From positions 62,001 through 126,000 of the forward strand of contig JACFMQ010000009.1 of NCBI GenBank assembly GCA_019455325.1: DNA of 64,000 bases, in the 5' to 3' direction. This document shows, piece after piece, positions 1 to 64,000 of the stretch. Under the pieces are notes generated by a model. The model was not told where the DNA came from. It saw nothing but the letters and a program-made list of their open reading frames with translations, and searched no databases. The translations under genes and the position numbers were made by a program. The first letter of the stretch is position 1. The number at the start of each line of letters is the position of its first letter. This DNA is from Rhodocyclaceae bacterium (lineage in GTDB: Bacteria; Pseudomonadota; Gammaproteobacteria; Burkholderiales; Rhodocyclaceae).

Positions 1-137
1 GCGGCGGCGGCGATGCCCATGCGGCGCAGCGCCGCCGGGCCGTCACGCGGTCCGTCGTGCGGTGCACCGAGAGCGCTTGCCACGCCGATGAAGCGCAGCG
101 TCGGATCGAGTGCGACCAGCGTGCTTTTGGCAGCCAT
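1..137 (-). CDS. Arginase/agmatinase-family protein, N-terminal fragment
   Basis: Only the first 45 codons lie in the window; the gene continues past the left edge on the minus strand. The peptide starts MAAKSTLVALDPTLRFIG and then shows an ALGAP...DGP...LRRMGI pattern. This resembles the first beta strand and GAP..G...GP..LR..G signature of the arginase/agmatinase/formiminoglutamase (ureohydrolase) fold. The metal-binding residues would lie outside the window, so the substrate cannot be predicted. The start at 137 is preceded by a good ribosome binding site (GAGAGGAG read on the minus strand). It could be any ureohydrolase-fold protein; the family call rests on the N-terminal motif only. Confidence 0.55.
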   Translation of the reverse strand, partial: MAAKSTLVALDPTLRFIGVASALGAPHDGPRDGPAALRRMGIAAA

Positions 138-216
138 GGCAACTCCTCTCTTTCCGCGGCGGTCTCCGCTGTCCGTATGACAGCGGCGGTCGGAGATTGG
201 TTTCGGCCGCGCCGCT

Positions 217-597
217 TCAGTCCTTTTCTTCCGGCGGCAGGCGGTAGACGTCGTCCGGGCCGGCGGAGAAGGTGTTCTTCTGCGCGCGCAGGTCGCGGTA
301 GACCGCCGCGCGCATGATCAGCATGGAGACGACCGGCGCGGTCATCAGCACGAAGACGGTGATCAGCAGTTCGTGGATCACCGGCCGCGACTGCAGCGCG
401 GTGAAATGGATCATCGACGCGATCAGGATGCAGCCCGCGCCGAGCGTGACGGTGATGGCCGGGCCGTGGATGCGCTGGTAGAAGCTGGGCAGGCGCATCA
501 GGCCGATGGCGCCGATCAGCGCGATGCCGCCGCCGAGCACGAGCAGGAAGATGACCGGCACCGCGGCCCAGGCCGGCAGGTTCTCGGCGCCGGTCAT
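217..597 (-). CDS. mrpG: Mrp-type Na+/H+ antiporter subunit G
   Basis: Small membrane protein of 126 residues, the last gene of the Mrp (Mnh/Pha) cation/proton antiporter operon. Three hydrophobic segments are visible at about residues 10-32, 45-66 and 75-97, with the family signature GLMRLPSFYQRIHGPA after the first. Length and motif fit MnhG/PhaG. Mrp antiporters are multi-subunit inner-membrane complexes that use the proton gradient to expel Na+ (or K+), and all small subunits are needed for activity. It differs from the upstream junctions of the operon: an 82-bp hairpin-rich repeat, not an ATGA overlap, separates it from mrpF. The SD GGAGGG at the end of that repeat provides its ribosome binding site. 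Confidence 0.9.
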   Translation of the reverse strand: MTGAENLPAWAAVPVIFLLVLGGGIALIGAIGLMRLPSFYQRIHGPAITVTLGAGCILIASMIHFTALQSRPVIHELLITVFVLMTAPVVSMLIMRAAVYRDLRAQKNTFSAGPDDVYRLPPEEKD

Positions 598-679
598 TGT
601 ACGACCCTCCTGTCGCTGCGCGACATCCTCCCCGAGGGAGGGAGAGCGCCCCCTTCGGGCGGCCGGGCGGGGGCGCTCA
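598..679 (-). repeat. Intercistronic hairpin repeat, copy 1 (mrpF/mrpG junction)
   Basis: Read on the minus strand, this element begins at the mrpF stop (ATGAGCGCCCCCG) and ends with GACAGGAGGGTCGTACA just before the mrpG ATG. It contains three inverted repeats: GCGCCCCC with GGGGGCGC, CTCCC with GGGAG around CTCGGG, and TGTCG with CGACA. Copy 2 at 50124-50203 is nearly identical apart from a 2-nt indel and a few substitutions, although it lies in an unrelated operon. The element supplies the Shine-Dalgarno sequence of the downstream gene. No coding function is apparent. Confidence 0.85.
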
Positions 680-958
680 TTCGATCACCTCCCCGCGCAT
701 CAGGAACTTGGCCAGGGCCACGGTGGAGACGAAGCCGGTCAATGCGATGAGGACCGCCGCCTCGAAATAGATCAGGCTGCCGAAGCGGATGCCGAGCATC
801 AGGATCAGCAGCATGGCGCACATCCACAGCGTGTCGAGCGCCAGCACGCGGTCCTGCGCGGCCGGGCCGACGAACAGGCGCACCGTGCAACACAGCATGG
901 CCAGCACGATGCAGATCAGGGCGAACCAGATCGCCAGCGACAGGAGGCTCGTCAGCAT
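677..958 (-). CDS. mrpF: Mrp-type Na+/H+ antiporter subunit F
   Basis: Membrane protein of 93 residues with three hydrophobic helices (about 5-27, 36-56 and 62-83). The loop motif RLFVGPAAQDRVLALD between helices 1 and 2 is diagnostic for MnhF/PhaF. It is a subunit of the inner-membrane Mrp complex. It lies 8 bp downstream of mrpE in the same operon. Its stop codon is also the first base triplet of the hairpin repeat that separates it from mrpG. Confidence 0.9.
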   Translation of the reverse strand: MLTSLLSLAIWFALICIVLAMLCCTVRLFVGPAAQDRVLALDTLWMCAMLLILMLGIRFGSLIYFEAAVLIALTGFVSTVALAKFLMRGEVIE

Positions 959-965
959 GGTCTTC

Positions 966-1463
966 CTATCCTTCGAAAATCTCGATCAACGGACGCTCGT
1001 AGACGCTCTTGATGGTATCGACCCACCATTGGGCGTCGTGCAGGTCGAACACGTGCAGCGCCAGATCGTTCGTGCCGGGCAGGATTTCCGCCCATACCGT
1101 GCCCGGCGTGGTGTTGATGATGCACGACAGCAGCGCCAGGCCGTAAGGGTTGCGCAGGTCCAGCGGGATGCGGATGAACTGCGAATTGACGCCCTCCGGC
1201 CGGGTGAACAGGATGATGCGGCTGACGTTGAAGCAGGAGCGGATGATCTCCAGCAGCGACGTGAACAGCAGGCGGACGAGCAGCAGCGGGCGGCGGATGC
1301 GCGCGTGCGGCAGCGGCTGCAGCGAGCGCGTGAGCAGCGGCGTGGCGACGGCGAGAAAGGCGCCGAGCAGCAGGTGCGCGGGCTCGACGCTCTGGTTGAG
1401 CAGCAGCCAGGCCAGCAGCAGGGCCGCGGACAGGCGCAGGGAGGGGAACAGGCGTTTCATCAT
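966..1463 (-). CDS. mrpE: Mrp-type Na+/H+ antiporter subunit E
   Basis: 165-residue protein starting MMKRLFPSLRLS. Two or three N-terminal hydrophobic segments are followed by a cytoplasmic region that ends with the MnhE hallmarks SCIINTTPGTVWAEI and LHVFDLHD. The start codon overlaps the mrpD stop (ATGATGA), implying translational coupling; either of the two adjacent ATGs could be used. It is a structural subunit of the Mrp antiporter complex. The size matches the family (about 160 residues). Confidence 0.9.
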   Translation of the reverse strand: MMKRLFPSLRLSAALLLAWLLLNQSVEPAHLLLGAFLAVATPLLTRSLQPLPHARIRRPLLLVRLLFTSLLEIIRSCFNVSRIILFTRPEGVNSQFIRIPLDLRNPYGLALLSCIINTTPGTVWAEILPGTNDLALHVFDLHDAQWWVDTIKSVYERPLIEIFEG

Positions 1464-3079
1464 CGGTCGCCTCCGGCGGCGGCGGGCACGGTGGGTTCGC
1501 CGAGCACCCGCTCGGCGTAGCGGGCCGGCTGGTGCAGGTCGTCGGAGACGCGCCCGAGATACGACATGACCGGGCCGGCCTGTACGGTCAGGCCGACGCA
1601 GATGAGCAGCAGCAGGCTCACCGGCGCTACCTCGGAGATCTGCAGCCGGGGCGGCAGGACCGCGCCCGAGGCCCAGAAGGTGCGCACGCCGAAGCGCATC
1701 AGCGCGATGATGCCGGAGAGCCCGGAGAGGATGACCAGCGCCATCAGCGCCCAGGCCGTGGCGCCGACGGCGCCGTTTTCCGGATTGAGCAGCGCGTGGA
1801 ACAGGCCGAACTTGGCGATGAAGCCCGAGAGCGGCGGCAGGCCGGTGATGACCAGCGCGCAGCCGGCGAAGGCGAGGCCGAGGAAGGCGAGCGCCGCCGG
1901 GATGCCGACGCCGACCGGCTCCTCCGGCTTCTCGTCGATGGCGAAGGCTTCCATGGTCAGCGCCAGCATGGCGGCGCCGGGCGTGCGGATGCGCTCGATC
2001 AGCTCGATCAGCAGCATGAAGGCGGCCATCGCCAGCGTCGAGCCGAGCAGGTAGAAGAGGCCGGCGGTGACGAGCGATAGCTGGCCGTAGCCGATCACCG
2101 CCAGCAGCGTGCCGGACGAAATGATCGCGCCGTAGCCGGCCATGCGCCCCGGCTCCTGGCTGGCGAGCATGCCGACGGTGCCGAAGGCGAGCGTGACGAG
2201 GCCGCCCCAGGTCAGCGCCGCGAAGCCGAAGCCGGCGCCGCCGCCGGCTTCGCCCGAGAAGGCCAGCAGCCAGATGCGCAGCACCGCGTAGGCGCCGACC
2301 TTGGTCATCAGCACGAGCATGGCGGCGACCGGCGGCGAGGCGGCGGCGTAGGTCGTCGGCAGCCAGAAGCCGAGCGGCCACATCGCGCCCTTGGTCAGGA
2401 AGGCCAGCGCCAGCACGCCGGCGCCGATCTTCAGCAGCGTCAGCGCCGCGTCGTCGAGGCCGGCGACGCGGGCGCCGAGGTCGCTCATGTTGAGCGTGCC
2501 GGTGGTGGCGTAGATCAGCGCGACGCCGATCAGGAAGAGGAACGAGGCCACCAGGTTGACGGTGATGTACTGCATGCCGGCGCGGATGCGCGTGACGTTG
2601 TAGCCGTGCAGCACGAGCCCGTAGGAGGCGGCGAGCATGACCTCGAAGAAGACGAACAGGTTGAACAGGTCGTTGGTCAGGAAGGCGCCGTTCAGGCCCA
2701 TCAGCAGGAACTGGAAGAGCGAATGGAAGTGCACGCCGATGCGGCTCCAGCGTTCCATCGAGAAGATCAGCACGGCGAGCGCCAGCACCGCGGTGAGCAG
2801 CAGCATCAGCGCGGCCAGGCGGTCGGCCATCAGCGCGATGCCGAAGGGCGCGCTCCAGTTCGCCGCCAGGTAGACGCCGATGCCGCCGGGCCAATGCCCG
2901 CCGTCGGTCAGGCAGAACAGGGCCAGGGCGCAGGCCAGCAGCGCCAGCGTGCTGCCCAGGTTGACTGCGTACTTGATGCGGTGGCGCGACTCGTTGACCG
3001 GGATCAGCAGCGCGCCGACGAGCAGCGGCAGCACCACCGGCAGCAGGATCAGGTGCTGGTGCCAGGGCAGTCCGCTCAT
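1460..3079 (-). CDS. mrpD: Mrp-type Na+/H+ antiporter subunit D (NuoN/NuoM-like)
   Basis: 539-residue polytopic protein, homologous to the proton-pumping subunits of respiratory complex I. About 14 transmembrane segments are visible. The conserved Glu of TM5 (in NLFVFFEVML) and Lys of TM7-8 (LTKGAMWPLGFWLP) typical of antiporter-like subunits are present. The start MSGLPWHQHL at 3079 was chosen because it overlaps the mrpC stop (ATGA) and places the first helix at residues 9-25. The upstream in-frame codons belong to the shadow of mrpC. It is one of the two large cation/proton-translocating subunits of the complex. Confidence 0.93.
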   Translation of the reverse strand: MSGLPWHQHLILLPVVLPLLVGALLIPVNESRHRIKYAVNLGSTLALLACALALFCLTDGGHWPGGIGVYLAANWSAPFGIALMADRLAALMLLLTAVLALAVLIFSMERWSRIGVHFHSLFQFLLMGLNGAFLTNDLFNLFVFFEVMLAASYGLVLHGYNVTRIRAGMQYITVNLVASFLFLIGVALIYATTGTLNMSDLGARVAGLDDAALTLLKIGAGVLALAFLTKGAMWPLGFWLPTTYAAASPPVAAMLVLMTKVGAYAVLRIWLLAFSGEAGGGAGFGFAALTWGGLVTLAFGTVGMLASQEPGRMAGYGAIISSGTLLAVIGYGQLSLVTAGLFYLLGSTLAMAAFMLLIELIERIRTPGAAMLALTMEAFAIDEKPEEPVGVGIPAALAFLGLAFAGCALVITGLPPLSGFIAKFGLFHALLNPENGAVGATAWALMALVILSGLSGIIALMRFGVRTFWASGAVLPPRLQISEVAPVSLLLLICVGLTVQAGPVMSYLGRVSDDLHQPARYAERVLGEPTVPAAAGGDR

Positions 3080-3420
3080 TCGTCCGACTCCTCGCCGTCC
3101 ACGTGGTCGGTGCCGGAGAGCCCGCGCGCGCCGATCATCATCACCAGGTAGAGCGCGGTGGTGGCGAAGCCGATGACGATGGCCGTCAGCACCAGCGCCT
3201 GCGACAACGGATCGGCGTAGTCCGCCGGGTCGGGCGTGCCGGGCGCCAGCGTCAGCGGCGCCTTGTCGATCCACAGCCGGCCCATGACGAAGATGAACAG
3301 GTTCACCGCGTAGGACATCAGCAGCAGGCCGGTGATCACCTGGAAGGTGCGCGGGCGCAGGATCAGCCAGATGCCCGAGCCGAAGAGGATGCCGATGGCG
3401 ATGGCGACGGCCGCTTCCAT
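3076..3420 (-). CDS. mrpC: Mrp-type Na+/H+ antiporter subunit C (NuoK-like)
   Basis: 114-residue protein with three transmembrane helices, related to NuoK. The motif GIWLILRPRTFQVITGLLL and the second-helix sequence SYAVNLFIFVMG are typical of MnhC. The third helix carries ADPLSQALVLTAIVIGFATTA, the conserved ALVLTAIVI signature. The start at 3420 overlaps the end of mrpAB by one base, and its stop overlaps the mrpD start. It is a membrane subunit of the antiporter and cannot act alone. Confidence 0.92.
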   Translation of the reverse strand: MEAAVAIAIGILFGSGIWLILRPRTFQVITGLLLMSYAVNLFIFVMGRLWIDKAPLTLAPGTPDPADYADPLSQALVLTAIVIGFATTALYLVMMIGARGLSGTDHVDGEESDE

Positions 3421-6329
3421 CAGAGGACTCCCCTGGCGGTCGCCTCGGCGCCCTTGCCGGGCTGGCGGTGGCCGCGGATCGACTGGTGCGCGATCGCGGT
3501 CAGGATGAGCATGGTCGAGCCGACGACGACGACGAAGACGCCGAGGTCGAAGACGAAGGCGCTCGGCACGTGCAGTTCGCCGAGGATCGGCAGGTGCAGA
3601 TGGACGGTGTGGCTGGTCAGGAAGGGATGGCCGAACAGCCAGGCGCCGACGCCGGTGGCGGCGGCCGTGACCAGGCCGAAGCCGAGCCAGCGGTGCGGGC
3701 GCAGGCGCAGGTGCGATTCGACCCAGACCGTGCCGGCCAGCATGTACTGGACGATGATGGCGACGGCGAAGATCAGCCCGGCGACGAAGCCGCCGCCCGG
3801 CAGGTTGTGGCCGCGCATGAAGAAGTAGGCGGCGATCAGCAGCATGAACGGCAGCAGCAGGCGCAGGTAGACGCCGGGCACCATCAGATAGCCGCTGCCG
3901 GCCTGCTCGGCCGGCGTCTGCGCGGCGGCCGGATCGACGTCGTTGGTCTGCTGGCTGGGCGGCGCCAGGCTTTCATGCGCCGGGCGGAAGCGCCGCAGCA
4001 GCGCATACACGGTCAGCGCGACGGCGGCGAGCACGGTGATCTCGCCCATGGTGTCGAAGCCGCGGAAGTCGACCAGCAGCACGTTGACCACGTTGCTGCC
4101 GCCGCCCTCGGCGAGCGCGCGCAGCACGAAGAAGCCGGAGATCGAATCTTCCGGCGCCGGGCGCACCAGGATGGCGTAGGTCAGCGCCGCCAGCGCGCCG
4201 CCGCCGGCGACGGCGACGAGCAGATCGCGCGAGCGGTGCAGCCAGACCGAGCGCGGCACGTCGATGGCCAGCTCCTTCGGCGCGATGCGCGGCGGCAGCC
4301 AGCGCAGGCCGAGCAGGATGAGCACGGTGGTCACCGTCTCCACCATCAGTTGCGTCAGCGCCAGGTCGGGCGCGGACAGCCAGAGGAAGACGACGGCGGT
4401 GACGATGCCGGTGCCGCCGACCAGCGCCAGCGCCACCAGGCGGTGGTACTTGGCCTGCCAGGCCGCGGCCAGCGCGCAGACGCAGCCGACCGTCAGCAGC
4501 AGCGCGAAGAGCGGGTCGAGGTTGGCGAACGGCGCGGCGAGCGGCGCGGCCAGTTGCGCCGACGGCGACAGGCCGACGAGGACGGGCACCAGCAGCAGCG
4601 CCAGCATCATCCACAGCATCTGCGGCTGCAGGCGGCGGGTGCCGAACAGCCTGAGCAGGAAGTTGGCCGCCTGCGACAGGGCGATCATCACGTTTTCGTA
4701 GGCCTGGGCGCCGCTGAAGCGGTAGATCAGCGGCACGTTGTCGCGCAGGTCGGGGTCGAAGCGCCGGCGCAGCGTCAGGTAGAACAGCGCGCCGCCGATC
4801 AGCGCGATGAAGCTCATCAGCAGCGGCACGTTCAGCCCGTGCCAGACGGCGAGGTCGTAGGCCGGCGTGCGCGGGCCGAGCACCGAGCCCACCGCCGCGT
4901 GCAGCGCCGGGCCGACGCTGAGGCCGGGCAGCACGCCGACGACGAGGCAGGCGAGCACCAGCAGTTCGACCGGGAAGCGCATCCAGCGCGGCGGCTCGTG
5001 CGGGGTCTTCGGCAGCGCCACCTTCGGCGTGCCGAAGAAGATGTTGATGAAGCGCAGCGAGTAGGTGACGCTGAAGATGCCCATGGCCACGGCCGCCGCC
5101 GACATCCACCAGTTGCGCGAGGAGCCGACCTGCAGGGTCTCGGCGAAGAACATCTCCTTGGAGAGGAAGCCGTTCAGCAGCGGCACGCCGGCCATCGCCG
5201 CGCTGGCGACGATGGCCAGCGTGGCGGTGATCGGCATCTGCCGGTGCAGCCCGCGCAGCACGCGCAGGTCGCGCGTGCCGGTCTCGTGGTCGATGATGCC
5301 GGCGGCCATGAACAGCGAAGCCTTGAAGGTGGCGTGGTTGATCGTGTGGAAGATCGCCGCGACCATCGCCAGCGGCGTGCCGATGCCGAGCAGCACGGTG
5401 ATCAGGCCGAGGTGGCTGATCGTCGAGTAAGCCAAGAGCCCCTTGAGATCGTGCTGGAAGATCGCCGCGAAGGAGCCGAGCAGCAGCGTGCACACGCCGG
5501 CGCCGGCGACGATCCAGGTCCATTCCGGCGTGCCGGAGAGCGCCGGCCACAGGCGCATCAGTAGGAACACGCCGGCCTTCACCATGGTTGCCGAATGCAG
5601 GTAGGAGGAGACCGGCGTCGGCGCGGCCATGGCGTGCGGCAGCCAGAAGTGGAAGGGGAACTGCGCGCTCTTGGTCAGCGCGCCGAGGGCGACGAGGACC
5701 AGCGCCGGCAGGTAGAGCTCGTGCGCGCGGATGGCGTCGCCGGCGGCGATCACCGCGTCGAGGTCGTAGCTGCCGGCGATGTGGCCGAGGATGATGACGC
5801 CGGCGAGCAGACAGAGGCCGCCGGTGGCGGTGACGGTGAAGGCCATGCGCGCGCCGCGCCGCGCGTCGGCGCGGTGGTGCCAGTAGCCGATGAGCAGGAA
5901 GGAGGTGATGCTGGTCAGCTCCCAGAACACCACCAGTTGCACCAGGTTGCCGGAGAGCACGACGCCGAGCATCGAGCCCATGAAGGCGAGCAGGAAGGAG
6001 AAGAAGCGCGGCACCGGGTCTTCCGGCGACATGTAGTAGCGCGCGTAGAGCACCACCAGGAGGCCGATGCCGAGCACCAGCATGGCGAAGATCCAGGCCA
6101 GCCCGTCGATGCGCAGCACGAAGTCGAGGCCGTACGCCGGCATCCACGGCAGCTCGTAGCGCAGCACCTCGCCGGCGCTGATGCGCGGGTACAGCGAGCC
6201 GGCGCCGATCAGTCCGGCGAGGCTGACGCTGCCGGCCAGCCAGGCTTCCCTGTTGCGTGCATTCTCGGGCATGACGGCAGCGATGACGCTGCCGATGAAC
6301 GGAATGAGTAGCAGGGACGGCAGGAGCAT
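3420..6329 (-). CDS. mrpA: Mrp-type Na+/H+ antiporter subunit A fused to subunit B
   Basis: 969 residues. The N-terminal roughly 500 residues are NuoL/ND5-like, with the conserved TM5 motif LVVFWELTSITSFLLIGYWH and the TM7 region LTKSAQFPFHFWLPHAM. A MrpA-specific C-terminal region follows. The last ~140 residues (YLMVPGVYLRLLLPFMLL to AHQSIRGH) match MnhB, so A and B are one polypeptide, as in the group 2 operons of many proteobacteria. The start MLLPSLLLIPFIG is chosen because it begins directly at the first helix. A GTG at 6413 would add 28 polar residues and cannot be excluded, since neither has a strong ribosome binding site. It heads the operon mrpAB-C-D-E-F-G. Confidence 0.92.
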   Translation of the reverse strand: MLLPSLLLIPFIGSVIAAVMPENARNREAWLAGSVSLAGLIGAGSLYPRISAGEVLRYELPWMPAYGLDFVLRIDGLAWIFAMLVLGIGLLVVLYARYYMSPEDPVPRFFSFLLAFMGSMLGVVLSGNLVQLVVFWELTSITSFLLIGYWHHRADARRGARMAFTVTATGGLCLLAGVIILGHIAGSYDLDAVIAAGDAIRAHELYLPALVLVALGALTKSAQFPFHFWLPHAMAAPTPVSSYLHSATMVKAGVFLLMRLWPALSGTPEWTWIVAGAGVCTLLLGSFAAIFQHDLKGLLAYSTISHLGLITVLLGIGTPLAMVAAIFHTINHATFKASLFMAAGIIDHETGTRDLRVLRGLHRQMPITATLAIVASAAMAGVPLLNGFLSKEMFFAETLQVGSSRNWWMSAAAVAMGIFSVTYSLRFINIFFGTPKVALPKTPHEPPRWMRFPVELLVLACLVVGVLPGLSVGPALHAAVGSVLGPRTPAYDLAVWHGLNVPLLMSFIALIGGALFYLTLRRRFDPDLRDNVPLIYRFSGAQAYENVMIALSQAANFLLRLFGTRRLQPQMLWMMLALLLVPVLVGLSPSAQLAAPLAAPFANLDPLFALLLTVGCVCALAAAWQAKYHRLVALALVGGTGIVTAVVFLWLSAPDLALTQLMVETVTTVLILLGLRWLPPRIAPKELAIDVPRSVWLHRSRDLLVAVAGGGALAALTYAILVRPAPEDSISGFFVLRALAEGGGSNVVNVLLVDFRGFDTMGEITVLAAVALTVYALLRRFRPAHESLAPPSQQTNDVDPAAAQTPAEQAGSGYLMVPGVYLRLLLPFMLLIAAYFFMRGHNLPGGGFVAGLIFAVAIIVQYMLAGTVWVESHLRLRPHRWLGFGLVTAAATGVGAWLFGHPFLTSHTVHLHLPILGELHVPSAFVFDLGVFVVVVGSTMLILTAIAHQSIRGHRQPGKGAEATARGVL

Positions 6330-6407
6330 GAATCGGTCGGGCGTATAGGGTTGCGGGAGGATGTGGCGCCGGGCCGGGACAGCGTTTTCCTCTGTTCGGA
6401 GGGAGTC

Positions 6408-6423
6408 TGGCACGTCCCTTGCG
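6408..6423 (+). promoter_or_regulatory. Sigma-54-like -24/-12 motif, orphan
   Basis: TGGCACGTCCCTTGCG matches the RpoN consensus TGGCAC-N5-TTGC with correct spacing. It lies in the 216-bp gap between mrpA (minus) and the symporter (minus), but it points along the plus strand. Any transcript would run antisense into the 3' end of the symporter gene. No plus-strand gene follows, so this may be chance. Confidence 0.25.
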
Positions 6424-6545
6424 AGGCGTCAGGGAGAATAACATGCGGCAGGGGCCGCTGCCGAGTCGGATTGCGCGCCCGGGTGCGTCGACGTCGGGCG
6501 CAACCCGGCATCATGGGCGATGCCGGGGCTGCATCCGGGGCGCGG

Positions 6546-8042
6546 TCAGTGGCGGTGCGGCCGGCCGGCGACGTGGTGCGTTTCGGCGGCGGCGTGGTGG
6601 TGCAGCTCGGCGTGCAGGTCGACGTGCGGCGCCGGCTTGCCGACCCACTGCGGCAGCAGCGAGCCGGCGATCATGCCGAGGATCGAGACGACGAGGCCGA
6701 TCAACTGCGGCGGCACCAGGCTGGCCTCGCCGACCAGCACCTCGAGCAGGATCCACGAGCCGATGCCGCCGAAGACCGCGGCCAGCGCGCCCTGCGTCGT
6801 CGCCTTCTTCCAGAAGGCGCCGAAGAAGAGCGGCACGAAGGCGCCGGCGAGCGTGATCTTGTAGGCCGACTCGACCATGTGGAAGATCGACAGCTCGGAG
6901 TTGAGCGCGTAGACCAGCACGCAGCAGGCGAAGACGACGATGGTGATGCGCATCGTGCGCAGGAAGCTGCGGTCGCTCATGTCCGGCTTGAAGCCGCGCA
7001 CGATGTTCTCGGCGAAGGACACCGACGGGGCGAGCAGCGTCGCCGACGAACAGCTCATGATCGCCGCGATGACGGCGCCGAAGAAGATCACCTGGGCGAC
7101 GAGCGGCGTGTGCTGCAGGACCAGCGTCGGCAGCACGCGCTGCGAATCCTGGTCGATCAGCCGGTTGAACAGCTCCGGGTCGATCAGCGTCGCCGAGTAG
7201 GCGATGAACATCGGCACGAAGCAGAAGAAGAAGTAGATCGAGCCGCCGAGCAGCGAGCCGGTGATCGCCACCCGCGGGCTCTTCGCCGAGGTGATGCGCT
7301 GGAACACGTCCTGCTGCGGGATCGAGCCAAGCATCATGGTCATCCAGGTGCCGATGAAGGTCAGCCACAGCCACGGGTCGGCGGGCGGGAAGAAGTCGAG
7401 CTTGCCGGCGGCGGCGGCGTGCTCGATCACCGGCATGACGCCGCCGGTCTGGCCGGAGATGATCCAGGCGATGTAGAGCAGGCCGGCGATGATCACGCCC
7501 ATCTGCACGAAGTCGAGCACGGCCACCGAGAGCATGCCGCCGAAGGTGGTGTAGGTGAGCACGATGGCGGCGCCGAGGATCATGCCCGCCTCCTCGCTGA
7601 CGGCGCCGTCGGTGACGAAGTTGAAGATCAGGCCGAGCGCCTTGATCTGCGCCGACACCCAGCCGAGGTAGGAGACGACGATGGCCAGCGTGATCAGCAC
7701 TTCCACCGTGCGGTTGTAGCGCATGCGGTAGTAGTCGCCGAGCGTCAGGATGTTCAGTCGGTAGAGCTTGGTGGCGAAGAAGAAGCCGGCGATGATCAGG
7801 CACAGCGAGGAACCGAAGGGGTCGGCGACGACGCCGCCGAGGCCTTCCTTTACGAAGGTGGCGGAGACGCCGAAGATGGCCTCGGCGCCGAACCAGGTGG
7901 CGAAGACCGTGGCCATGACCACCGGCGTTGGCAGGTGGCGGCCGGCGATGGCGAAGTCCTTGGCGTTGTGCACGCGCGTCGCGGCATAGAGGCCGATGCC
8001 GATCGACACCATCAGATAGATCACTACGAACCAGATCAGCAT
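6546..8042 (-). CDS. Sodium:solute symporter (SSS family) with His-rich C-terminal tail
   Basis: 498-residue polytopic membrane protein of the SSS/LeuT-fold class. The SSS pattern appears in AGRHLPTPVVMATVFATWFG near the N-terminus, and GSIPQQDVFQRITSAKSP near residues 255-272 is also typical. About 13 hydrophobic helices are visible. The start MLIWFVVIYLM at 8042 has a GGGGGAGAG ribosome binding site. The substrate is not evident: the family includes proline, pantothenate, acetate and monocarboxylate carriers. The last 27 residues contain nine histidines, which is unusual and suggests metal or pH sensing. It sits next to the Mrp antiporter operon, which would maintain the Na+ gradient it uses. 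Confidence 0.88.
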   Translation of the reverse strand: MLIWFVVIYLMVSIGIGLYAATRVHNAKDFAIAGRHLPTPVVMATVFATWFGAEAIFGVSATFVKEGLGGVVADPFGSSLCLIIAGFFFATKLYRLNILTLGDYYRMRYNRTVEVLITLAIVVSYLGWVSAQIKALGLIFNFVTDGAVSEEAGMILGAAIVLTYTTFGGMLSVAVLDFVQMGVIIAGLLYIAWIISGQTGGVMPVIEHAAAAGKLDFFPPADPWLWLTFIGTWMTMMLGSIPQQDVFQRITSAKSPRVAITGSLLGGSIYFFFCFVPMFIAYSATLIDPELFNRLIDQDSQRVLPTLVLQHTPLVAQVIFFGAVIAAIMSCSSATLLAPSVSFAENIVRGFKPDMSDRSFLRTMRITIVVFACCVLVYALNSELSIFHMVESAYKITLAGAFVPLFFGAFWKKATTQGALAAVFGGIGSWILLEVLVGEASLVPPQLIGLVVSILGMIAGSLLPQWVGKPAPHVDLHAELHHHAAAETHHVAGRPHRH

Positions 8043-8170
8043 GGTCTGGCGCTCTCCCCCGTGAATGCCCGGCGGCACCGCGGCGGCCGCCCCTTCCGAA
8101 CGGGGGCGATTATATGCGCAAGTTACTGGTTCCTGACGCCTTTTTTATGCCCGGGCGGGGCGCCGGCGGA

Positions 8171-9292
<1,122 letters not shown>

Positions 9293-9366
9293 TTCGAACA
9301 ATCGTTTGAATTGGGTGGCGACGAAGATAGCACAGACGCCGCCGCCGCGGCGCGCCGTGTGCGCCC

Positions 9367-10500
9367 TCAGGCGGCGCCGACCGCGTCCAGCGCCGTTTCC
9401 AGACGCTGCACCGTGCGCGCCGGATCGAGCAGCTTGTCGAGGCCGAAGAGGCCGATGCGGAAGCTGCGGAAATCGGCCGGCTCGTCGCACTGCAGCGGCA
9501 CGCCGGCGGCGGTCTGCAGGCCGGCGGCGATGAATTTCGCGCCGGACTGGATGTCCGGGTCGGCGGTGTAGCTGACGACCACGCCGGGCGCCTCGAAGCC
9601 GGGCGCGGCGACGCTGGGGTAGCCGCGCCCGGCGAGCAGCGCGCGCACGCGGCGGCCGAGGTCGAACTGCGCGTCGCGCATCGCGGCGAAGCCGTGCGCC
9701 TCGGTTTCGAGCATGACGTCGCGCAGCGTAGAGAGGCCGTCGGTCGGCATCGTCGCGTGGTAGGGGGCGCCGCCGGTCTCGTAGGCTTCCATGATCTGCA
9801 GCCACTTCTTCAGGTCGAGGGCGAAGCTGCTGCTGGTCGTCGCCTCGATGCGCTCGCGCGCCCGCGCGCCGAGCGCCACCAGCGCCGCGCACGGCGTGCC
9901 GCTCCAGCCCTTCTGCGGGGCGCTGACGAGGACGTCGACGTCGTTGGCGGCCATGTCCACCCAGACCGTGCCGGAGGCCACGCAGTCGAGCACGAAGAGG
10001 CCGCCGACCTCGCGCACCGCGGCGCCGACGGCGCGCAGGTAGTCGTCGGGCAGCAGGATGCCGGAGGCGGTCTCGACGTGCGGCGCGAAGACCACGTCCG
10101 GCCGCTGCCGGCGGATGGCGTCGACGACCTCGTCGACCGGCGCCGGCGCGAAGGGCGCCTGCGCTTCGGCGCCGGTCTTGCGGGCCTTGAGCACGAACTC
10201 CTCGGCGGGAATGCGCCCGGCCGCGAAGATCTGCGACCAGCGGTAGCTGAACCAGCCGTTGCGGATCACCAGCGCCTTGCCGCCGCCGGCGAACTGCCGC
10301 GCCACCGCTTCCATGCCGTAGGTGCCGCCGCCGGGCACGATGGCCGCGGCGCGCGCGCCATACACTGCTTTCAGGACGCGCGAGATGTCGGTCATGACGC
10401 CGCGGAAGCGCTGCGACATGTGGTTGAGCGAACGGTCGGTATAGACGACGGAATATTCGAGCAGGCCGTCGGCGTCGGGTCGGGTCGGCAGGGCGGGCAC
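9367..10500 (-). CDS. Class V aminotransferase (alanine-glyoxylate/serine-pyruvate type)
   Basis: 377-residue PLP enzyme. The cofactor Lys is Lys197 in SAPQKGWSGTP, preceded by the conserved LDCVASGTVWVD strand with the PLP-binding Asp. An N-terminal PGGGTYGMEAVARQF segment forms the phosphate-binding region. Members of this group transaminate alanine, serine or aspartate with glyoxylate or pyruvate; phosphonate aminotransferases are close relatives. The specificity cannot be read from sequence. The start MPALPTRPDA has an upstream GAGGAGAA ribosome binding site. It is co-directional with the FabH-like gene downstream and ubiB upstream (39-bp gap). Confidence 0.85.
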   Translation of the reverse strand: MPALPTRPDADGLLEYSVVYTDRSLNHMSQRFRGVMTDISRVLKAVYGARAAAIVPGGGTYGMEAVARQFAGGGKALVIRNGWFSYRWSQIFAAGRIPAEEFVLKARKTGAEAQAPFAPAPVDEVVDAIRRQRPDVVFAPHVETASGILLPDDYLRAVGAAVREVGGLFVLDCVASGTVWVDMAANDVDVLVSAPQKGWSGTPCAALVALGARARERIEATTSSSFALDLKKWLQIMEAYETGGAPYHATMPTDGLSTLRDVMLETEAHGFAAMRDAQFDLGRRVRALLAGRGYPSVAAPGFEAPGVVVSYTADPDIQSGAKFIAAGLQTAAGVPLQCDEPADFRSFRIGLFGLDKLLDPARTVQRLETALDAVGAA

Positions 10501-10539
10501 GGGGTTCTCCTCGCGGGCGGGTTTTTGAAAAGGTGCCGG

Positions 10540-12078
10540 TCAGTGCGTCAGCAGGGGCAGCGCCAGCAGCGCCGCCAGCAGCACGGCGACGGCCGTCAGC
10601 AGCCGGTTCTGCCGGCGCTGTCCGGCGGCGATCTCGGCCAAGAGCGGCGCCAGCTCCGGCGCGGCGGTGCGCGACAGCGCCCGGTGCGCGAGGCGCGGCA
10701 ACTGCGGCAGCGCCTGCGCCCAGTTCGGCGCCTCGGTCTGCAGCATCTTCCGCAGCCCGCGCCAGCCGACCTGTTCGCTCATCCAGCGTTCGAGGAAGGG
10801 CTTGGCCGTCTTCCACAGGTCGAGGTCCGGGTCGAGCTGGCGGCCGAGGCCCTCGATGTTCAACAGCGTCTTCTGCAGCATGACGAGCTGCGGCTGGATT
10901 TCCACGTTGAAGCGGCGCGAGGTCTGGAACAGGCGCAGCAGCACCTTGCCGAACGAGATCTCCTTCAGCGGCCGGTCGAAGATCGGTTCGCAGACCGCGC
11001 GGATCGCCGCCTCGAACTCGTCGACGCGCGTGTCGGGCGGCGCCCAGCCGGCCTCGACGTGCGCCTGCGCGACGCGCTTGTAGTCGCGCCGGAAGAAGGC
11101 GAGGAAATTCTGCGCCAGGTAGTTCTTGTCGGTGTCGGTGAGCGTGCCGACGATGCCGAAGTCGAGCGCGATGTAGCGGCCGCGCTTCTCGCCTTCGGTG
11201 GCGACGAAGATGTTGCCGGGGTGCATGTCGGCGTGGAAGAAGCCGTCGCGGAAGACCTGCGTGAAGAAGATCTCGACGCCGGCGCGCGAAAGCGCCTTGA
11301 GATCGATGCCGGCCTCGACCAGCGCCGCCTTCTGGCTGATCGGGATGCCGCGCATGCGCTCCATGACCATCACCGACGGCGTGCACCAGTCCCAGTACAC
11401 CTCGGGCACGACGAGCAGCGTCGAGCCCTCGAAGTTGCGCCGGAGCTGCGAGCAGTTGGAGGCCTCGCGCATCAGGTCGAGCTCGTCGCGCAGGTACTTG
11501 GCGAACTCGGCGACGACCTCGCGCGGCTTCAGCCGCTTGCCGTCCGACCAGACCTTCTCGACCAGCCCGGCGAGCGTGTCCATCAGTGCCAGGTCGTGCT
11601 CGATCACCGAGCGCATGTCCGGGCGCAGGATCTTCACCGCGACGTCGTGGCCGCCGTCCTCCTCCCGCAGCCGGGCGAGATGCACCTGCGCCACCGAGGC
11701 GCTGGCCACCGGCTCGGCGCTGAATTCGGCGAAGACCGCGCTGGCCGGCCTGCCGTAGGCCTTCTCGATCTCGGCCAGCGCCTGCGCCGACGAGAACGGC
11801 GGCACGCGGTCCTGCAGCTTGGCGAGTTCTTCGGCGATGTCCGGCGGCAGCAGGTCGCGGCGCGTGGACAGCACCTGCCCGAACTTGACGAAGATCGGCC
11901 CGAGCGCCTCCAGCGCCTTCCTGAGGCGCACCGCCTCGGGTTCGTCGAAGCGGCGCCAGAAGTGCAGCGCGCGCGAGATCGCCGCCAGCCGGCCGGAGGG
12001 CTCGTGTTCGAGCAGCATCTCGTCCAGCCCGTAGCGGCTGGAGACGGCGAGGATCCTGGCGAGGCGGAGGAGGCGCAT
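10540..12078 (-). CDS. ubiB: UbiB, ABC1-family atypical kinase for ubiquinone biosynthesis
   Basis: 512 residues, the normal UbiB length. The KxGQ motif of the family is seen in [16 protein letters not shown] (about residues 63-78). The A-rich nucleotide loop is [12 protein letters not shown], the catalytic region is [14 protein letters not shown], and the metal-binding DFG-like segment is ALDFGIVG. Two hydrophobic helices at the extreme C-terminus (about 490-510) anchor it to the inner membrane. UbiB supports aerobic ubiquinone synthesis as an ATPase of the Ubi complex. Here it is separate from ubiE/ubiJ, its usual partners, which are not in the window. Confidence 0.93.
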
Positions 12079-12142
12079 CGGAAAGGCGCGGCAGCGGACG
12101 AAAGCGGCGAGTTTATCCCGAATCCGCGCGCCTGCGGCAGGC

Positions 12143-12180
12143 CGGCGCCGGCGATCTCCTGTCGGCGATCGCCGGCGCCG
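12143..12180. terminator. Strong GC hairpin between znuD-like gene and ubiB
   Basis: The inverted repeat GGCGCCGGCGATC / GATCGCCGGCGCC, extended by one outer C-G pair, gives a 14-bp perfect stem with a 10-nt loop. It lies 15 bases beyond the ubiB start side and just before the znuD-like 3' end. Both genes are on the minus strand, so it lies downstream of the receptor's upstream neighbour ubiB's promoter region and 5' of nothing else. There is no U tract on either strand, so a Rho-independent role is uncertain. It may instead protect mRNA ends or insulate the promoter. Confidence 0.45.
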
Positions 12181-12194
12181 CGCGGGTTACGGCC

Positions 12195-14264
12195 TCAGAA
12201 CGTCAGCCGCATGCCGACCGTCAGGCTGCGCCCGGCCAGCGGCGCGGCATGCTTGATGAAGGAGGCGTGGCTGTAGGCCAGCTCGTCGGTCAGGTTGCGC
12301 GCCTTGAGATAGACCAGCCAGGGCTGGCCCTGATACTTGCCGGCGTAGCGCACGCCCAGGTCGAGCAGGGTGTAGCCGGGGGTCTCGCTCTCGAACGCGG
12401 CGATCCGGTCCTGGCGCCCGACGCGGTACAGCTCGGCTTCGCCGCTCCAGTTCCCCCGGTCGAAATCGAGGCGCAGGCCGATGCGCTGCGCCGGGATGCG
12501 CGGCAGGTCGCGGTCGCCGCCGCCCGCGTCGAGGCGGGCGCGGACGGCGTCGCCGAACAGGGTGAGGCCGAAGGTCGGGTTCAACTGCCGGCGGATCCAT
12601 CCCTCGACGCCGTTGAAGACCGCGTCGCGCTGGCTGTATTCGATCAACTGGAAGTCCTCGTGCACGTCGAGCGTGCGCGCGTGGATGTAGTCCCGGACCC
12701 GGTTGTGGAAGACGCCGACCGAGAAGGTGGTGGGGCCGGCGGTCTTCTTCAGCGACAGGTCGACGTTGTGCGAGGTCTCGGCCTTCAGCCCGGGGTTGCC
12801 GCGCTCCCAGGTGTTGGTCGCCATGTGGATGCCCTGGGCGTACAGCTCCTCGGCCGTCGGCAGGCGCTGCGCGCGCGCGATCGACAGGCCGAGCGCGTGC
12901 CCGGGCGTGAAGTTCCACACCGCGCCGAGCGACACCGAGTTGCCGCGATGGCTGCGGTCGCGCTGGCCGGAGGCGACGTCGATGTCCTGCCATTCGTGGC
13001 GCAGCCCGGCCTCGAAGCGCCAGTCGCCGCGCGTGTATTCCTCGACCAGGAAGAGGGCGTTTTTGCGCGTCAGGGTCGGCGGCACGTAGGCTTCCTCGCC
13101 GTCGGCGCGGAAGTCGCGGCGCGAGGTCTGCAGGCCGATGACGCCGCGCAGGTCGCCGAGCGGCAGGTGTTCCAGCTCGATGCGGCCGTCGTGCGCCTGG
13201 CTGCGGAAGCGGGTGGCGACCTGTTTTCGGCCGTCTTCCTTCTCGATCTCGTCGTGCGCGTAGTCGGTGTACGCGGCGCGCAGGCGCAGGCGGGCGAAGC
13301 CGGGCAGCGGGTCGGACAGCTCGCCGCGCAGATCCCAGCGTTCGCTGTCGAGGGCGACGAAGGGCGTGCCGTGCGCGTGTTCGTCGTCGTGATCATGGTC
13401 GTCATCGTCGTGGTCGTGGCCGCCGCAGTGCAGGTGGCTGCCGTGCGGATGGCAGTCCTCGTATTCGTGGCTGTGGCCGGGCAGTCCGTAGTCGTTCTTC
13501 TGGCGGCTCCAGGCCAGGCCGAGGTAGCCGCGCGCGCCGATCCACGAAACGCCCAGGCTGCCGCTTTCCGTCTGGCTGTAGCTGCCCTCGACCCGGCTGC
13601 CGTCGTGCCAGCCGCCGCCGACGCGGTAGTCGCGCGCGTCGCGCTTCAGTCCTTCGGCGCGGATGGCCAGGTTGCCGGCGCCGGCGGTCAGCCCGAAGGC
13701 GCCGGCCGCCGAGCGGTCGGCGCTGCCGGCCTGCAGCTCGACGCTGCCGGCGATGCCCTTTTCGGGAATGGCCGTCGGCACGCGCTCGTCGAGCACGTTC
13801 ACCACGCCGCCGATGGCGCCGCCGCCGTAGGCCAGCGCCGACGGGCCGCGCAGCACCTCGATTTGGCGGCTGAGCATGGGTTCGAGGGCGACGGCGTGGT
13901 CCGGGCTGATGGTCGAGGCGTCCATGATCTCGGCGCCGTCGGACAGCACCTTGACCCGCGGGCCGTCCATGCCGCGGATGACCGGTCGGCTGGCGCCGGC
14001 GCCGAAGTGGCTGGCGGCGATGCCCGGCTCGCCGGCGAGGGTCTCGCCGAGGGTGGCGGCGCGGCGGGCGACCAGGGCGTCGCCGGAGAGGACGCTGACC
14101 GGCGTGCTCATGGCGTCGCTGTCGAGCGCCAGCGCGCTGGCGGACACGGTGACCGCCGGCAGTTCGTGGACCGGCTCGTCGGCGAGCGCGGCGGGCGGGG
14201 CGAAGGCCAGCATCAGGCCGACGGCGAGCGGCCGGCGGAGGGGATTCGGGGTGTGGGAAGACAT
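12195..14264 (-). CDS. znuD: TonB-dependent outer-membrane receptor, ZnuD-like (zinc uptake)
   Basis: 689 residues with a signal peptide (cleavage near ALADEP). A plug domain follows, with the IRGMDGPRVKVLSDG and EVLRGPSALAYGGGAIGGVVN motifs, and then a beta barrel ending in the terminal aromatic residue Phe (GMRLTF). An extracellular loop near residues 270-310 is extremely His/Asp-rich (HSHEYEDCHPHGSHLH, then HDHDDDDHDHDDEHAHG). This matches the metal-capturing loop of ZnuD, the zinc receptor of Neisseria. The start MSSHTPNPLRR at 14264 carries an AAGGAA ribosome binding site. It appears to be co-transcribed with the small exported protein 118 bp upstream, behind a Zur-like palindrome. Confidence 0.88.
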   Translation of the reverse strand: MSSHTPNPLRRPLAVGLMLAFAPPAALADEPVHELPAVTVSASALALDSDAMSTPVSVLSGDALVARRAATLGETLAGEPGIAASHFGAGASRPVIRGMDGPRVKVLSDGAEIMDASTISPDHAVALEPMLSRQIEVLRGPSALAYGGGAIGGVVNVLDERVPTAIPEKGIAGSVELQAGSADRSAAGAFGLTAGAGNLAIRAEGLKRDARDYRVGGGWHDGSRVEGSYSQTESGSLGVSWIGARGYLGLAWSRQKNDYGLPGHSHEYEDCHPHGSHLHCGGHDHDDDDHDHDDEHAHGTPFVALDSERWDLRGELSDPLPGFARLRLRAAYTDYAHDEIEKEDGRKQVATRFRSQAHDGRIELEHLPLGDLRGVIGLQTSRRDFRADGEEAYVPPTLTRKNALFLVEEYTRGDWRFEAGLRHEWQDIDVASGQRDRSHRGNSVSLGAVWNFTPGHALGLSIARAQRLPTAEELYAQGIHMATNTWERGNPGLKAETSHNVDLSLKKTAGPTTFSVGVFHNRVRDYIHARTLDVHEDFQLIEYSQRDAVFNGVEGWIRRQLNPTFGLTLFGDAVRARLDAGGGDRDLPRIPAQRIGLRLDFDRGNWSGEAELYRVGRQDRIAAFESETPGYTLLDLGVRYAGKYQGQPWLVYLKARNLTDELAYSHASFIKHAAPLAGRSLTVGMRLTF

Positions 14265-14382
14265 CGGAAGATTCCTTTTCGTGCGGTCGGAGCGTGCGGG
14301 CGGCCGCCCAACGGGCGGCGTCCGACGGCGGGCGGTGACGAAGGACAGCCGCCGGGAGGCGCGTGCGCTCCCCGGCGGTGCG

Positions 14383-14775
14383 TCAGGCGACGGACACGAA
14401 AAGGGCGGGCGGCGCGCGGCAGCGTGGCCGGGGCGCGAGGCGGCCGGCGCCGCGGAAGGAGGCGGGGAGGAATGCGGGCGTCCGGTTCGCCGACTGGAAT
14501 CCCGCCGCGTCGGCGGCGAGCGGCGGCAGGTCGACGCCGGCGAGCGCCAGGCAGGCCAGGCACGGCGTATCGGCGGCATGCTCCGCGGGGTCGTCGTGCG
14601 CCTCGCCCTGGGCGTGCGTCGCCTCGCCGACGTGCCCGATGAGGTGCGCGTGTACCCCGACCTGCGCCACCAGCAGCACGGCCGCCAGCACGAGCGGCCA
14701 GAGCCACGCGCTGCGCCGGACGGAAGGGCGGCGCAGCGCCGCGAGGCGGGCGCGGATGCGAAGGCGGGACGACAT
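14383..14775 (-). CDS. Small exported His/Cys-rich protein (DUF2946/CopL-like)
   Basis: 130 residues. A basic N-terminus is followed by one hydrophobic segment (SAWLWPLVLAAVLLVAQ, about 22-38). A periplasmic stretch is rich in His and acidic residues (HAHLIGHVGEATHAQGEAHD) and carries a CLACLAL motif. A spaced Cys pair after a His-rich linker is typical of DUF2946-type proteins found next to metal receptors and copper genes. Direct biochemical function is unknown; metal binding in the periplasm is inferred. It is the first gene after a 17-bp palindrome (14807-14823) and precedes the ZnuD-like receptor, so it is probably part of a zinc-responsive unit. Confidence 0.7.
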   Translation of the reverse strand: MSSRLRIRARLAALRRPSVRRSAWLWPLVLAAVLLVAQVGVHAHLIGHVGEATHAQGEAHDDPAEHAADTPCLACLALAGVDLPPLAADAAGFQSANRTPAFLPASFRGAGRLAPRPRCRAPPALFVSVA

Positions 14776-14806
14776 GAGGCCGGATTCTACGCAAGCCGGT
14801 CTTTAT

Positions 14807-14823
14807 ATGCAACAGTGTTGCAT
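14807..14823. promoter_or_regulatory. Perfect 17-bp palindrome, putative Zur box
   Basis: ATGCAACA-G-TGTTGCAT has perfect 8-bp arms around one base. It is 31 bp upstream of the start of the His/Cys-rich gene, i.e. over the expected promoter of that gene and znuD. Size and symmetry fit Fur-superfamily (Zur) operators. The assignment to Zur is inferred from the ZnuD-like target; the sequence alone does not name the regulator. Confidence 0.6.
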
Positions 14824-14856
14824 TTGCCGGCGGATGAAAGAACGACGCAAACACCT

Positions 14857-14951
14857 ACCGCAGAGACGCAGAGGCGCAGAGGGAGCGCAGAGAAAGGCAA
14901 AGGAGAAAAGGTTTTCTCTGCGTCATCTCTGCGTCTCTGCGCCTCTGCGGT
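14857..14951. repeat. MITE-like inverted repeat of GCAGAG units, copy A
   Basis: Two ~39-bp imperfect inverted arms are built of repeated GCAGAGRCGCAGAG motifs (left ACCGCAGAGACGCAGAGG, right ending CGCCTCTGCGGT) around a short A-rich centre. A second copy with longer perfect arms lies at 42245-42340. The shared outer bases AACGTCC suggest a defined element end. No transposase is present. It lies between the zinc operon promoter and argS, outside both coding regions. Confidence 0.85.
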
Positions 14952-15022
14952 GGACGTTCGCCTTTCCCTGATCCCCCGCCCCCCGCAGCGCGCGCGCCGC
15001 CGGGGTCTCGCGGCCGATCCGC

Positions 15023-15028
15023 TATAAT
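15023..15028 (+). promoter_or_regulatory. Consensus -10 box for argS
   Basis: TATAAT lies 28 bp upstream of the argS ATG in an otherwise GC-rich gap. No good -35 hexamer is seen at 17 bp, so the promoter assignment rests on the -10 only. Confidence 0.45.
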
Positions 15029-15056
15029 CGCCGGTTTCGATGTCCCGACGAGTGCC

Positions 15057-16817
<1,761 letters not shown>

Positions 16818-16824
16818 CCCATCC

Positions 16825-17415
16825 ATGAGCCGCGACATGAAACCCAAACGCGCCCCGGCCCGCCGGAAATCCGCCGGCAGCACGCTGGTCGGCCTGTTCA
16901 TCGGCCTCGTCCTTGGCATCGTCGGCGCCGCGGCGGTGGTCTGGTACATCAACAAGATGCCGACGCCGTTCAAGCAGCCGCCGGTGCAGCCGGCGGCCGA
17001 GGCCGGCAAGGCGCCGCCGGCGGACGGGCCGGCGCCGCTGCCGGGCAAGCCGGGCGACCCGGTGCCGGAGAAGCGCTTCCAGTTCTACGACATCCTGCCG
17101 GGCAAGAGCGAGGCGCAGGTCGAGGGCGCGACGGCGGCGCCGGAGGCGAAGGAGAAGGCCGGGGAGGCGCCCGCCGCCGCCAAGGAGGCGATCTTCCTCC
17201 AGGCCGGTTCCTTCCAGACCCCGGACGACGCCGACAACCAAAAGGCGAAGCTCGCGTTATTGGGCATGGAGGCCGCCATCCAGCAGGTGATGGTGCAGGA
17301 TCGGGTGTGGTATCGCGTCCGCCTCGGGCCGTATGCGAAGATCGAGGAAGTGAACAAGGTGCGCGCCGAACTCGCCCGCCAGGGCATCGAGGCGGCCGTG
17401 GTCAAGAAGGATTGA
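16825..17415 (+). CDS. SPOR-domain membrane protein (FtsN-like)
   Basis: 196 residues: a short cytoplasmic basic tail, one transmembrane helix (about 21-45, STLVGLFIGLVLGIVGAAA), a Pro/Ala-rich periplasmic linker, and a C-terminal SPOR domain (about 120-196, IFLQAGSFQTPDDAD to GIEAAVVKKD). SPOR domains bind glycan strands stripped of stem peptides at division septa, so a role in cell division or septal peptidoglycan is likely. It starts 7 bp after argS and is followed by dsbA, a gene order common in betaproteobacteria. Confidence 0.85.
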   Translation: MSRDMKPKRAPARRKSAGSTLVGLFIGLVLGIVGAAAVVWYINKMPTPFKQPPVQPAAEAGKAPPADGPAPLPGKPGDPVPEKRFQFYDILPGKSEAQVEGATAAPEAKEKAGEAPAAAKEAIFLQAGSFQTPDDADNQKAKLALLGMEAAIQQVMVQDRVWYRVRLGPYAKIEEVNKVRAELARQGIEAAVVKKD

Positions 17416-17435
17416 GAACCCAGGAGAACGCAAGG

Positions 17436-18086
17436 ATGAAGAAACGCAGCTTCCTCAACACCGTCGCCGGCCTCGCCGTCGCCCTCGTCCTCGGCGCCGG
17501 CGCGGCGCAGGCCCAGCAACCGACGCCGGGCCGCGACTACGCGCCGATCGTGCCGGCGCAGCCCGGCGACAATCCGGGCAAGATCGAGATCGTCGAGTTC
17601 TTCTCCTACGGCTGCCCGCACTGCAAGGAGTTCCACCCGCTGGTCAGCAAGTGGGCGGCGGCGCTGCCGGCCGACGTCTCGTTCAAGCGCGTGCCGGTGT
17701 CCTTCGGCCGCGCCCAGTGGTTCAACCTCTCCCGCCTGTACTACGCCGCCGAGGCCATCGGCGAGCTCGGCCGCCTCGACGACGCGGCCTTCGTCGCGCT
17801 GCACGAGAAGAACGTCAAGCTCTACGACGACGCGACGATCAACCAGTTCGCCGTGCAGCAGGGCGTCGACGGCCGCAAGTTCGCCGACGCCTACAACGCC
17901 TTCGGCGTGAAGAGCAAGGCGCAGCGCGGCGACCAGATGGCGCAGGCGTACAAGATCCAGGGCGTGCCGGCGATCGCGGTGGACGGCCGCTACCTGGTGC
18001 TCAACGAGGGTCTGACGAGCTACGAGGATCTGCTCGCGCGCACCGACCGGCTGATCGCCAAGGCGCGCGCCGAACGGAAGAAATGA
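17436..18086 (+). CDS. dsbA: Thiol:disulfide interchange protein DsbA
   Basis: 216 residues, a periplasmic oxidase that introduces disulfide bonds into exported proteins. A signal peptide (residues 1-26, cleaved after AQA) precedes a thioredoxin fold with an inserted helical domain. The active site is Cys60-Pro-His-Cys63 in FFSYGCPHCKEF, the classical DsbA CPHC, and the cis-Pro loop is GVPAIAV. The start at 17436 has an AGGAGAACG ribosome binding site 21 bp after the SPOR gene. DsbB is not in the window. Confidence 0.95.
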   Translation: MKKRSFLNTVAGLAVALVLGAGAAQAQQPTPGRDYAPIVPAQPGDNPGKIEIVEFFSYGCPHCKEFHPLVSKWAAALPADVSFKRVPVSFGRAQWFNLSRLYYAAEAIGELGRLDDAAFVALHEKNVKLYDDATINQFAVQQGVDGRKFADAYNAFGVKSKAQRGDQMAQAYKIQGVPAIAVDGRYLVLNEGLTSYEDLLARTDRLIAKARAERKK

Positions 18087-18090
18087 GGCG

Positions 18091-18891
18091 GTGAACGCAG
18101 CGTCCGGTCCCGCAGAAACCCGCAGCCCGCTGCGGGTTTTTGTTACCGGCGCCTCCAGCGGCATCGGCGCCGCGCTGGCCCGCCATTACGCCGCCGAGGG
18201 CGCGATCCTCGGCCTCGCCGCGCGCCGCGCCGAGGCGCTCGCCGCGCTGGCGGCGACGCTGCCCGGCGAACACGCGGTCTACGCCCTCGACGTCGCCGAC
18301 GCGCCGGCATTGGCCGCCGCCGCCGCCGACTTCGTCGGCCGCTTCGGCGCGCCCGACGTGGTCATCGCCAACGCCGGCGTCTCCGCCGGCACGCTCACCG
18401 AGTACGGCGAGGATCTGGCGGTCTTCCGGCGCATCATGGACACCAACGTCTACGGCATGGCCGCGACCTTCGCGCCGTTCATCGCGCCGATGCTGGCGGC
18501 CGGCGACGTCGGCCGGCGCCGGCTGGTCGGCATCGCCTCGGTCGCCGGCATCCGCGGCCTGCCCGGCGCCGAGGCCTACAGCGCGTCGAAGGCGGCGGCG
18601 ATCGCCTACCTGGAGAGCCTGCGCCTGGAAATGCGGCCGCGCGGCCTGAAGGTGGTGACCATCGCGCCCGGCTACATCGAGACGCCGATGACCGCGGTCA
18701 ATCCCTACCCGATGCCCTTCCTGCTGCCGGCCGACGCGGCGGCGCGCCGCTTCGCCGCGGCCATCGCGCGTGGCGCGAGCTATACGGTGATCCCGTGGCC
18801 GATGGGCGTCGTCGCCAAGATCCTGCGGCTGCTGCCGAACGGGCTGTACGACCGCCTCTTCGTCGGGGCGCCGCGCAAGCCGCGTCTATAA
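18091..18891 (+). CDS. Short-chain dehydrogenase/reductase
   Basis: 266 residues with the Rossmann glycine motif TGASSGIG (about 20-27), the NAG motif (VIANAGVSAG), the catalytic Ser (VGIASVAG) and YSASK tetrad. After the fold come PGYIETPM and a C-terminal hydrophobic stretch. Classical SDRs are NAD(P)-dependent alcohol/ketone oxidoreductases; the substrate is unknown. The start is taken as GTG at 18091, 4 bp after the dsbA stop. The first strand (LRVFVTGASS) needs a start before about 18127 and no ATG is available. A terminator-like hairpin (18116-18141) lies inside the first codons. Confidence 0.85.
   Translation: MNAASGPAETRSPLRVFVTGASSGIGAALARHYAAEGAILGLAARRAEALAALAATLPGEHAVYALDVADAPALAAAAADFVGRFGAPDVVIANAGVSAGTLTEYGEDLAVFRRIMDTNVYGMAATFAPFIAPMLAAGDVGRRRLVGIASVAGIRGLPGAEAYSASKAAAIAYLESLRLEMRPRGLKVVTIAPGYIETPMTAVNPYPMPFLLPADAAARRFAAAIARGASYTVIPWPMGVVAKILRLLPNGLYDRLFVGAPRKPRL
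18116..18141 (+). terminator. Rho-independent terminator-like hairpin inside the SDR 5' end
   Basis: AAACCCGCAG-CCCG-CTGCGGGTTT forms a perfect 10-bp stem with a 4-nt loop, followed directly by T residues (TTTTTG). Its position 30 bp after dsbA makes it the natural dsbA terminator. It also encodes residues RSPLRVF of the next gene. It may act as a partial terminator/attenuator of read-through into the SDR. Confidence 0.7.
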
Positions 18892-18942
18892 TCCGCGACT
18901 GAACGAGAGCAACCCCCCGACCGAACGATCCGGAGCAAGGCC

Positions 18943-19788
18943 ATGAAACGTTTCCTTCCCCTGGCGCTGGCGCTTGCCGCCGCGCTGCCCGCGGCCGCCG
19001 CCGGGAACCCCGGCGAGGCCGCCGTCGCCCGCCTCGGCCAGTTGAACGGCCAGGCGCTCGCCTGCCGGCAGATGGACCTGTCGACCAAGGCGCGCAACGC
19101 GGTGATCGCGCTGGCGCCGAAGACGCGCGAGATCGGCGAACTGTTCGAGGCGGCGACCAGCCGCAGCTTCCTGTCGTCGCCGTCCTGCGGCGAGCGGCAG
19201 CGGCTGGTGGCGGAGGTGGACGCGGCGGTGCTCGAACTGCGCCTCGCCTTCCCGTCGTCGCGCCATACCGAGGCCGAGGTGCCGGCAACGACCGAGATCG
19301 TCACCCGCTACCTGCTGCAGGACCACAACGGGCGCACCGTCACCGACCAGGATTTCCGCGGCCGTTTCCAGTTGCTGACCTTCGGCTACACCTCCTGCCC
19401 CGACGTCTGCCCGACGACGCTGGCCGAGATGGCGGCGCTGATGAAGGCGCTCGGCGAGGCGGCGGCGCGCGTGCAGCCGCTGTTCGTCAGCGTCGATCCG
19501 GCGCGCGACACGCCGGCGCTGCTGAAGGAATACACGGCGCTGTTCGACGCGCGCATCCTCGGCCTGACCGGCTCGCCGGCGCTGATCCGCGGCGTCGCCG
19601 ACAACTTCAAGGTGCGCTACGAAGAGGTGCGCGAGCCCGGCGCGCCGGCCGAGCGCTACACCGTCGACCACTCGGCCGGGATGATCCTGCTCGGGCCGGA
19701 CGGCCGCTTCCTCGCCCGCTTCCCGTACGCCATGCCGGTGCAGGAGCTGACCCGGCGCGTCGGCGAATACCTGCAGTCGGCGCCCTGA
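18943..19788 (+). CDS. SCO1/SenC copper chaperone with an N-terminal extension domain
   Basis: 281 residues. After a signal peptide (1-20) comes an alpha-helical region of about 90 residues (about 22-110) with isolated Cys41 and Cys82. The Sco/thioredoxin-like domain follows, with copper ligands Cys152 and Cys156 (TSCPDVCPTT) and His243 (YTVDHSAGM). Sco proteins deliver copper to the CuA site of cytochrome oxidase subunit II or act as thiol reductases. Typical bacterial Sco proteins are about 190-210 residues, so the N-terminal segment is extra. It is 36 kb away from the oxidase cluster. A TATAAT at 18887-18892 could serve as its own promoter. Confidence 0.85.
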   Translation: MKRFLPLALALAAALPAAAAGNPGEAAVARLGQLNGQALACRQMDLSTKARNAVIALAPKTREIGELFEAATSRSFLSSPSCGERQRLVAEVDAAVLELRLAFPSSRHTEAEVPATTEIVTRYLLQDHNGRTVTDQDFRGRFQLLTFGYTSCPDVCPTTLAEMAALMKALGEAAARVQPLFVSVDPARDTPALLKEYTALFDARILGLTGSPALIRGVADNFKVRYEEVREPGAPAERYTVDHSAGMILLGPDGRFLARFPYAMPVQELTRRVGEYLQSAP

Positions 19789-19791
19789 CCC

Positions 19792-20691
19792 TCAGCCGGC
19801 GAGCGCGATCGTCGCCACCACGGTATTGCCGCAGCCCTGGTAGGCGATGTCGGAAAAGGCGGTGCGCCGCGCCATGGCGATGCCGCGGCCGTTCGGGTCG
19901 AAGATGCGCGCCGGGTCGAAGTCGAGGTAGCGGGTCCAGTCGAAGCCGCGGCCGGCGTCGGCGATGGTGAAGCGCAGTCGGTCGTCCAGCCGTTCGAGGC
20001 GGATGCTGGCGCTGCGTCCGCCGAACTGCGGCAGTTCGAGGCGGCGGCCGATCTCGGCGAGCCAGTCGTTGTCCATCAGCAGCAGGGTCTTCTCGCGGTA
20101 GCCGATGCCGAGGTTGCCGTGTTCGACGGCGTTGATCATCAGCTCGGCCAGCCCGAAGCGCGCGTTCTGCGGATTCGGGCAGAGGCCGGCGAGGAATTCG
20201 GCGAGGGTGTGCACCTCGTCGATCGTGCGGAAGCGGAACTCCATCAGCGACAGGTGGCGCAGCGCCCGCTCCATGCTGCCCGCCCGCGACACCGCCGAGC
20301 GCAGCGCCCGCCGGTCGCCGACGGCGGCGCGGACGAGGGCGAGCAGGGTTTCCGGTTCGTAGGGCTTGGTCAGGTAGTAGTAGGCGCCGGCGGCCAGACC
20401 CTGGCGCACCTGTTCCGGCGCCGAGGCGGCGGTCTGCATGATCACCGGCGCGTCGGCGAAGCGCGGGTCGGCCTTCATCCGCCGCAGCAGCTCCAGCCCG
20501 TCGAGCGCCGGCATGATGCGGTCGAGGATGACCAGGTCGTAGGGGGTCGTCGCCTCCTGCAGCGCCCGCCAGGCGTCCTCGCCGTCGCTGGCGGTGTCGA
20601 GCAGGTAGTCCGGTTCCTCCGACAGGTACTCGTCGATCACCGCCCGGTTGATGGGCTCGTCGTCGACGATGAGGATGCGGGTCGTTGCCAT
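19792..20691 (-). CDS. Response regulator with C-terminal HATPase (RsbW-like) domain
   Basis: 299 residues. The receiver domain occupies 1-125: acidic pocket VDDE (10-12), phospho-acceptor Asp57 in ILDRIM, and Lys109 in LTKPYEP. A linker leads to a GHKL ATPase domain (about 165-298) with N-box LMINAVEHGNLGIG, G1 box DAGRGFDW and the GRGIAMAR loop. Such proteins resemble anti-sigma-factor kinases of partner-switching systems, without a DNA-binding or GGDEF output. No anti-anti-sigma factor or sensor kinase is adjacent. The start MATTRILIVDDE at 20691 was selected because the receiver fold begins there. Confidence 0.85.
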   Translation of the reverse strand: MATTRILIVDDEPINRAVIDEYLSEEPDYLLDTASDGEDAWRALQEATTPYDLVILDRIMPALDGLELLRRMKADPRFADAPVIMQTAASAPEQVRQGLAAGAYYYLTKPYEPETLLALVRAAVGDRRALRSAVSRAGSMERALRHLSLMEFRFRTIDEVHTLAEFLAGLCPNPQNARFGLAELMINAVEHGNLGIGYREKTLLLMDNDWLAEIGRRLELPQFGGRSASIRLERLDDRLRFTIADAGRGFDWTRYLDFDPARIFDPNGRGIAMARRTAFSDIAYQGCGNTVVATIALAG

Positions 20692-20754
20692 GGTTGCCTC
20701 CTCTGCTGGCCGGGGAATGCGCAGTATATATGCGCCTGTCCTCCTTGCCTCCCC

Positions 20755-20768
20755 TTGACCCACATCAA
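20755..20768 (+). promoter_or_regulatory. FNR/Anr-type box upstream of ubiU
   Basis: TTGACCCACATCAA matches the FNR consensus TTGAT-N4-ATCAA at 9 of 10 specified positions. Its centre lies about 69 bp before the ubiU ATG, a plausible class II activator site if transcription begins near 20803. It also lies 64 bp upstream of the divergent response regulator start. Oxygen-responsive control fits the anaerobic role of ubiUVT. Confidence 0.65.
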
Positions 20769-20830
20769 GGGGTGAGGCTCGGGCCGTGGCTACACTCGTC
20801 ACCCTCCGGATTCTTTCGCGCCCCTTCGCC

Positions 20831-21844
20831 ATGGACCGCTCCGCCCTGCCGGACCTCGTTTGCCCCGCCGGCAGCCTGCCGGCGCTGAAGGCCGCCGTCG
20901 ACAACGGCGCCGACGCCGTCTATCTCGGCTACAAGAACGACACCAACGCCCGCAACTTCGCCGGCCTCAACTTCGACGCGAAGACCATGGCCGACGGCGT
21001 GCGCTACGCGCACGGCAAGGGCTGCGAGGTGCTGATGGCGATCAACACCTTCCCGCAGCCGGGCCGCGTCGCCGACTGGCGGGCGGCGGTCGACGGCGCC
21101 GTCGACCTCGGCGTGGACGCGATCATCCTCGCCGACGTCGGCCTCCTCGACTACGCGCGCAGCCGCCACCCGCAGCAGCGCCTGCACCTCTCGGTGCAGG
21201 GCTCGGCGACCAGCTACGAGGCGATCAACTTCGCGCACCGCGAGTTCGACGTGCGCCGCGCCGTGCTGCCGCGCGTGCTGACGCTGGCGCAGGTCGAGCA
21301 CGTGATCAGGAACACGCCGGTCGAGATCGAGGTCTTCGGCTTCGGCAGCCTGTGCGTGATGAACGAGGGCCGCTGCTGGCTCTCCTCGTACGCCACCGGC
21401 GAGTCGCCGAACACCGTCGGCGCCTGCTCGCCGGCCAAGTACGTGAAATGGGACAAGAAGCCGGGGCAGATGGACACGCGCCTGAACGGCGTCCTCATCG
21501 ACCGCTTCGCCGACGACGAGCCGGCCGGCTATCCGACGCTGTGCAAGGGCCGCTTCGAGGTGCAGGGCGAGACCTACTACGCGCTGGAAGAGCCGACCAG
21601 CCTGAACGTGCTGGAAATCCTGCCGGACATCATCAAGATCGGCGTCAAGGCGATCAAGGTCGAGGGCCGCCAGCGCAGCCCGGCCTACGTCACGCAGGTG
21701 ACGCGCACGCTGCGCGCGGCGCTCGATTCGCTGGTCAACGCGGGCGAGCGCTACCACGTCAAGCCGACCTGGCAGGCCGAGCTGGCCAAGGTCTCGGAAG
21801 GCAACCAGGCGACGCTCGGCGCCTACAACCGCCCGTGGCGGTGA
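20831..21844 (+). CDS. ubiU: UbiU, O2-independent ubiquinone hydroxylation protein (U32 family)
   Basis: 337 residues of the peptidase U32 family. Four Cys positioned as the 4Fe-4S ligands of UbiU are present: Cys175 and Cys182 (LCVMNEGRC), Cys199 and Cys238 (TLCKGR). UbiU forms a complex with UbiV that hydroxylates the quinone ring without oxygen, using prephenate as the oxygen donor. The start MDRSALPDLVCPAGS at 20831 matches the conserved N-terminus, though no clear Shine-Dalgarno sequence is seen. An in-frame GTG at 20786 is an alternative. First gene of ubiU-ubiV-ubiT, behind an FNR-like box. Confidence 0.93.
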   Translation: MDRSALPDLVCPAGSLPALKAAVDNGADAVYLGYKNDTNARNFAGLNFDAKTMADGVRYAHGKGCEVLMAINTFPQPGRVADWRAAVDGAVDLGVDAIILADVGLLDYARSRHPQQRLHLSVQGSATSYEAINFAHREFDVRRAVLPRVLTLAQVEHVIRNTPVEIEVFGFGSLCVMNEGRCWLSSYATGESPNTVGACSPAKYVKWDKKPGQMDTRLNGVLIDRFADDEPAGYPTLCKGRFEVQGETYYALEEPTSLNVLEILPDIIKIGVKAIKVEGRQRSPAYVTQVTRTLRAALDSLVNAGERYHVKPTWQAELAKVSEGNQATLGAYNRPWR

Positions 21845-21871
21845 TTTCTTCCTGAATCGCGGATGAGGAAC

Positions 21872-22777
21872 ATGAAGCTCGCGCTGGGCCCGCTGCTCTA
21901 TTTCTGGCCGAAGGCCGAAGTCATGGAGTTCTACGCCGAGATGGCGCAGAACGCGGCGATCGACGTCGTCTACGTCGGCGAGGTCGTCTGCTCGCGCCGG
22001 CAGCAGCTGCGCACCGCCGACTGGATCGGCCTGGCGCGCGACCTGACCGACGCCGGCAAGGAGGTCGTGGTCTCGGCGCAGGCGCTGCTCGAATCGGAGA
22101 GCGACCTGAAGGCGATGCGCCGGCTGATCGACGAAGCCGGCTGCAGGATCGAGGCCAACGACCTCGGCGCGGTGAACCTGGTGCAGGGGAAGCTCCCCTT
22201 CGTCGCCGGCCCGCACCTCAACATCTACAACGAGGCGACGCTCGCCACCTACGCGCGCTACGGCCTGAAGCGCTGGGTGCCGCCGCTGGAAGCCGACCGC
22301 CGGCTGATCGAGACGCTGCACAAGGCGCGGCCGGAAGGCGTCGAGACCGAGGTCTTCGTCTTCGGCAAGCTGCCGCTCGCCTTCTCGGCGCGCTGCTTCA
22401 CGGCGCGCCACTACAACCTGAACAAGGACGACTGTCAGTTCAAGTGCCTCGACCATCCCGAGGGGATGACGCTGAAGACGCGCGAGGGCCAGAGCTTCCT
22501 GACGATCAACGGCATCCAGACGATGTCTGCGCAGAGCTATAACCTGCTCGCCGAGGTGCCGACGATGCGCGAGATGGGCGTCGAGATCATCCGCGTCAGC
22601 CCGCAGCCGGCCTATACTGCGGAAATCGTCGCCGCCTTCGACGCCGCCCGCCGCGGCGAGCCGGCGACGGCGCGCGCCGCCTGGAACCCGGAGGGCCTCG
22701 TCGACGGCTACTGGTTCGGCGACGCCGGCATCGCGCAGCGGCACACGCAGGCCGTCGCCGAACTCACAGGAGCATGA
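21872..22777 (+). CDS. ubiV: UbiV, O2-independent ubiquinone hydroxylation protein (U32 family)
   Basis: 301 residues, the shorter U32-family partner of UbiU. Candidate 4Fe-4S ligands are Cys40 (GEVVCSRR), Cys175 ([10 protein letters not shown]), Cys188 and Cys192 (DDCQFKC), in the order known for UbiV. It acts in the cytoplasm with UbiU and UbiT to make ubiquinone under anoxia. The ATG at 21872 is preferred because GAGGA lies at proper distance; the ATG at 21863 would add three residues. Its stop overlaps the region of the ubiT start, so the two are translationally coupled. Confidence 0.93.
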
Positions 22778-22779
22778 AC

Positions 22780-23256
22780 ATGAGCCAGGGTTTCACCATC
22801 CCCAAGTTCCAGTTGCCGGGCTTCATCGCCCGCATCGGCGAGAAGCTGCCGCAGTGGCCGCACGCCGTGGCGCTGACGACGGCGCTCAACGCCGCGGCCA
22901 AGCTCGGCGTGCTGCCCGAGGACAGCCTGGCGCAGCTCGACGGCAAGACCTTCGTCGTGCAGGTCTACGACACCGGCGGCCAGGCCGCCTTCACCTATCG
23001 CGGCGGCCTCTTCCGGCCGCTCTTCCGGCCGGCCGGCGCGCCCGACCTGGCCTTCCGCGCCAACCTCTCGGCCTTCCTGCAGGTGGCGGCGCGGCAGGAG
23101 GACCCGGACACGCTGTTCTTCAACCGCGAGCTGTCGATCGAGGGCGACACCGAACTCGGCCTGATCGTCAAGAACATGCTCGACGCCATCGACCCCTCGC
23201 AGTTCCGGCCGACCCTGCCCAGGCTGCCGCTCAACCTGCCGTTCAGCCGACGCTGA
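22780..23256 (+). CDS. ubiT: UbiT, SCP2-domain lipid-binding accessory factor
   Basis: 158 residues with an SCP2 (sterol carrier protein 2) fold from about residue 40 to 140; LSIEGDTELGLIVKNMLDAID is the most conserved stretch. UbiT is the anaerobic counterpart of UbiJ and is thought to bind hydrophobic ubiquinone intermediates for UbiU-UbiV. The ATG at 22780 has AGGAG seven bases upstream. The ATG at 22774 overlaps the ubiV stop but is too close to that site. Its last 14 bases overlap the 3' end of the convergent MoaD-like gene. Confidence 0.9.
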   Translation: MSQGFTIPKFQLPGFIARIGEKLPQWPHAVALTTALNAAAKLGVLPEDSLAQLDGKTFVVQVYDTGGQAAFTYRGGLFRPLFRPAGAPDLAFRANLSAFLQVAARQEDPDTLFFNRELSIEGDTELGLIVKNMLDAIDPSQFRPTLPRLPLNLPFSRR

Positions 23257-23554
23257 TCTCGCCGGCGACGACGCGCGTCGTGCGCGGCACGATGCTGATC
23301 ACCTCCTCACCGCCGATCGGCGTGGCGATGCCGTCGCAGGCGCGGATGCTGACCGCGCCCAGGTAGACATCGACCGACGGCTGCAACTGCCCGTTGCGGC
23401 CGAGGATTCTGCCGGCCAGCGCCGGGTAGACGTGTTCCAGCGCCTGCAAGGCTTCGCCGACGGTATCGCCGCTGGCCGTCACTTCCTCGCGGCCGTCGGC
23501 CAGCGCGCGCAGCGCCGGCGGAATGTGGATGGAGACGACGGGGGCGTCGATCAT
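23243..23554 (-). CDS. MoaD/ThiS-family beta-grasp protein lacking a terminal Gly-Gly
   Basis: 103 residues with the ubiquitin-like beta-grasp pattern: PPALRALADGREEV, then TVGEALQALEHVYPALAGRIL, then DVYLGAVSIRACDGIATPI and a final EEVISIVPRTTR strand. MoaD and ThiS carry sulfur as a thiocarboxylate on a C-terminal Gly-Gly. Here the chain ends VVAGEISVG, so the diglycine is replaced by Gly-Glu plus four residues. It may be a non-sulfur-carrying paralogue or need C-terminal trimming. No MoaE, MoeB or ThiF gene is adjacent. Its 3' end overlaps ubiT. Confidence 0.75.
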   Translation of the reverse strand: MIDAPVVSIHIPPALRALADGREEVTASGDTVGEALQALEHVYPALAGRILGRNGQLQPSVDVYLGAVSIRACDGIATPIGGEEVISIVPRTTRVVAGEISVG

Positions 23555-23636
23555 CGCAGGCCTCCTTCCTTTCCGGGTGGCTCCCGTACCGTTGGACTGC
23601 CGGCGGCGGTGGCCGTTCCGGCCGGCCGGGCCGCCG

Positions 23637-27590
<3,954 letters not shown>

Positions 27591-27629
27591 CGGGCGGATT
27601 ATCGGCCGCCGCCGGGAGGCGGGCAAGCG

Positions 27630-28793
27630 TCAGGTGCGGACGACGACCAGCGGCACCTGCATCTCGTCGGCGCTGACGCCGCCGTGCACGCCGAGCAGCG
27701 AATAGCGGCGCTCGCCCGGCAGCCAGTCCTTGATCGTCCAGTTGCCGCGCATCAGGAGCGCGTAGTCGCCGATGCGCGCGGCCAGCCGCGGGTCGGCCGG
27801 CGCCGGGCCGAACCAGCCTTCCTCGATCAGCCGCGCGCAGGGCACGGCCTCGGCGGCCTCGCCGAGGCGGCGGCCGACGTAGCGTTCGAAGTCGCCGGCG
27901 GCGCCCGGCTTCAGGTAGCACCAGGCGACGCGCTGTTCGCCGCAGAGCGGCCGGGCGAGCAGCGCCGCCAGTCCGGGGTGGTCGTCGAGCTGGACGACGC
28001 GCGGCGGCGGCGAATCGATGAAGCCGTGGTCGGCGGTGACGAGGAGCGTCGTGTCGCTGCCGGCGAGCGTTGCGACGAGGCCGTCGAAGGCGTCGCAGAA
28101 GGCGGCCAGCGTTGCCCGCGCCTCCCGGCTGTCGCTGCCGTGGCGGTGGGAAACGCTGTCGAGCAGCGGCCAGTAGGCGTAGACGAACTTGCGGCCGGGG
28201 ACGCGGACGAGGCCGGCGAGCGTCTGCATCAGGCCGGCGAGATCGGCGTAGGCCAGCGTCTCGGCGCCGCGCGAATGGAAGGCGTTGAACGGGCTGAAGG
28301 TGATCTCCTGCGGCGAGACGACCCAGGCCGGCCGGTCCATGCCGGCGTAGAGCGGCCGGTGCGCGAAGAGTTTTTCGGTCAGTTCCGCCGGCGTCTCGGC
28401 GAAGGCGGGGCCTGCGCGCGGCGTCAGCGGCAGGATGGCGGCCACCGCCTGCACCTCGTCGAGCCACATGTGCCAGCCGGTGAGCGCGTGCTGCGCCGGC
28501 GCCAGACCGGTCATGAAGGTCGGGATGGCGGCCGCGGTCGTCGACGGGAAGACGGAGCTCAGGCGCATGCCGGCCTCGGTGCGCAGCGCGCCGCTGCCGT
28601 GCGCTTCCAGCCGGCGCGCGCCGAGGCCGTCGACGACCAGGAGGACGACGTTGCGCGCGCGCGCCAGCGCCGTTGCCTCGACGCCGTAGCGCGAGGCCAG
28701 CGGCGCCTGCGGCGGCGCCGGCGCGCCGCAGGCGTCGGCGAGCGTGCGCATCAGGTTGGCGATGCTGCCGCCGGCGTAGTCGGGACGGATCAC
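27630..28793 (-). CDS. Alkaline-phosphatase-fold phosphodiesterase (nucleotide pyrophosphatase type)
   Basis: 387 residues of the type I phosphodiesterase/nucleotide pyrophosphatase superfamily. The first metal-binding Asp is in VVLLVVDGLGARRLE, and the nucleophile Thr is in SSVFPSTTAAAIPTFMTG. Further metal ligands are in WPLLDSVSHRHG and LLVTADHGFIDSP. No signal peptide is obvious, so a cytoplasmic enzyme is likely; the substrate is unknown. The start is GTG at 28793, which overlaps the stop of the upstream PEBP gene (GTGA), implying translational coupling. Confidence 0.85.
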   Translation of the reverse strand: MIRPDYAGGSIANLMRTLADACGAPAPPQAPLASRYGVEATALARARNVVLLVVDGLGARRLEAHGSGALRTEAGMRLSSVFPSTTAAAIPTFMTGLAPAQHALTGWHMWLDEVQAVAAILPLTPRAGPAFAETPAELTEKLFAHRPLYAGMDRPAWVVSPQEITFSPFNAFHSRGAETLAYADLAGLMQTLAGLVRVPGRKFVYAYWPLLDSVSHRHGSDSREARATLAAFCDAFDGLVATLAGSDTTLLVTADHGFIDSPPPRVVQLDDHPGLAALLARPLCGEQRVAWCYLKPGAAGDFERYVGRRLGEAAEAVPCARLIEEGWFGPAPADPRLAARIGDYALLMRGNWTIKDWLPGERRYSLLGVHGGVSADEMQVPLVVVRT

Positions 28794-29260
28794 GCGCCCG
28801 CTTTCCGGTAGGTGCCGACGAGCTGCGCCTCGGCCAGCACGTGGCCGCGCATCGCCGCTTCCAGCGCCGCCTTGTCCGGCCGCTGCAGCGCGAGCGCGGC
28901 GTCGAGCGCGTAGAGCTTGTGGAAATAGCGGTGCCGGCCGATCGGCGGGCAGGGGCCGCCGTAGCCGGTGCGCCCCCAGTCGTTCACGCCCTCGCCGGTG
29001 CCGGCCGGCAGCGCGGCGACGGCTTCCGCGAGGCCGTCGGCGTCCGGCGGCAGGTTGAACAGCAGCCAGTGCACCCAGGTCATCTTCGGCGCCGCCGGAT
29101 CGGGCGCGTCCGGATCGTCGACGATCAGTACCAGGCTCTGCGTGCCCGGCGGCACGCCGGTCCACGCCAGCGGCGGCGAGACGTTGGCGCCCTCGCAGGT
29201 GTGGCGGGCGGGAATCGGGCCGTGGTCGGCGAAGGCGGTGGAGGTGAGTTGCAGGCTCAT
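28790..29260 (-). CDS. YbhB/YbcL-type phosphatidylethanolamine-binding (PEBP) protein
   Basis: 156 residues, a cytoplasmic bacterial PEBP/Raf-kinase-inhibitor-like protein. Signatures are the CEGANVSPPLAWTGVP strand, IVDDPDAPDP, WVHWLLFNLPP, GRTGYGGPCPP and the HRYFHKLYALD segment, which together line the anion-binding pocket. The biological role of bacterial YbhB-type proteins is not settled. It has a good ribosome binding site (AAGGAGAC) and is coupled to the downstream phosphodiesterase. Confidence 0.92.
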   Translation of the reverse strand: MSLQLTSTAFADHGPIPARHTCEGANVSPPLAWTGVPPGTQSLVLIVDDPDAPDPAAPKMTWVHWLLFNLPPDADGLAEAVAALPAGTGEGVNDWGRTGYGGPCPPIGRHRYFHKLYALDAALALQRPDKAALEAAMRGHVLAEAQLVGTYRKAGA

Positions 29261-29326
29261 GGCGGTCTCCTTGCGGGGGTTGACGGACCAGCTTAGCGCA
29301 CTCTGCGCGCCGGCGTCCCGTCCACG

Positions 29327-29350
29327 AAAAAGGGGGCCGCAGCCCCCTTT
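29327..29350 (-). terminator. Rho-independent terminator of phaC
   Basis: Read on the minus strand, AAAGGGGGC-TGCG-GCCCCCTTT has a 9-bp stem with a U-rich end (five A on the plus strand at 29327-29331). It lies 22 bp beyond the phaC stop and before the PEBP gene, so it separates the two units. Confidence 0.8.
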
Positions 29351-29371
29351 CCGGTCGGCGCCGGCGTCCGC

Positions 29372-31192
29372 TCAGCCGGCCTTCTTCTGCGTGTCGAGGC
29401 GGAACTTGACGAAGGCGCCGGGGGCGTCCTCGAGCGCGGCGAGGCCGCCGCTGCCGGGCCTCCTCGCCGGCGCCTTCTTCTCGCCGTTGGGCAGCGCCAG
29501 CAGCCACTGTTGCCAGTCGGTCCACCACGAGCCGGGGTGCTGCGTGGCGCCGGCGAGGAATTCCTCCGGCGTCTCCGGCAGCGCGTCGTTGGTCCAGTAG
29601 CCGTACTTGTTCGCCGCCGGCGGGTTGACGATGCCGGCGATGTGGCCGGAGCCGCCGAGCACGAACTTGACCGGCCCGGACGGCAGCAGCGCGCCCTTGT
29701 AGGTGCTCTTCCACGGCGCGATGTGGTCTTCCACGGTCGAGATGAAGTAGCACGGCGTCTTCACCTTCGAGAGGTCGATCGGCACGCCGGCGATCTCGAT
29801 GCCGCCCGGCTCGCGCAGCAGGTTCTTCAGGTACATGTTGCGCAGATAGAAGCTGTGCATGGCGTAGGGCATGCGCGTCGAGTCGCTGTTCCAGTAGAGC
29901 AGGTCGAACGGGAACGGATCTTTGCCCATCAGGTAGTTGTTCACGACGAAGGACCAGATCAGGTCGTTGGCGCGCAGCATGTTGAAGGTGCCGGCCATCT
30001 CCGAGCCTTCGAGGTAGCCGCGCTCGGCCATCTTCTTCTCGAGCGCGTCGATGGTCGGCTCGTCGAGGAAGACGCCCAGCTCGCCCGGTTCGGAGAAGTC
30101 GATCATCGTCGTGAAGAAGGTGGCGGAAGCGACGCGCCGGTCCTTCTTGGCCGCCATGTAGGCCAGCGTGGTCATCAGCAGCGTGCCGCCGAGGCAGTAC
30201 GCCGCCATGTTGATCTCCTTCTCGCCGGTCGCCTGCTCGACGGCGTTGATCGCCGCCAGCGAGCCTTCCAGCACGTAGTCCTCGAAGCTCTTGTGGGCGA
30301 GCTTGGCGTCCGGGTTCACCCAACTGATGATGAAGGTGGTGTGGCCCTGGTCGGTGGCCCACTTGACCAGCGAGTTCTTGTCGCGCAGGTCGAGGATGTA
30401 GTACTTGTTGATCCACGGCGGCACGATCAGGAGCGGCTTCTTGTACTGGTCCTTGGTCGTCGGCTCGTACTGGATGAGCTGGATCAGGTCGTTCTGGAAA
30501 ATCACCTTGCCCGGCGTCGTGGCGACGTTCTTGCCCATCTCGAAGGCCGAGGTGTCGGTCATGCGGATGCGCAACTGGCCGTCGCCCTGCTCGATGTCCT
30601 GCAGCAGATTGTTCAGGCCCTTGACCAGGTTCTGGCCGTGCGACTTGACCGTCTCGCGGAAGACCTCCGGGTTGGTCAGCGCGAAGTTCGACGGCGACAG
30701 CGCGTCGATGTACTGGCGCGTGAAGAAGTTGATCTTGGTCTGCGTCGCCTCGTCGAGGCCCTCGACGCAGCAGACGGTGTCATGCAGGTGGCGGGCGGCG
30801 ATCAGGTAGGACTGCTTGACGTAGTCGAACAGGAAGTGCTGTTCCCAGTCCTCGTCCTTGAAGCGTTTGTCGCCCTTCTCGGGCGCCGCCACCGGCGTGA
30901 TCGGCATGCCCATCATCTTCAGCATCGATCCCTGCCACAGCGAGAAGTAGTCCCACATCATGTTCATCTGCGTCTGCGCCAGCTTGTAGGGGTTGGCCAG
31001 CAGGCGCGCGGAAAGGTCCATGTAGGCCTTGGCGACGCCGAGCTCGTCGCCCGGCGCGGCGACGCCCTCCCTGGCCTTCTTCTCCATGAACTGCGTGAGC
31101 AGGCGCGACGCGCGCTGGGCGACCTCGGCGTAGGTCTTGGCCACGTCGGCCGGGTTGGGCAGGTGCTTTTCCTGTTGTTCTGCTTGCGACAT
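29372..31192 (-). CDS. phaC: Class I poly(3-hydroxyalkanoate) synthase
   Basis: 606 residues, cytoplasmic granule-bound enzyme polymerising (R)-3-hydroxyacyl-CoA into polyester storage granules. The alpha/beta-hydrolase triad is complete: Cys333 in the lipase-like box AAYCLGGTLL, Asp489 in STVEDHIAPW and His517 in GGSGHIAG. The N-terminal ~200 residues and the PPWINKYYILDL segment are typical of class I PhaC. Size is slightly above the C. necator enzyme (589). No phaA/phaB/phasin genes adjoin it; a thiolase lies 4.5 kb away in the liu operon. It is co-directional with the MBL hydrolase 18 bp upstream. Confidence 0.95.
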   Translation of the reverse strand: MSQAEQQEKHLPNPADVAKTYAEVAQRASRLLTQFMEKKAREGVAAPGDELGVAKAYMDLSARLLANPYKLAQTQMNMMWDYFSLWQGSMLKMMGMPITPVAAPEKGDKRFKDEDWEQHFLFDYVKQSYLIAARHLHDTVCCVEGLDEATQTKINFFTRQYIDALSPSNFALTNPEVFRETVKSHGQNLVKGLNNLLQDIEQGDGQLRIRMTDTSAFEMGKNVATTPGKVIFQNDLIQLIQYEPTTKDQYKKPLLIVPPWINKYYILDLRDKNSLVKWATDQGHTTFIISWVNPDAKLAHKSFEDYVLEGSLAAINAVEQATGEKEINMAAYCLGGTLLMTTLAYMAAKKDRRVASATFFTTMIDFSEPGELGVFLDEPTIDALEKKMAERGYLEGSEMAGTFNMLRANDLIWSFVVNNYLMGKDPFPFDLLYWNSDSTRMPYAMHSFYLRNMYLKNLLREPGGIEIAGVPIDLSKVKTPCYFISTVEDHIAPWKSTYKGALLPSGPVKFVLGGSGHIAGIVNPPAANKYGYWTNDALPETPEEFLAGATQHPGSWWTDWQQWLLALPNGEKKAPARRPGSGGLAALEDAPGAFVKFRLDTQKKAG

Positions 31193-31210
31193 CTGGGATT
31201 CCCCTCGAGG

Positions 31211-32239
31211 TTAGTTTTTCCGCCGGTAGCGGATCGTGCCGTCGTGCCCGTCCTCGCGGACGAGCCGGCCGGCGTATTCGAGTCGGTTGAGGTGGGCGAT
31301 CGCCTCGCCCATGGCGAACATCACCTGGTGCGTGTCGAGTTCGCGCGGAAAGAGCGTGGCCAGCAGGTCCGCCGCGCTGCGCGGTTCGGCGCAGGCGTCT
31401 TCGAGAACGCGCAGCCGTTCCTCGTGGTGCGCGCGCTGCGCCGCCACCCGCCCGTGCACGCCGACGAAGGGCAGGCCGTGCGAGGGAAGCGCCAGCGTCT
31501 CTTGCGGCAGTTCGCGGTAGCGGTCCAGCGAGTCGAGGTACTGCGCGAGCGAATCGGCGCCGGGCGTCACCGCGAAGACGCTGATGTTCGTCGAAATCTT
31601 CGGCAGCAGCATGTCGCCGGAAATTAACACGCCCGCATCTTGGCAGTAAAGCGAGGCATGCTCGGGGGAATGGCCGTAGCCGACACGAACCTGCCACGAT
31701 CTGCCGCCGATCGGGAAGCGGTCGCCGTCGAAGAGGCGGAAGTAGGTCTGCGGCAGCGTCGGTACGCCGCGCGCATAGCTGTTCGCGCGCTTTTCCAGCG
31801 CCGCCGTGCGCTCGGCGTCGAGGCCGTGGCGGACGAACTGGCGCAGCATCGGCTGCGTGCCGTGGCCGCTCGATTCGTGGAATACGGCGTGCGCCGTCAG
31901 GTACTCGGCGGCGGTCATCCACACCGGCGCGCCGGTCTTCTCCTGCAGCCACTGCGCCAGGCCGACGTGGTCGGGGTGGAAGTGCGTGACGACGATGCGC
32001 TTCACCGGCGCCGTCAGCCGGCCGAGGATGCTTTCCCACAGCGCGCGCACTTCGTCCAGCCCGTAGCCGGTGTCGACGATGGTCCACGCCGGCCGGCCGC
32101 CGTTCTCGTCTTCGAGCAGCCACAGGTTGATGTGGTCCAGCGCGAACGGCAGCGGCATGCGCAGCCAGTGGATGCCGGGCGCCACTTCCAGGGTTTCGCC
32201 GGGCGCCGGCGGGGTGCGGAACGGGAAATCGGGCAACAT
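31211..32239 (-). CDS. Metallo-beta-lactamase-fold hydrolase
   Basis: 342 residues. The zinc-binding motif is THFHPDH at residues 85-91, with later ligands His (YGHSPEHASL), Asp (ISGDMLLP) and His (LPSHGLPF). A C-terminal helical domain of about 100 residues suggests the glyoxalase II/RNase Z-like group with a winged-helix tail seen in acyl-thioester or lactone hydrolases. The substrate is unknown. It is transcribed away from liuR across a 64-bp gap and toward phaC, so it may share control with leucine degradation or PHA synthesis. Confidence 0.8.
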   Translation of the reverse strand: MLPDFPFRTPPAPGETLEVAPGIHWLRMPLPFALDHINLWLLEDENGGRPAWTIVDTGYGLDEVRALWESILGRLTAPVKRIVVTHFHPDHVGLAQWLQEKTGAPVWMTAAEYLTAHAVFHESSGHGTQPMLRQFVRHGLDAERTAALEKRANSYARGVPTLPQTYFRLFDGDRFPIGGRSWQVRVGYGHSPEHASLYCQDAGVLISGDMLLPKISTNISVFAVTPGADSLAQYLDSLDRYRELPQETLALPSHGLPFVGVHGRVAAQRAHHEERLRVLEDACAEPRSAADLLATLFPRELDTHQVMFAMGEAIAHLNRLEYAGRLVREDGHDGTIRYRRKN

Positions 32240-32303
32240 ACGGTAAGGTATTGAAAAAGGCCGGGGATTGGATTAACGTAGGCACTATACCATTCGCCCC
32301 CGT

Positions 32304-32822
32304 ATGGAAAAGACCGCCTTGACCGACGAAGGTTCCATCGCCGACCACGCCGCCGCCGCGGGCCTGGGCTTGCAGGCCGGAGAGGCGCTGCGCCAGGCAC
32401 AAACATTTCACATTTCCGACCTGGCGCGCGAGTTCGGCATCACGCCGCGCACGATCCGCTTCTGGGAGGACCAGGGCCTGCTCTTCCCGCAGCGCGAGGG
32501 GCAGACGCGCGTCTTCTCGCGCCGCGACCGCACGCGCCTGAAGCTCGCGCTGCGCGGCAAGCGGCTCGGTCTGAGCCTCGCCGAGATCAAGGAAATGATC
32601 GAGATGTACGACACGGCGCGCGATGAAAGTTCCCAGCTCCTCAAGTTCCTCGACCTGCTCGCCGAGCGCCGCGCCGCCTTCGAGCGCCAGCGCGAGGACA
32701 TCGCGGCCGTGCTCGACGAGATCGCCGGCTTCGAGGCGCAGTGCCGCGAGCTGCTGGCGCGGGAGGCGGCGGCCGGCGGCGCCGCGCCGATTTTCGACGC
32801 CGCTCGGTTGACGTTAACGTAA
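32304..32822 (+). CDS. liuR: MerR-family regulator, LiuR-like
   Basis: 172 residues. The MerR DNA-binding domain (about 33-100) is clear: FHISDLAREFGITPRTIRFWEDQGLL in pieces, then the wing region RVFSRRDRTRLKL. A long dimerisation helix and a C-terminal effector part without metal-binding Cys follow. LiuR regulators in proteobacteria control leucine and isovalerate degradation, and the gene directly precedes these enzymes here. A roughly 30-residue N-terminal extension precedes the domain; an internal start is possible. Operator-like ACGTTAACGT repeats overlap its own stop codon. Confidence 0.85.
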   Translation: MEKTALTDEGSIADHAAAAGLGLQAGEALRQAQTFHISDLAREFGITPRTIRFWEDQGLLFPQREGQTRVFSRRDRTRLKLALRGKRLGLSLAEIKEMIEMYDTARDESSQLLKFLDLLAERRAAFERQREDIAAVLDEIAGFEAQCRELLAREAAAGGAAPIFDAARLTLT

Positions 32823-32830
32823 ACGTAAGG
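32808..32830 (+). promoter_or_regulatory. Putative LiuR operator with overlapping ACGT repeats
   Basis: TTGACGTTAACGTAAACGTAAGG (split: TTGACGTTAACGTAA followed by ACGTAAGG) contains the perfect palindrome ACGTTAACGT and a further ACGTAA half site. This resembles the TTTACGTAAACGTAAA-type motif of LiuR regulons. It overlaps the liuR stop codon (TAA 32820-32822) and lies 19 bp before the next start. A lone half site (TTAACGT, 32273-32279) also lies upstream of liuR. Confidence 0.6.
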
Positions 32831-32848
32831 TCCAACCCCTAAGGTCAC

Positions 32849-33310
32849 ATGCCCATACACAAGCCGCTCGACCCCGACTTCGCCGGCCGCATCCGCGCCA
32901 GTTTCGACAACCAGGCGGCGATGGCGCTGATCGGCGCGACCATGCCGGTCATCGAACCGGGCTACACCGAGATCCACCTGCCGTACCGGCCGGAGGTCAC
33001 GCAGCAGCACGGCTACATCCACGGCGGCGTGGTCGGCATGATCGCCGACTCGGCGGCCGGCTATGCGGCGAACACGCTGACCTCGGCCGAGACCGGCGTG
33101 CTCACCGTCGAATACAAGCTGAACCTGCTGGCGCCGGCCGACGGGCAACTGCTCATCGCCGAGGGCTCGGTGGTGCGCTACGGGCGGACGCTGATCGTCA
33201 CCAAGGCCGAGGTCTTCGCCGTCAAGGACGGCAAGAAGACGCAGTGCGCGTTGATGCAGCAGACGATCATGGCGCTGCACGGCAAGAAAGAGAAAACCGA
33301 AGTCAAATAA
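32849..33310 (+). CDS. PaaI-family hotdog thioesterase
   Basis: 153 residues with the hotdog-fold signature [23 protein letters not shown] (the HGG..... D catalytic region) and a second-half strand [14 protein letters not shown]. Such enzymes hydrolyse acyl-CoA thioesters and often rescue CoA trapped in dead-end intermediates. It is the first gene behind the putative LiuR operator and lies 13 bp before isovaleryl-CoA dehydrogenase, so it probably belongs to the liu operon. Confidence 0.87.
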
Positions 33311-33323
33311 AGGAGTGAGACAG

Positions 33324-34496
33324 ATGGAAATCCCGAGCCTCGATTTCGCCCTGGGCGAAGACGTCGCCATGCTGCGCGAGACGGTGCGCCGCTTCGCCGC
33401 CGAGGAGATCGCGCCGCGCGCCGACGCGATCGATCGCGACAACCTGTTCCCCGCCGACCTGTGGCAGAAGTTCGGCGAGCTCGGCCTCCTGGGCATGACC
33501 GTGTCGGAGGAGTACGGCGGCTCGAACATGGGCTACCTGGCGCACATCGTCGCCATGGAGGAGATTTCCCGCGCCTCGGCCTCGGTCGGCCTCTCCTACG
33601 GCGCGCACTCGAACCTGTGCGTGAACCAGATCCGCCGGAACGGCAGCGACGCGCAGCGCGCGAAATACCTGCCGAAGCTGATCTCCGGCGAGCACGTCGG
33701 CGCGCTCGCCATGTCCGAGCCGAACGCCGGCTCCGACGTCGTCTCGATGAAGCTGAAGGCCGAGAAGAAGGGCGACCGCTACGTGCTGAACGGCAGCAAG
33801 ATGTGGATCACCAATGGCGGCGACGCCGACACGCTGGTGGTCTACGCCAAGACCGACCCGGCGGCCGGCGCCCGCGGCATGACCGCCTTCATCGTCGAGA
33901 AGGGTTTCAAGGGCTTCACGCACGGCTCGCACCTCGACAAGCTCGGCATGCGCGGCTCGAACACCTATCCGCTGTTCTTCGACGACTGCGAGGTGCCCGA
34001 GGAGAACGTGCTCGGCGGCGTCGGCAACGGCACCAAGGTATTGATGAGCGGCCTCGACTACGAGCGCGCCGTGCTCTCCGGCGGCCCGCTCGGCATCATG
34101 GCCGCGTGCATGGACGCGGTCGTGCCCTACCTGCACGACCGCCAGCAGTTCGGCCAGAGCATCGGCGAGTTCCAGTTGATGCAGGGCAAGGTCGCCGACA
34201 TGTACACCACCTGGCAGGCGACGCGCGCCTACGTCTATGCCGTGGGCCGCGCCTGCGACCACGCCGACCATGCGCGCACGCTCAGGAAGGACGCGGCCGG
34301 CGCCATTCTCTATTCGGCCGAGAAGGCGACGTGGATGGCCGGCGAGGCGATCCAGACGCTCGGCGGCGTCGGCTACACCAACGAGTACCCGACCGGCCGC
34401 CTGTGGCGCGACGCCAAGCTCTACGAGATCGGCGCCGGCACGAGTGAAATCCGCCGCATGCTGATCGGCCGCGAGCTGTTCGCCGAAACCTGCTGA
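33324..34496 (+). CDS. liuA: Isovaleryl-CoA dehydrogenase
   Basis: 390 residues, FAD-dependent acyl-CoA dehydrogenase that converts isovaleryl-CoA to 3-methylcrotonyl-CoA, the first committed step after leucine transamination and decarboxylation. The catalytic Glu is in the isovaleryl-specific position, Glu247 in [15 protein letters not shown], instead of the EGxxx site used by other family members. The FAD motifs MSEPNAGSD and KMWITNGG are present, as is the C-terminal [10 protein letters not shown]. The ATG at 33324 has AGGAG eight bases upstream and is preferred to GTG at 33315. Confidence 0.95.
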
Positions 34497-34542
34497 ACCA
34501 TGCCCGCGCCGCTGCCCGCAACCCGATGACGATCCTGCAAAC

Positions 34543-35685
34543 ATGAGCCTCGCCCTGCGCATCATCGCCGACGCGAACGATCCGGCGCTCGCCAGCGTCC
34601 GCCAGTTCTTCCGCAACTACGCCGGCTGGCTCGGCGTCGACCTCTCGTTCCAGGGCTTCGCCGAGGAGATGGCCGCGCTGCCGGGCTGCTACGCGCCGCC
34701 GCAGGGCCGGCTGTGGTGCGTCGAGCTGGACGGCAGGCCGGTCGGCTGCGTCGGCATCCGGCCGTTCTCGGAGGGCGTCTGCGAAATGAAGCGGCTCTAC
34801 GTCGAGCCCGAGGCGCGCGGCTGCGGCGCCGGGCACGCGCTGGCGCTGGCCGCCATCCGCGCGGCGAAGGAACTCGGCTACCGGCGCATCCTGCTCGACA
34901 CCATGCCGGCCATGCGCATGGCCGTGAAGCTCTACCGCGAGCTCGGCTTCAAGGAGGCGCCGGCCTACTACAACACGCCGATCGAGGGCACCATCTTCCT
35001 TTCGCTCGACCTCGACAACTGGTCCGAGGACGAGGTCAGGAACGAAAACCTCAGCCACCTGTTCGACTTCAACCGCGCCTGGGCGAAGCAGATGCAGGAG
35101 GTCGACCCCGGCTACTTCGACAAGCTCGCCAGGCTGCAGACGCCGGCCTTCCTGTGGATCGGCTGTTCGGATTCGCGCGTGCCGGCGAACCAGATCGTCG
35201 GCCTCTTGCCGGGCGAGGTCTTCGTGCACCGCAACGTCGCCAACCAGGTGGTGCATACCGACCTCAACTGCCTGTCGGTGATCCAGTTCGCCGTCGAGGC
35301 GCTCAAGGTGCGGCACATCATGGTCGTCGGCCACTACGGCTGCGGCGGCGTCAAGGCGGCGCTCGACAAGGAGCGCGTCGGCCTCGTCGACATCTGGCTG
35401 CGCCACGTGCGCGACGTGCACGCCAAGCACGCGGCGGCCGTCGACGCGCTGCCCGAGGCGCGGCGCCACGACCGCCTGTGCGAACTCAACGTGCTCGAAC
35501 AGGCGGCCAACGTCTGCCAGACCTTCGTCGTCCAGGACGCCTGGGCGCGCGGCCAGCAACTGACCGTGCACGCCTGGATCTACGGCCTCAAGGACGGACT
35601 GGTGCGCGACCTCGGCTTCACCGTCGGCCGTCCCGAACAAATCGCCGCGCGCTACGAACTGGCGCTCGACGCCCTCGCTTCCTGA
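34543..35685 (+). CDS. GNAT acetyltransferase/beta-carbonic anhydrase fusion
   Basis: 380 residues with two domains. Residues 1-155 form a GNAT N-acetyltransferase (MKRLYVEPEARGCGAGHAL is the acetyl-CoA-binding motif A; KLYRELGFKEA ends the fold). Residues 168-375 form a beta-class carbonic anhydrase with zinc ligands Cys208, His264 and Cys267 and the Asp210-Arg212 dyad (CSDSRV, GHYGCGG). The CA domain should supply bicarbonate; the methylcrotonyl-CoA carboxylase in the same operon consumes it. The acetyltransferase substrate is unknown. The gene lies between isovaleryl-CoA dehydrogenase and thiolase, and no internal stop or start separates the domains. Confidence 0.9.
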   Translation: MSLALRIIADANDPALASVRQFFRNYAGWLGVDLSFQGFAEEMAALPGCYAPPQGRLWCVELDGRPVGCVGIRPFSEGVCEMKRLYVEPEARGCGAGHALALAAIRAAKELGYRRILLDTMPAMRMAVKLYRELGFKEAPAYYNTPIEGTIFLSLDLDNWSEDEVRNENLSHLFDFNRAWAKQMQEVDPGYFDKLARLQTPAFLWIGCSDSRVPANQIVGLLPGEVFVHRNVANQVVHTDLNCLSVIQFAVEALKVRHIMVVGHYGCGGVKAALDKERVGLVDIWLRHVRDVHAKHAAAVDALPEARRHDRLCELNVLEQAANVCQTFVVQDAWARGQQLTVHAWIYGLKDGLVRDLGFTVGRPEQIAARYELALDALAS

Positions 35686-35707
35686 TCTTTCTTCCAAGGA
35701 GAACGCT

Positions 35708-36889
35708 GTGTCCGATTCCATAGTCATCGTTTCCGCCGCCCGCACGCCGATGGGCGGCTTCCAGGGCGACTTCAACGCGCTCACCGCGCCGCAGCTCGGC
35801 GCCGCCGCCATCAAGGCCGCGGTCGAGCGCGCCGGCGTCAGCGCCGATGCGGTCGAGGAAGTGGTCTTCGGCAACGTGCTGCAGGCCGGCGTCGGCCAGG
35901 CGCCGGCGCGCCAGGCCGCGCTCGGCGCCGGGCTGCCGCTGTCGGCCGCCTGCACCACCGTGCACAAGGTCTGCGGCTCGGCCTTGAAGGCGGTCATGCT
36001 GGTGCACGACAACATCCTCGCCGGCGCCTTCGAGGTCGGCGTCGCCGGCGGCATGGAGTCGATGAGCAACGCCCCCTATCTGCTGCCGAAGGCGCGCGGC
36101 GGCTACCGCCTCGGCCACGGCCAACTGCTCGACCACATGTTCTTCGACGGGCTGGAAGACGCCTACCAGAAGGGCCGCCTGATGGGCACCTTCGCCGAGG
36201 AGTGCGCCGAATCCTACGGCTTCACGCGCGAGGCGCAGGACGCCTTTGCCATCGAATCGACGAAGCGCGCGCAGGCGGCGATCACCGGCGGCAGGTTCGC
36301 CTGGGAGATCGCGCCGGTGACGATCGCCGGCAAAAAGGGCGAGGTCGTCGTCGACAAGGACGAGCAGCCGCTCAAGGCGCAAATCGACAAGATCCCCGGC
36401 CTCAAGCCGGCGTTCAAGAAGGACGGCACGGTCACCGCCGCCAACTCCTCGTCGATCTCCGACGGCGCCGCCGCCGTCGTGCTGATGAAGGAGTCGAAGG
36501 CGAAGGCGCTCGGCCTGAAACCGCTCGCCCGCATCGTCGGCCATGCCACGCACGCGCAGCAGCCGAACCTGTTCACCACGGCGCCGGTCGGCGCCATGCA
36601 GAAGCTGTTCGCCAAGACCGGCTGGACCGCCGAATCGGTCGACCTGTACGAGATCAACGAAGCCTTCGCCGTGGTGACGATGGCGGCGATGCACGACCTC
36701 AGGCTGCCGGCCGACAAGGTCAACGTGAACGGCGGCGCCTGCGCGCTCGGCCACCCGATCGGCGCTTCCGGCGCGCGCATCCTGGTGACGCTGCTCGGCG
36801 CGCTGCGGGCGCAGGGCAAGAAGCGCGGCGTCGCCTCGCTGTGCATCGGCGGCGGCGAAGCCGTGGCCGTCGGCGTCGAGATGCTCTAA
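35708..36889 (+). CDS. Acetyl-CoA acetyltransferase (thiolase II)
   Basis: 393 residues. Thiolase catalytic residues are Cys89 (TTVHKVCGSALK), His in ALGHPIGASGAR and Cys in ASLCIGGGEA, with the NEAFAVV segment between. It interconverts acetoacetyl-CoA and two acetyl-CoA. In this operon it can complete leucine breakdown after HMG-CoA lyase, provided acetoacetate is re-activated by an enzyme not in the window. It could also feed PHA synthesis. The start is GTG at 35708 with a GGAGAAC ribosome binding site. Confidence 0.94.
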   Translation: MSDSIVIVSAARTPMGGFQGDFNALTAPQLGAAAIKAAVERAGVSADAVEEVVFGNVLQAGVGQAPARQAALGAGLPLSAACTTVHKVCGSALKAVMLVHDNILAGAFEVGVAGGMESMSNAPYLLPKARGGYRLGHGQLLDHMFFDGLEDAYQKGRLMGTFAEECAESYGFTREAQDAFAIESTKRAQAAITGGRFAWEIAPVTIAGKKGEVVVDKDEQPLKAQIDKIPGLKPAFKKDGTVTAANSSSISDGAAAVVLMKESKAKALGLKPLARIVGHATHAQQPNLFTTAPVGAMQKLFAKTGWTAESVDLYEINEAFAVVTMAAMHDLRLPADKVNVNGGACALGHPIGASGARILVTLLGALRAQGKKRGVASLCIGGGEAVAVGVEML

Positions 36890-37798
36890 TTGCACGCCAC
36901 TCCGGCCACCTACCTCAAGCTGACCGGCGCCATGTTCCTGTGGGGCGGCACCTGGATCGCGGGGCGCGTCGTGGCGCAGGAACTGTCTGCGCCGCTGTTC
37001 GCCGCCGCCTTCCGCTTCCTCCTCGCCGGCGTGGCGCTGGCCGGCTTCGCGCTGCTCACCGAGGGCGCCGTGCCGCGCCCGTCGGGCAGCCGCGAATGGG
37101 GAGCGGTGACCGGGCTGGCGGCGACCGGCATCTTTCTCTACCCCGTCTGCTTCTTCTACGGGCTGAAACACATCCCGGCCGGACGCGGCGCGCTGGTCGT
37201 CGCGCTCAATCCGGTGGTCGTCGCGCTTGCCGCCTGGTTCGTCGGCCAGGAGCGGATGACGCCGGCCAAGCTCGCCGGCGTCGCCGTGGCGCTCGCCGGC
37301 TGCCTGATCGTGATCGGCGACGGCGATCCTTTCGCGCTGCTGCACGGCGCGGTCGGCGTCGGCGAATGGCTGATCGCCGGCTGCGTGCTGTGCTGGACCG
37401 CCTACACCTTCATCGGCCGCAGCGCGACGAAGACGCTCTCGCCGCTCGCCGCGACGCTGCACGCCAGCCTGCTCGGCGCGCTCTTCCTCGGCGCCGCCGC
37501 GCTCGCGCAGGGCGGCATCGAGGGGCTGCATTTCGGCCAATGGTCGTGGCGCGTCTGGGCCAGCGTCGTCTTCCTCGCGCTCGGCGGCACCGCGCTCGGC
37601 TTCACCTGGTTCGCCGACGGCGTGCGCGCGCTCGGCGCGGCGCGCGCCTCGGCCTTCATCAACCTCGTGCCCGTCTTCGCCGTGCTGCAGGCCGCCGTCC
37701 TGCTCGGCGAACGGCTGGCGCTGGCCGTGCTCGCCGGCGGCGCGCTGGTCATCGTCGGCGTCTGGCTGACCACCTATTTTTCGGAGAAACCCGCATGA
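36890..37798 (+). CDS. EamA/DMT-family transporter
   Basis: 302-residue membrane protein with ten predicted helices arranged as two five-helix EamA repeats (about 10-140 and 155-295). Repeat signatures are GAMFLWGGTWIAGRV in the first helix and GGTALGFTWFADGVRALGA in the second half. Drug/metabolite exporters of this family move amino acids or other small metabolites; the substrate here is unknown. The likely start is TTG at 36890, directly after the thiolase stop, since the first helix begins too early for the ATG at 36932. Its stop overlaps the next gene (ATGA). Confidence 0.85.
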   Translation: MHATPATYLKLTGAMFLWGGTWIAGRVVAQELSAPLFAAAFRFLLAGVALAGFALLTEGAVPRPSGSREWGAVTGLAATGIFLYPVCFFYGLKHIPAGRGALVVALNPVVVALAAWFVGQERMTPAKLAGVAVALAGCLIVIGDGDPFALLHGAVGVGEWLIAGCVLCWTAYTFIGRSATKTLSPLAATLHASLLGALFLGAAALAQGGIEGLHFGQWSWRVWASVVFLALGGTALGFTWFADGVRALGAARASAFINLVPVFAVLQAAVLLGERLALAVLAGGALVIVGVWLTTYFSEKPA

Positions 37799-38931
37799 TC
37801 CTCACGCAAGAACAGGAAATGATCCGCGACGCCATGCGCGAGTTTGCACAGGAGCGCCTCGTGCCCTTTGCCGGCGAGTGGGACCGCAACCACACCTTTC
37901 CGGCCGAGGCGTTGAAGGAACTGGGCGCGCTCGGCGCCATGGGCGTCACCGTACCCGAGCAGTGGGATGGCGCCGGCCTCGACTACATGAGCCTGGTGCT
38001 GATGCTCGAAGAGATCGCCGCCGGCGACGGCGCCACCTCGACCATCGTCAGCGTGCAGAACTCGCTGGCCTGCGGCATCACGCTGAAGTACGGCAGCGAC
38101 GAACAGAAGGAGAAATACCTGAAACCGCTGGCGCGCGGCGACATGCTCGGCTGCTTCTGCCTGACCGAGCCGCACACCGGCTCGGACGCTTCCGCCATCA
38201 CCACGCGCGCGACGAAGGACGGCGACCATTTCGTGCTCAACGGCGTCAAGCAGTTCATCACCACCGGCAAGCATGCGCAGGTGGCGATCGTCTTCGCGGT
38301 GACCGACAAGGCCGCCGGCAAGAAGGGCATCTCCTGCTTCCTGGTGCCGACGGAGACGCCGGGCTACGTCGTCGCCCGCATCGAGGAGAAGATGGGGCAG
38401 AAGGCGTCCGACACCGCGCAGATCATCTTCGAGAACTGCCGTATTCCGGCTTCGTGCCTCTTGGGCAGGGAAGGCGAGGGCTACCGGATCGCGCTCTCCA
38501 ACCTGGAGGCCGGTCGCATCGGCATCGCCGCGCAGTCGGTGGGCATGGCGCGTTCGGCGCTGGCCGCGGCGGTGAAGTACGCGAAGGAGCGCATCGCCTT
38601 CGGCGTGCCGCTGACCGGTCATCAGGCGGTCAGCTTCCGGCTGGCCGACATGGCCACGCAGGTCGACGCCGCGCGTCTGATGGTCTGGCGCGCCGCGGCC
38701 TTGAAGGACGCCGGCCGACCCTGCCTCAAGGAAGCGTCGATGGCCAAGATGTTCGCCTCCGAGATCGCCGAGAAGGTCTGCTCGGACGCCATCCAGATCC
38801 ACGGCGGCTACGGCTACACCAGCGACTTCCCGGTCGAGCGCATCTACCGCGACGTGCGCGTGTCGCAGATCTACGAAGGCGCCAACGACATCCAGCGGCT
38901 GGTCATCGGCCGCGCCATCGTCGAGGACTAG
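37795..38931 (+). CDS. Acyl-CoA dehydrogenase (short-chain type)
   Basis: 378 residues. The catalytic Glu is at the usual C-terminal site, Glu361 in YEGANDIQRL, unlike the isovaleryl-CoA dehydrogenase upstream, so this is a short/branched-chain or butyryl-type enzyme. FAD and substrate motifs are CLTEPHTGSDAS, KQFITTGKHA and IQIHGGYGYTSDFPVERIYRD. It probably handles a related short or branched acyl-CoA. The ATG overlaps the transporter stop (ATGA), and the next gene starts 3 bp after its stop. Confidence 0.93.
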   Translation: MILTQEQEMIRDAMREFAQERLVPFAGEWDRNHTFPAEALKELGALGAMGVTVPEQWDGAGLDYMSLVLMLEEIAAGDGATSTIVSVQNSLACGITLKYGSDEQKEKYLKPLARGDMLGCFCLTEPHTGSDASAITTRATKDGDHFVLNGVKQFITTGKHAQVAIVFAVTDKAAGKKGISCFLVPTETPGYVVARIEEKMGQKASDTAQIIFENCRIPASCLLGREGEGYRIALSNLEAGRIGIAAQSVGMARSALAAAVKYAKERIAFGVPLTGHQAVSFRLADMATQVDAARLMVWRAAALKDAGRPCLKEASMAKMFASEIAEKVCSDAIQIHGGYGYTSDFPVERIYRDVRVSQIYEGANDIQRLVIGRAIVED

Positions 38932-38934
38932 GCG

Positions 38935-39372
38935 ATGGCCGCGAAACTGCGCGCCGGCGCCACGTCCGAAGCCTTCCAGCGCAGCGCCGAAGGCTTCCTG
39001 CCCGGCTGGTTCGGCCTGAAGGTCACGGCCATCGAAACCGGCCGGCTGGCAATGGCGATGCCGATCCGCCCGGAGATGCTGGCGCCGAACGGCTTCCTGC
39101 ACGCGGCCTCGGTGATCGCGCTGGCCGACACGGCCTGCGGCTTCGCCACCATCGCGCACCTGCCCGAGGGCGCCGAGAGCTTCACGACGATCGAGCTGAA
39201 GACCAACTTCTTCTCGACGCAGCGCGAGGGTACGATCCGCTGCGTGGCCACGGTCGCGCACGCCGGCCGCAACACGCAGGTGTGGGACGCCGAGGTGTTC
39301 GGCGACGGCGACCGCCGGCTGGCGCTGTTCCGCTGCACGCAGATGGTGTTGTGGCCGAAACCGCAGGCTTGA
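38935..39372 (+). CDS. PaaI-family hotdog thioesterase (second copy)
   Basis: 145-residue hotdog protein. The active-site helix is FLHAASVIALADTACGFAT, with His-Ala-Ala replacing the more usual His-Gly-Gly, and the substrate strand is TTIELKTNFFSTQREG. It is probably an acyl-CoA thioesterase; the substrate is unknown. It is distinct from the 153-residue thioesterase at the head of the operon, giving two such enzymes in one cluster. Confidence 0.85.
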   Translation: MAAKLRAGATSEAFQRSAEGFLPGWFGLKVTAIETGRLAMAMPIRPEMLAPNGFLHAASVIALADTACGFATIAHLPEGAESFTTIELKTNFFSTQREGTIRCVATVAHAGRNTQVWDAEVFGDGDRRLALFRCTQMVLWPKPQA

Positions 39373-39382
39373 GGAGGAAGGC

Positions 39383-39994
39383 ATGAGCGAGACGAAGACG
39401 CCGCTGGAGTTCTATTTCGATTTCTCGTCGCCCTACGGTTACCTCGCCAGCGAGCGCATCGACGAGCTCGCCGCGAAGTACGGCCGCAAGGTGAAATGGC
39501 GGCCGGTGCTGCTCGGCGTGATCTTCAAGGCCACCGGCACGGCGCCGCTGACCGAGGTGCCGCTGAAGGGCGAATATTCGAAGCTGGACTTCGCCCGTTC
39601 GGCGCGCTTCATGGGCGTTCCGTACCGGCAGCCGAGCCGCTTCCCGCTGCCGACGCAGGTCGCGGCGCGCGCCTACTACTGGCTGCACGAGCGCGACTGC
39701 GCGCAGGCGCGCGCCTTCGCCCACGCCGTCTACCGTGCCCTCTTCGTCGACGACCGCGACATCTCCGACGCCGCGATGGTGCTCGACCTTGCCGCCGGCG
39801 TCGGCGTCGAGCGCGCGGCGCTGGCCGAGGCGATCGAGTCGCCGGCGATCAAGGAGCGCCTGAAAGCCGAGGTGGCGGCGGCGCTGGAAAAGGGCGTGTT
39901 CGGTTCGCCGTTCATCCTCTGCGACGGCGAACCCTTCATGGGCGCCGACCGTCTGCCGCAGCTCGAAGCGCGGCTGGCCGGCAAGGAATTCTGA
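39383..39994 (+). CDS. 2-hydroxychromene-2-carboxylate isomerase/DsbA-like protein
   Basis: 203 residues with the thioredoxin/GST-kappa fold: [19 protein letters not shown] at the N-terminus contains the Ser-Pro-Tyr active site of HCCA isomerases, with no CxxC. The C-terminal [21 protein letters not shown] contains the cis-Pro loop. The founding family member acts with glutathione in naphthalene catabolism, but many members lie in fatty or branched-acyl clusters with unknown function. It has a GAGGAGGAAGG ribosome binding site and overlaps the next gene by one base (TGATG). Confidence 0.87.
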
Positions 39995-40593
39995 TGCGCG
40001 ACTGGCAGCCGAAGCGCCTGTGCGTCTTCTGCGGCTCGGCGAAGGGCCGGCGGCCGGAATACGCGGAAACGGCGGCCGCCATGGGCCGGCTGCTCGCCGC
40101 GTGCGGCATCGGCCTCGTCTACGGCGGCGGCAACGTCGGCCTGATGGGTCTGCTGGCCGACGCCTGCCTGCAGGCCGGCGGCGAAGTGACCGGCGTCATC
40201 CCCGAGGCGCTGATGCAGAAGGAGGTCGGCCACCTCGCGCTGACGCATCTGGAAATCGTCGATTCGATGCATACCAGGAAGGCGCGCATGGCCGAGCTGT
40301 CCGACGGCTTCGTCGCGCTGCCCGGCGGCTTCGGCACCTTCGAGGAACTGTGCGAGGTGCTGACCTGGGGCCAGCTCGGCTTCCACGAGAAGCCGGTCGG
40401 GCTGGTGAACGTCGCCGGCTATTTCGCGCCGCTGATCGCGCTCTGCGATCGCGCGGTCGCCGAGGGCTTCATGCGGCCGGAGCACCGCGGCCTGCTGCAG
40501 GACGCCGAAACGCCCGCGGCAGTGCTCGCCGCGATGGCGAGCCATACGCCGGTGAAACTGGAGAAGTGGATTCGGGAACTGAAGCAGTTGTAG
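39994..40593 (+). CDS. LOG-family nucleotide 5'-monophosphate phosphoribohydrolase-like protein
   Basis: 199 residues. It has the Rossmann-like LOG fold with [12 protein letters not shown] near the N-terminus, [12 protein letters not shown], and the diagnostic [10 protein letters not shown]. Members release cytokinin-type bases from nucleoside 5'-monophosphates, and bacterial members are often mislabelled lysine decarboxylase. Why it sits in a leucine-degradation operon is unclear. The start ATG at 39994 shares a base with the upstream stop codon. Confidence 0.9.
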
Positions 40594-40613
40594 AAAAAAG
40601 GAAAAGAGGAGAC

Positions 40614-42236
40614 ATGACGACGCTGAAAACACAACTCAACCCGCGCAGCGCCGATTTCCAGACCAACGCCGCGGCCATGCGGGCGGTGGTCGACGACCTG
40701 CGTGCGACGGTCGGCCGGGTCGCGCTCGGCGGCCCGGAGGCGGCGCGGCAGAAGCACCTGGCGCGCGGCAAACTGCTGCCGCGCGAGCGCGTCGCCGGGC
40801 TGCTCGATCCGGGCACGCCGTTCCTGGAAATCTCGCAGCTCGCCGCCTACGGCATGTACGGCGGCGAAGGCGATAAGTTCGAGGTGCCGGCTGCCTCGGT
40901 GATCGCCGGCATCGGCCGCGTGAACGGCGTCGAATGCATGATCGTCGCCAACGACGCGACGGTGAAGGGCGGCACCTACTACCCGCTGACCGTGAAGAAG
41001 CACCTGCGCGCGCAGGAGATCGCGCTGGAAAACCGGCTGCCGTGCATCTACCTGGTCGACTCGGGCGGCGCCTTCCTGCCGATGCAGGACGAGGTCTTCC
41101 CGGACAAGGAGCACTTCGGCCGCATCTTCTTCAATCAGGCCAACCTGTCGGCGCAGGGCATCCCGCAGATCGCCGTGGTGATGGGCTCGTGCACGGCCGG
41201 CGGCGCCTACGTGCCGGCGATGTGCGACGAGTCGATCATCGTCCGGAATCAGGGCACGATCTTCCTCGGCGGCCCGCCGCTGGTGAAGGCGGCGACCGGC
41301 GAAGTGGTCAGCGCCGAGGACCTCGGCGGCGCCGACGTGCATACGCGCGTCTCCGGCGTGGCCGACCATCTCGCCGAGAACGACCGGCACGCGCTGGCCA
41401 TCGCCCGGCGCATCGTGCGCGACCTGAACTGGCGGAAGCAGCCGCCGGTGTCGCTGCTGGCGCCGGCCGAGCCGCTCTATGCGGCCGAGGAGCTGTACGG
41501 CGTGATCCCGACCGACACCAAGAAGCCCTTCGACGTGCGCGAGATCGTCGCCCGCCTCGTCGACGGCTCGGACTTCGACGAGTTCAAGTCGCGCTACGGC
41601 ACGACGCTGGTCTGCGGCTTCGCGCGCATCTGGGGCTACCCCGTGGGCATCGTCGCCAACAACGGCATCCTCTTCTCGGAATCGGCGCTCAAGGGCGCGC
41701 ACTTCATCGAGCTGTGCGCGCAGCGCGGCGTCCCGCTCGTCTTCCTGCAGAACATCACCGGCTTCATGGTCGGCCGCAAGTACGAGAACGGCGGCATCGC
41801 GCGCGACGGCGCGAAGATGGTCACGGCCGTGGCCACGGCCAAGGTGCCGAAGTTCACGGTGATCATCGGCGGCAGTTTCGGGGCCGGCAACTACGGCATG
41901 TGCGGCCGCGCCTATTCGCCCCGCTTCCTGTGGATGTGGCCGAACGCGCGCATCTCGGTGATGGGCGGCGAGCAGGCCGCCGGCGTGCTGGCCACGGTCA
42001 AGCGCGACGGCATCGAGGCCGCCGGCAAGACCTGGAGCCTCGACGAGGAAGCGGCCTTCAAGGCGCCGATCCGCGAGCAGTACGAGACGCAGGGCCACCC
42101 GTACTACGCCAGCGCCCGGCTGTGGGACGACGGCGTGATCGACCCGGCCGACACCCGCCGCGTGCTGGCGCTGGGCCTTTCCGCCGCGATGAACGCGCCC
42201 GCCGAAGAGACGAAGTTCGGCGTCTTCAGAATGTGA
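40614..42236 (+). CDS. liuB: Methylcrotonyl-CoA carboxylase, carboxyltransferase (beta) subunit
   Basis: 540 residues, crotonase-fold carboxyltransferase. It transfers CO2 from biotin on LiuD to 3-methylcrotonyl-CoA, giving 3-methylglutaconyl-CoA. Typical segments are the two oxyanion-hole regions [13 protein letters not shown] and [16 protein letters not shown], and [19 protein letters not shown]. The ATG at 40614 has an AGAGGAG ribosome binding site. A MITE-like inverted repeat directly follows its stop and separates it from liuC by 126 bp. Confidence 0.95.
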
Positions 42237-42244
42237 TGAAAACG

Positions 42245-42340
42245 TCCACCGCAGAGGCGCAGAGACGCAGAGGAAACGCAGAGAAAAGCGATTTTGATTT
42301 CCTCTGCGACATCTCTGCGTCTCTGCGCCTCTGCGGTGGA
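42245..42340. repeat. MITE-like inverted repeat of GCAGAG units, copy B (inside liu operon)
   Basis: The first 28 bases (starting TCCACCGCAGAGGCGCAGAG) are exactly inverted at the right end (ending CTGCGCCTCTGCGGTGGA). The inner parts diverge around an AT-rich centre (GATTTTGATTT). It is the same family as copy A at 14857-14951. It sits between liuB and liuC on the same transcript, so its RNA would form a long hairpin within the operon mRNA. Confidence 0.9.
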
Positions 42341-42362
42341 TTCTAGGTTTTAGGGAGACATC

Positions 42363-43154
42363 ATGTACCAATCGATCCTCACCGAAGTCGACGGCCCGCT
42401 CGGCATCCTCACGCTGAACAAGGCCGAGCGTCACAACGCCTTCGACGAAACGCTGATCGCCGAGATCACCGCCGGCCTCAAGGAACTCGAAGCCGATCCG
42501 CGCGTGCGCGCCGTCGTGCTGTCGTCGACGGGCAAGAGCTTCTGCGCCGGCGCCGACCTCAACTGGATGAAGCGCGCTGCCGGCTATTCGCCGGAAGAGA
42601 ACCTGCGCGACGCGCGCAAGCTGGCGACGCTGCTGTCCACGCTCAACGAGCTGTCGAAGCCGACGGTGGCCCGCGTGCAGGGCCCGGCCTACGGCGGCGG
42701 CGTCGGTCTGGTCGCCGCCTGCGACATCGCGGTCGCCACCTTCGAGGCGCAGTTCGCGCTGACCGAGGTGAAGCTCGGCATCATCCCGGCGGTGATCAGC
42801 CCCTACGTCATCGCCGCCATCGGCGAGCGCTACGCGCGCCGCTACATGCTCACCGCCGAGCGCTTCTCGGCCTCCGAGGCCTATCGCATCGGCCTGGTGC
42901 ACGAGATCGTGCCGGACGAGGCGGCGCTCGACGAGGCGGTCGGCGAACTGGTCGACGCGCTCTTGAAGAACGGCCCGCGCGCGCAGGGCGAATGCAAGGC
43001 GCTGATCCGCGTCGTCGCCGGCCAGCCGATCGACGAGGCGGCGATCGAGGAGACGGCGCAGCGCATCACGCGCGTGCGCGCCAGCGCCGAGGGCCGGGAG
43101 GGGCTCACCGCCTTCCTCGAAAAACGCAAGCCGAACTGGCTGGGAGACAACTGA
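42363..43154 (+). CDS. liuC: Methylglutaconyl-CoA hydratase (enoyl-CoA hydratase family)
   Basis: 263 residues of the crotonase family. The CoA/oxyanion region is SSTGKSFCAGADLNWMKRA, and GPAYGGGVGLVAACDIAVA carries the second oxyanion Gly. A catalytic-region Glu follows in FALTEVKLGIIPA. It hydrates 3-methylglutaconyl-CoA to HMG-CoA between the carboxylase and HMG-CoA lyase. The N-terminal LTEVDGPLGILTLNKAERHNA is typical. It lies 1 bp before liuD. Confidence 0.92.
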   Translation: MYQSILTEVDGPLGILTLNKAERHNAFDETLIAEITAGLKELEADPRVRAVVLSSTGKSFCAGADLNWMKRAAGYSPEENLRDARKLATLLSTLNELSKPTVARVQGPAYGGGVGLVAACDIAVATFEAQFALTEVKLGIIPAVISPYVIAAIGERYARRYMLTAERFSASEAYRIGLVHEIVPDEAALDEAVGELVDALLKNGPRAQGECKALIRVVAGQPIDEAAIEETAQRITRVRASAEGREGLTAFLEKRKPNWLGDN

Positions 43155-43155
43155 G

Positions 43156-45159
<2,004 letters not shown>

Positions 45160-45181
45160 GTTTGGCCGAAGTCGTGTTTAG

Positions 45182-45197
45182 TATTACAAATGTAATA
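45182..45197. promoter_or_regulatory. Palindrome upstream of the antitoxin gene, putative autoregulatory operator
   Basis: TATTACA-AA-TGTAATA has perfect 7-bp arms and lies 17 bp before the antitoxin ATG. It is AT-rich in contrast to the surroundings. Type II antitoxins usually repress their own promoter through such palindromes; the link here is inferred from position. Confidence 0.6.
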
Positions 45198-45213
45198 ACT
45201 TCGGAGGTCGACC

Positions 45214-45438
45214 ATGTTCTCAGTCAAATTGACCCAGATCGGTAATTCCGTAGGAGCCGTCTTTCCCAAGGAACTGCTGGCGCATCTGCACGCGGAAAAG
45301 GGCGATACGCTGTTCTTCGTCGAGTCGCCGCAGGGGTTCACGATGACGCCTTACGACCCGGCCATCGAGGAACAACTGGCGGAAGGGCGCGAGTTCATGC
45401 GTGAATATCGTGACGCCTTCCACGCCCTCGCCAAATGA
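45214..45438 (+). CDS. AbrB/MazE-type antitoxin of a Doc toxin-antitoxin pair
   Basis: 74 residues. The N-terminal swapped-hairpin AbrB DNA-binding fold is recognisable in VKLTQIGNSVGAVFPKELLAHL. A C-terminal acidic helix (IEEQLAEGREFMREYRDA) probably occludes the toxin. It overlaps the doc start by four bases (ATGA), as expected for a co-translated antitoxin. A CGGAGG ribosome binding site precedes it, along with a palindromic operator candidate. Confidence 0.88.
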   Translation: MFSVKLTQIGNSVGAVFPKELLAHLHAEKGDTLFFVESPQGFTMTPYDPAIEEQLAEGREFMREYRDAFHALAK

Positions 45439-45827
45439 GTTTTCGCTGGCTCGAACCGCGGGCGCTGGCGTTGCTGCATGATGAAAGCCTCGCCATTCAC
45501 GGTGGAGCTTCCGGCGTACGCGATGAAGGGCTGCTCGAATCGGCACTGAGCCGGCCGCTCAATCTGGTCGCCTACGGGAGGCCAGACGTATTCGACTGTG
45601 CTGCCGCTTACGCCTATGGGCTGGCGAAGAACCATCCCTACGTCGATGGCAACAAGCGTACGGCCTTTCTCGCCGCCGGCGTTTTCCTGCGTCTCAACGG
45701 CTGGCGCTTGCAGGTGACGCAGATCGACGCCATTCAGACGGTGCTGGCGCTCGCTGCCGGCGAACTTTCCGAAACCGATTTCGCTGCCTGGCTGCGCGCC
45801 GGCAGCGTCGAACATCAACGCAGATGA
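45435..45827 (+). CDS. doc: Doc-type (death-on-curing, Fic fold) toxin
   Basis: 130 residues. The Fic/Doc active site [11 protein letters not shown] is intact at residues 67-77, matching the HxFx(D/N)GNKR pattern of Doc, which phosphorylates EF-Tu and stops translation. Its partner is the AbrB-type antitoxin upstream. The length fits Doc (about 125-130). The pair lies between liuD and liuE, with liuE starting only 10 bp after its stop, so it may be transcribed with the operon as well as from its own promoter. Confidence 0.9.
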
Positions 45828-45837
45828 GCGAACGAAA

Positions 45838-46755
45838 ATGAGCCTCCCGAGAACCGTCAAGATCGTCGAGGTCGGCCCGCGCGACGGTCTGCAGAACGAG
45901 AAGCAGCCGGTGCCGACCGCGGTCAAGGTCGAGCTGATCGAGCGGCTGGCCGACGCCGGCCTGCCGGCGGTCGAGGCGACGGCCTTCGTGTCGCCGAAGT
46001 GGGTGCCGCAGATGGCCGACAGCGCCGAGGTGATGAAGGCCCTCCGCCGCAAGGAGGGCGTCGCCTACCCGGTGCTGGCGCCGAACCTGAAGGGCTTCGA
46101 CGCGGCGGTCGAGGCCGGCGCTGTCGAGGTCGCGGTCTTCGGCGCGGCCTCCGAAGCCTTCTCGCAGAAGAACATCAACTGCTCGGTCGCCGAGAGCATC
46201 AAGCGCTTCGAGCCGGTGGTCTGCGCCGCGCTGGCGCTCGACATGAAGGTGCGCGGCTACGTCTCCTGCGTCGTCGGCTGCCCGTACGAGGGGCCGGTGG
46301 CGCCGCAGAAGGCGGCCGAGGTGGCGCAGCGCCTGTTCGACATGGGCTGCTACGAGGTCTCGCTCGGCGACACCATCGGCGTCGGCACGCCGGTCGCCGT
46401 GCAGCGCATGATCGAAGCCTGCGCGCGGCACGTGCCGATGGCCAGACTCGCCGGCCACTACCACGACACCTACGGCATGGCCGTGGCCAACGTCTATGCC
46501 TCGCTGCAACTGGGCATGCGCGTCTTCGACAGCTCGGTCGCCGGCCTCGGCGGCTGTCCGTACGCCGCCGGCGCATCGGGGAACGTTGCCACCGAAGACG
46601 TCGTCTACCTGCTCAACGGACTGGGCATCGAAACGGGCATCGACATGGACAGGCTGCTGGACGCCGGGCAATTCATCCTCGGGCACCTCGGCCGCGCGCC
46701 GGCCGCGAAGTCGGCGCGCGCGCTGCTGGCGAAGCGGGGGGCGGGGGGCGCATGA
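45838..46755 (+). CDS. liuE: Hydroxymethylglutaryl-CoA lyase
   Basis: 305 residues, TIM-barrel lyase of the HMGL-like family. It cleaves HMG-CoA to acetoacetate and acetyl-CoA, the last step of leucine breakdown. Motifs are [14 protein letters not shown] (metal-binding Asp and catalytic Arg), [13 protein letters not shown] (His-x-His metal ligands) and the catalytic Cys in [15 protein letters not shown]. It normally follows liuD directly; here the Doc pair intervenes. Its stop is the first part of a hairpin element that leads to the DUF1289 gene. Confidence 0.95.
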
Positions 46756-46822
46756 GCGTTCTCGCCCGGCGGGTGTTCTCTCCTTCGGGGAGATGGCCGT
46801 GCAGCGGCCGGAGAGTCGCCCG
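46753..46822 (+). repeat. Diverged intercistronic hairpin element (liuE/DUF1289 junction)
   Basis: This has the same plan as the copies at 598-679 and 50124-50203. It starts at the stop codon in ATGAGCG, forms TCTCTCCTTCGGGGAGA and then GGCCG-TGCAG-CGGCC hairpins, and ends with GGAGAGT as ribosome binding site before a GTGAGC start. The first GC-rich hairpin is missing and the stems have different but still complementary bases. Relationship to the other two is probable, not certain. Confidence 0.55.
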
Positions 46823-47017
46823 GTGAGCGTCGCCTCGCCGTGCATCAACGTCTGCCGCATGGACGAGGCGGGCGCGCTGTGCGTCGGCTGCCTGCGCACG
46901 CTCGACGAGATCGCCGGCTGGAGCCGGGCCTCCGACGACGCCCGGCGGGCGATCCTGGCGGCGATCGACGAACGCCGCGCCGGGCGCGATCCGCAAACGC
47001 CAGGGCTTGCGCCATGA
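46823..47017 (+). CDS. DUF1289 Cys-rich mini-protein
   Basis: 64 residues. SPCINVCRMDEAGALCVGC is the DUF1289 signature, with two Cys pairs that probably bind one zinc or iron ion, followed by RTLDEIAGWSRASDD. The function of this family is unknown. GTG at 46823 is preferred because GGAGAG lies seven bases upstream and the conserved motif starts at residue 5. An in-frame ATG at 46793 would translate through the hairpin element. Its stop overlaps the next mini-gene (ATGA). Confidence 0.85.
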   Translation: MSVASPCINVCRMDEAGALCVGCLRTLDEIAGWSRASDDARRAILAAIDERRAGRDPQTPGLAP

Positions 47018-47196
47018 ACGAAGAAGATCCCTACATCTGCGTCGGCGTCTGCATGACCGACCCCGATTCCGGCTACTGCCTCGGCTGCGGTCGGCCGCCG
47101 CTGGCGGCGCCGGCCGGCGAGATCGTCGTCGAGGAAGCGCCGGCGCAGCCGGTCGAACCCCTGCCCGCCTCGGGCGATCCGGACACGCCGACATGA
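47014..47196 (+). CDS. Second Cys-rich (DUF1289-like) mini-protein
   Basis: 60 residues. ICVGVCMTDPDSGYCLGCGR repeats the spacing of the preceding gene (Cys-x3-Cys, then Cys-x2-Cys), followed by a Pro/Ala-rich tail. It appears to be a diverged tandem relative of DUF1289. The start ATG overlaps the previous stop, and its own stop overlaps the hydrolase start, so three genes are chained by ATGA junctions. Function unknown; metal binding is inferred from the cysteines. Confidence 0.75.
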   Translation: MNEEDPYICVGVCMTDPDSGYCLGCGRPPLAAPAGEIVVEEAPAQPVEPLPASGDPDTPT

Positions 47197-48116
47197 GCGC
47201 CGCCGAGGTCCGCCTGCCCGACAGCCTGCTCGTGCTCGAACGCGGCTGGCTGTCGTCGAACAACGTCGTCTTCTTCGAGGGCGAGACGGCGACGCTGGTC
47301 GACAGCGGCTACGTCAGCCACGCCGCGCAGACCGTGGCGCTGCTCGAACGCGCGCTCGACGGCCGCCGGCTCGCGCACCTGATCAACACCCATGCGCACT
47401 CCGACCACATCGGCGGCAACGCCGCCGTGCAGGCCGCCTTCCATTGCCGCATCACGGTGCCGCAGGGCATCGCCGCGACCATCGCCGAGTGGGACGAGGC
47501 GGCGCTGCTGCTCTCGCCGCTCGGCCAGCGCGCCGCGCGCTTCGCGCACGACGCGACCTACGCCGCCGGCGATTCGTTCGTCCTCGGCGAACTGGCGTGG
47601 CAGGCGCTGGCCGTGCCCGGCCACGACATGGACGCGCTCGCCCTCTACAACCCGGAACAGCGCCTCTTGATCTCCGGCGACGCGCTGTGGCGGGACGGCT
47701 TCGGCGTCGTCTTCTCCGAGCTGCTCGGCCATCCGGACGGCCTGAAGGCGACGCGCGAGACGCTCGAGATGCTCGCCCGGCTGCCGATCGACGCGGTCAT
47801 CCCCGGCCACGGCGCGCCCTTCGCCGACGTGCCGGAAGCCTTCGAGCGCGCCTTCATGCGGCTCGCCGCCTTCGAGCAGAACATTGAGCGCCTGGCGCGG
47901 CACGCGCTGAAGGTGATGCTCGCCTTCTTCATGCTGGAAAAGCGGCAACTGCCGCGCGCCGCGCTGCCGGAATTCCTCGCCGGCCTCTCCTTCGTGCAGG
48001 ACGTGAACGCCCGCTACCTCGGCCACGAACCCGACGAACTCGCCGACTGGCTGGTCGCCGACCTCGCCCGCGCCGGCGCGCTGCGCGAGGAAGACGGTCT
48101 GCTGCTCGCCGCCTGA
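47193..48116 (+). CDS. Metallo-beta-lactamase-fold hydrolase
   Basis: 307 residues with the metal-binding motif NTHAHSDHIGG, a later His (AVPGHDMDALALY), the bridging Asp (ISGDALWRDG) and a His (VIPGHGAPF). A C-terminal helical extension follows. It belongs to the glyoxalase II-like part of the fold; the substrate is unknown and a thioester or lactone is possible. The start overlaps the upstream mini-gene, and a strong terminator follows 22 bp downstream, marking the end of the liu transcription unit. Confidence 0.85.
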   Translation: MSAAEVRLPDSLLVLERGWLSSNNVVFFEGETATLVDSGYVSHAAQTVALLERALDGRRLAHLINTHAHSDHIGGNAAVQAAFHCRITVPQGIAATIAEWDEAALLLSPLGQRAARFAHDATYAAGDSFVLGELAWQALAVPGHDMDALALYNPEQRLLISGDALWRDGFGVVFSELLGHPDGLKATRETLEMLARLPIDAVIPGHGAPFADVPEAFERAFMRLAAFEQNIERLARHALKVMLAFFMLEKRQLPRAALPEFLAGLSFVQDVNARYLGHEPDELADWLVADLARAGALREEDGLLLAA

Positions 48117-48138
48117 GCGTCGCCTCGTCCTGCCCCGG

Positions 48139-48166
48139 AACGCGGCCGCCCGGCCGCGTTTTTTTT
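48139..48166 (+). terminator. Rho-independent terminator ending the liu gene run
   Basis: AACGCGGCC-GCCC-GGCCGCGTT forms a 9-bp stem with a 4-nt loop, followed by eight T residues. It lies 22 bp after the hydrolase stop and is the clearest intrinsic terminator in the window. Confidence 0.9.
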
Positions 48167-48419
48167 CGCGCCGCCGTTTGTTCGGCGCAGCAAATTCTCC
48201 GCCGCGGCGACCGGACGGTGCCGCAAAACCTTGCGTCGAAGGGCGGCGATCACTTTGCGCGGCGCAGCATCGGAACCAAGTTTGTCTTTCTCAATCATAG
48301 AGTTAATCGCGGACGGTTTTCCGCCATTGCATCACGTCGTGTTGCTGCTCGGGCGGCAGCAGGATGGGTGCGGACACGATCTTTTCTCGCTGCTCCGCGT
48401 TTCGGAAGAGGGGAAAACG
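48167..48419 (+). other. Non-coding gap before the cytochrome oxidase cluster
   Basis: About 250 bp without a convincing gene. It is AT-richer than its surroundings around 48260-48310 (AAGTTTGTCTTTCTCAATCA), where the promoter of the DUF2244-ctaC-ctaD unit probably lies; no unambiguous -35/-10 pair is visible. The open reading frames through it have no recognisable product. Confidence 0.5.
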
Positions 48420-48899
48420 ATGGCTCTGGTGGTCAGGCAGACGATGCTGGGTCTGGCGTGGGTGGCGCAGCCCGAGCGGGCGCTGTCGCCGGCGCAGGGC
48501 CGCTGCCTGCTGCTCGCCGCCGCCGCCGTCTGCGGCGGCATCGCGGCGGCCTTCGCCGCCGTCGGCGCGTGGCCGGTGCTGCCGTTCGCTGGCGTCGAGA
48601 TCGCCGTCCTCTGGGCCGCCCTGCGCCATCTCCGCCGCCACGCCGACGACGAGGAGCGCATCGACGTCGGCGAGCGCCAGGTCGTCGTCAGCCGCCGCAG
48701 CGGCGGCCGCGACGAGCGCCACGAATTCATCCGCCACTGGGTGCGGCTGCGCGTCGACGCGCAGCCGGGCAGGGGCGACTGTCGCCTGTTCCTGCGTTCG
48801 CACGGCCGCGAGGTGGAGATCGGACGCCTGCTGACGGACGCGCAGAAACGGGCGCTCGCCGGCGAACTCGGGACCAGGCTGGGCGCGGCGCCGCGCTGA
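48420..48899 (+). CDS. DUF2244 membrane protein of the oxidase cluster
   Basis: 159 residues with two adjacent hydrophobic helices (about 26-44 and 50-68) followed by a soluble domain ending VEIGRLLTDAQKRALAGEL. This is the DUF2244 pattern (integral membrane protein often encoded upstream of coxII in betaproteobacteria). Its role in oxidase assembly is unproven. ATG at 48420 has an AGAGGGGAAAA ribosome binding site. It lies 27 bp before ctaC. Confidence 0.8.
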   Translation: MALVVRQTMLGLAWVAQPERALSPAQGRCLLLAAAAVCGGIAAAFAAVGAWPVLPFAGVEIAVLWAALRHLRRHADDEERIDVGERQVVVSRRSGGRDERHEFIRHWVRLRVDAQPGRGDCRLFLRSHGREVEIGRLLTDAQKRALAGELGTRLGAAPR

Positions 48900-48926
48900 G
48901 GCGACACCACCGACGGAGGAGGGGAC

Positions 48927-50126
48927 GTGGAGACGACCGCAGGTTTCACCCGACCGCAGCCGCACATGCGGTTCGCCGGCGCCTTCGCCGCGCTGCTGGC
49001 GCCGGCCGCGGCGCTCGCCGACTACACCTGGAACTTTCCGCCGCCGGTGACGCCGGTCGCCCGCGAGACGCTGCAGATCCACAACGAGTTCATGATCATC
49101 ATCGGCGTGCTGTTCACGGTGGTGTTCGCAATCATGATCTATTCGATGGTCAAGCACCGGAAGAGCCTCGGCCACGCGCCGGCCCGGTTCTCCGGCCCGA
49201 CCGGCGCCGTGCAGTGGTTCTGGGTGCTGGTGCCCTTCGCCATCCTGCTCTTCATCGACTTCGTGCTGATGGGCATCCCGGCCTGGCGCGCGGTGGTCGA
49301 GATGGAGGACACCAAGACGAAGGCGGACATGGTGCTGAAGATCACCGGCATGCAGTGGAAGTGGCAGTATGAGTATCCGGAATCCGACATCCGCTTCGTC
49401 AGCGCCCTGTCGACGCCGCGCGAGCAGATCGCCAACCAGGAGGCCAAGGGCGAGCACTACCTGCTGGAAGTCGACAACGAGGTGGTGCTGCCGGTCGGCA
49501 GGAAGGTGCGCATCCTGCTCACCGCCACCGACGTCATCCACACCTGGTGGGTGCCGCAGTTCGGCGTCAAGCGCGACGCCATTCCCGGCTTCCTGCGCGA
49601 GACCTGGGTGCGGATCGAGGCGCCCGGCGTCTATCGCGGCCAGTGCGCCGAACTGTGCGGCAAGGACCACGGCTTCATGCCGGTGGTCGTGCGCGCCGTG
49701 CCCGAACCGGAGTTCGCCGCCTGGGTCGAAAGCAAGAAGGGCGAGCAGACGGCGACCGCGGCCGGCGCCGAGCGGACCTGGAGCAAGGACGAACTGCTCG
49801 CCAAGGGCAAGGAGGTCTACGAGGCGCAGTGCGCGGTCTGCCATCAGCCCGACGGCAAGGGCCTGCCGCCCGCCTTCCCGGCGCTCTCCGGCAGCCGGAT
49901 CGTGACCGGACCGCTGCTCGGCATGAACGGCAGGCTGGCGAAGGACGGCCACGTGGACCGCGTGCTCAACGGCAAGGAGGGTACAGCCATGCAGGCGTTC
50001 CGCAACACCCTCTCCGACGTCGACCTCGCCGCCGTCATCACCTACGAGCGCAACGCGCTCGGCAATGCCACGGGCGACCTGATCCAGCCCGCCCAGATCA
50101 AGGCCCTGCGCCGGGAGGCCCCATGA
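48927..50126 (+). CDS. ctaC: Cytochrome c oxidase subunit II with C-terminal cytochrome c domain
   Basis: 399 residues: signal sequence, two transmembrane helices (about 55-75 and 92-115), and the CuA cupredoxin domain with ligands in HTWWVPQFGVK (His) and CAELCGKDHGFM (Cys, Cys, His, Met). A fused cytochrome c domain follows, with heme motif CAVCH at about residue 316 and a downstream Met ligand (GTAMQAF). It passes electrons from cytochrome c to CuA and then to subunit I. The fused heme domain is of the caa3 type. GTG at 48927 is supported by GGAGGAGG. Its stop begins the hairpin repeat that fills the gap to ctaD. Confidence 0.95.
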   Translation: METTAGFTRPQPHMRFAGAFAALLAPAAALADYTWNFPPPVTPVARETLQIHNEFMIIIGVLFTVVFAIMIYSMVKHRKSLGHAPARFSGPTGAVQWFWVLVPFAILLFIDFVLMGIPAWRAVVEMEDTKTKADMVLKITGMQWKWQYEYPESDIRFVSALSTPREQIANQEAKGEHYLLEVDNEVVLPVGRKVRILLTATDVIHTWWVPQFGVKRDAIPGFLRETWVRIEAPGVYRGQCAELCGKDHGFMPVVVRAVPEPEFAAWVESKKGEQTATAAGAERTWSKDELLAKGKEVYEAQCAVCHQPDGKGLPPAFPALSGSRIVTGPLLGMNGRLAKDGHVDRVLNGKEGTAMQAFRNTLSDVDLAAVITYERNALGNATGDLIQPAQIKALRREAP

Positions 50127-50203
50127 GCGCCCCCGCACGGCCGCCCGAAGGGGGCGCTCCCTCCCTCGGGGAGGATGTCGCACAGCGACAGGAGGGTAGT
50201 TTA
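50124..50203 (+). repeat. Intercistronic hairpin repeat, copy 2 (ctaC/ctaD junction)
   Basis: This runs exactly from the ctaC stop codon (ATGAGCGCCCCCGC) to the ctaD ATG (AGGAGGGTAGTTTA-ATG). It has the same three inverted repeats as copy 1 at 598-679, and differs from it by a 2-nt deletion and a few substitutions. It provides the ctaD ribosome binding site (AGGAGGG). Confidence 0.85.
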
Positions 50204-51802
50204 ATGAGCTACGCGCCTACCGCTCCGCACGACACGCAGCACGACGGACACACGCCGTCCGGCCTGCTGCGCTGGCTGACGACGACCAACCACAAGGACA
50301 TCGGCACGATGTACCTGCTCTTCTCGCTGCTGATGTTCTTCGTCGGCGGCGCGATGATCCTGGCGGTGCGCGCCGAGCTGTTCCAGCCCGGCCTGCAGTT
50401 GATGCAGCCGGAGTTCTTCAACCAGTTGATCGGCGTGCACGCGCTGGTCATGATCTTCGCCGCGCTGATGCCGGCGGCGACCGGCTTCGCCAACTGGCAG
50501 ATCCCGCTGATGATCGGCGCCCCGGACATGGCGCTGCCGCGCATCAACAACCTCGGCTTCTGGCTGCTGCCGCCGGCGGCGCTGCTCTTGACGCTGCCCT
50601 TCCTGCTGGCGGTCTTCGGCGTCGGCGACGGCGCGGTGGCCACCGGCTGGACGCTGTACGCGCCGCTCTCGGTGCAGGGCGGCCTGGGCGTCGACTTCGC
50701 CATCCTCGCGCTGCACATCTTCGGCATCAGCTCGATCCTCGGCTCGATCAACATCATCGTCACCATCTTCAACCTGCGCGCGCCGGGCATGACGATGATG
50801 AAGCTGCCGATCTTCTGCTGGGGCTGGCTGATCACCGCCTTCATGCTGATCGCGACGATCCCGGTGCTGGCCGGCGCCATCACCATGCTGCTCACCGACC
50901 GCCACTTCGGCACGCACTTCTTCAACGCCGGCGGCGGCGGCGACCCGATCCTCTTCCAGCACCTGTTCTGGTTCTTCGGCCACCCCGAGGTGTACATCCT
51001 GCTGCTGCCGCTGTGGGGCCTGATGCCGCACGTGCTGGCGACTTTCTCGCGGAAGCCGATCTACGGCTACAAGGCGCAGGTCTACGCCTTCATCGCCATC
51101 GGCGTGCTGTCGGTGATCGTCTGGGCGCACCACATCTTCACCGCCGGCCTGCCGGTGCCGGCGCTGCTCTATTTCATGTACAGCACGATGGCCATCTCGG
51201 TGCCGCTGGCCGTGCTCTTCTTCTGCTGGATCGCGACGATGTGGCGCGGCGCCATGAGCTTCGAGACGCCGATGCTCTTCGCCCAGGGCTTCATCGTGCT
51301 CTTCGGCGTCGCCGGCCTGACCGGCCTGGTGCTCGCCGACGTGGCCGCCGACGCGCAATACCACCACAGCTACTTCGTCGTCGCCCACTTCCACTACGCG
51401 CTGTTCGCCGGCGGCATCATGGGCGTGATGACCGGCGTCTACTACTGGCTGCCGAAGTGGACCGGGCACATGATCGACGAGCGGCTCGGCAAGCTGCACT
51501 TCTGGCTGACGATCGTCTCCTTCAACCTGGCCTTCATGCCGCAGTTCTTCGTCGGGCTGGCCGGCATGCCGCGGCGCATCCCGGACTACGCGCTGCAGTT
51601 CGCCGAGTTCAACGCCATCTCGACGGTCGGCGCCTTCATTCTCGGCTTCTCGCAACTGCTCTTCGCGTATAACGTCTGGAAATGCATGCGCGGCGGCGAG
51701 AAGGCCGCAGGCCGCGCCTGGGAGGGCGCGGACGGGCTGGAATGGGAGCTGGCGTCGCCGCCGCCGCACCACAGTTGGGAAACGCCGCCGGCGATCAGGT
51801 GA
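50204..51802 (+). CDS. ctaD: Cytochrome c oxidase subunit I
   Basis: 532 residues, twelve-helix heme-copper oxidase catalytic subunit. Recognisable are TTTNHKDIGTMYLLF, the low-spin heme region IGVHALVMIFAALMP, the CuB His-Tyr cross-link motif WFFGHPEVYILLLP, HHIFTAG (CuB His pair), and HSYFVVAHFHYALFAGG (heme a/a3 ligands). It reduces O2 to water and pumps protons. The sequence is A-type (aa3). It starts at the end of the hairpin repeat and precedes the small assembly gene by 12 bp. Confidence 0.97.
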   Translation: MSYAPTAPHDTQHDGHTPSGLLRWLTTTNHKDIGTMYLLFSLLMFFVGGAMILAVRAELFQPGLQLMQPEFFNQLIGVHALVMIFAALMPAATGFANWQIPLMIGAPDMALPRINNLGFWLLPPAALLLTLPFLLAVFGVGDGAVATGWTLYAPLSVQGGLGVDFAILALHIFGISSILGSINIIVTIFNLRAPGMTMMKLPIFCWGWLITAFMLIATIPVLAGAITMLLTDRHFGTHFFNAGGGGDPILFQHLFWFFGHPEVYILLLPLWGLMPHVLATFSRKPIYGYKAQVYAFIAIGVLSVIVWAHHIFTAGLPVPALLYFMYSTMAISVPLAVLFFCWIATMWRGAMSFETPMLFAQGFIVLFGVAGLTGLVLADVAADAQYHHSYFVVAHFHYALFAGGIMGVMTGVYYWLPKWTGHMIDERLGKLHFWLTIVSFNLAFMPQFFVGLAGMPRRIPDYALQFAEFNAISTVGAFILGFSQLLFAYNVWKCMRGGEKAAGRAWEGADGLEWELASPPPHHSWETPPAIR

Positions 51803-51814
51803 GGAGGAACGACG

Positions 51815-51934
51815 ATGTCCGCTGCCCGGAGCATGAGCGAACTGGCCCGCCGGCGCGCCCGCAGCCGGCGGCTGGCCTGGGTGATCGGCGCGCTGGCGCT
51901 GTTCATCTACGGCGCCACCTTCTGGTTCGGCTAG
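51815..51934 (+). CDS. Cytochrome oxidase small assembly protein (39 residues)
   Basis: A 39-residue protein that short-ORF cut-offs miss: a basic N-terminus (MSELARRRARSRRLAW) followed by one transmembrane helix (WVIGALALFIYGATFWF). Tiny single-helix proteins of this kind are found between ctaD and ctaG in betaproteobacteria and are annotated as oxidase assembly factors; the exact role is unknown. The ribosome binding site GAGGAGGAACG is excellent, and it fits snugly between ctaD and ctaG (10-bp gap). Confidence 0.8.
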   Translation: MSAARSMSELARRRARSRRLAWVIGALALFIYGATFWFG

Positions 51935-51944
51935 AGGTCCGGCC

Positions 51945-52532
51945 GTGTCCGCTCCGACCTTCCCGCACGGCCGGCTGATCGGCAAGCTGGCGGCGATCGT
52001 CGTCGCCTCCTTCGCCTTCGGCTTCGCGCTGGTGCCGCTCTACGACGTGTTCTGCGCGGTCACCGGCTTCAACGGCAAGACCGAGGGCAGCCGGACGGTC
52101 GGCGGCTTCTCGCTCGGCGGCTTCGGCGCCGACGCCGGGCCGCCGTCGCGCATCGACCGCAGCCGCACGGTGACGGTGGAGTTCACCGGCACCGTCATGC
52201 CCGGCCTGCCGTGGGAGATGCGGCCGCTGACCTTCAGCCTGGAGCTGCACCCGGGTGAGATGCAACTGGTCAAGTACCTGGTGCGCAACACTTCGGCGCG
52301 CGCCGTCACCGGCCAGGCCGTGCCGAGCGTGACGCCGGGGCAGGCGGCGCAGCACTTCGACAAGATCGAGTGCTTCTGCTTCAGGCAGCAAACGCTGGCG
52401 CCGGGCGAGTCGCGCGAGATGCCGCTGGCCTTCATCGTCAAGCCGGAGATCGGTGAGGACATCCGGCACGTGACCATTTCCTACGCCTTCTTCGGCGTCG
52501 CCCCGGTGCGGGCGGCCGCCGACCGGGAGTGA
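51945..52532 (+). CDS. ctaG: Cytochrome c oxidase assembly protein CtaG/Cox11
   Basis: 195 residues, inner-membrane-anchored periplasmic copper chaperone that delivers copper to CuB of subunit I. It has one N-terminal helix (about 12-33), VPLYDVFCAVTG with the conserved Cys after it, and the copper-binding CFCF motif in IECFCFRQQTL. The domain ends ISYAFFGV. A GTG start at 51945 is used, as no ATG lies before the helix. The stop overlaps the region of the ctaE start. Confidence 0.94.
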   Translation: MSAPTFPHGRLIGKLAAIVVASFAFGFALVPLYDVFCAVTGFNGKTEGSRTVGGFSLGGFGADAGPPSRIDRSRTVTVEFTGTVMPGLPWEMRPLTFSLELHPGEMQLVKYLVRNTSARAVTGQAVPSVTPGQAAQHFDKIECFCFRQQTLAPGESREMPLAFIVKPEIGEDIRHVTISYAFFGVAPVRAAADRE

Positions 52533-52534
52533 CC

Positions 52535-53419
52535 ATGGCGCAGACGCATGCCGCAAGCCACGCCGGCCCCGCGCACTACTACGTGCCGCGGCCGTCGATC
52601 TATCCCTTCGTCCTCGCCGGCGGCCTGTTCCTGCTCGCCTGCGGCTTCATCCTGCAGGTGAACGGCTTCGCGCCGGGGCCGTGGCTGATGGCCGGCGGCG
52701 TCGGCGTCGTCCTCTTCGTGCTGCACCGCTGGTTCGGCAAGGTCATCCACGAATCGCAGAGCGGCGCCTACCGGGAATGGGAGGACAAGTCCTTCCGCTA
52801 CGGCATGATCTGGTTCATCGTCTCCGAGGTGGCTTTCTTCGCCGCCTTCTTCGGCGCGCTGTTCTACGTGCGCAACATCTCGGTGCCGGATCTCCTGAGC
52901 ATGCTGCCGCGGCACGAGATGACGCTCTATCCGGAGTTCAAGGACCTGCTCTGGCCGCAGTCCGGCGCCGGGCCCAAGGGCGCGGCGTTCACGCCGATGG
53001 GCGCGTGGGGCATTCCGGCGCTGAACACCGCGCTGCTGCTCAGCTCCGGCGCGACCGTCACCTGGGCGCACTGGGCGATGCTGAAGAACGACCGGCGGCA
53101 GCTCAACCTCGGCCTCTTCCTGACCATCGCGCTCGGCGTCGTCTTCCTCGCCTTCCAGGTCTACGAGTACCGCCACGCCTACACCGACCTCGGGCTGACG
53201 CTGGGCGCCGGCGTCTATGGCGCGACCTTCTTCATGCTCACCGGCTTCCACGGCTTCCACGTGACGCTCGGCGTGATCATGCTGGCGGTGATCTACGGCC
53301 GCTGCCTGAAGGGGCACTTCGACGCCGACCGGCACTTCGCCTTCGAGGGCGTGGCCTGGTACTGGCACTTCGTGGACGTGGTCTGGCTCGGCCTCTTCAT
53401 CTTCGTCTACTGGCTGTAG
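52535..53419 (+). CDS. ctaE: Cytochrome c oxidase subunit III
   Basis: 294 residues with seven helices. Typical are HYYVPRPSIYPFVLA at the N-terminus, SEVAFFAAFFGALFY, GFHGFHVTLGVIML and the C-terminal WYWHFVDVVWLGLFIFVYWL. Subunit III binds phospholipid and stabilises the oxidase during turnover. ATG at 52535 has GGGAG seven bases upstream; the GTG at 52529 overlaps the ctaG stop but sits badly for that site. Its last 13 bases overlap the convergent DUF2909 gene. Confidence 0.95.
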   Translation: MAQTHAASHAGPAHYYVPRPSIYPFVLAGGLFLLACGFILQVNGFAPGPWLMAGGVGVVLFVLHRWFGKVIHESQSGAYREWEDKSFRYGMIWFIVSEVAFFAAFFGALFYVRNISVPDLLSMLPRHEMTLYPEFKDLLWPQSGAGPKGAAFTPMGAWGIPALNTALLLSSGATVTWAHWAMLKNDRRQLNLGLFLTIALGVVFLAFQVYEYRHAYTDLGLTLGAGVYGATFFMLTGFHGFHVTLGVIMLAVIYGRCLKGHFDADRHFAFEGVAWYWHFVDVVWLGLFIFVYWL

Positions 53420-53607
53420 CCGGGAATCAGGCCGAGGCGGAAAGCGGCGAGGAGCAGGATGAACAGCGAGATCGAGAGCCCGATGCGCCAGGTCAGCGCG
53501 CGCACGGTGCGGCCGCCGCCGCCGCGGTCGCGATAGAGAAACCAGAGTCCGGAGAACAGGCTGACGACGATGGCGAGCAGCGCGAAGACGACCAGCAGCT
53601 TGAGCAT
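53407..53607 (-). CDS. DUF2909 twin-helix membrane protein
   Basis: 66 residues, two transmembrane helices (about 4-25 and 43-62) separated by a short basic loop (YRDRGGGGRTVRALTWR), as in DUF2909. It is encoded opposite to the oxidase genes. Its 3' end overlaps ctaE by 13 bp, and its ATG lies on the complementary strand of the surf1 ATG (shared CATG). The function is unknown; the position suggests a role in oxidase assembly. Confidence 0.85.
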   Translation of the reverse strand: MLKLLVVFALLAIVVSLFSGLWFLYRDRGGGGRTVRALTWRIGLSISLFILLLAAFRLGLIPGYSQ

Positions 53608-54412
53608 GAGCGGTGTCCGTAAGGCGTCGGACCGGTTGGAGCGCGCGCCGGCGACGCAAGTTCCGGCGCCGGCGTCGCGCCGCTTCGTCGTGCTCGGCGG
53701 CGGCGCGCTGGTCGTGCTGCTGGTGCCGCTCTTCGTCTCGCTCGGCCAGTGGCAGTGGCAGAAGGCCGAGGTGAAGGCGGCGCGGCAGGCGCTCTTCGAC
53801 GCGCGCGCCGCCGAGCCGCCGCTGTCGCTGCCGGCGACGCCGGTCGATGCCGAAGCGATGCGCTACCGCCGCGTCGTCGTCCGCGGCGTCTACGAGCCGC
53901 AGCGGCAGCTCCTGATCGACAACCGCGTGCACCGCGAACGGGCCGGCTACCACGTGGTGACGCCGCTGCGCATCGAGGGCGGTGGCGCCGACGGCCTGCG
54001 CGTGCTGGTCAATCGCGGCTGGGTGCCGGCCGCGGCGGAACACAGCCGGCTGCCGGCGATCGACACGCCGGCGGGCACGGTCGAGCTGCTGGCCACCGCC
54101 GTCGTGCCCGGCACGCGCTTCTTCACGCTCGGCGAGACGCCGGCGACGATCGACTGGCGGTCGGCGGCGGCGCGCGTCTGGCCGAACCTCGACCTCGGCC
54201 GCTACCGGCGCGCGGTCGACTTCCCGCTGCAGCCGGTCGTCCTCGAACTCGACCCGGCCAGCGCCGGCGGCGGCTTCGTGCGCGACTGGCCGCGCCCGGA
54301 CGAGCGCGGCGAGCGGCACGTCGGCTACGCCTGGCAGTGGTTCGGCTTCGCCGCCGCGACCGTCGGTATCTGGCTCTTCTTCCTGTTCCGGCCATGGCTG
54401 CGCCGGCGCTGA
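53606..54412 (+). CDS. SURF1-family oxidase assembly protein
   Basis: 268 residues with two helices flanking a periplasmic domain: N-terminal FVVLGGGALVVLLVPLFVSLGQWQWQKAE (in two parts), with the SURF1 GxWQxxRxxxK pattern, and C-terminal HVGYAWQWFGFAAATVGIW. The central region contains VVRGVYEPQRQLLIDNR and VNRGWVPAA, both SURF1 hallmarks. SURF1 helps insert heme a into subunit I. The ATG at 53606 shares its CATG with the divergent DUF2909 start. Confidence 0.9.
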   Translation: MSGVRKASDRLERAPATQVPAPASRRFVVLGGGALVVLLVPLFVSLGQWQWQKAEVKAARQALFDARAAEPPLSLPATPVDAEAMRYRRVVVRGVYEPQRQLLIDNRVHRERAGYHVVTPLRIEGGGADGLRVLVNRGWVPAAAEHSRLPAIDTPAGTVELLATAVVPGTRFFTLGETPATIDWRSAAARVWPNLDLGRYRRAVDFPLQPVVLELDPASAGGGFVRDWPRPDERGERHVGYAWQWFGFAAATVGIWLFFLFRPWLRRR

Positions 54413-54963
54413 ATTCCCCGGCGGCTTCCGGCCGCCGCGCGCTGCTGCTGACCGTGCTCGTCTGCCTGATGCCGGCGCTGGTCGGCGGCGGCCTGTTCCT
54501 TTCCGGCTGGCGGCCGGCGCAGACCGCCAACCACGGCGAACTGGTGCTGCCGCCGCGGCCGCTGCCGCTCCCGGCACTCGGCGCCGACGTGGCCGAGGCG
54601 GCGCGCGGCAAGTGGCTGCTGGTGATCGCCGGCGACGCGCCGTGCGCCGCCGACTGCGTGGCCCTCGCCGAGCGCACGCGCGCCGTGCAGGTCTCGCTCA
54701 ACCGCGACATGGGGCGCATCCGGCGCCTCGTGCTCGCCGACGCGCCGACGGCCGAACTCGCGGACCTGCGCGCGCGCCAGCCCGACCTGCTCGTCGCCGC
54801 GCCGGACGCCACCTGGCGCGCCGCGCTCGCCGCCGGCGGCCGGCACCGGCTGTTCGTGCTTGACCCGGCCGGCAACCTGATGATGCAATACGCGCCCGGA
54901 GCCGATGCTAAGGGCGTGCGCGCCGACCTCGAACGACTCCTGAAATCTTCCTGGATAGGATGA
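54394..54963 (+). CDS. Oxidase-cluster transmembrane protein with thioredoxin-like fold
   Basis: 189 residues. One N-terminal helix (about 15-38) anchors a periplasmic domain with a thioredoxin/Sco-like pattern: [25 protein letters not shown] (CxxxC, as in Sco) and [21 protein letters not shown]. It probably acts in copper or redox steps of oxidase assembly. It overlaps the surf1 end by 19 bp and lies 7 bp before ctaB. Function is inferred from cluster and fold; no His ligand after the CxxxC is obvious. Confidence 0.75.
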
Positions 54964-54970
54964 CCGCCCC

Positions 54971-55867
54971 ATGCAAGGCCACAGCCACGCCGCCAATCCG
55001 ACCCTGACGCAGCGCCTTGCCGCCTTCGCCGAACTGTGCAAGCCGCGCGTGAACAGCCTGATCGTATTCACGGCGATGATCGGCATGCTGCTGCCCTCGC
55101 GCGAGCTGCCGCCGCTCAAACTCTTCCTCGTCGCCTCGCTCGGCATCGGGCTGGTCGCCTGCGCCGCGGCGGCGATCAACTGCCTGGTCGAACGCACCAT
55201 CGACGCGCTGATGGCGCGCACGCGCGCCCGCGCCACGGCGCGCGGCGAAGCGTCGACGCGGGCGACGCTGACGCTCGCCTTCGCCCTCGGCGGCGCCGGC
55301 CTGTGGCTGCTGCACGCCTTCGTGAACGAACTGACGATGTGGCTGACCTTCGCCACCTTCGTCGGCTACGCGGTGATCTACACCGCGCTGCTGAAGCCGA
55401 TGACGCCGATGAACATCGTCATCGGCGGCGCCTCCGGCGCCATGCCGCCGGTGCTCGGCTGGGCGGCGATGACCGGCACGGTGTCGGCCGAGCCGCTGGC
55501 GCTCTTCCTCATCATCTTCCTGTGGACGCCGCCGCACTTCTGGTCGCTGGCCTGCTACCGCATCGCCGACTACGAGAACAGCGGCCTGCCGATGCTGCCG
55601 GTGACGCACGGCATCCCCTTCACCTGCCAGCACATCCTGCTGTACACGGTGATGATGGCGGCGTCCACGCTGGTGCCGTTCACGCTCGGCATGAGCGGCT
55701 GGTTCTACCTCGCCGCGGTGACGCTCTTGAACCTCGGCTTCATCGCCTACGCCGTCGCCCTCTACCGCAACTACAGCGACGCGCTGGCCCGGCGCACCTT
55801 CCGCTACTCGATCGTCTACCTGACGCTGCTCTTCGCCGCGCTGTTCGCCGACCGGCTGTTTAGCTGA
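54971..55867 (+). CDS. ctaB: Protoheme IX farnesyltransferase (heme O synthase)
   Basis: 298 residues, polytopic prenyltransferase of the UbiA superfamily with eight or nine helices. The prenyl-diphosphate motif is [19 protein letters not shown], and a second conserved region is [26 protein letters not shown] (in two parts). It converts heme B to heme O for the oxidase. It is the last gene of the cluster; ctaA is not adjacent. Its 3' end overlaps the convergent mpl gene by 8 bp. Confidence 0.95.
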
Positions 55868-57224
55868 TCGCCGCCGCTCGGGCGGCGAGCGCCCGCAGCA
55901 GCTTTTCGTGGATGCCGCCGAAGCCGCCGTTGCTCATCACCAGCACGTGCTCGCCCGGCTTCGCCGCCGCGGCGACGCGCGCCACCAGCCGCTCCAGCTC
56001 GTCCTCGACGCAGGCCCTGTCGCCCAGCGGCGCCAGCGCGGCGGCGGCGTCCCAGCCGAGGCCGGCGCCGTAGCAGAAGACCGCATCGGCCTCGGCGAGG
56101 CTCGCCGGCAACTGCGCCTTCATCACCCCCAGCTTCATCGTGTTCGAGCGCGGTTCGAGCACGGCCAGGATGCGCGCGCCGCCGACCTTGCGGCGCAGAC
56201 CGGCGACGGTGGTGGCGATGGCCGTCGGATGGTGCGCGAAGTCGTCGTAGACGGTGACGCCGTTGGCGACGCCGCGCACTTCCATGCGCCGGCGCACGCT
56301 GGCGAAGCGCGACAGCGCCTCCAGCCCCTTGTCCAGCGGCACCCCGACGTGGCGCGCGGCGAGCAGCGCGGCGACCGCGTTCGCCCGGTTGTGCGCGCCG
56401 GTGAGCGCCCACTGCGTTTCGCCGACCGCCGCCGCGCCGTCGAACAGCGCGAAGCGCCCGTCGGCGTCGCTGCCCTCGGCGCGCCAGGCGTCGGCGGCGT
56501 TGAAGCGCTCGACTGGCGTCCAGCAGCCGCGCGCCAGCACGCGCGCGAGGCTTTCCTCGGCGGCGTTGGCGACGATCAGCCCGGAGCGCGGCAGGATGCG
56601 CACCAGATGGTGAAATTGCGTTTCGATCGATGCCAGATCGTCGAAGATGTCCGCATGATCGAATTCCAGGTTGTTCAGTACCGCGGTCCGCGGCCGGTAA
56701 TGGACGAACTTCGAACGCTTGTCGCAGAACGCGGTGTCGTACTCGTCCGCCTCGATCACGAAGAAAGGGGTGTTGCCGGGGCGCGCCGAGACGCCGAAGT
56801 TCATCGGCACGCCGCCGATCAGGAAGCCCGGCGCCAGGCCGGCGTCTTCCAGTATCCAGGCGAGCATCGCGCTGGTCGTGGTCTTGCCGTGCGTGCCGGC
56901 GACGGCGAGCACCCATTTGTCGCGCAGCACGTGCTCGGCCAGCCACTGCGGGCCGGAGGCGTAGGGCAGGCCGCGGTCGAGGATTTCTTCGAGCAGCGGA
57001 TTGCCGCGCGAAATGGCGTTGCCGACGACGAACAGATCCGGTTCGAGGCCGGTCTGCGCCGGATCGTAACCCTCGATCAGCTCGATGCCGGCGGCCTCGA
57101 GCTGCGTGCTCATCGGCGGATAGACGCCGGCGTCGCAGCCGGTGACGCGATGGCCGGCCGCCCGCGCGAGCTGTGCGACGCCGCCCATGAAGGTGCCGCA
57201 GATGCCGAGGATGTGGATGTGCAT
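55860..57224 (-). CDS. mpl: UDP-N-acetylmuramate:L-alanyl-gamma-D-glutamyl-meso-diaminopimelate ligase
   Basis: 454 residues, Mur-ligase family. An N-terminal UDP-binding Rossmann domain ([17 protein letters not shown]) is followed by the ATP loop GTHGKTTT (110-117), the central [20 protein letters not shown] and [10 protein letters not shown], and the C-terminal [10 protein letters not shown] motif. Mpl attaches recycled murein tripeptide to UDP-MurNAc, salvaging peptidoglycan fragments. Length matches E. coli Mpl (457). It is divergent from the next gene with an 83-bp gap. Confidence 0.95.
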
Positions 57225-57307
57225 GCCGTGCTTTCCGAACGAACGGTTAGAATGGGGCGCATTGTATATAGACAGCGCGCACGCCGCACCCGGCCGCCGA
57301 CCCCGCC

Positions 57308-57886
57308 ATGCCCCGCCCCACCGACCGCATCCGTGCCGCCCTCTGCGACGCCGCCGCCCGCCTGATCGCCGAGGACGGCATCACCGACTATGCGCTGGCC
57401 AAGCGCAAGGCGCTGCGCCAGCTCAATCTGCCGGAAGGCACGCCGCTGCCGACCGACGACGAACTGGGCGAGGCGCTGCGTGCCTGGCAGGCCGTGTTCC
57501 AGGACGATGAGCAGCGCGACAGGATCGCGCATCTTCGGCGAAAAGCGATCGAATTGATGGATATCCTGCAGGAATTTCGCCCCTATCTGACCGGCTCGGT
57601 GCTCGACGGCACGGCCGGCCGCTTCGCCGAGATCGACCTGCAGCTCTTCGCCGACAGCGCCAAGGAGGTCGAGATCTTCCTGCTCAACCGCGGCATCCCC
57701 TACGTCCACGACACGCCGCGCAACGACCGCGCCGAGGCGGTGCTGGTCGTCGAGTCGGACGACGCCGTCGCCAACCTGGTCATCTACCCGCCGCTCGACG
57801 AGCGCATCGCGCCGAAGGGCCGCAACGGGCAGCCGCGGGAGCGGGCGCGCATCGGCGCCGTGCAGAAGCTGCTGGCGACCGGCTGA
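57308..57886 (+). CDS. Nucleotidyltransferase-fold protein of unknown function
   Basis: 192 residues. The N-terminal helical region (1-90) begins RIRAALCDAAARLIAEDGI. A central strand-turn RPYLTGSVLDGTAGRFAEIDLQLFAD has the Gly96-Ser97 and Glu108-Ile-Asp110 spacing of minimal nucleotidyltransferases (GS...G...DID), although the first Asp is Glu. No partner HEPN gene is adjacent, so a MNT/HEPN toxin system is not supported. It is a conserved betaproteobacterial protein in my recollection, without known function. It is divergent from mpl. Confidence 0.7.
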   Translation: MPRPTDRIRAALCDAAARLIAEDGITDYALAKRKALRQLNLPEGTPLPTDDELGEALRAWQAVFQDDEQRDRIAHLRRKAIELMDILQEFRPYLTGSVLDGTAGRFAEIDLQLFADSAKEVEIFLLNRGIPYVHDTPRNDRAEAVLVVESDDAVANLVIYPPLDERIAPKGRNGQPRERARIGAVQKLLATG

Positions 57887-58047
57887 GCGGGCGAGTTGCG
57901 GCGATCTTCGGCGAAATCGCCGTTAAAGTGTCGGTCGAGCCGGGAAGCGGCGGCGGCGCTTCGCCGGCCGCCGCGGCGCCCCGGCGAAGCATCAGTGCAT
58001 GAGGGGCAACTGGACAGATTGTTGCGATTTACGGCAAACTTGCCGGC

Positions 58048-58548
58048 ATGAAGAAGCAAAAACCGGCTTCCAATGACGGTGACAAGGGTCGCGCCAAGGC
58101 CCCCGCAGCGAAGCTGCTGGTCATCCACGGCCCGAACCTGAACCTGCTCGGCACGCGCGAACCGCAGCACTACGGCGCGGCGACGCTGGCCGACATCAAC
58201 CGCGCGCTGGCCCGCCGGGCCGAGGCCGCGGGCGTCGAACTGGAAACCTTCCAGAGCAACCACGAAGGGGCGCTGATCGAGCGCATCCACGCCGCGCGCG
58301 GCGAGGGCGTGCGCTACATCGTCATCAATCCGGCGGCCTACACGCACACCAGCGTCGCCCTGCGCGACGCGATTGCCGCCGCCGCCATCCCGTTCGTCGA
58401 GGTCCACCTGTCGAACGTCCACGCGCGCGAACCGTTCCGCCAGCACTCCTATTTCTCGGACCTGGCCATCGGCGTCATTTCCGGGCTCGGCAGCGAGGGC
58501 TACCTGCTCGCGCTGGAATACCTGCTCAACAAGCTCAACAACGACTGA
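58048..58548 (+). CDS. aroQ: 3-dehydroquinate dehydratase, type II
   Basis: 166 residues. [21 protein letters not shown] contains the active-site Asn, Arg and Tyr, [17 protein letters not shown] the Tyr/His lid, and [18 protein letters not shown] the catalytic His. It dehydrates 3-dehydroquinate in the shikimate pathway as a cytoplasmic dodecamer. The ~22-residue lysine-rich N-terminal extension ([17 protein letters not shown]) is longer than usual (about 145-150), but ATG at 58048 is the only good start. It lies upstream of accB, a common arrangement. Confidence 0.93.
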
Positions 58549-58633
58549 AGCGCCCCGGAGCCGGAAGGCTCCGTTCCGCGTTTCCGTCGGCCGCCGTGCG
58601 GCCGTACCCGTATTTTCGTAGGGAGAATTTTTG

Positions 58634-59086
58634 ATGGATCTGAGAAAACTCAAGAAGCTGATCGACCTCGTCCAGGAGTCGGGCATCTCCGAACTGGAAG
58701 TCACCGAGGGCGAGGAAAAGGTGCGCATCGCCAAGCACTTCGCGGCGCCTCCCGGCCACGCGACCTACATGATGCCGGCCGCGGCGCCGCTGCCGGCGGC
58801 TGCGCCGGCCGCCGCCGGCGCTTCCTCGGTCGATGTCGACGACGAGCCGGAAGGCCACCTCGTCAAGGCGCCGATGGTCGGCACCTTCTACCGCGCCTCC
58901 AGCCCCGGCGCCGAGCCCTTCATCGAGGTCGGGCAGACGGTCAAGGAGGGCGACACGCTGTGCATCATCGAGGCGATGAAGCTCCTCAACGAGATCGAGT
59001 CCGACGCCTCCGGCACGATCAAGGCCATCCTGGTCGAGAACGGCCAGCCGGTCGAGTTCGGCGAGCCGCTGTTCGTCATCGGGTAA
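58634..59086 (+). CDS. accB: Acetyl-CoA carboxylase biotin carboxyl carrier protein
   Basis: 150 residues. An N-terminal helix ([17 protein letters not shown]) and an Ala/Pro-rich linker precede the biotinyl domain with acceptor Lys116 in [13 protein letters not shown] and the thumb-type insertion. It carries carboxybiotin between AccC and the carboxyltransferase in fatty-acid synthesis. ATG at 58634 has GGGAGAA upstream; TTG at 58631 is an alternative. The 85-bp leader contains a CGGAGCC-GGAA-GGCTCCG hairpin that may attenuate or terminate aroQ transcription. Co-transcribed with accC (5 bp). Confidence 0.96.
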
Positions 59087-59091
59087 GCCCC

Positions 59092-60450
59092 ATGTTCGAA
59101 AAGGTCCTCATCGCCAACCGCGGCGAGATCGCGCTCCGCATCCAGCGCGCCTGCCGCGAGCTGGGCATCAAGACGGTGGTGGTGCACTCGGAGGCCGACC
59201 GCGAGGCGAAGTACGTCAAGCTCGCCGACGAATCGGTGTGCATCGGCCCGGCCGCATCGAGCCAGAGCTACCTCAACGTGCCGGCGATCATCTCGGCGGC
59301 CGAGGTCACCGACGCCGAGGCGATCCACCCCGGCTACGGCTTCCTCTCGGAGAACGCCGACTTCGCCGAGCGCGTCGAGAAGTCCGGCTTCACCTTCATC
59401 GGTCCGCGTCCGGAAACCATCCGCCTGATGGGCGACAAGGTCTCGGCCAAGGACGCGATGAAGGCCGCCGGCGTGCCCTGCGTGCCCGGCTCGGAGGGTG
59501 CGCTGCCGGACGATCCGAAGGAGATCGTGCGCATCGCCAAGGGCGTCGGCTACCCGGTGATCATCAAGGCGGCGGGCGGCGGCGGCGGCCGCGGCATGCG
59601 CGTGGTGCACACCGAGGCGGCGCTGCTCAACGCGGTCAACATGACCCGCCAGGAAGCGCAGACCGCCTTCGGCAATCCGATGGTGTACATGGAGAAGTTC
59701 CTGGAAAACCCGCGCCACGTGGAGATCCAGGTGCTCGCCGACAGCTACCGCAACGCCGTCTACCTCGGCGAGCGCGACTGCTCGATGCAGCGCCGCCACC
59801 AGAAGGTGATCGAGGAAGCGCCGGCGCCGGGCATCGCCGCGCGCCACATCGTGCGCATCGGCGAGCGCTGCGCCGAGGCCTGCCGCCGCATCAACTACCG
59901 CGGCGCCGGCACCTTCGAGTTCCTCTTCGAGAACGGCGAGTTCTACTTCATCGAGATGAACACGCGCGTCCAGGTCGAGCACCCGGTGACCGAGGCGATC
60001 ACCGGCGTGGACATCGTGCAGGAGCAGATCCGCATCGCCGCCGGCGAGAAGCTGCGCATCCGCCAGAAGGACGTGGTGTTCAAGGGTCATGCGATCGAAT
60101 GCCGCATAAACGCCGAAGATCCCTTCACGTTCGTGCCTTCTCCCGGCAAGATCTCGTTCTGGCACCCGCCCGGCGGCCCCGGCATCCGCGTCGATTCGCA
60201 CGTCTACGACGGCTATACCGTGCCGCCGCACTACGACTCGATGATCGGCAAGCTGATCGCCTACGGCGACACCCGCGAGCAGGCCATCCGCCGCATGCGC
60301 ATCGCGCTCTCGGAGATGGGCGTCGAGGGCATCAAGACCAACGTCGCGCTGCACCAGGAGCTGATGATGGACGCCAACTTCGTCAAGGGCGGCACCAGCA
60401 TCCACTACCTGGAGCACAAGCTCGCCGCCAAGGGCGAGGTCAAGAAGTAG
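59092..60450 (+). CDS. accC: Acetyl-CoA carboxylase biotin carboxylase subunit
   Basis: 452 residues, ATP-grasp enzyme. Its elements are [18 protein letters not shown], the glycine-rich ATP loop [49 protein letters not shown] with the catalytic Glu/Asn/Arg, and a C-terminal B3-type domain. It carboxylates biotin on AccB with bicarbonate and ATP. It is paralogous to the N-terminal half of LiuD in this window. Standard size. Confidence 0.97.
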
Positions 60451-60548
60451 CAGGCGCCCGCGATGCGCATTCCGCACGCCCGTCCGCCGGTCGCCGACAG
60501 CACACGGCGGCGGGGTGCGGCCGTCGCGGGCGGGAAGAGGGTGCCGTC

Positions 60549-61454
60549 GTGAGCTGGCTGTCGGTGACGCTGGAAACGGACTGCGCGCACGCCGAGGCGC
60601 TGGCCGACGCCCTGATGGAAGGCGGCGCCCTGTCGGCGACGATCGAGGACGCCGCCGCCGGCACGCCGGAGGAAAAGCCGCAGTTCGGCGAACCCGGCTC
60701 GATCACCACGCCGGGCTGGGACCGCTCGCGCGTCGCCGCGCTGTTCGCTGCGGACGCCGACGTCGCCGCCTGCGTCGCGGCGGCGGCGAGCGAGGCCGGC
60801 CTGGCCGCGCCGCCGCCCTACGGCGTCGAGGAAGTCGCCGAGCAGAACTGGGTGCAGCTCACGCAGTCGCAGTTCGAACCGATCCGTATCTCCGCGCGGC
60901 TGTGGATCGTGCCTTCCTGGCACGATGCCCCCGATCCGGCGGCGATCAGCCTCGTCCTCGACCCCGGCATGGCCTTCGGCACCGGCTCGCACCCGACCAC
61001 CCGCCTCTGCCTGGAATGGCTGGAGCGCAGCGTGCGGCCGGGGCAGAGCCTGCTCGACTACGGCTGCGGCTCCGGCATCCTCGCCATCGCCGCCGCCAGG
61101 CTCGGCGCGGCGCCGGTGATTGGCGTCGACATCGACCCGCAGGCGGTGGCCGCGGCCGAAGCCAACGCCGAGCGCAACGCGGTGAGCGCCCGCTTCCTCG
61201 ACTCGGCTGCGCCGCTCGCCGGCCAGTTCGACCTGGTCGTCGCCAACATCCTCGCCAACCCGCTGAAGGCGCTGGCGCCGGCGATCTGCGGGCACGTCCG
61301 GCCGGGCGGGCGGCTGGCGCTGTCCGGCATCCTCGCCGAGCAGGCCGACGAACTGATCGCGCTCTACGCGCCGTGGATTCCGCTGGCCGTCGCCGACACG
61401 CGCGACGGCTGGGTCTGCCTTGCCGGCGAGAAGCCAGAGGTGAGCGCATGCTGA
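60549..61454 (+). CDS. prmA: Ribosomal protein L11 methyltransferase
   Basis: 301 residues. The N-terminal L11-recognition domain (SWLSVTLETDCAHAEALADAL) and the SAM-dependent methyltransferase domain (DPGMAFGTGSHPTTRLCLEW, LDYGCGSGILAIAAARLG, VVANILANPL) match PrmA. It trimethylates ribosomal protein L11. The GTG start at 60549 leaves a normal-length protein; the 98-bp gap after accC has no coding content. Its end overlaps the next gene (ATGCTGA). Confidence 0.93.
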   Translation: MSWLSVTLETDCAHAEALADALMEGGALSATIEDAAAGTPEEKPQFGEPGSITTPGWDRSRVAALFAADADVAACVAAAASEAGLAAPPPYGVEEVAEQNWVQLTQSQFEPIRISARLWIVPSWHDAPDPAAISLVLDPGMAFGTGSHPTTRLCLEWLERSVRPGQSLLDYGCGSGILAIAAARLGAAPVIGVDIDPQAVAAAEANAERNAVSARFLDSAAPLAGQFDLVVANILANPLKALAPAICGHVRPGGRLALSGILAEQADELIALYAPWIPLAVADTRDGWVCLAGEKPEVSAC

Positions 61455-62539
61455 CCCGCTGTCCGGCCTGCCGCACGACCTTCCGCGTCACGCCGGAGCA
61501 GTTGAAGGCGCGCGCTGGCAAGGTGCGCTGCGGCAAGTGCCAGGCGGTGTTCAACGCCCTCGACACGCTGGTCGAAGCGCCGGCGGGCGGGCCGCGCGAG
61601 GCCGGCGACGACGACGGCGTCCGCGTCCGGCTGGAACCGGAGATTGCCGAGCAGTCTCTCGCGCCGGCGGAGCGGACCGATTCGCCCGAAGGGACGTCCG
61701 AGGCGTCGCCCGACGCATTGCCCGAGTCACCATCCGAAGCGCCGTTTGAAACGCTGTCCGAGACGCCGCTGATCGAGGCCGCGACAGAGGCGCCCACAGC
61801 GCCGGACGGCGCCGATGAATTTCGTGAAGAATCGCCTATCGGCGTCGATAAGGCGGCCATTTCCGGCGAAATAGCCGATATCCTGCTCGCCCCGCCACGC
61901 GGCCCGGAGCCAGCGGAAGCGCCGCCGCTCTCCCCGGAAGCCGTCCGCGACAGCGCGCTCGCCGCCGGCCTCGTCGCCGCGCGTGAATCGACGCAGGTGC
62001 CGGGCTACAACAAGTGGGCGGAAGGCGCCTTCACCGGCGCACCGACCATCGCCGAGCCGGCGGCGCGGCCGCTGTGGCCGTTCGTGCTCGCCGCCCTGCT
62101 CCTCGTCGGCGCCCTCGCCGGGCAGGCCGTCCATCATTTCCGCGCGGAGCTGGCGGTCGCCAGCCCCGGCCTGCGTCCGGCGCTCGCCGCGTTCTGCGCC
62201 GTGCTCGGCTGCGACATCCCGCCGCCGCGCCACGGCGACCTGGTCAGCATCGAATCCTCCGACCTGCAGATCGACGCGGCGCGCGGCGGCCTGCTCGCGC
62301 TGTCGGCGACGCTGAAGAACCGCGCGCCCTACGCACAGTCCTGGCCGCTGCTCGAACTGACGCTGACCGACGTGCGCGACCAGGCCGTGCTGCGGCGCGT
62401 GCTGGCGCCCGCCGACTATCTGCCGGCGCCGGCCGACCCGGCCGCCTTCCCGCCGAACGGCGAGGTCGGCGTCCGCCTCTGGCTGGAGGCGAAGGACGTC
62501 GCCGCCGCCGGCTACCGCCTCTACGTCTTCTATCCCTGA
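61448..62539 (+). CDS. Zinc-ribbon membrane protein with DUF3426 domain
   Basis: 363 residues. An N-terminal zinc ribbon (CPACRTTFRVTPEQLKAR then CGKC, two CxxC pairs) is followed by a long Pro/Glu/Ser-rich low-complexity linker (about 60-205) with degenerate SE-P repeats. One transmembrane helix follows (about 216-234, FVLAALLLVGALAGQAV), then a C-terminal DUF3426 domain (about 255-360, HGDLVSIESSDLQIDAA to YRLYVFYP). The MJ0042-type zinc finger plus DUF3426 arrangement is common next to prmA. Function is unknown; gene-regulatory or membrane-scaffold roles are guesses. Confidence 0.85.
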   Translation: MLTRCPACRTTFRVTPEQLKARAGKVRCGKCQAVFNALDTLVEAPAGGPREAGDDDGVRVRLEPEIAEQSLAPAERTDSPEGTSEASPDALPESPSEAPFETLSETPLIEAATEAPTAPDGADEFREESPIGVDKAAISGEIADILLAPPRGPEPAEAPPLSPEAVRDSALAAGLVAARESTQVPGYNKWAEGAFTGAPTIAEPAARPLWPFVLAALLLVGALAGQAVHHFRAELAVASPGLRPALAAFCAVLGCDIPPPRHGDLVSIESSDLQIDAARGGLLALSATLKNRAPYAQSWPLLELTLTDVRDQAVLRRVLAPADYLPAPADPAAFPPNGEVGVRLWLEAKDVAAAGYRLYVFYP

Positions 62540-62562
62540 TTCTTCCTGACGAAAGCACCGGC

Positions 62563-63498
62563 ATGAAAACGCTGATCTGCGGCTCGATCGCCTACGACAA
62601 CATCATGGTCTTCAACGACCGCTTCAGGAACCACATCCTGCCCGAGCAGATCCACATCCTGAACGTCGCCTTCCTCGTTCCCGAGCTGCGCCGCGAGTAC
62701 GGCGGCTGCGCCGGCAACATCGCCTACAACCTGATGCTGCTCGACGGCGACCCGTACATCATGGCCACCGTCGGCGACGACGCCGATCCCTACCTGGAGC
62801 GCCTCGACCGGCTCGGCCTGCCGCGCGACCACGTGCGCCGCGTGTCCGGCAGCTTCACCGCGCAGGCCTTCATTACCACCGACCTCGACGACAACCAGAT
62901 CACCGCCTTCCACCCCGGCGCCATGAGCTTCTCGCACCTCAACAAGGTGGCGCAGGCCGCCGGCGCCGCGCTCGGCATCGTCGCCCCGGACGGCCGCGAG
63001 GGCATGCAGCAGCACGCGCGCGATTTCGCCGCCGCCGGCGTGCCCTTCATCTTCGACCCGGGCCAGGGGCTGCCGATGTTCTCCGGCGACGATCTCGACG
63101 ATTTCCTGGAACTTGCCGACTATGCCTGCCTCAATGACTATGAGGCGCAGCTCGCCTGCGAACGTACCGGCCGTTCGCTGGAAGGGCTGGCGGCCAAGGT
63201 GAAGGCGCTGATCGTGACGCGCGGCGGCGAGGGATCGTGGATTTTCGCCGACGGTCAACGTCACGAGATTCCGTGCGTTAAGGCAGATGCCATCGTCGAT
63301 CCGACCGGCTGCGGCGACGCCTACCGCGCCGGCCTGCTCTACGGCATCGCGCGCGGCTGGAACTGGCTCGACACCGGGCGCCTGGCGGCGGTGATGGGCG
63401 CCATCAAGATCGCCTACCGCGGTGGCCAGAACCATGCGCCGAGCCGGGAAGAGATCGCCCGGCGCTTTGCCGAGGCCTTCGGCAGCCGCCCCTGGTAG
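62563..63498 (+). CDS. PfkB-family carbohydrate (adenosine/sugar) kinase
   Basis: 311 residues with a ribokinase fold. N-terminal LICGSIAYDNIMVF and the first PfkB signature region GGCAGNIAYNLMLLDGDPYI come first. The catalytic DPTGCGDAYRAGLLYGI (base Asp252) and an anion hole of Gly residues are also present. This subgroup, with AFHPGAM instead of sugar-binding motifs, is commonly annotated carbohydrate or adenosine kinase; the substrate is not established. The start ATG at 62563 lies 23 bp after the DUF3426 gene. Confidence 0.9.
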   Translation: MKTLICGSIAYDNIMVFNDRFRNHILPEQIHILNVAFLVPELRREYGGCAGNIAYNLMLLDGDPYIMATVGDDADPYLERLDRLGLPRDHVRRVSGSFTAQAFITTDLDDNQITAFHPGAMSFSHLNKVAQAAGAALGIVAPDGREGMQQHARDFAAAGVPFIFDPGQGLPMFSGDDLDDFLELADYACLNDYEAQLACERTGRSLEGLAAKVKALIVTRGGEGSWIFADGQRHEIPCVKADAIVDPTGCGDAYRAGLLYGIARGWNWLDTGRLAAVMGAIKIAYRGGQNHAPSREEIARRFAEAFGSRPW

Positions 63499-63628
63499 GG
63501 CGGAAGACCGAGGTTTTTCCGTCGCGGATTTGCCGTTCCTGCGACGCCATGCATGCGTGCCGCACGCGCCGCGCCGTCGATGGCGGGGACGGCGCCCGGC
63601 ACGCGGCCAAGACATTACGGAGGCCCAT

Positions 63629-64000
63629 ATGAACCGCAAGCTCGTCGCCATTGCGCTCGCCCTCGTCGCCACCGCCCTCGCCGGCTGTGCCGCCAGCAAA
63701 TCGGGCAGCGCCTACACGCGCGATCAGGCGCGGCAGGAGATGGTGGTACGCACCGGCGTCGTCGAGAGCGTGCGCGAGGTGCAGATCGAAGGCACCAAGT
63801 CCGGCGTCGGCGCCGGCGCCGGCGCGGTTGCCGGCGGCATCGGCGGCAGCCACATCGGCGGCGGCAAGGGGCAGATCGTCGGCGCCGTGGTCGGCGCGGT
63901 CGTCGGCGGGGTGGCCGGCGCGGCGGCCGAGGAAGGTTTCACCCAGAAGACCGGCGTCGAGATCACCGTGCGCCTGGACAACGGCCAGATGACCGCCGTC
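63629..64000 (+). CDS. SlyB/glycine-zipper outer-membrane lipoprotein, partial
   Basis: The first 124 codons lie in the window; the end is cut by the right edge. A lipoprotein signal MNRKLVAIALALVATALAGC places the acylated Cys at residue 20 (lipobox LAGC). The mature part has a glycine-zipper 2TM domain (GVGAGAGAVAGGIGGSHIGG, then GAVVGAVVGGVAGAAAEE) and a C-terminal beta strand region VEITVRLDNGQMTAV, as in SlyB/Pcp-type lipoproteins. It is probably an outer-membrane stability protein. The ribosome binding site is ACGGAGG. Confidence 0.87.
   Translation, partial: MNRKLVAIALALVATALAGCAASKSGSAYTRDQARQEMVVRTGVVESVREVQIEGTKSGVGAGAGAVAGGIGGSHIGGGKGQIVGAVVGAVVGGVAGAAAEEGFTQKTGVEITVRLDNGQMTAV

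Follow-up and report, generated by a model that had tools for sequence, protein, structure and literature searches.

Mycobacterial interspersed repetitive units (MIRUs) are the closest known system to the element analyzed in this study. MIRUs are described as apparently mobile sequences which enter at start codons, with an ORF of their own that comes to be coupled at a -4 nt spacing, and this overlap is given in the same account as the commonest spacing, within the range of most efficient coupling (PMC12548453). Rickettsia palindromic elements (RPEs), according to the descriptions in PMC10969869 and PMC3733652, are palindromic and mobile-looking and form in-frame parts of unrelated proteins, and REP/GTAG repeats with RAYT transposases, which are known in Thauera, are palindromic, multicopy and partly tandem (PMC3733652). 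No element of the present kind was found described for Betaproteobacteria among open-licence papers, as judged by their titles and the openings of their abstracts.

The present element shares the target logic and the strategy of the MIRUs, to which it is likened by its way of working and not as a member, the comparison being one of descriptions and not of sequences. Judged by the MIRU description, it is set apart by its different bacterial hosts, three covarying hairpins, a Shine-Dalgarno sequence of its own and a fusion mode. It has the palindromic, mobile-looking and in-frame character of the RPEs; these, however, are described as about 150 bp long and inserted in genomic ORFs, whereas our element occupies a stop/start overlap and mainly forms a separate small ORF. 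Its classified copies lie at gene junctions and not in frame inside an ORF away from the ends, the matches without a 5' NTGA being mostly unclassified. The likeness to REP repeats, of which those of Thauera were compared by description only, covers the palindromic, multicopy and partly tandem arrangement, but the element is longer, has three hairpins, is tied to NTGA and comes from a genome in which no Y1 transposase was found.

The window, the whole stretch of 64,000 nt from a Rhodocyclaceae genome that was analyzed here, holds three copies of the element (Table 1). A sequence-only reading had proposed that a mobile element of about 80 bp lies in near-identical form at the mrpF/mrpG and ctaC/ctaD junctions. 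Both copies were read at these sites, and the flanking genes were identified by Pfam as MrpF, MrpG, COX2 and COX1. The copies are real, but the stop/start overlap begins one base earlier than had been placed, and the lengths of the two copies from ATG to ATG are 81 and 83 nt, a difference of 2 nt. A third, diverged copy in the window lies upstream of a DUF1289 gene and contains a 24-aa small ORF, the stop of which (46824-46826) overlaps the GTG start at 46823. The element was expected to bring its own Shine-Dalgarno sequence, and AGGAGGG does stand before the next start in both of the first two copies. The ctaD frame is uninterrupted between 50123 and its stop codon at 51800-51802, a length of 559 codons. 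The 23-nt core GATGTCGCNCAGCGACAGGAGGG is matched in the 64-kb window only by the ctaC/ctaD and mrpF/mrpG copies (up to 3 mismatches; chance expectation 0.01), and no Rfam family reached its gathering score anywhere in the window. The other mrp junctions had been taken for plain ATGA overlaps; among the junctions resolved by the scan, which were only two, this holds for the stop at 1462 (ATGA) but not for that at 3422 (TGATG).

Table 1. Positions of the element copies, their parts and the flanking genes in the 64-kb window
Feature	Position	Strand	Remarks
Element copy, ctaC/ctaD junction	50123..50207	+	Runs from the ATGA with the ctaC stop as far as the ATGA of the conventional ctaD start; ATG-to-ATG 81 nt; fusion frame
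ATGA ends, ctaC/ctaD copy	50123-50126 and 50204-50207	+	Read from sequence
27 element codons in the ctaD frame (MSAPARPPEGGAPSLGEDVAQRQEGSL)	50123..50203	+	Open; possible N-terminal extension of ctaD
AGGAGGG, Shine-Dalgarno-like, ctaC/ctaD copy	50190..50196	+	Carried by the element
Hairpin 1, ctaC/ctaD copy	50125..50159	+	Arms covary across species
Hairpin 2, ctaC/ctaD copy	50161..50173	+	CTCCC/GGGAG stem; covariation
Hairpin 3, ctaC/ctaD copy	50176..50190	+	TGTCGC/GCGACA stem; compensatory GTCCC/GGGAC in one congener
Element copy, mrpF/mrpG junction	594..680	-	ATGA to ATGA; ATG-to-ATG 83 nt; coupled frame
ATGA ends, mrpF/mrpG copy	680-677 and 597-594	-	Read from sequence
28-aa small ORF MSAPARPPEGGALPPSGRMSRSDRRVVQ, mrpF/mrpG copy	594..680	-	Stop TGA 596-594 overlaps mrpG start ATG 597-595
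AGGAGGG, Shine-Dalgarno-like, mrpF/mrpG copy	605..611	-	Carried by the element
Third, diverged element copy	46752..46826	+	ATG-to-GTG 71 nt; coupled frame
ctaC (COX2), upstream gene	48927..50126	+	Pfam
ctaD (COX1), downstream gene	50204..51802	+	Pfam
mrpF, upstream gene	677..958	-	Pfam; the open frame allows a start as far out as 958
mrpG, downstream gene	217..597	-	Pfam
HMGL-like gene, upstream of third copy	45838..46755	+	Pfam
DUF1289 gene, downstream of third copy	46823..47017	+	Pfam

When the ctaC/ctaD copy was used as a BLAST query against the same genome, 15 places were matched over at least 77 of the 86 query letters with at least 87% identity, together with weaker matches, and these 15 places sit at unrelated gene pairs. 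A covariance model was built from 16 copies and detected 22 matches in this genome at E<=1e-3, including the third window copy. The copy number is about 20, and nearly all copies start at the NTGA stop of the upstream gene, contain three covarying hairpins and end with AGGAGGG-RTGA at the next start. Oriented with the genes, the 16 aligned copies share a single reading, NTGA-GCGCC...-AGGAGGG (or a close variant)-...-RTGA, with an open frame on both sides. The neighbouring genes include some which we take, from their protein letters, to be murE, ispE, ftsI and transporter genes. A set of 21 copies from this genome was used further, excluding the partial or weak matches L016, L019, L022, L026, L027 and L030.

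Orthologous junctions of congeners were inspected for the presence of the element. The ctaC/ctaD junction reads ...GGCCCC-ATGA-GCGCC...TTTA-ATGA-GCTAC in the window and ...GGCCCC-ATGA-GTCAG in congener G005, and it is empty in all five congeners in which it was found (three ATGA overlaps and two with a TAG stop just upstream). The ftsI/murE junction is empty in six of six congeners, always as an RTGA overlap. At six further junctions, searched with a joined query and limited to the fetched loci, 20 of 23 orthologues lack the element; of the other three, the G004:C13 junction carries a copy, and in G005 two junctions have a different internal variant where the element would stand. In total, 31 of the 34 junctions inspected are without the element, most of them plain RTGA overlaps, which shows it to have been inserted there, as had been proposed for ATGA junctions. 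Three contrary outcomes were also looked for, namely copies at random positions or inside genes, absence from relatives and unrelated sequence of the same length at orthologous junctions, and none of them was observed, with a few weak or partial matches left unclassified.

The 5' site of 151 copies is ATGA in 123, GTGA in 20, CTGA in 5 and TTGA in 3, and the target indicated by these counts and by the empty sites, an NTGA stop/start overlap between co-oriented genes, is that of a MIRU-type insertion. The earlier proposal that the ATGA is duplicated is not supported for the 4-nt unit as a whole: the first bases of the 5' and 3' NTGA are independent of each other (42 AA, 50 AG, 7 GA and 8 GG; p = 1.0), which speaks against a simple 4-nt duplication. 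Since these bases are uncorrelated, the 3' R base appears to belong to the element, so that RTGA would arrive with the insertion. With these and the following amendments, the earlier interpretation as a mobile element is supported.

The element had also been said to keep both genes in frame. It is better described as being itself an open frame, which starts from its own 5' ATGA, a feature that had been overlooked, and which ends on the next start codon or is fused to the next gene. In most copies, as at mrpF/mrpG, a peptide of about 28 aa is encoded with its stop overlapping the next start, and in others, as at ctaD (+27 aa), the frame is fused to the following gene. The frame count took in 142 of 214 copies or arrays, drawn from 99 in the family set, 21 in the own-genome set and 94 stretches from a pattern search of a species-level genome collection. 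Left out were 16 without 5' NTG at the model start, 19 pattern matches lacking TGA where it was expected (some of them clearly unrelated, as in Rhizobiaceae), 28 with an upstream ORF not ending exactly there by the threshold used and 9 variants with the 3' end shortened by the model. Removal of three duplicates left 139 copies or arrays, all with an upstream ORF ending exactly at the element, among which there may be further near-duplicates shared by the two collections.

The length from ATG to the next start is 2 mod 3 in 85 of these 139, 0 mod 3 in 48 and 1 mod 3 in 6. Thus 133 obey a rule of 0 or 2 mod 3 across 16 different lengths from 69 to 330 nt; 83 and 81 nt make up 98 of the 142, and the non-standard lengths within the rule include 71, 77, 80, 113, 119 and 152 nt (2 mod 3) and 69, 84 and 243 nt (0 mod 3). 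As a statistic, the length rule is only moderately strong, as each independent length has a two-in-three chance of obeying it and many of the 83- and 81-nt copies share their length by descent; open frames of 28 codons are, moreover, common in GC-rich DNA. In 80 of the 139 a length of 2 mod 3 is combined with an intact 3' start, which predicts a small ORF coupled at the -4 nt spacing described for MIRUs. Within the pattern set, 65 stretches have a TGA at a near-fixed place, 32 of them with the fusion offset (81 nt), 30 with the coupled offset (83 nt), 2 of fusion type (84 nt) and 1 exception. Coding-like third positions favour the frame that stops at the 5' TGA of the element in 20 of 21 own-genome, 62 of 77 family and 60 of 73 pattern copies.

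Because the length rule alone carries this two-in-three chance, greater weight is placed on the loss of the 3' start, which was found in 19 of the 48 fusion-frame copies versus 5 of the 85 coupled-frame copies (Fisher p = 2.5e-6, relatedness not corrected for, with many fusion-frame cases coming from Pigmentiphaga and relatives). With single copies only, the counts are 14 of 35 versus 4 of 80 (p = 8.3e-6). The start is dispensable where the frame fuses, and four of the five coupled-frame copies without a 3' start have frames running on to 55-150 codons. Tandem arrays form in-frame repeats such as MSAPARPPEGRAPSPGEDVAQRQEGTPVSAPARPPEG... without stops, several of them without internal RTGA, and in most arrays read informally the spacing of units after loss of the internal RTGA appears divisible by 3, L289 excepted. 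Among the copies of 1 mod 3, L015 consists of two tandem units, each a closed small ORF, and the ORF of L288 stops 5 nt past the start. Other rule-breaking copies stop 18 nt (L264) or 7 nt (L050) early, and L289, L259, L280 and L094 are unaccounted for by the rule. At one own-genome locus (L014, G000:C9:647623-647709), reading of the upstream gene seems to continue across the element, in the frame of the small ORF, as far as the element's 3' TGA on the next start, and by eye the end of the upstream protein (ALPRNALGKLERKRLRALLAEAEARRQ...) resembles that encoded by congener DNA at this place. Such a C-terminal extension of the upstream gene seems to be a third, rare way to keep the link. L248, L275, L070 and L082 look similar and are possible further C-terminal fusions; L014 and L275 are still counted among the 139, the coding-frame check having come after the counts.

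The three hairpins that had been read from the two copies are borne out by covariation over 89 aligned copies. Both sides change in 24 of 26 pairs (11.5 in shuffles; 0 of 500 reach this number), with 171 double-change cells versus 31.5 in shuffles. Standard pairs make up 92.7% of the pair cells, and the covariation score reaches 0.271, versus 0.104 in shuffles. Slid controls score far below the real pairing. Fitting of the alignment to the model works in favour of the model's pairing, but RNAalifold's own prediction also keeps 20 pairs, 19 of them with double changes. Hairpin 1 has the longest stem and shows G-U and A-C mismatches equally often (20 versus 20), and because of this equality helix 1 may be kept as DNA rather than RNA. 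G-U exceeds A-C in hairpin 3 (18 versus 9) and near the ribosome site (27 versus 5), and the stems may be of importance in the DNA, in the RNA or in both.

The element was found in at least 34 of 150 sampled genomes of the family and in at least 23 of 68 genera when 29 candidates were scored per genome, and the own genome had the most matches in this census (20 at that threshold). An order-wide census with 14 candidates scored per genome gave matches in at least 2 of 300 genomes, one of them the own genome, which says little on range. By pattern search, the element is carried by other genera of Rhodocyclales and Alcaligenaceae, the named hosts including Thauera, Aromatoleum, Zoogloea, Methyloversatilis, Pigmentiphaga, Verticiella and Candidimonas. 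The nearest neighbour of a copy lies within the same genome in 22 of 67 cases, versus 3.2 in shuffles, a pattern that lineage-specific bursts would be expected to leave. Relatives built on the same plan but with other letters are present in G010, G121 and G162, and most of these relatives measure 77 nt from ATG to start. The 85-nt copy had no match in plasmid and phage collections.

Taken together, these sequences probably represent a palindromic element of Rhodocyclales and Alcaligenaceae, small, mobile and non-autonomous, which enters NTGA overlaps in such a way that the link between the genes survives insertion. The element would enter the overlapping stop and start codons (NTGA) between operon genes, where the original NTGA would still terminate the upstream gene and its NTG, behind the old ribosome binding site, would start the element frame, which we infer to be translated through the three hairpins. 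In one mode, the TGA of this frame would overlap the 3' RTG of the element by 4 nt, and a ribosome ending the peptide of about 28 codons would restart at the next gene, helped by the AGGAGGG of the element. In another, the frame would be in register with the next gene and 27 residues per unit would be added to its N-terminus; rarely, the upstream gene would be shifted into the element frame and receive a C-terminal tail ending on the next start. After insertion, AGGAGGG and RTGA of the element would serve the next gene, and the insertion looks built to leave coupling in place, which would then be kept in vivo. The copies would have moved by transposition rather than by other copying, against which it must be said that no event or intermediate was seen and that presence or absence among congeners could come from recombination.

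It is unlikely that the element is instead a regulatory RNA, the hairpins and strong Shine-Dalgarno sequence of which set a protein ratio or protect the mRNA at junctions chosen by selection. The covariation of the hairpins, with a certain excess of G-U in hairpin 3 and around the ribosome site, and the AGGAGG that stands 8 nt ahead of the start in most copies of the pattern set would suit such a role, but the flanking genes are functionally unrelated (COX1, MrpG and HMGL-like by Pfam, and others which are presumably murE, ispE and transporter genes) and the orthologous junctions within the genus are mostly without the element. Moreover, the 3' start is gone in two-fifths of the fusion-frame copies (the 19 of 48 given above), and the ribosome site therefore cannot be the purpose there. 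We likewise strongly doubt that the frame rule is a by-product of inherited lengths of 83 and 81 nt, with translation through the element irrelevant. These two lengths do predominate and GC-rich DNA easily gives open frames, but variants of other lengths also obey the rule, start-codon loss depends on the frame, and in 7 of 12 stretches of sister repeats in the opposite orientation such a bridging ORF is found as well.

Single-strand transposases follow a one-sided target rule, which the apparent arrival of the 3' RTGA with the element resembles, and the element is small, palindromic, patchy and sometimes tandem. REP clusters inside Thauera genes are further described as encoding 43-82 residues (PMC3733652). 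A REP/BIME-type repeat moved by a Y1 (RAYT) transposase and lying between genes by chance nevertheless appears quite improbable. Y1/RAYT was rejected as the mover, for Y1_Tnp was not found in the own genome and showed no association with the element over the 150 family genomes, being present in 19 of 34 element-bearing versus 56 of 116 other genomes (the element census being a lower bound). The element is about 80 nt long (copies about 83 nt) with three hairpins and no conserved tag, compared with the 20-40 bp palindrome and GTAG or CGTC tag in the available descriptions of REPs, and its GGTAGT stretch is GGTCGT or otherwise in many copies. Its location is a single codon-level target and not general intergenic space.

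By analogy, the mobile element proposed here may be regarded as a variant of the MIRU-like strategy to which hairpins, an own ribosome site and a fusion mode are added, and it points to mobile DNA outside mycobacteria which persists in operons by being translated across. We consider the chances evenly balanced that Betaproteobacteria hold a whole class of palindromic mobile elements for operon stop/start overlaps, in which separate families, one per orientation, reached the MIRU-like solution of being translated as a coupling peptide or protein tag; such a class would make coupling a niche for selfish DNA that steadily yields small ORFs and terminal extensions. The copies provide a natural test of coupling, in which one junction occurs with or without a bridge and in coupled or fusion form. 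They are also a warning for annotation: proteins of Rhodocyclales and Alcaligenaceae may have unnoticed 27-residue repeat extensions or wrong starts, as for ctaD in the window, and 28-codon ORFs of this kind are element-born. If an enzyme that mobilises the element is found, its target would be defined at the level of codons, as the NTGA of gene junctions.

Several other repeats and variants were observed. Mirror-type repeats (CCCCCACGCTC..GCTGCCCCCC, opposite orientation) between co-oriented genes, which are the sister repeats mentioned above, contain in those 7 of 12 distinct stretches a bridging ORF of 26-33 codons or a fusion, and two of three others tried were also bridging or fused. Their loci are L036 (opposite strand, around 1501-1586), L320 (1001-1086), L331, L333, L334, L335, L338, L341 and L343, and three pattern matches are present in the own genome. 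On contigs labelled Rhizobiaceae, Gellertiella and Rhizobium (L081, L091, L115 and L127), a look-alike of approximately CCTCCCCCTTGAGGGGGAGGATGTCGCGAAGCGACAGGAGGG without stop/start context is either related or convergent. In the window, another repeat, CACCGCAGAGGCGCAGAGACGCAGAG, occurs at 14899-14958 and 42241-42340, both as inverted copies far apart and as inverted neighbours separated by 10 nt.

Among the variants of the element itself, L021, L023 and L028 of the own genome and L230 and L244 of G005 have a similar 5' end and different internal hairpins (GGAGCCGCGCAGCGGCGAA type), and in G005 such variants fill two junctions which hold the standard element in the own genome. One own-genome copy (L022) is degenerate and, read by eye, seemingly now forms the N-terminus of the downstream protein (MSASAPARPPEGSTPAVAQRPEG...). 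Long variants, in which a further hairpin block (GGGGTTTCGCGGAGC... or similar) separates hairpins 2 and 3, were found at L017 and L018 in the own genome, both with an ATG-to-start length of 152 nt, and at L253, L266, L306 and L316.
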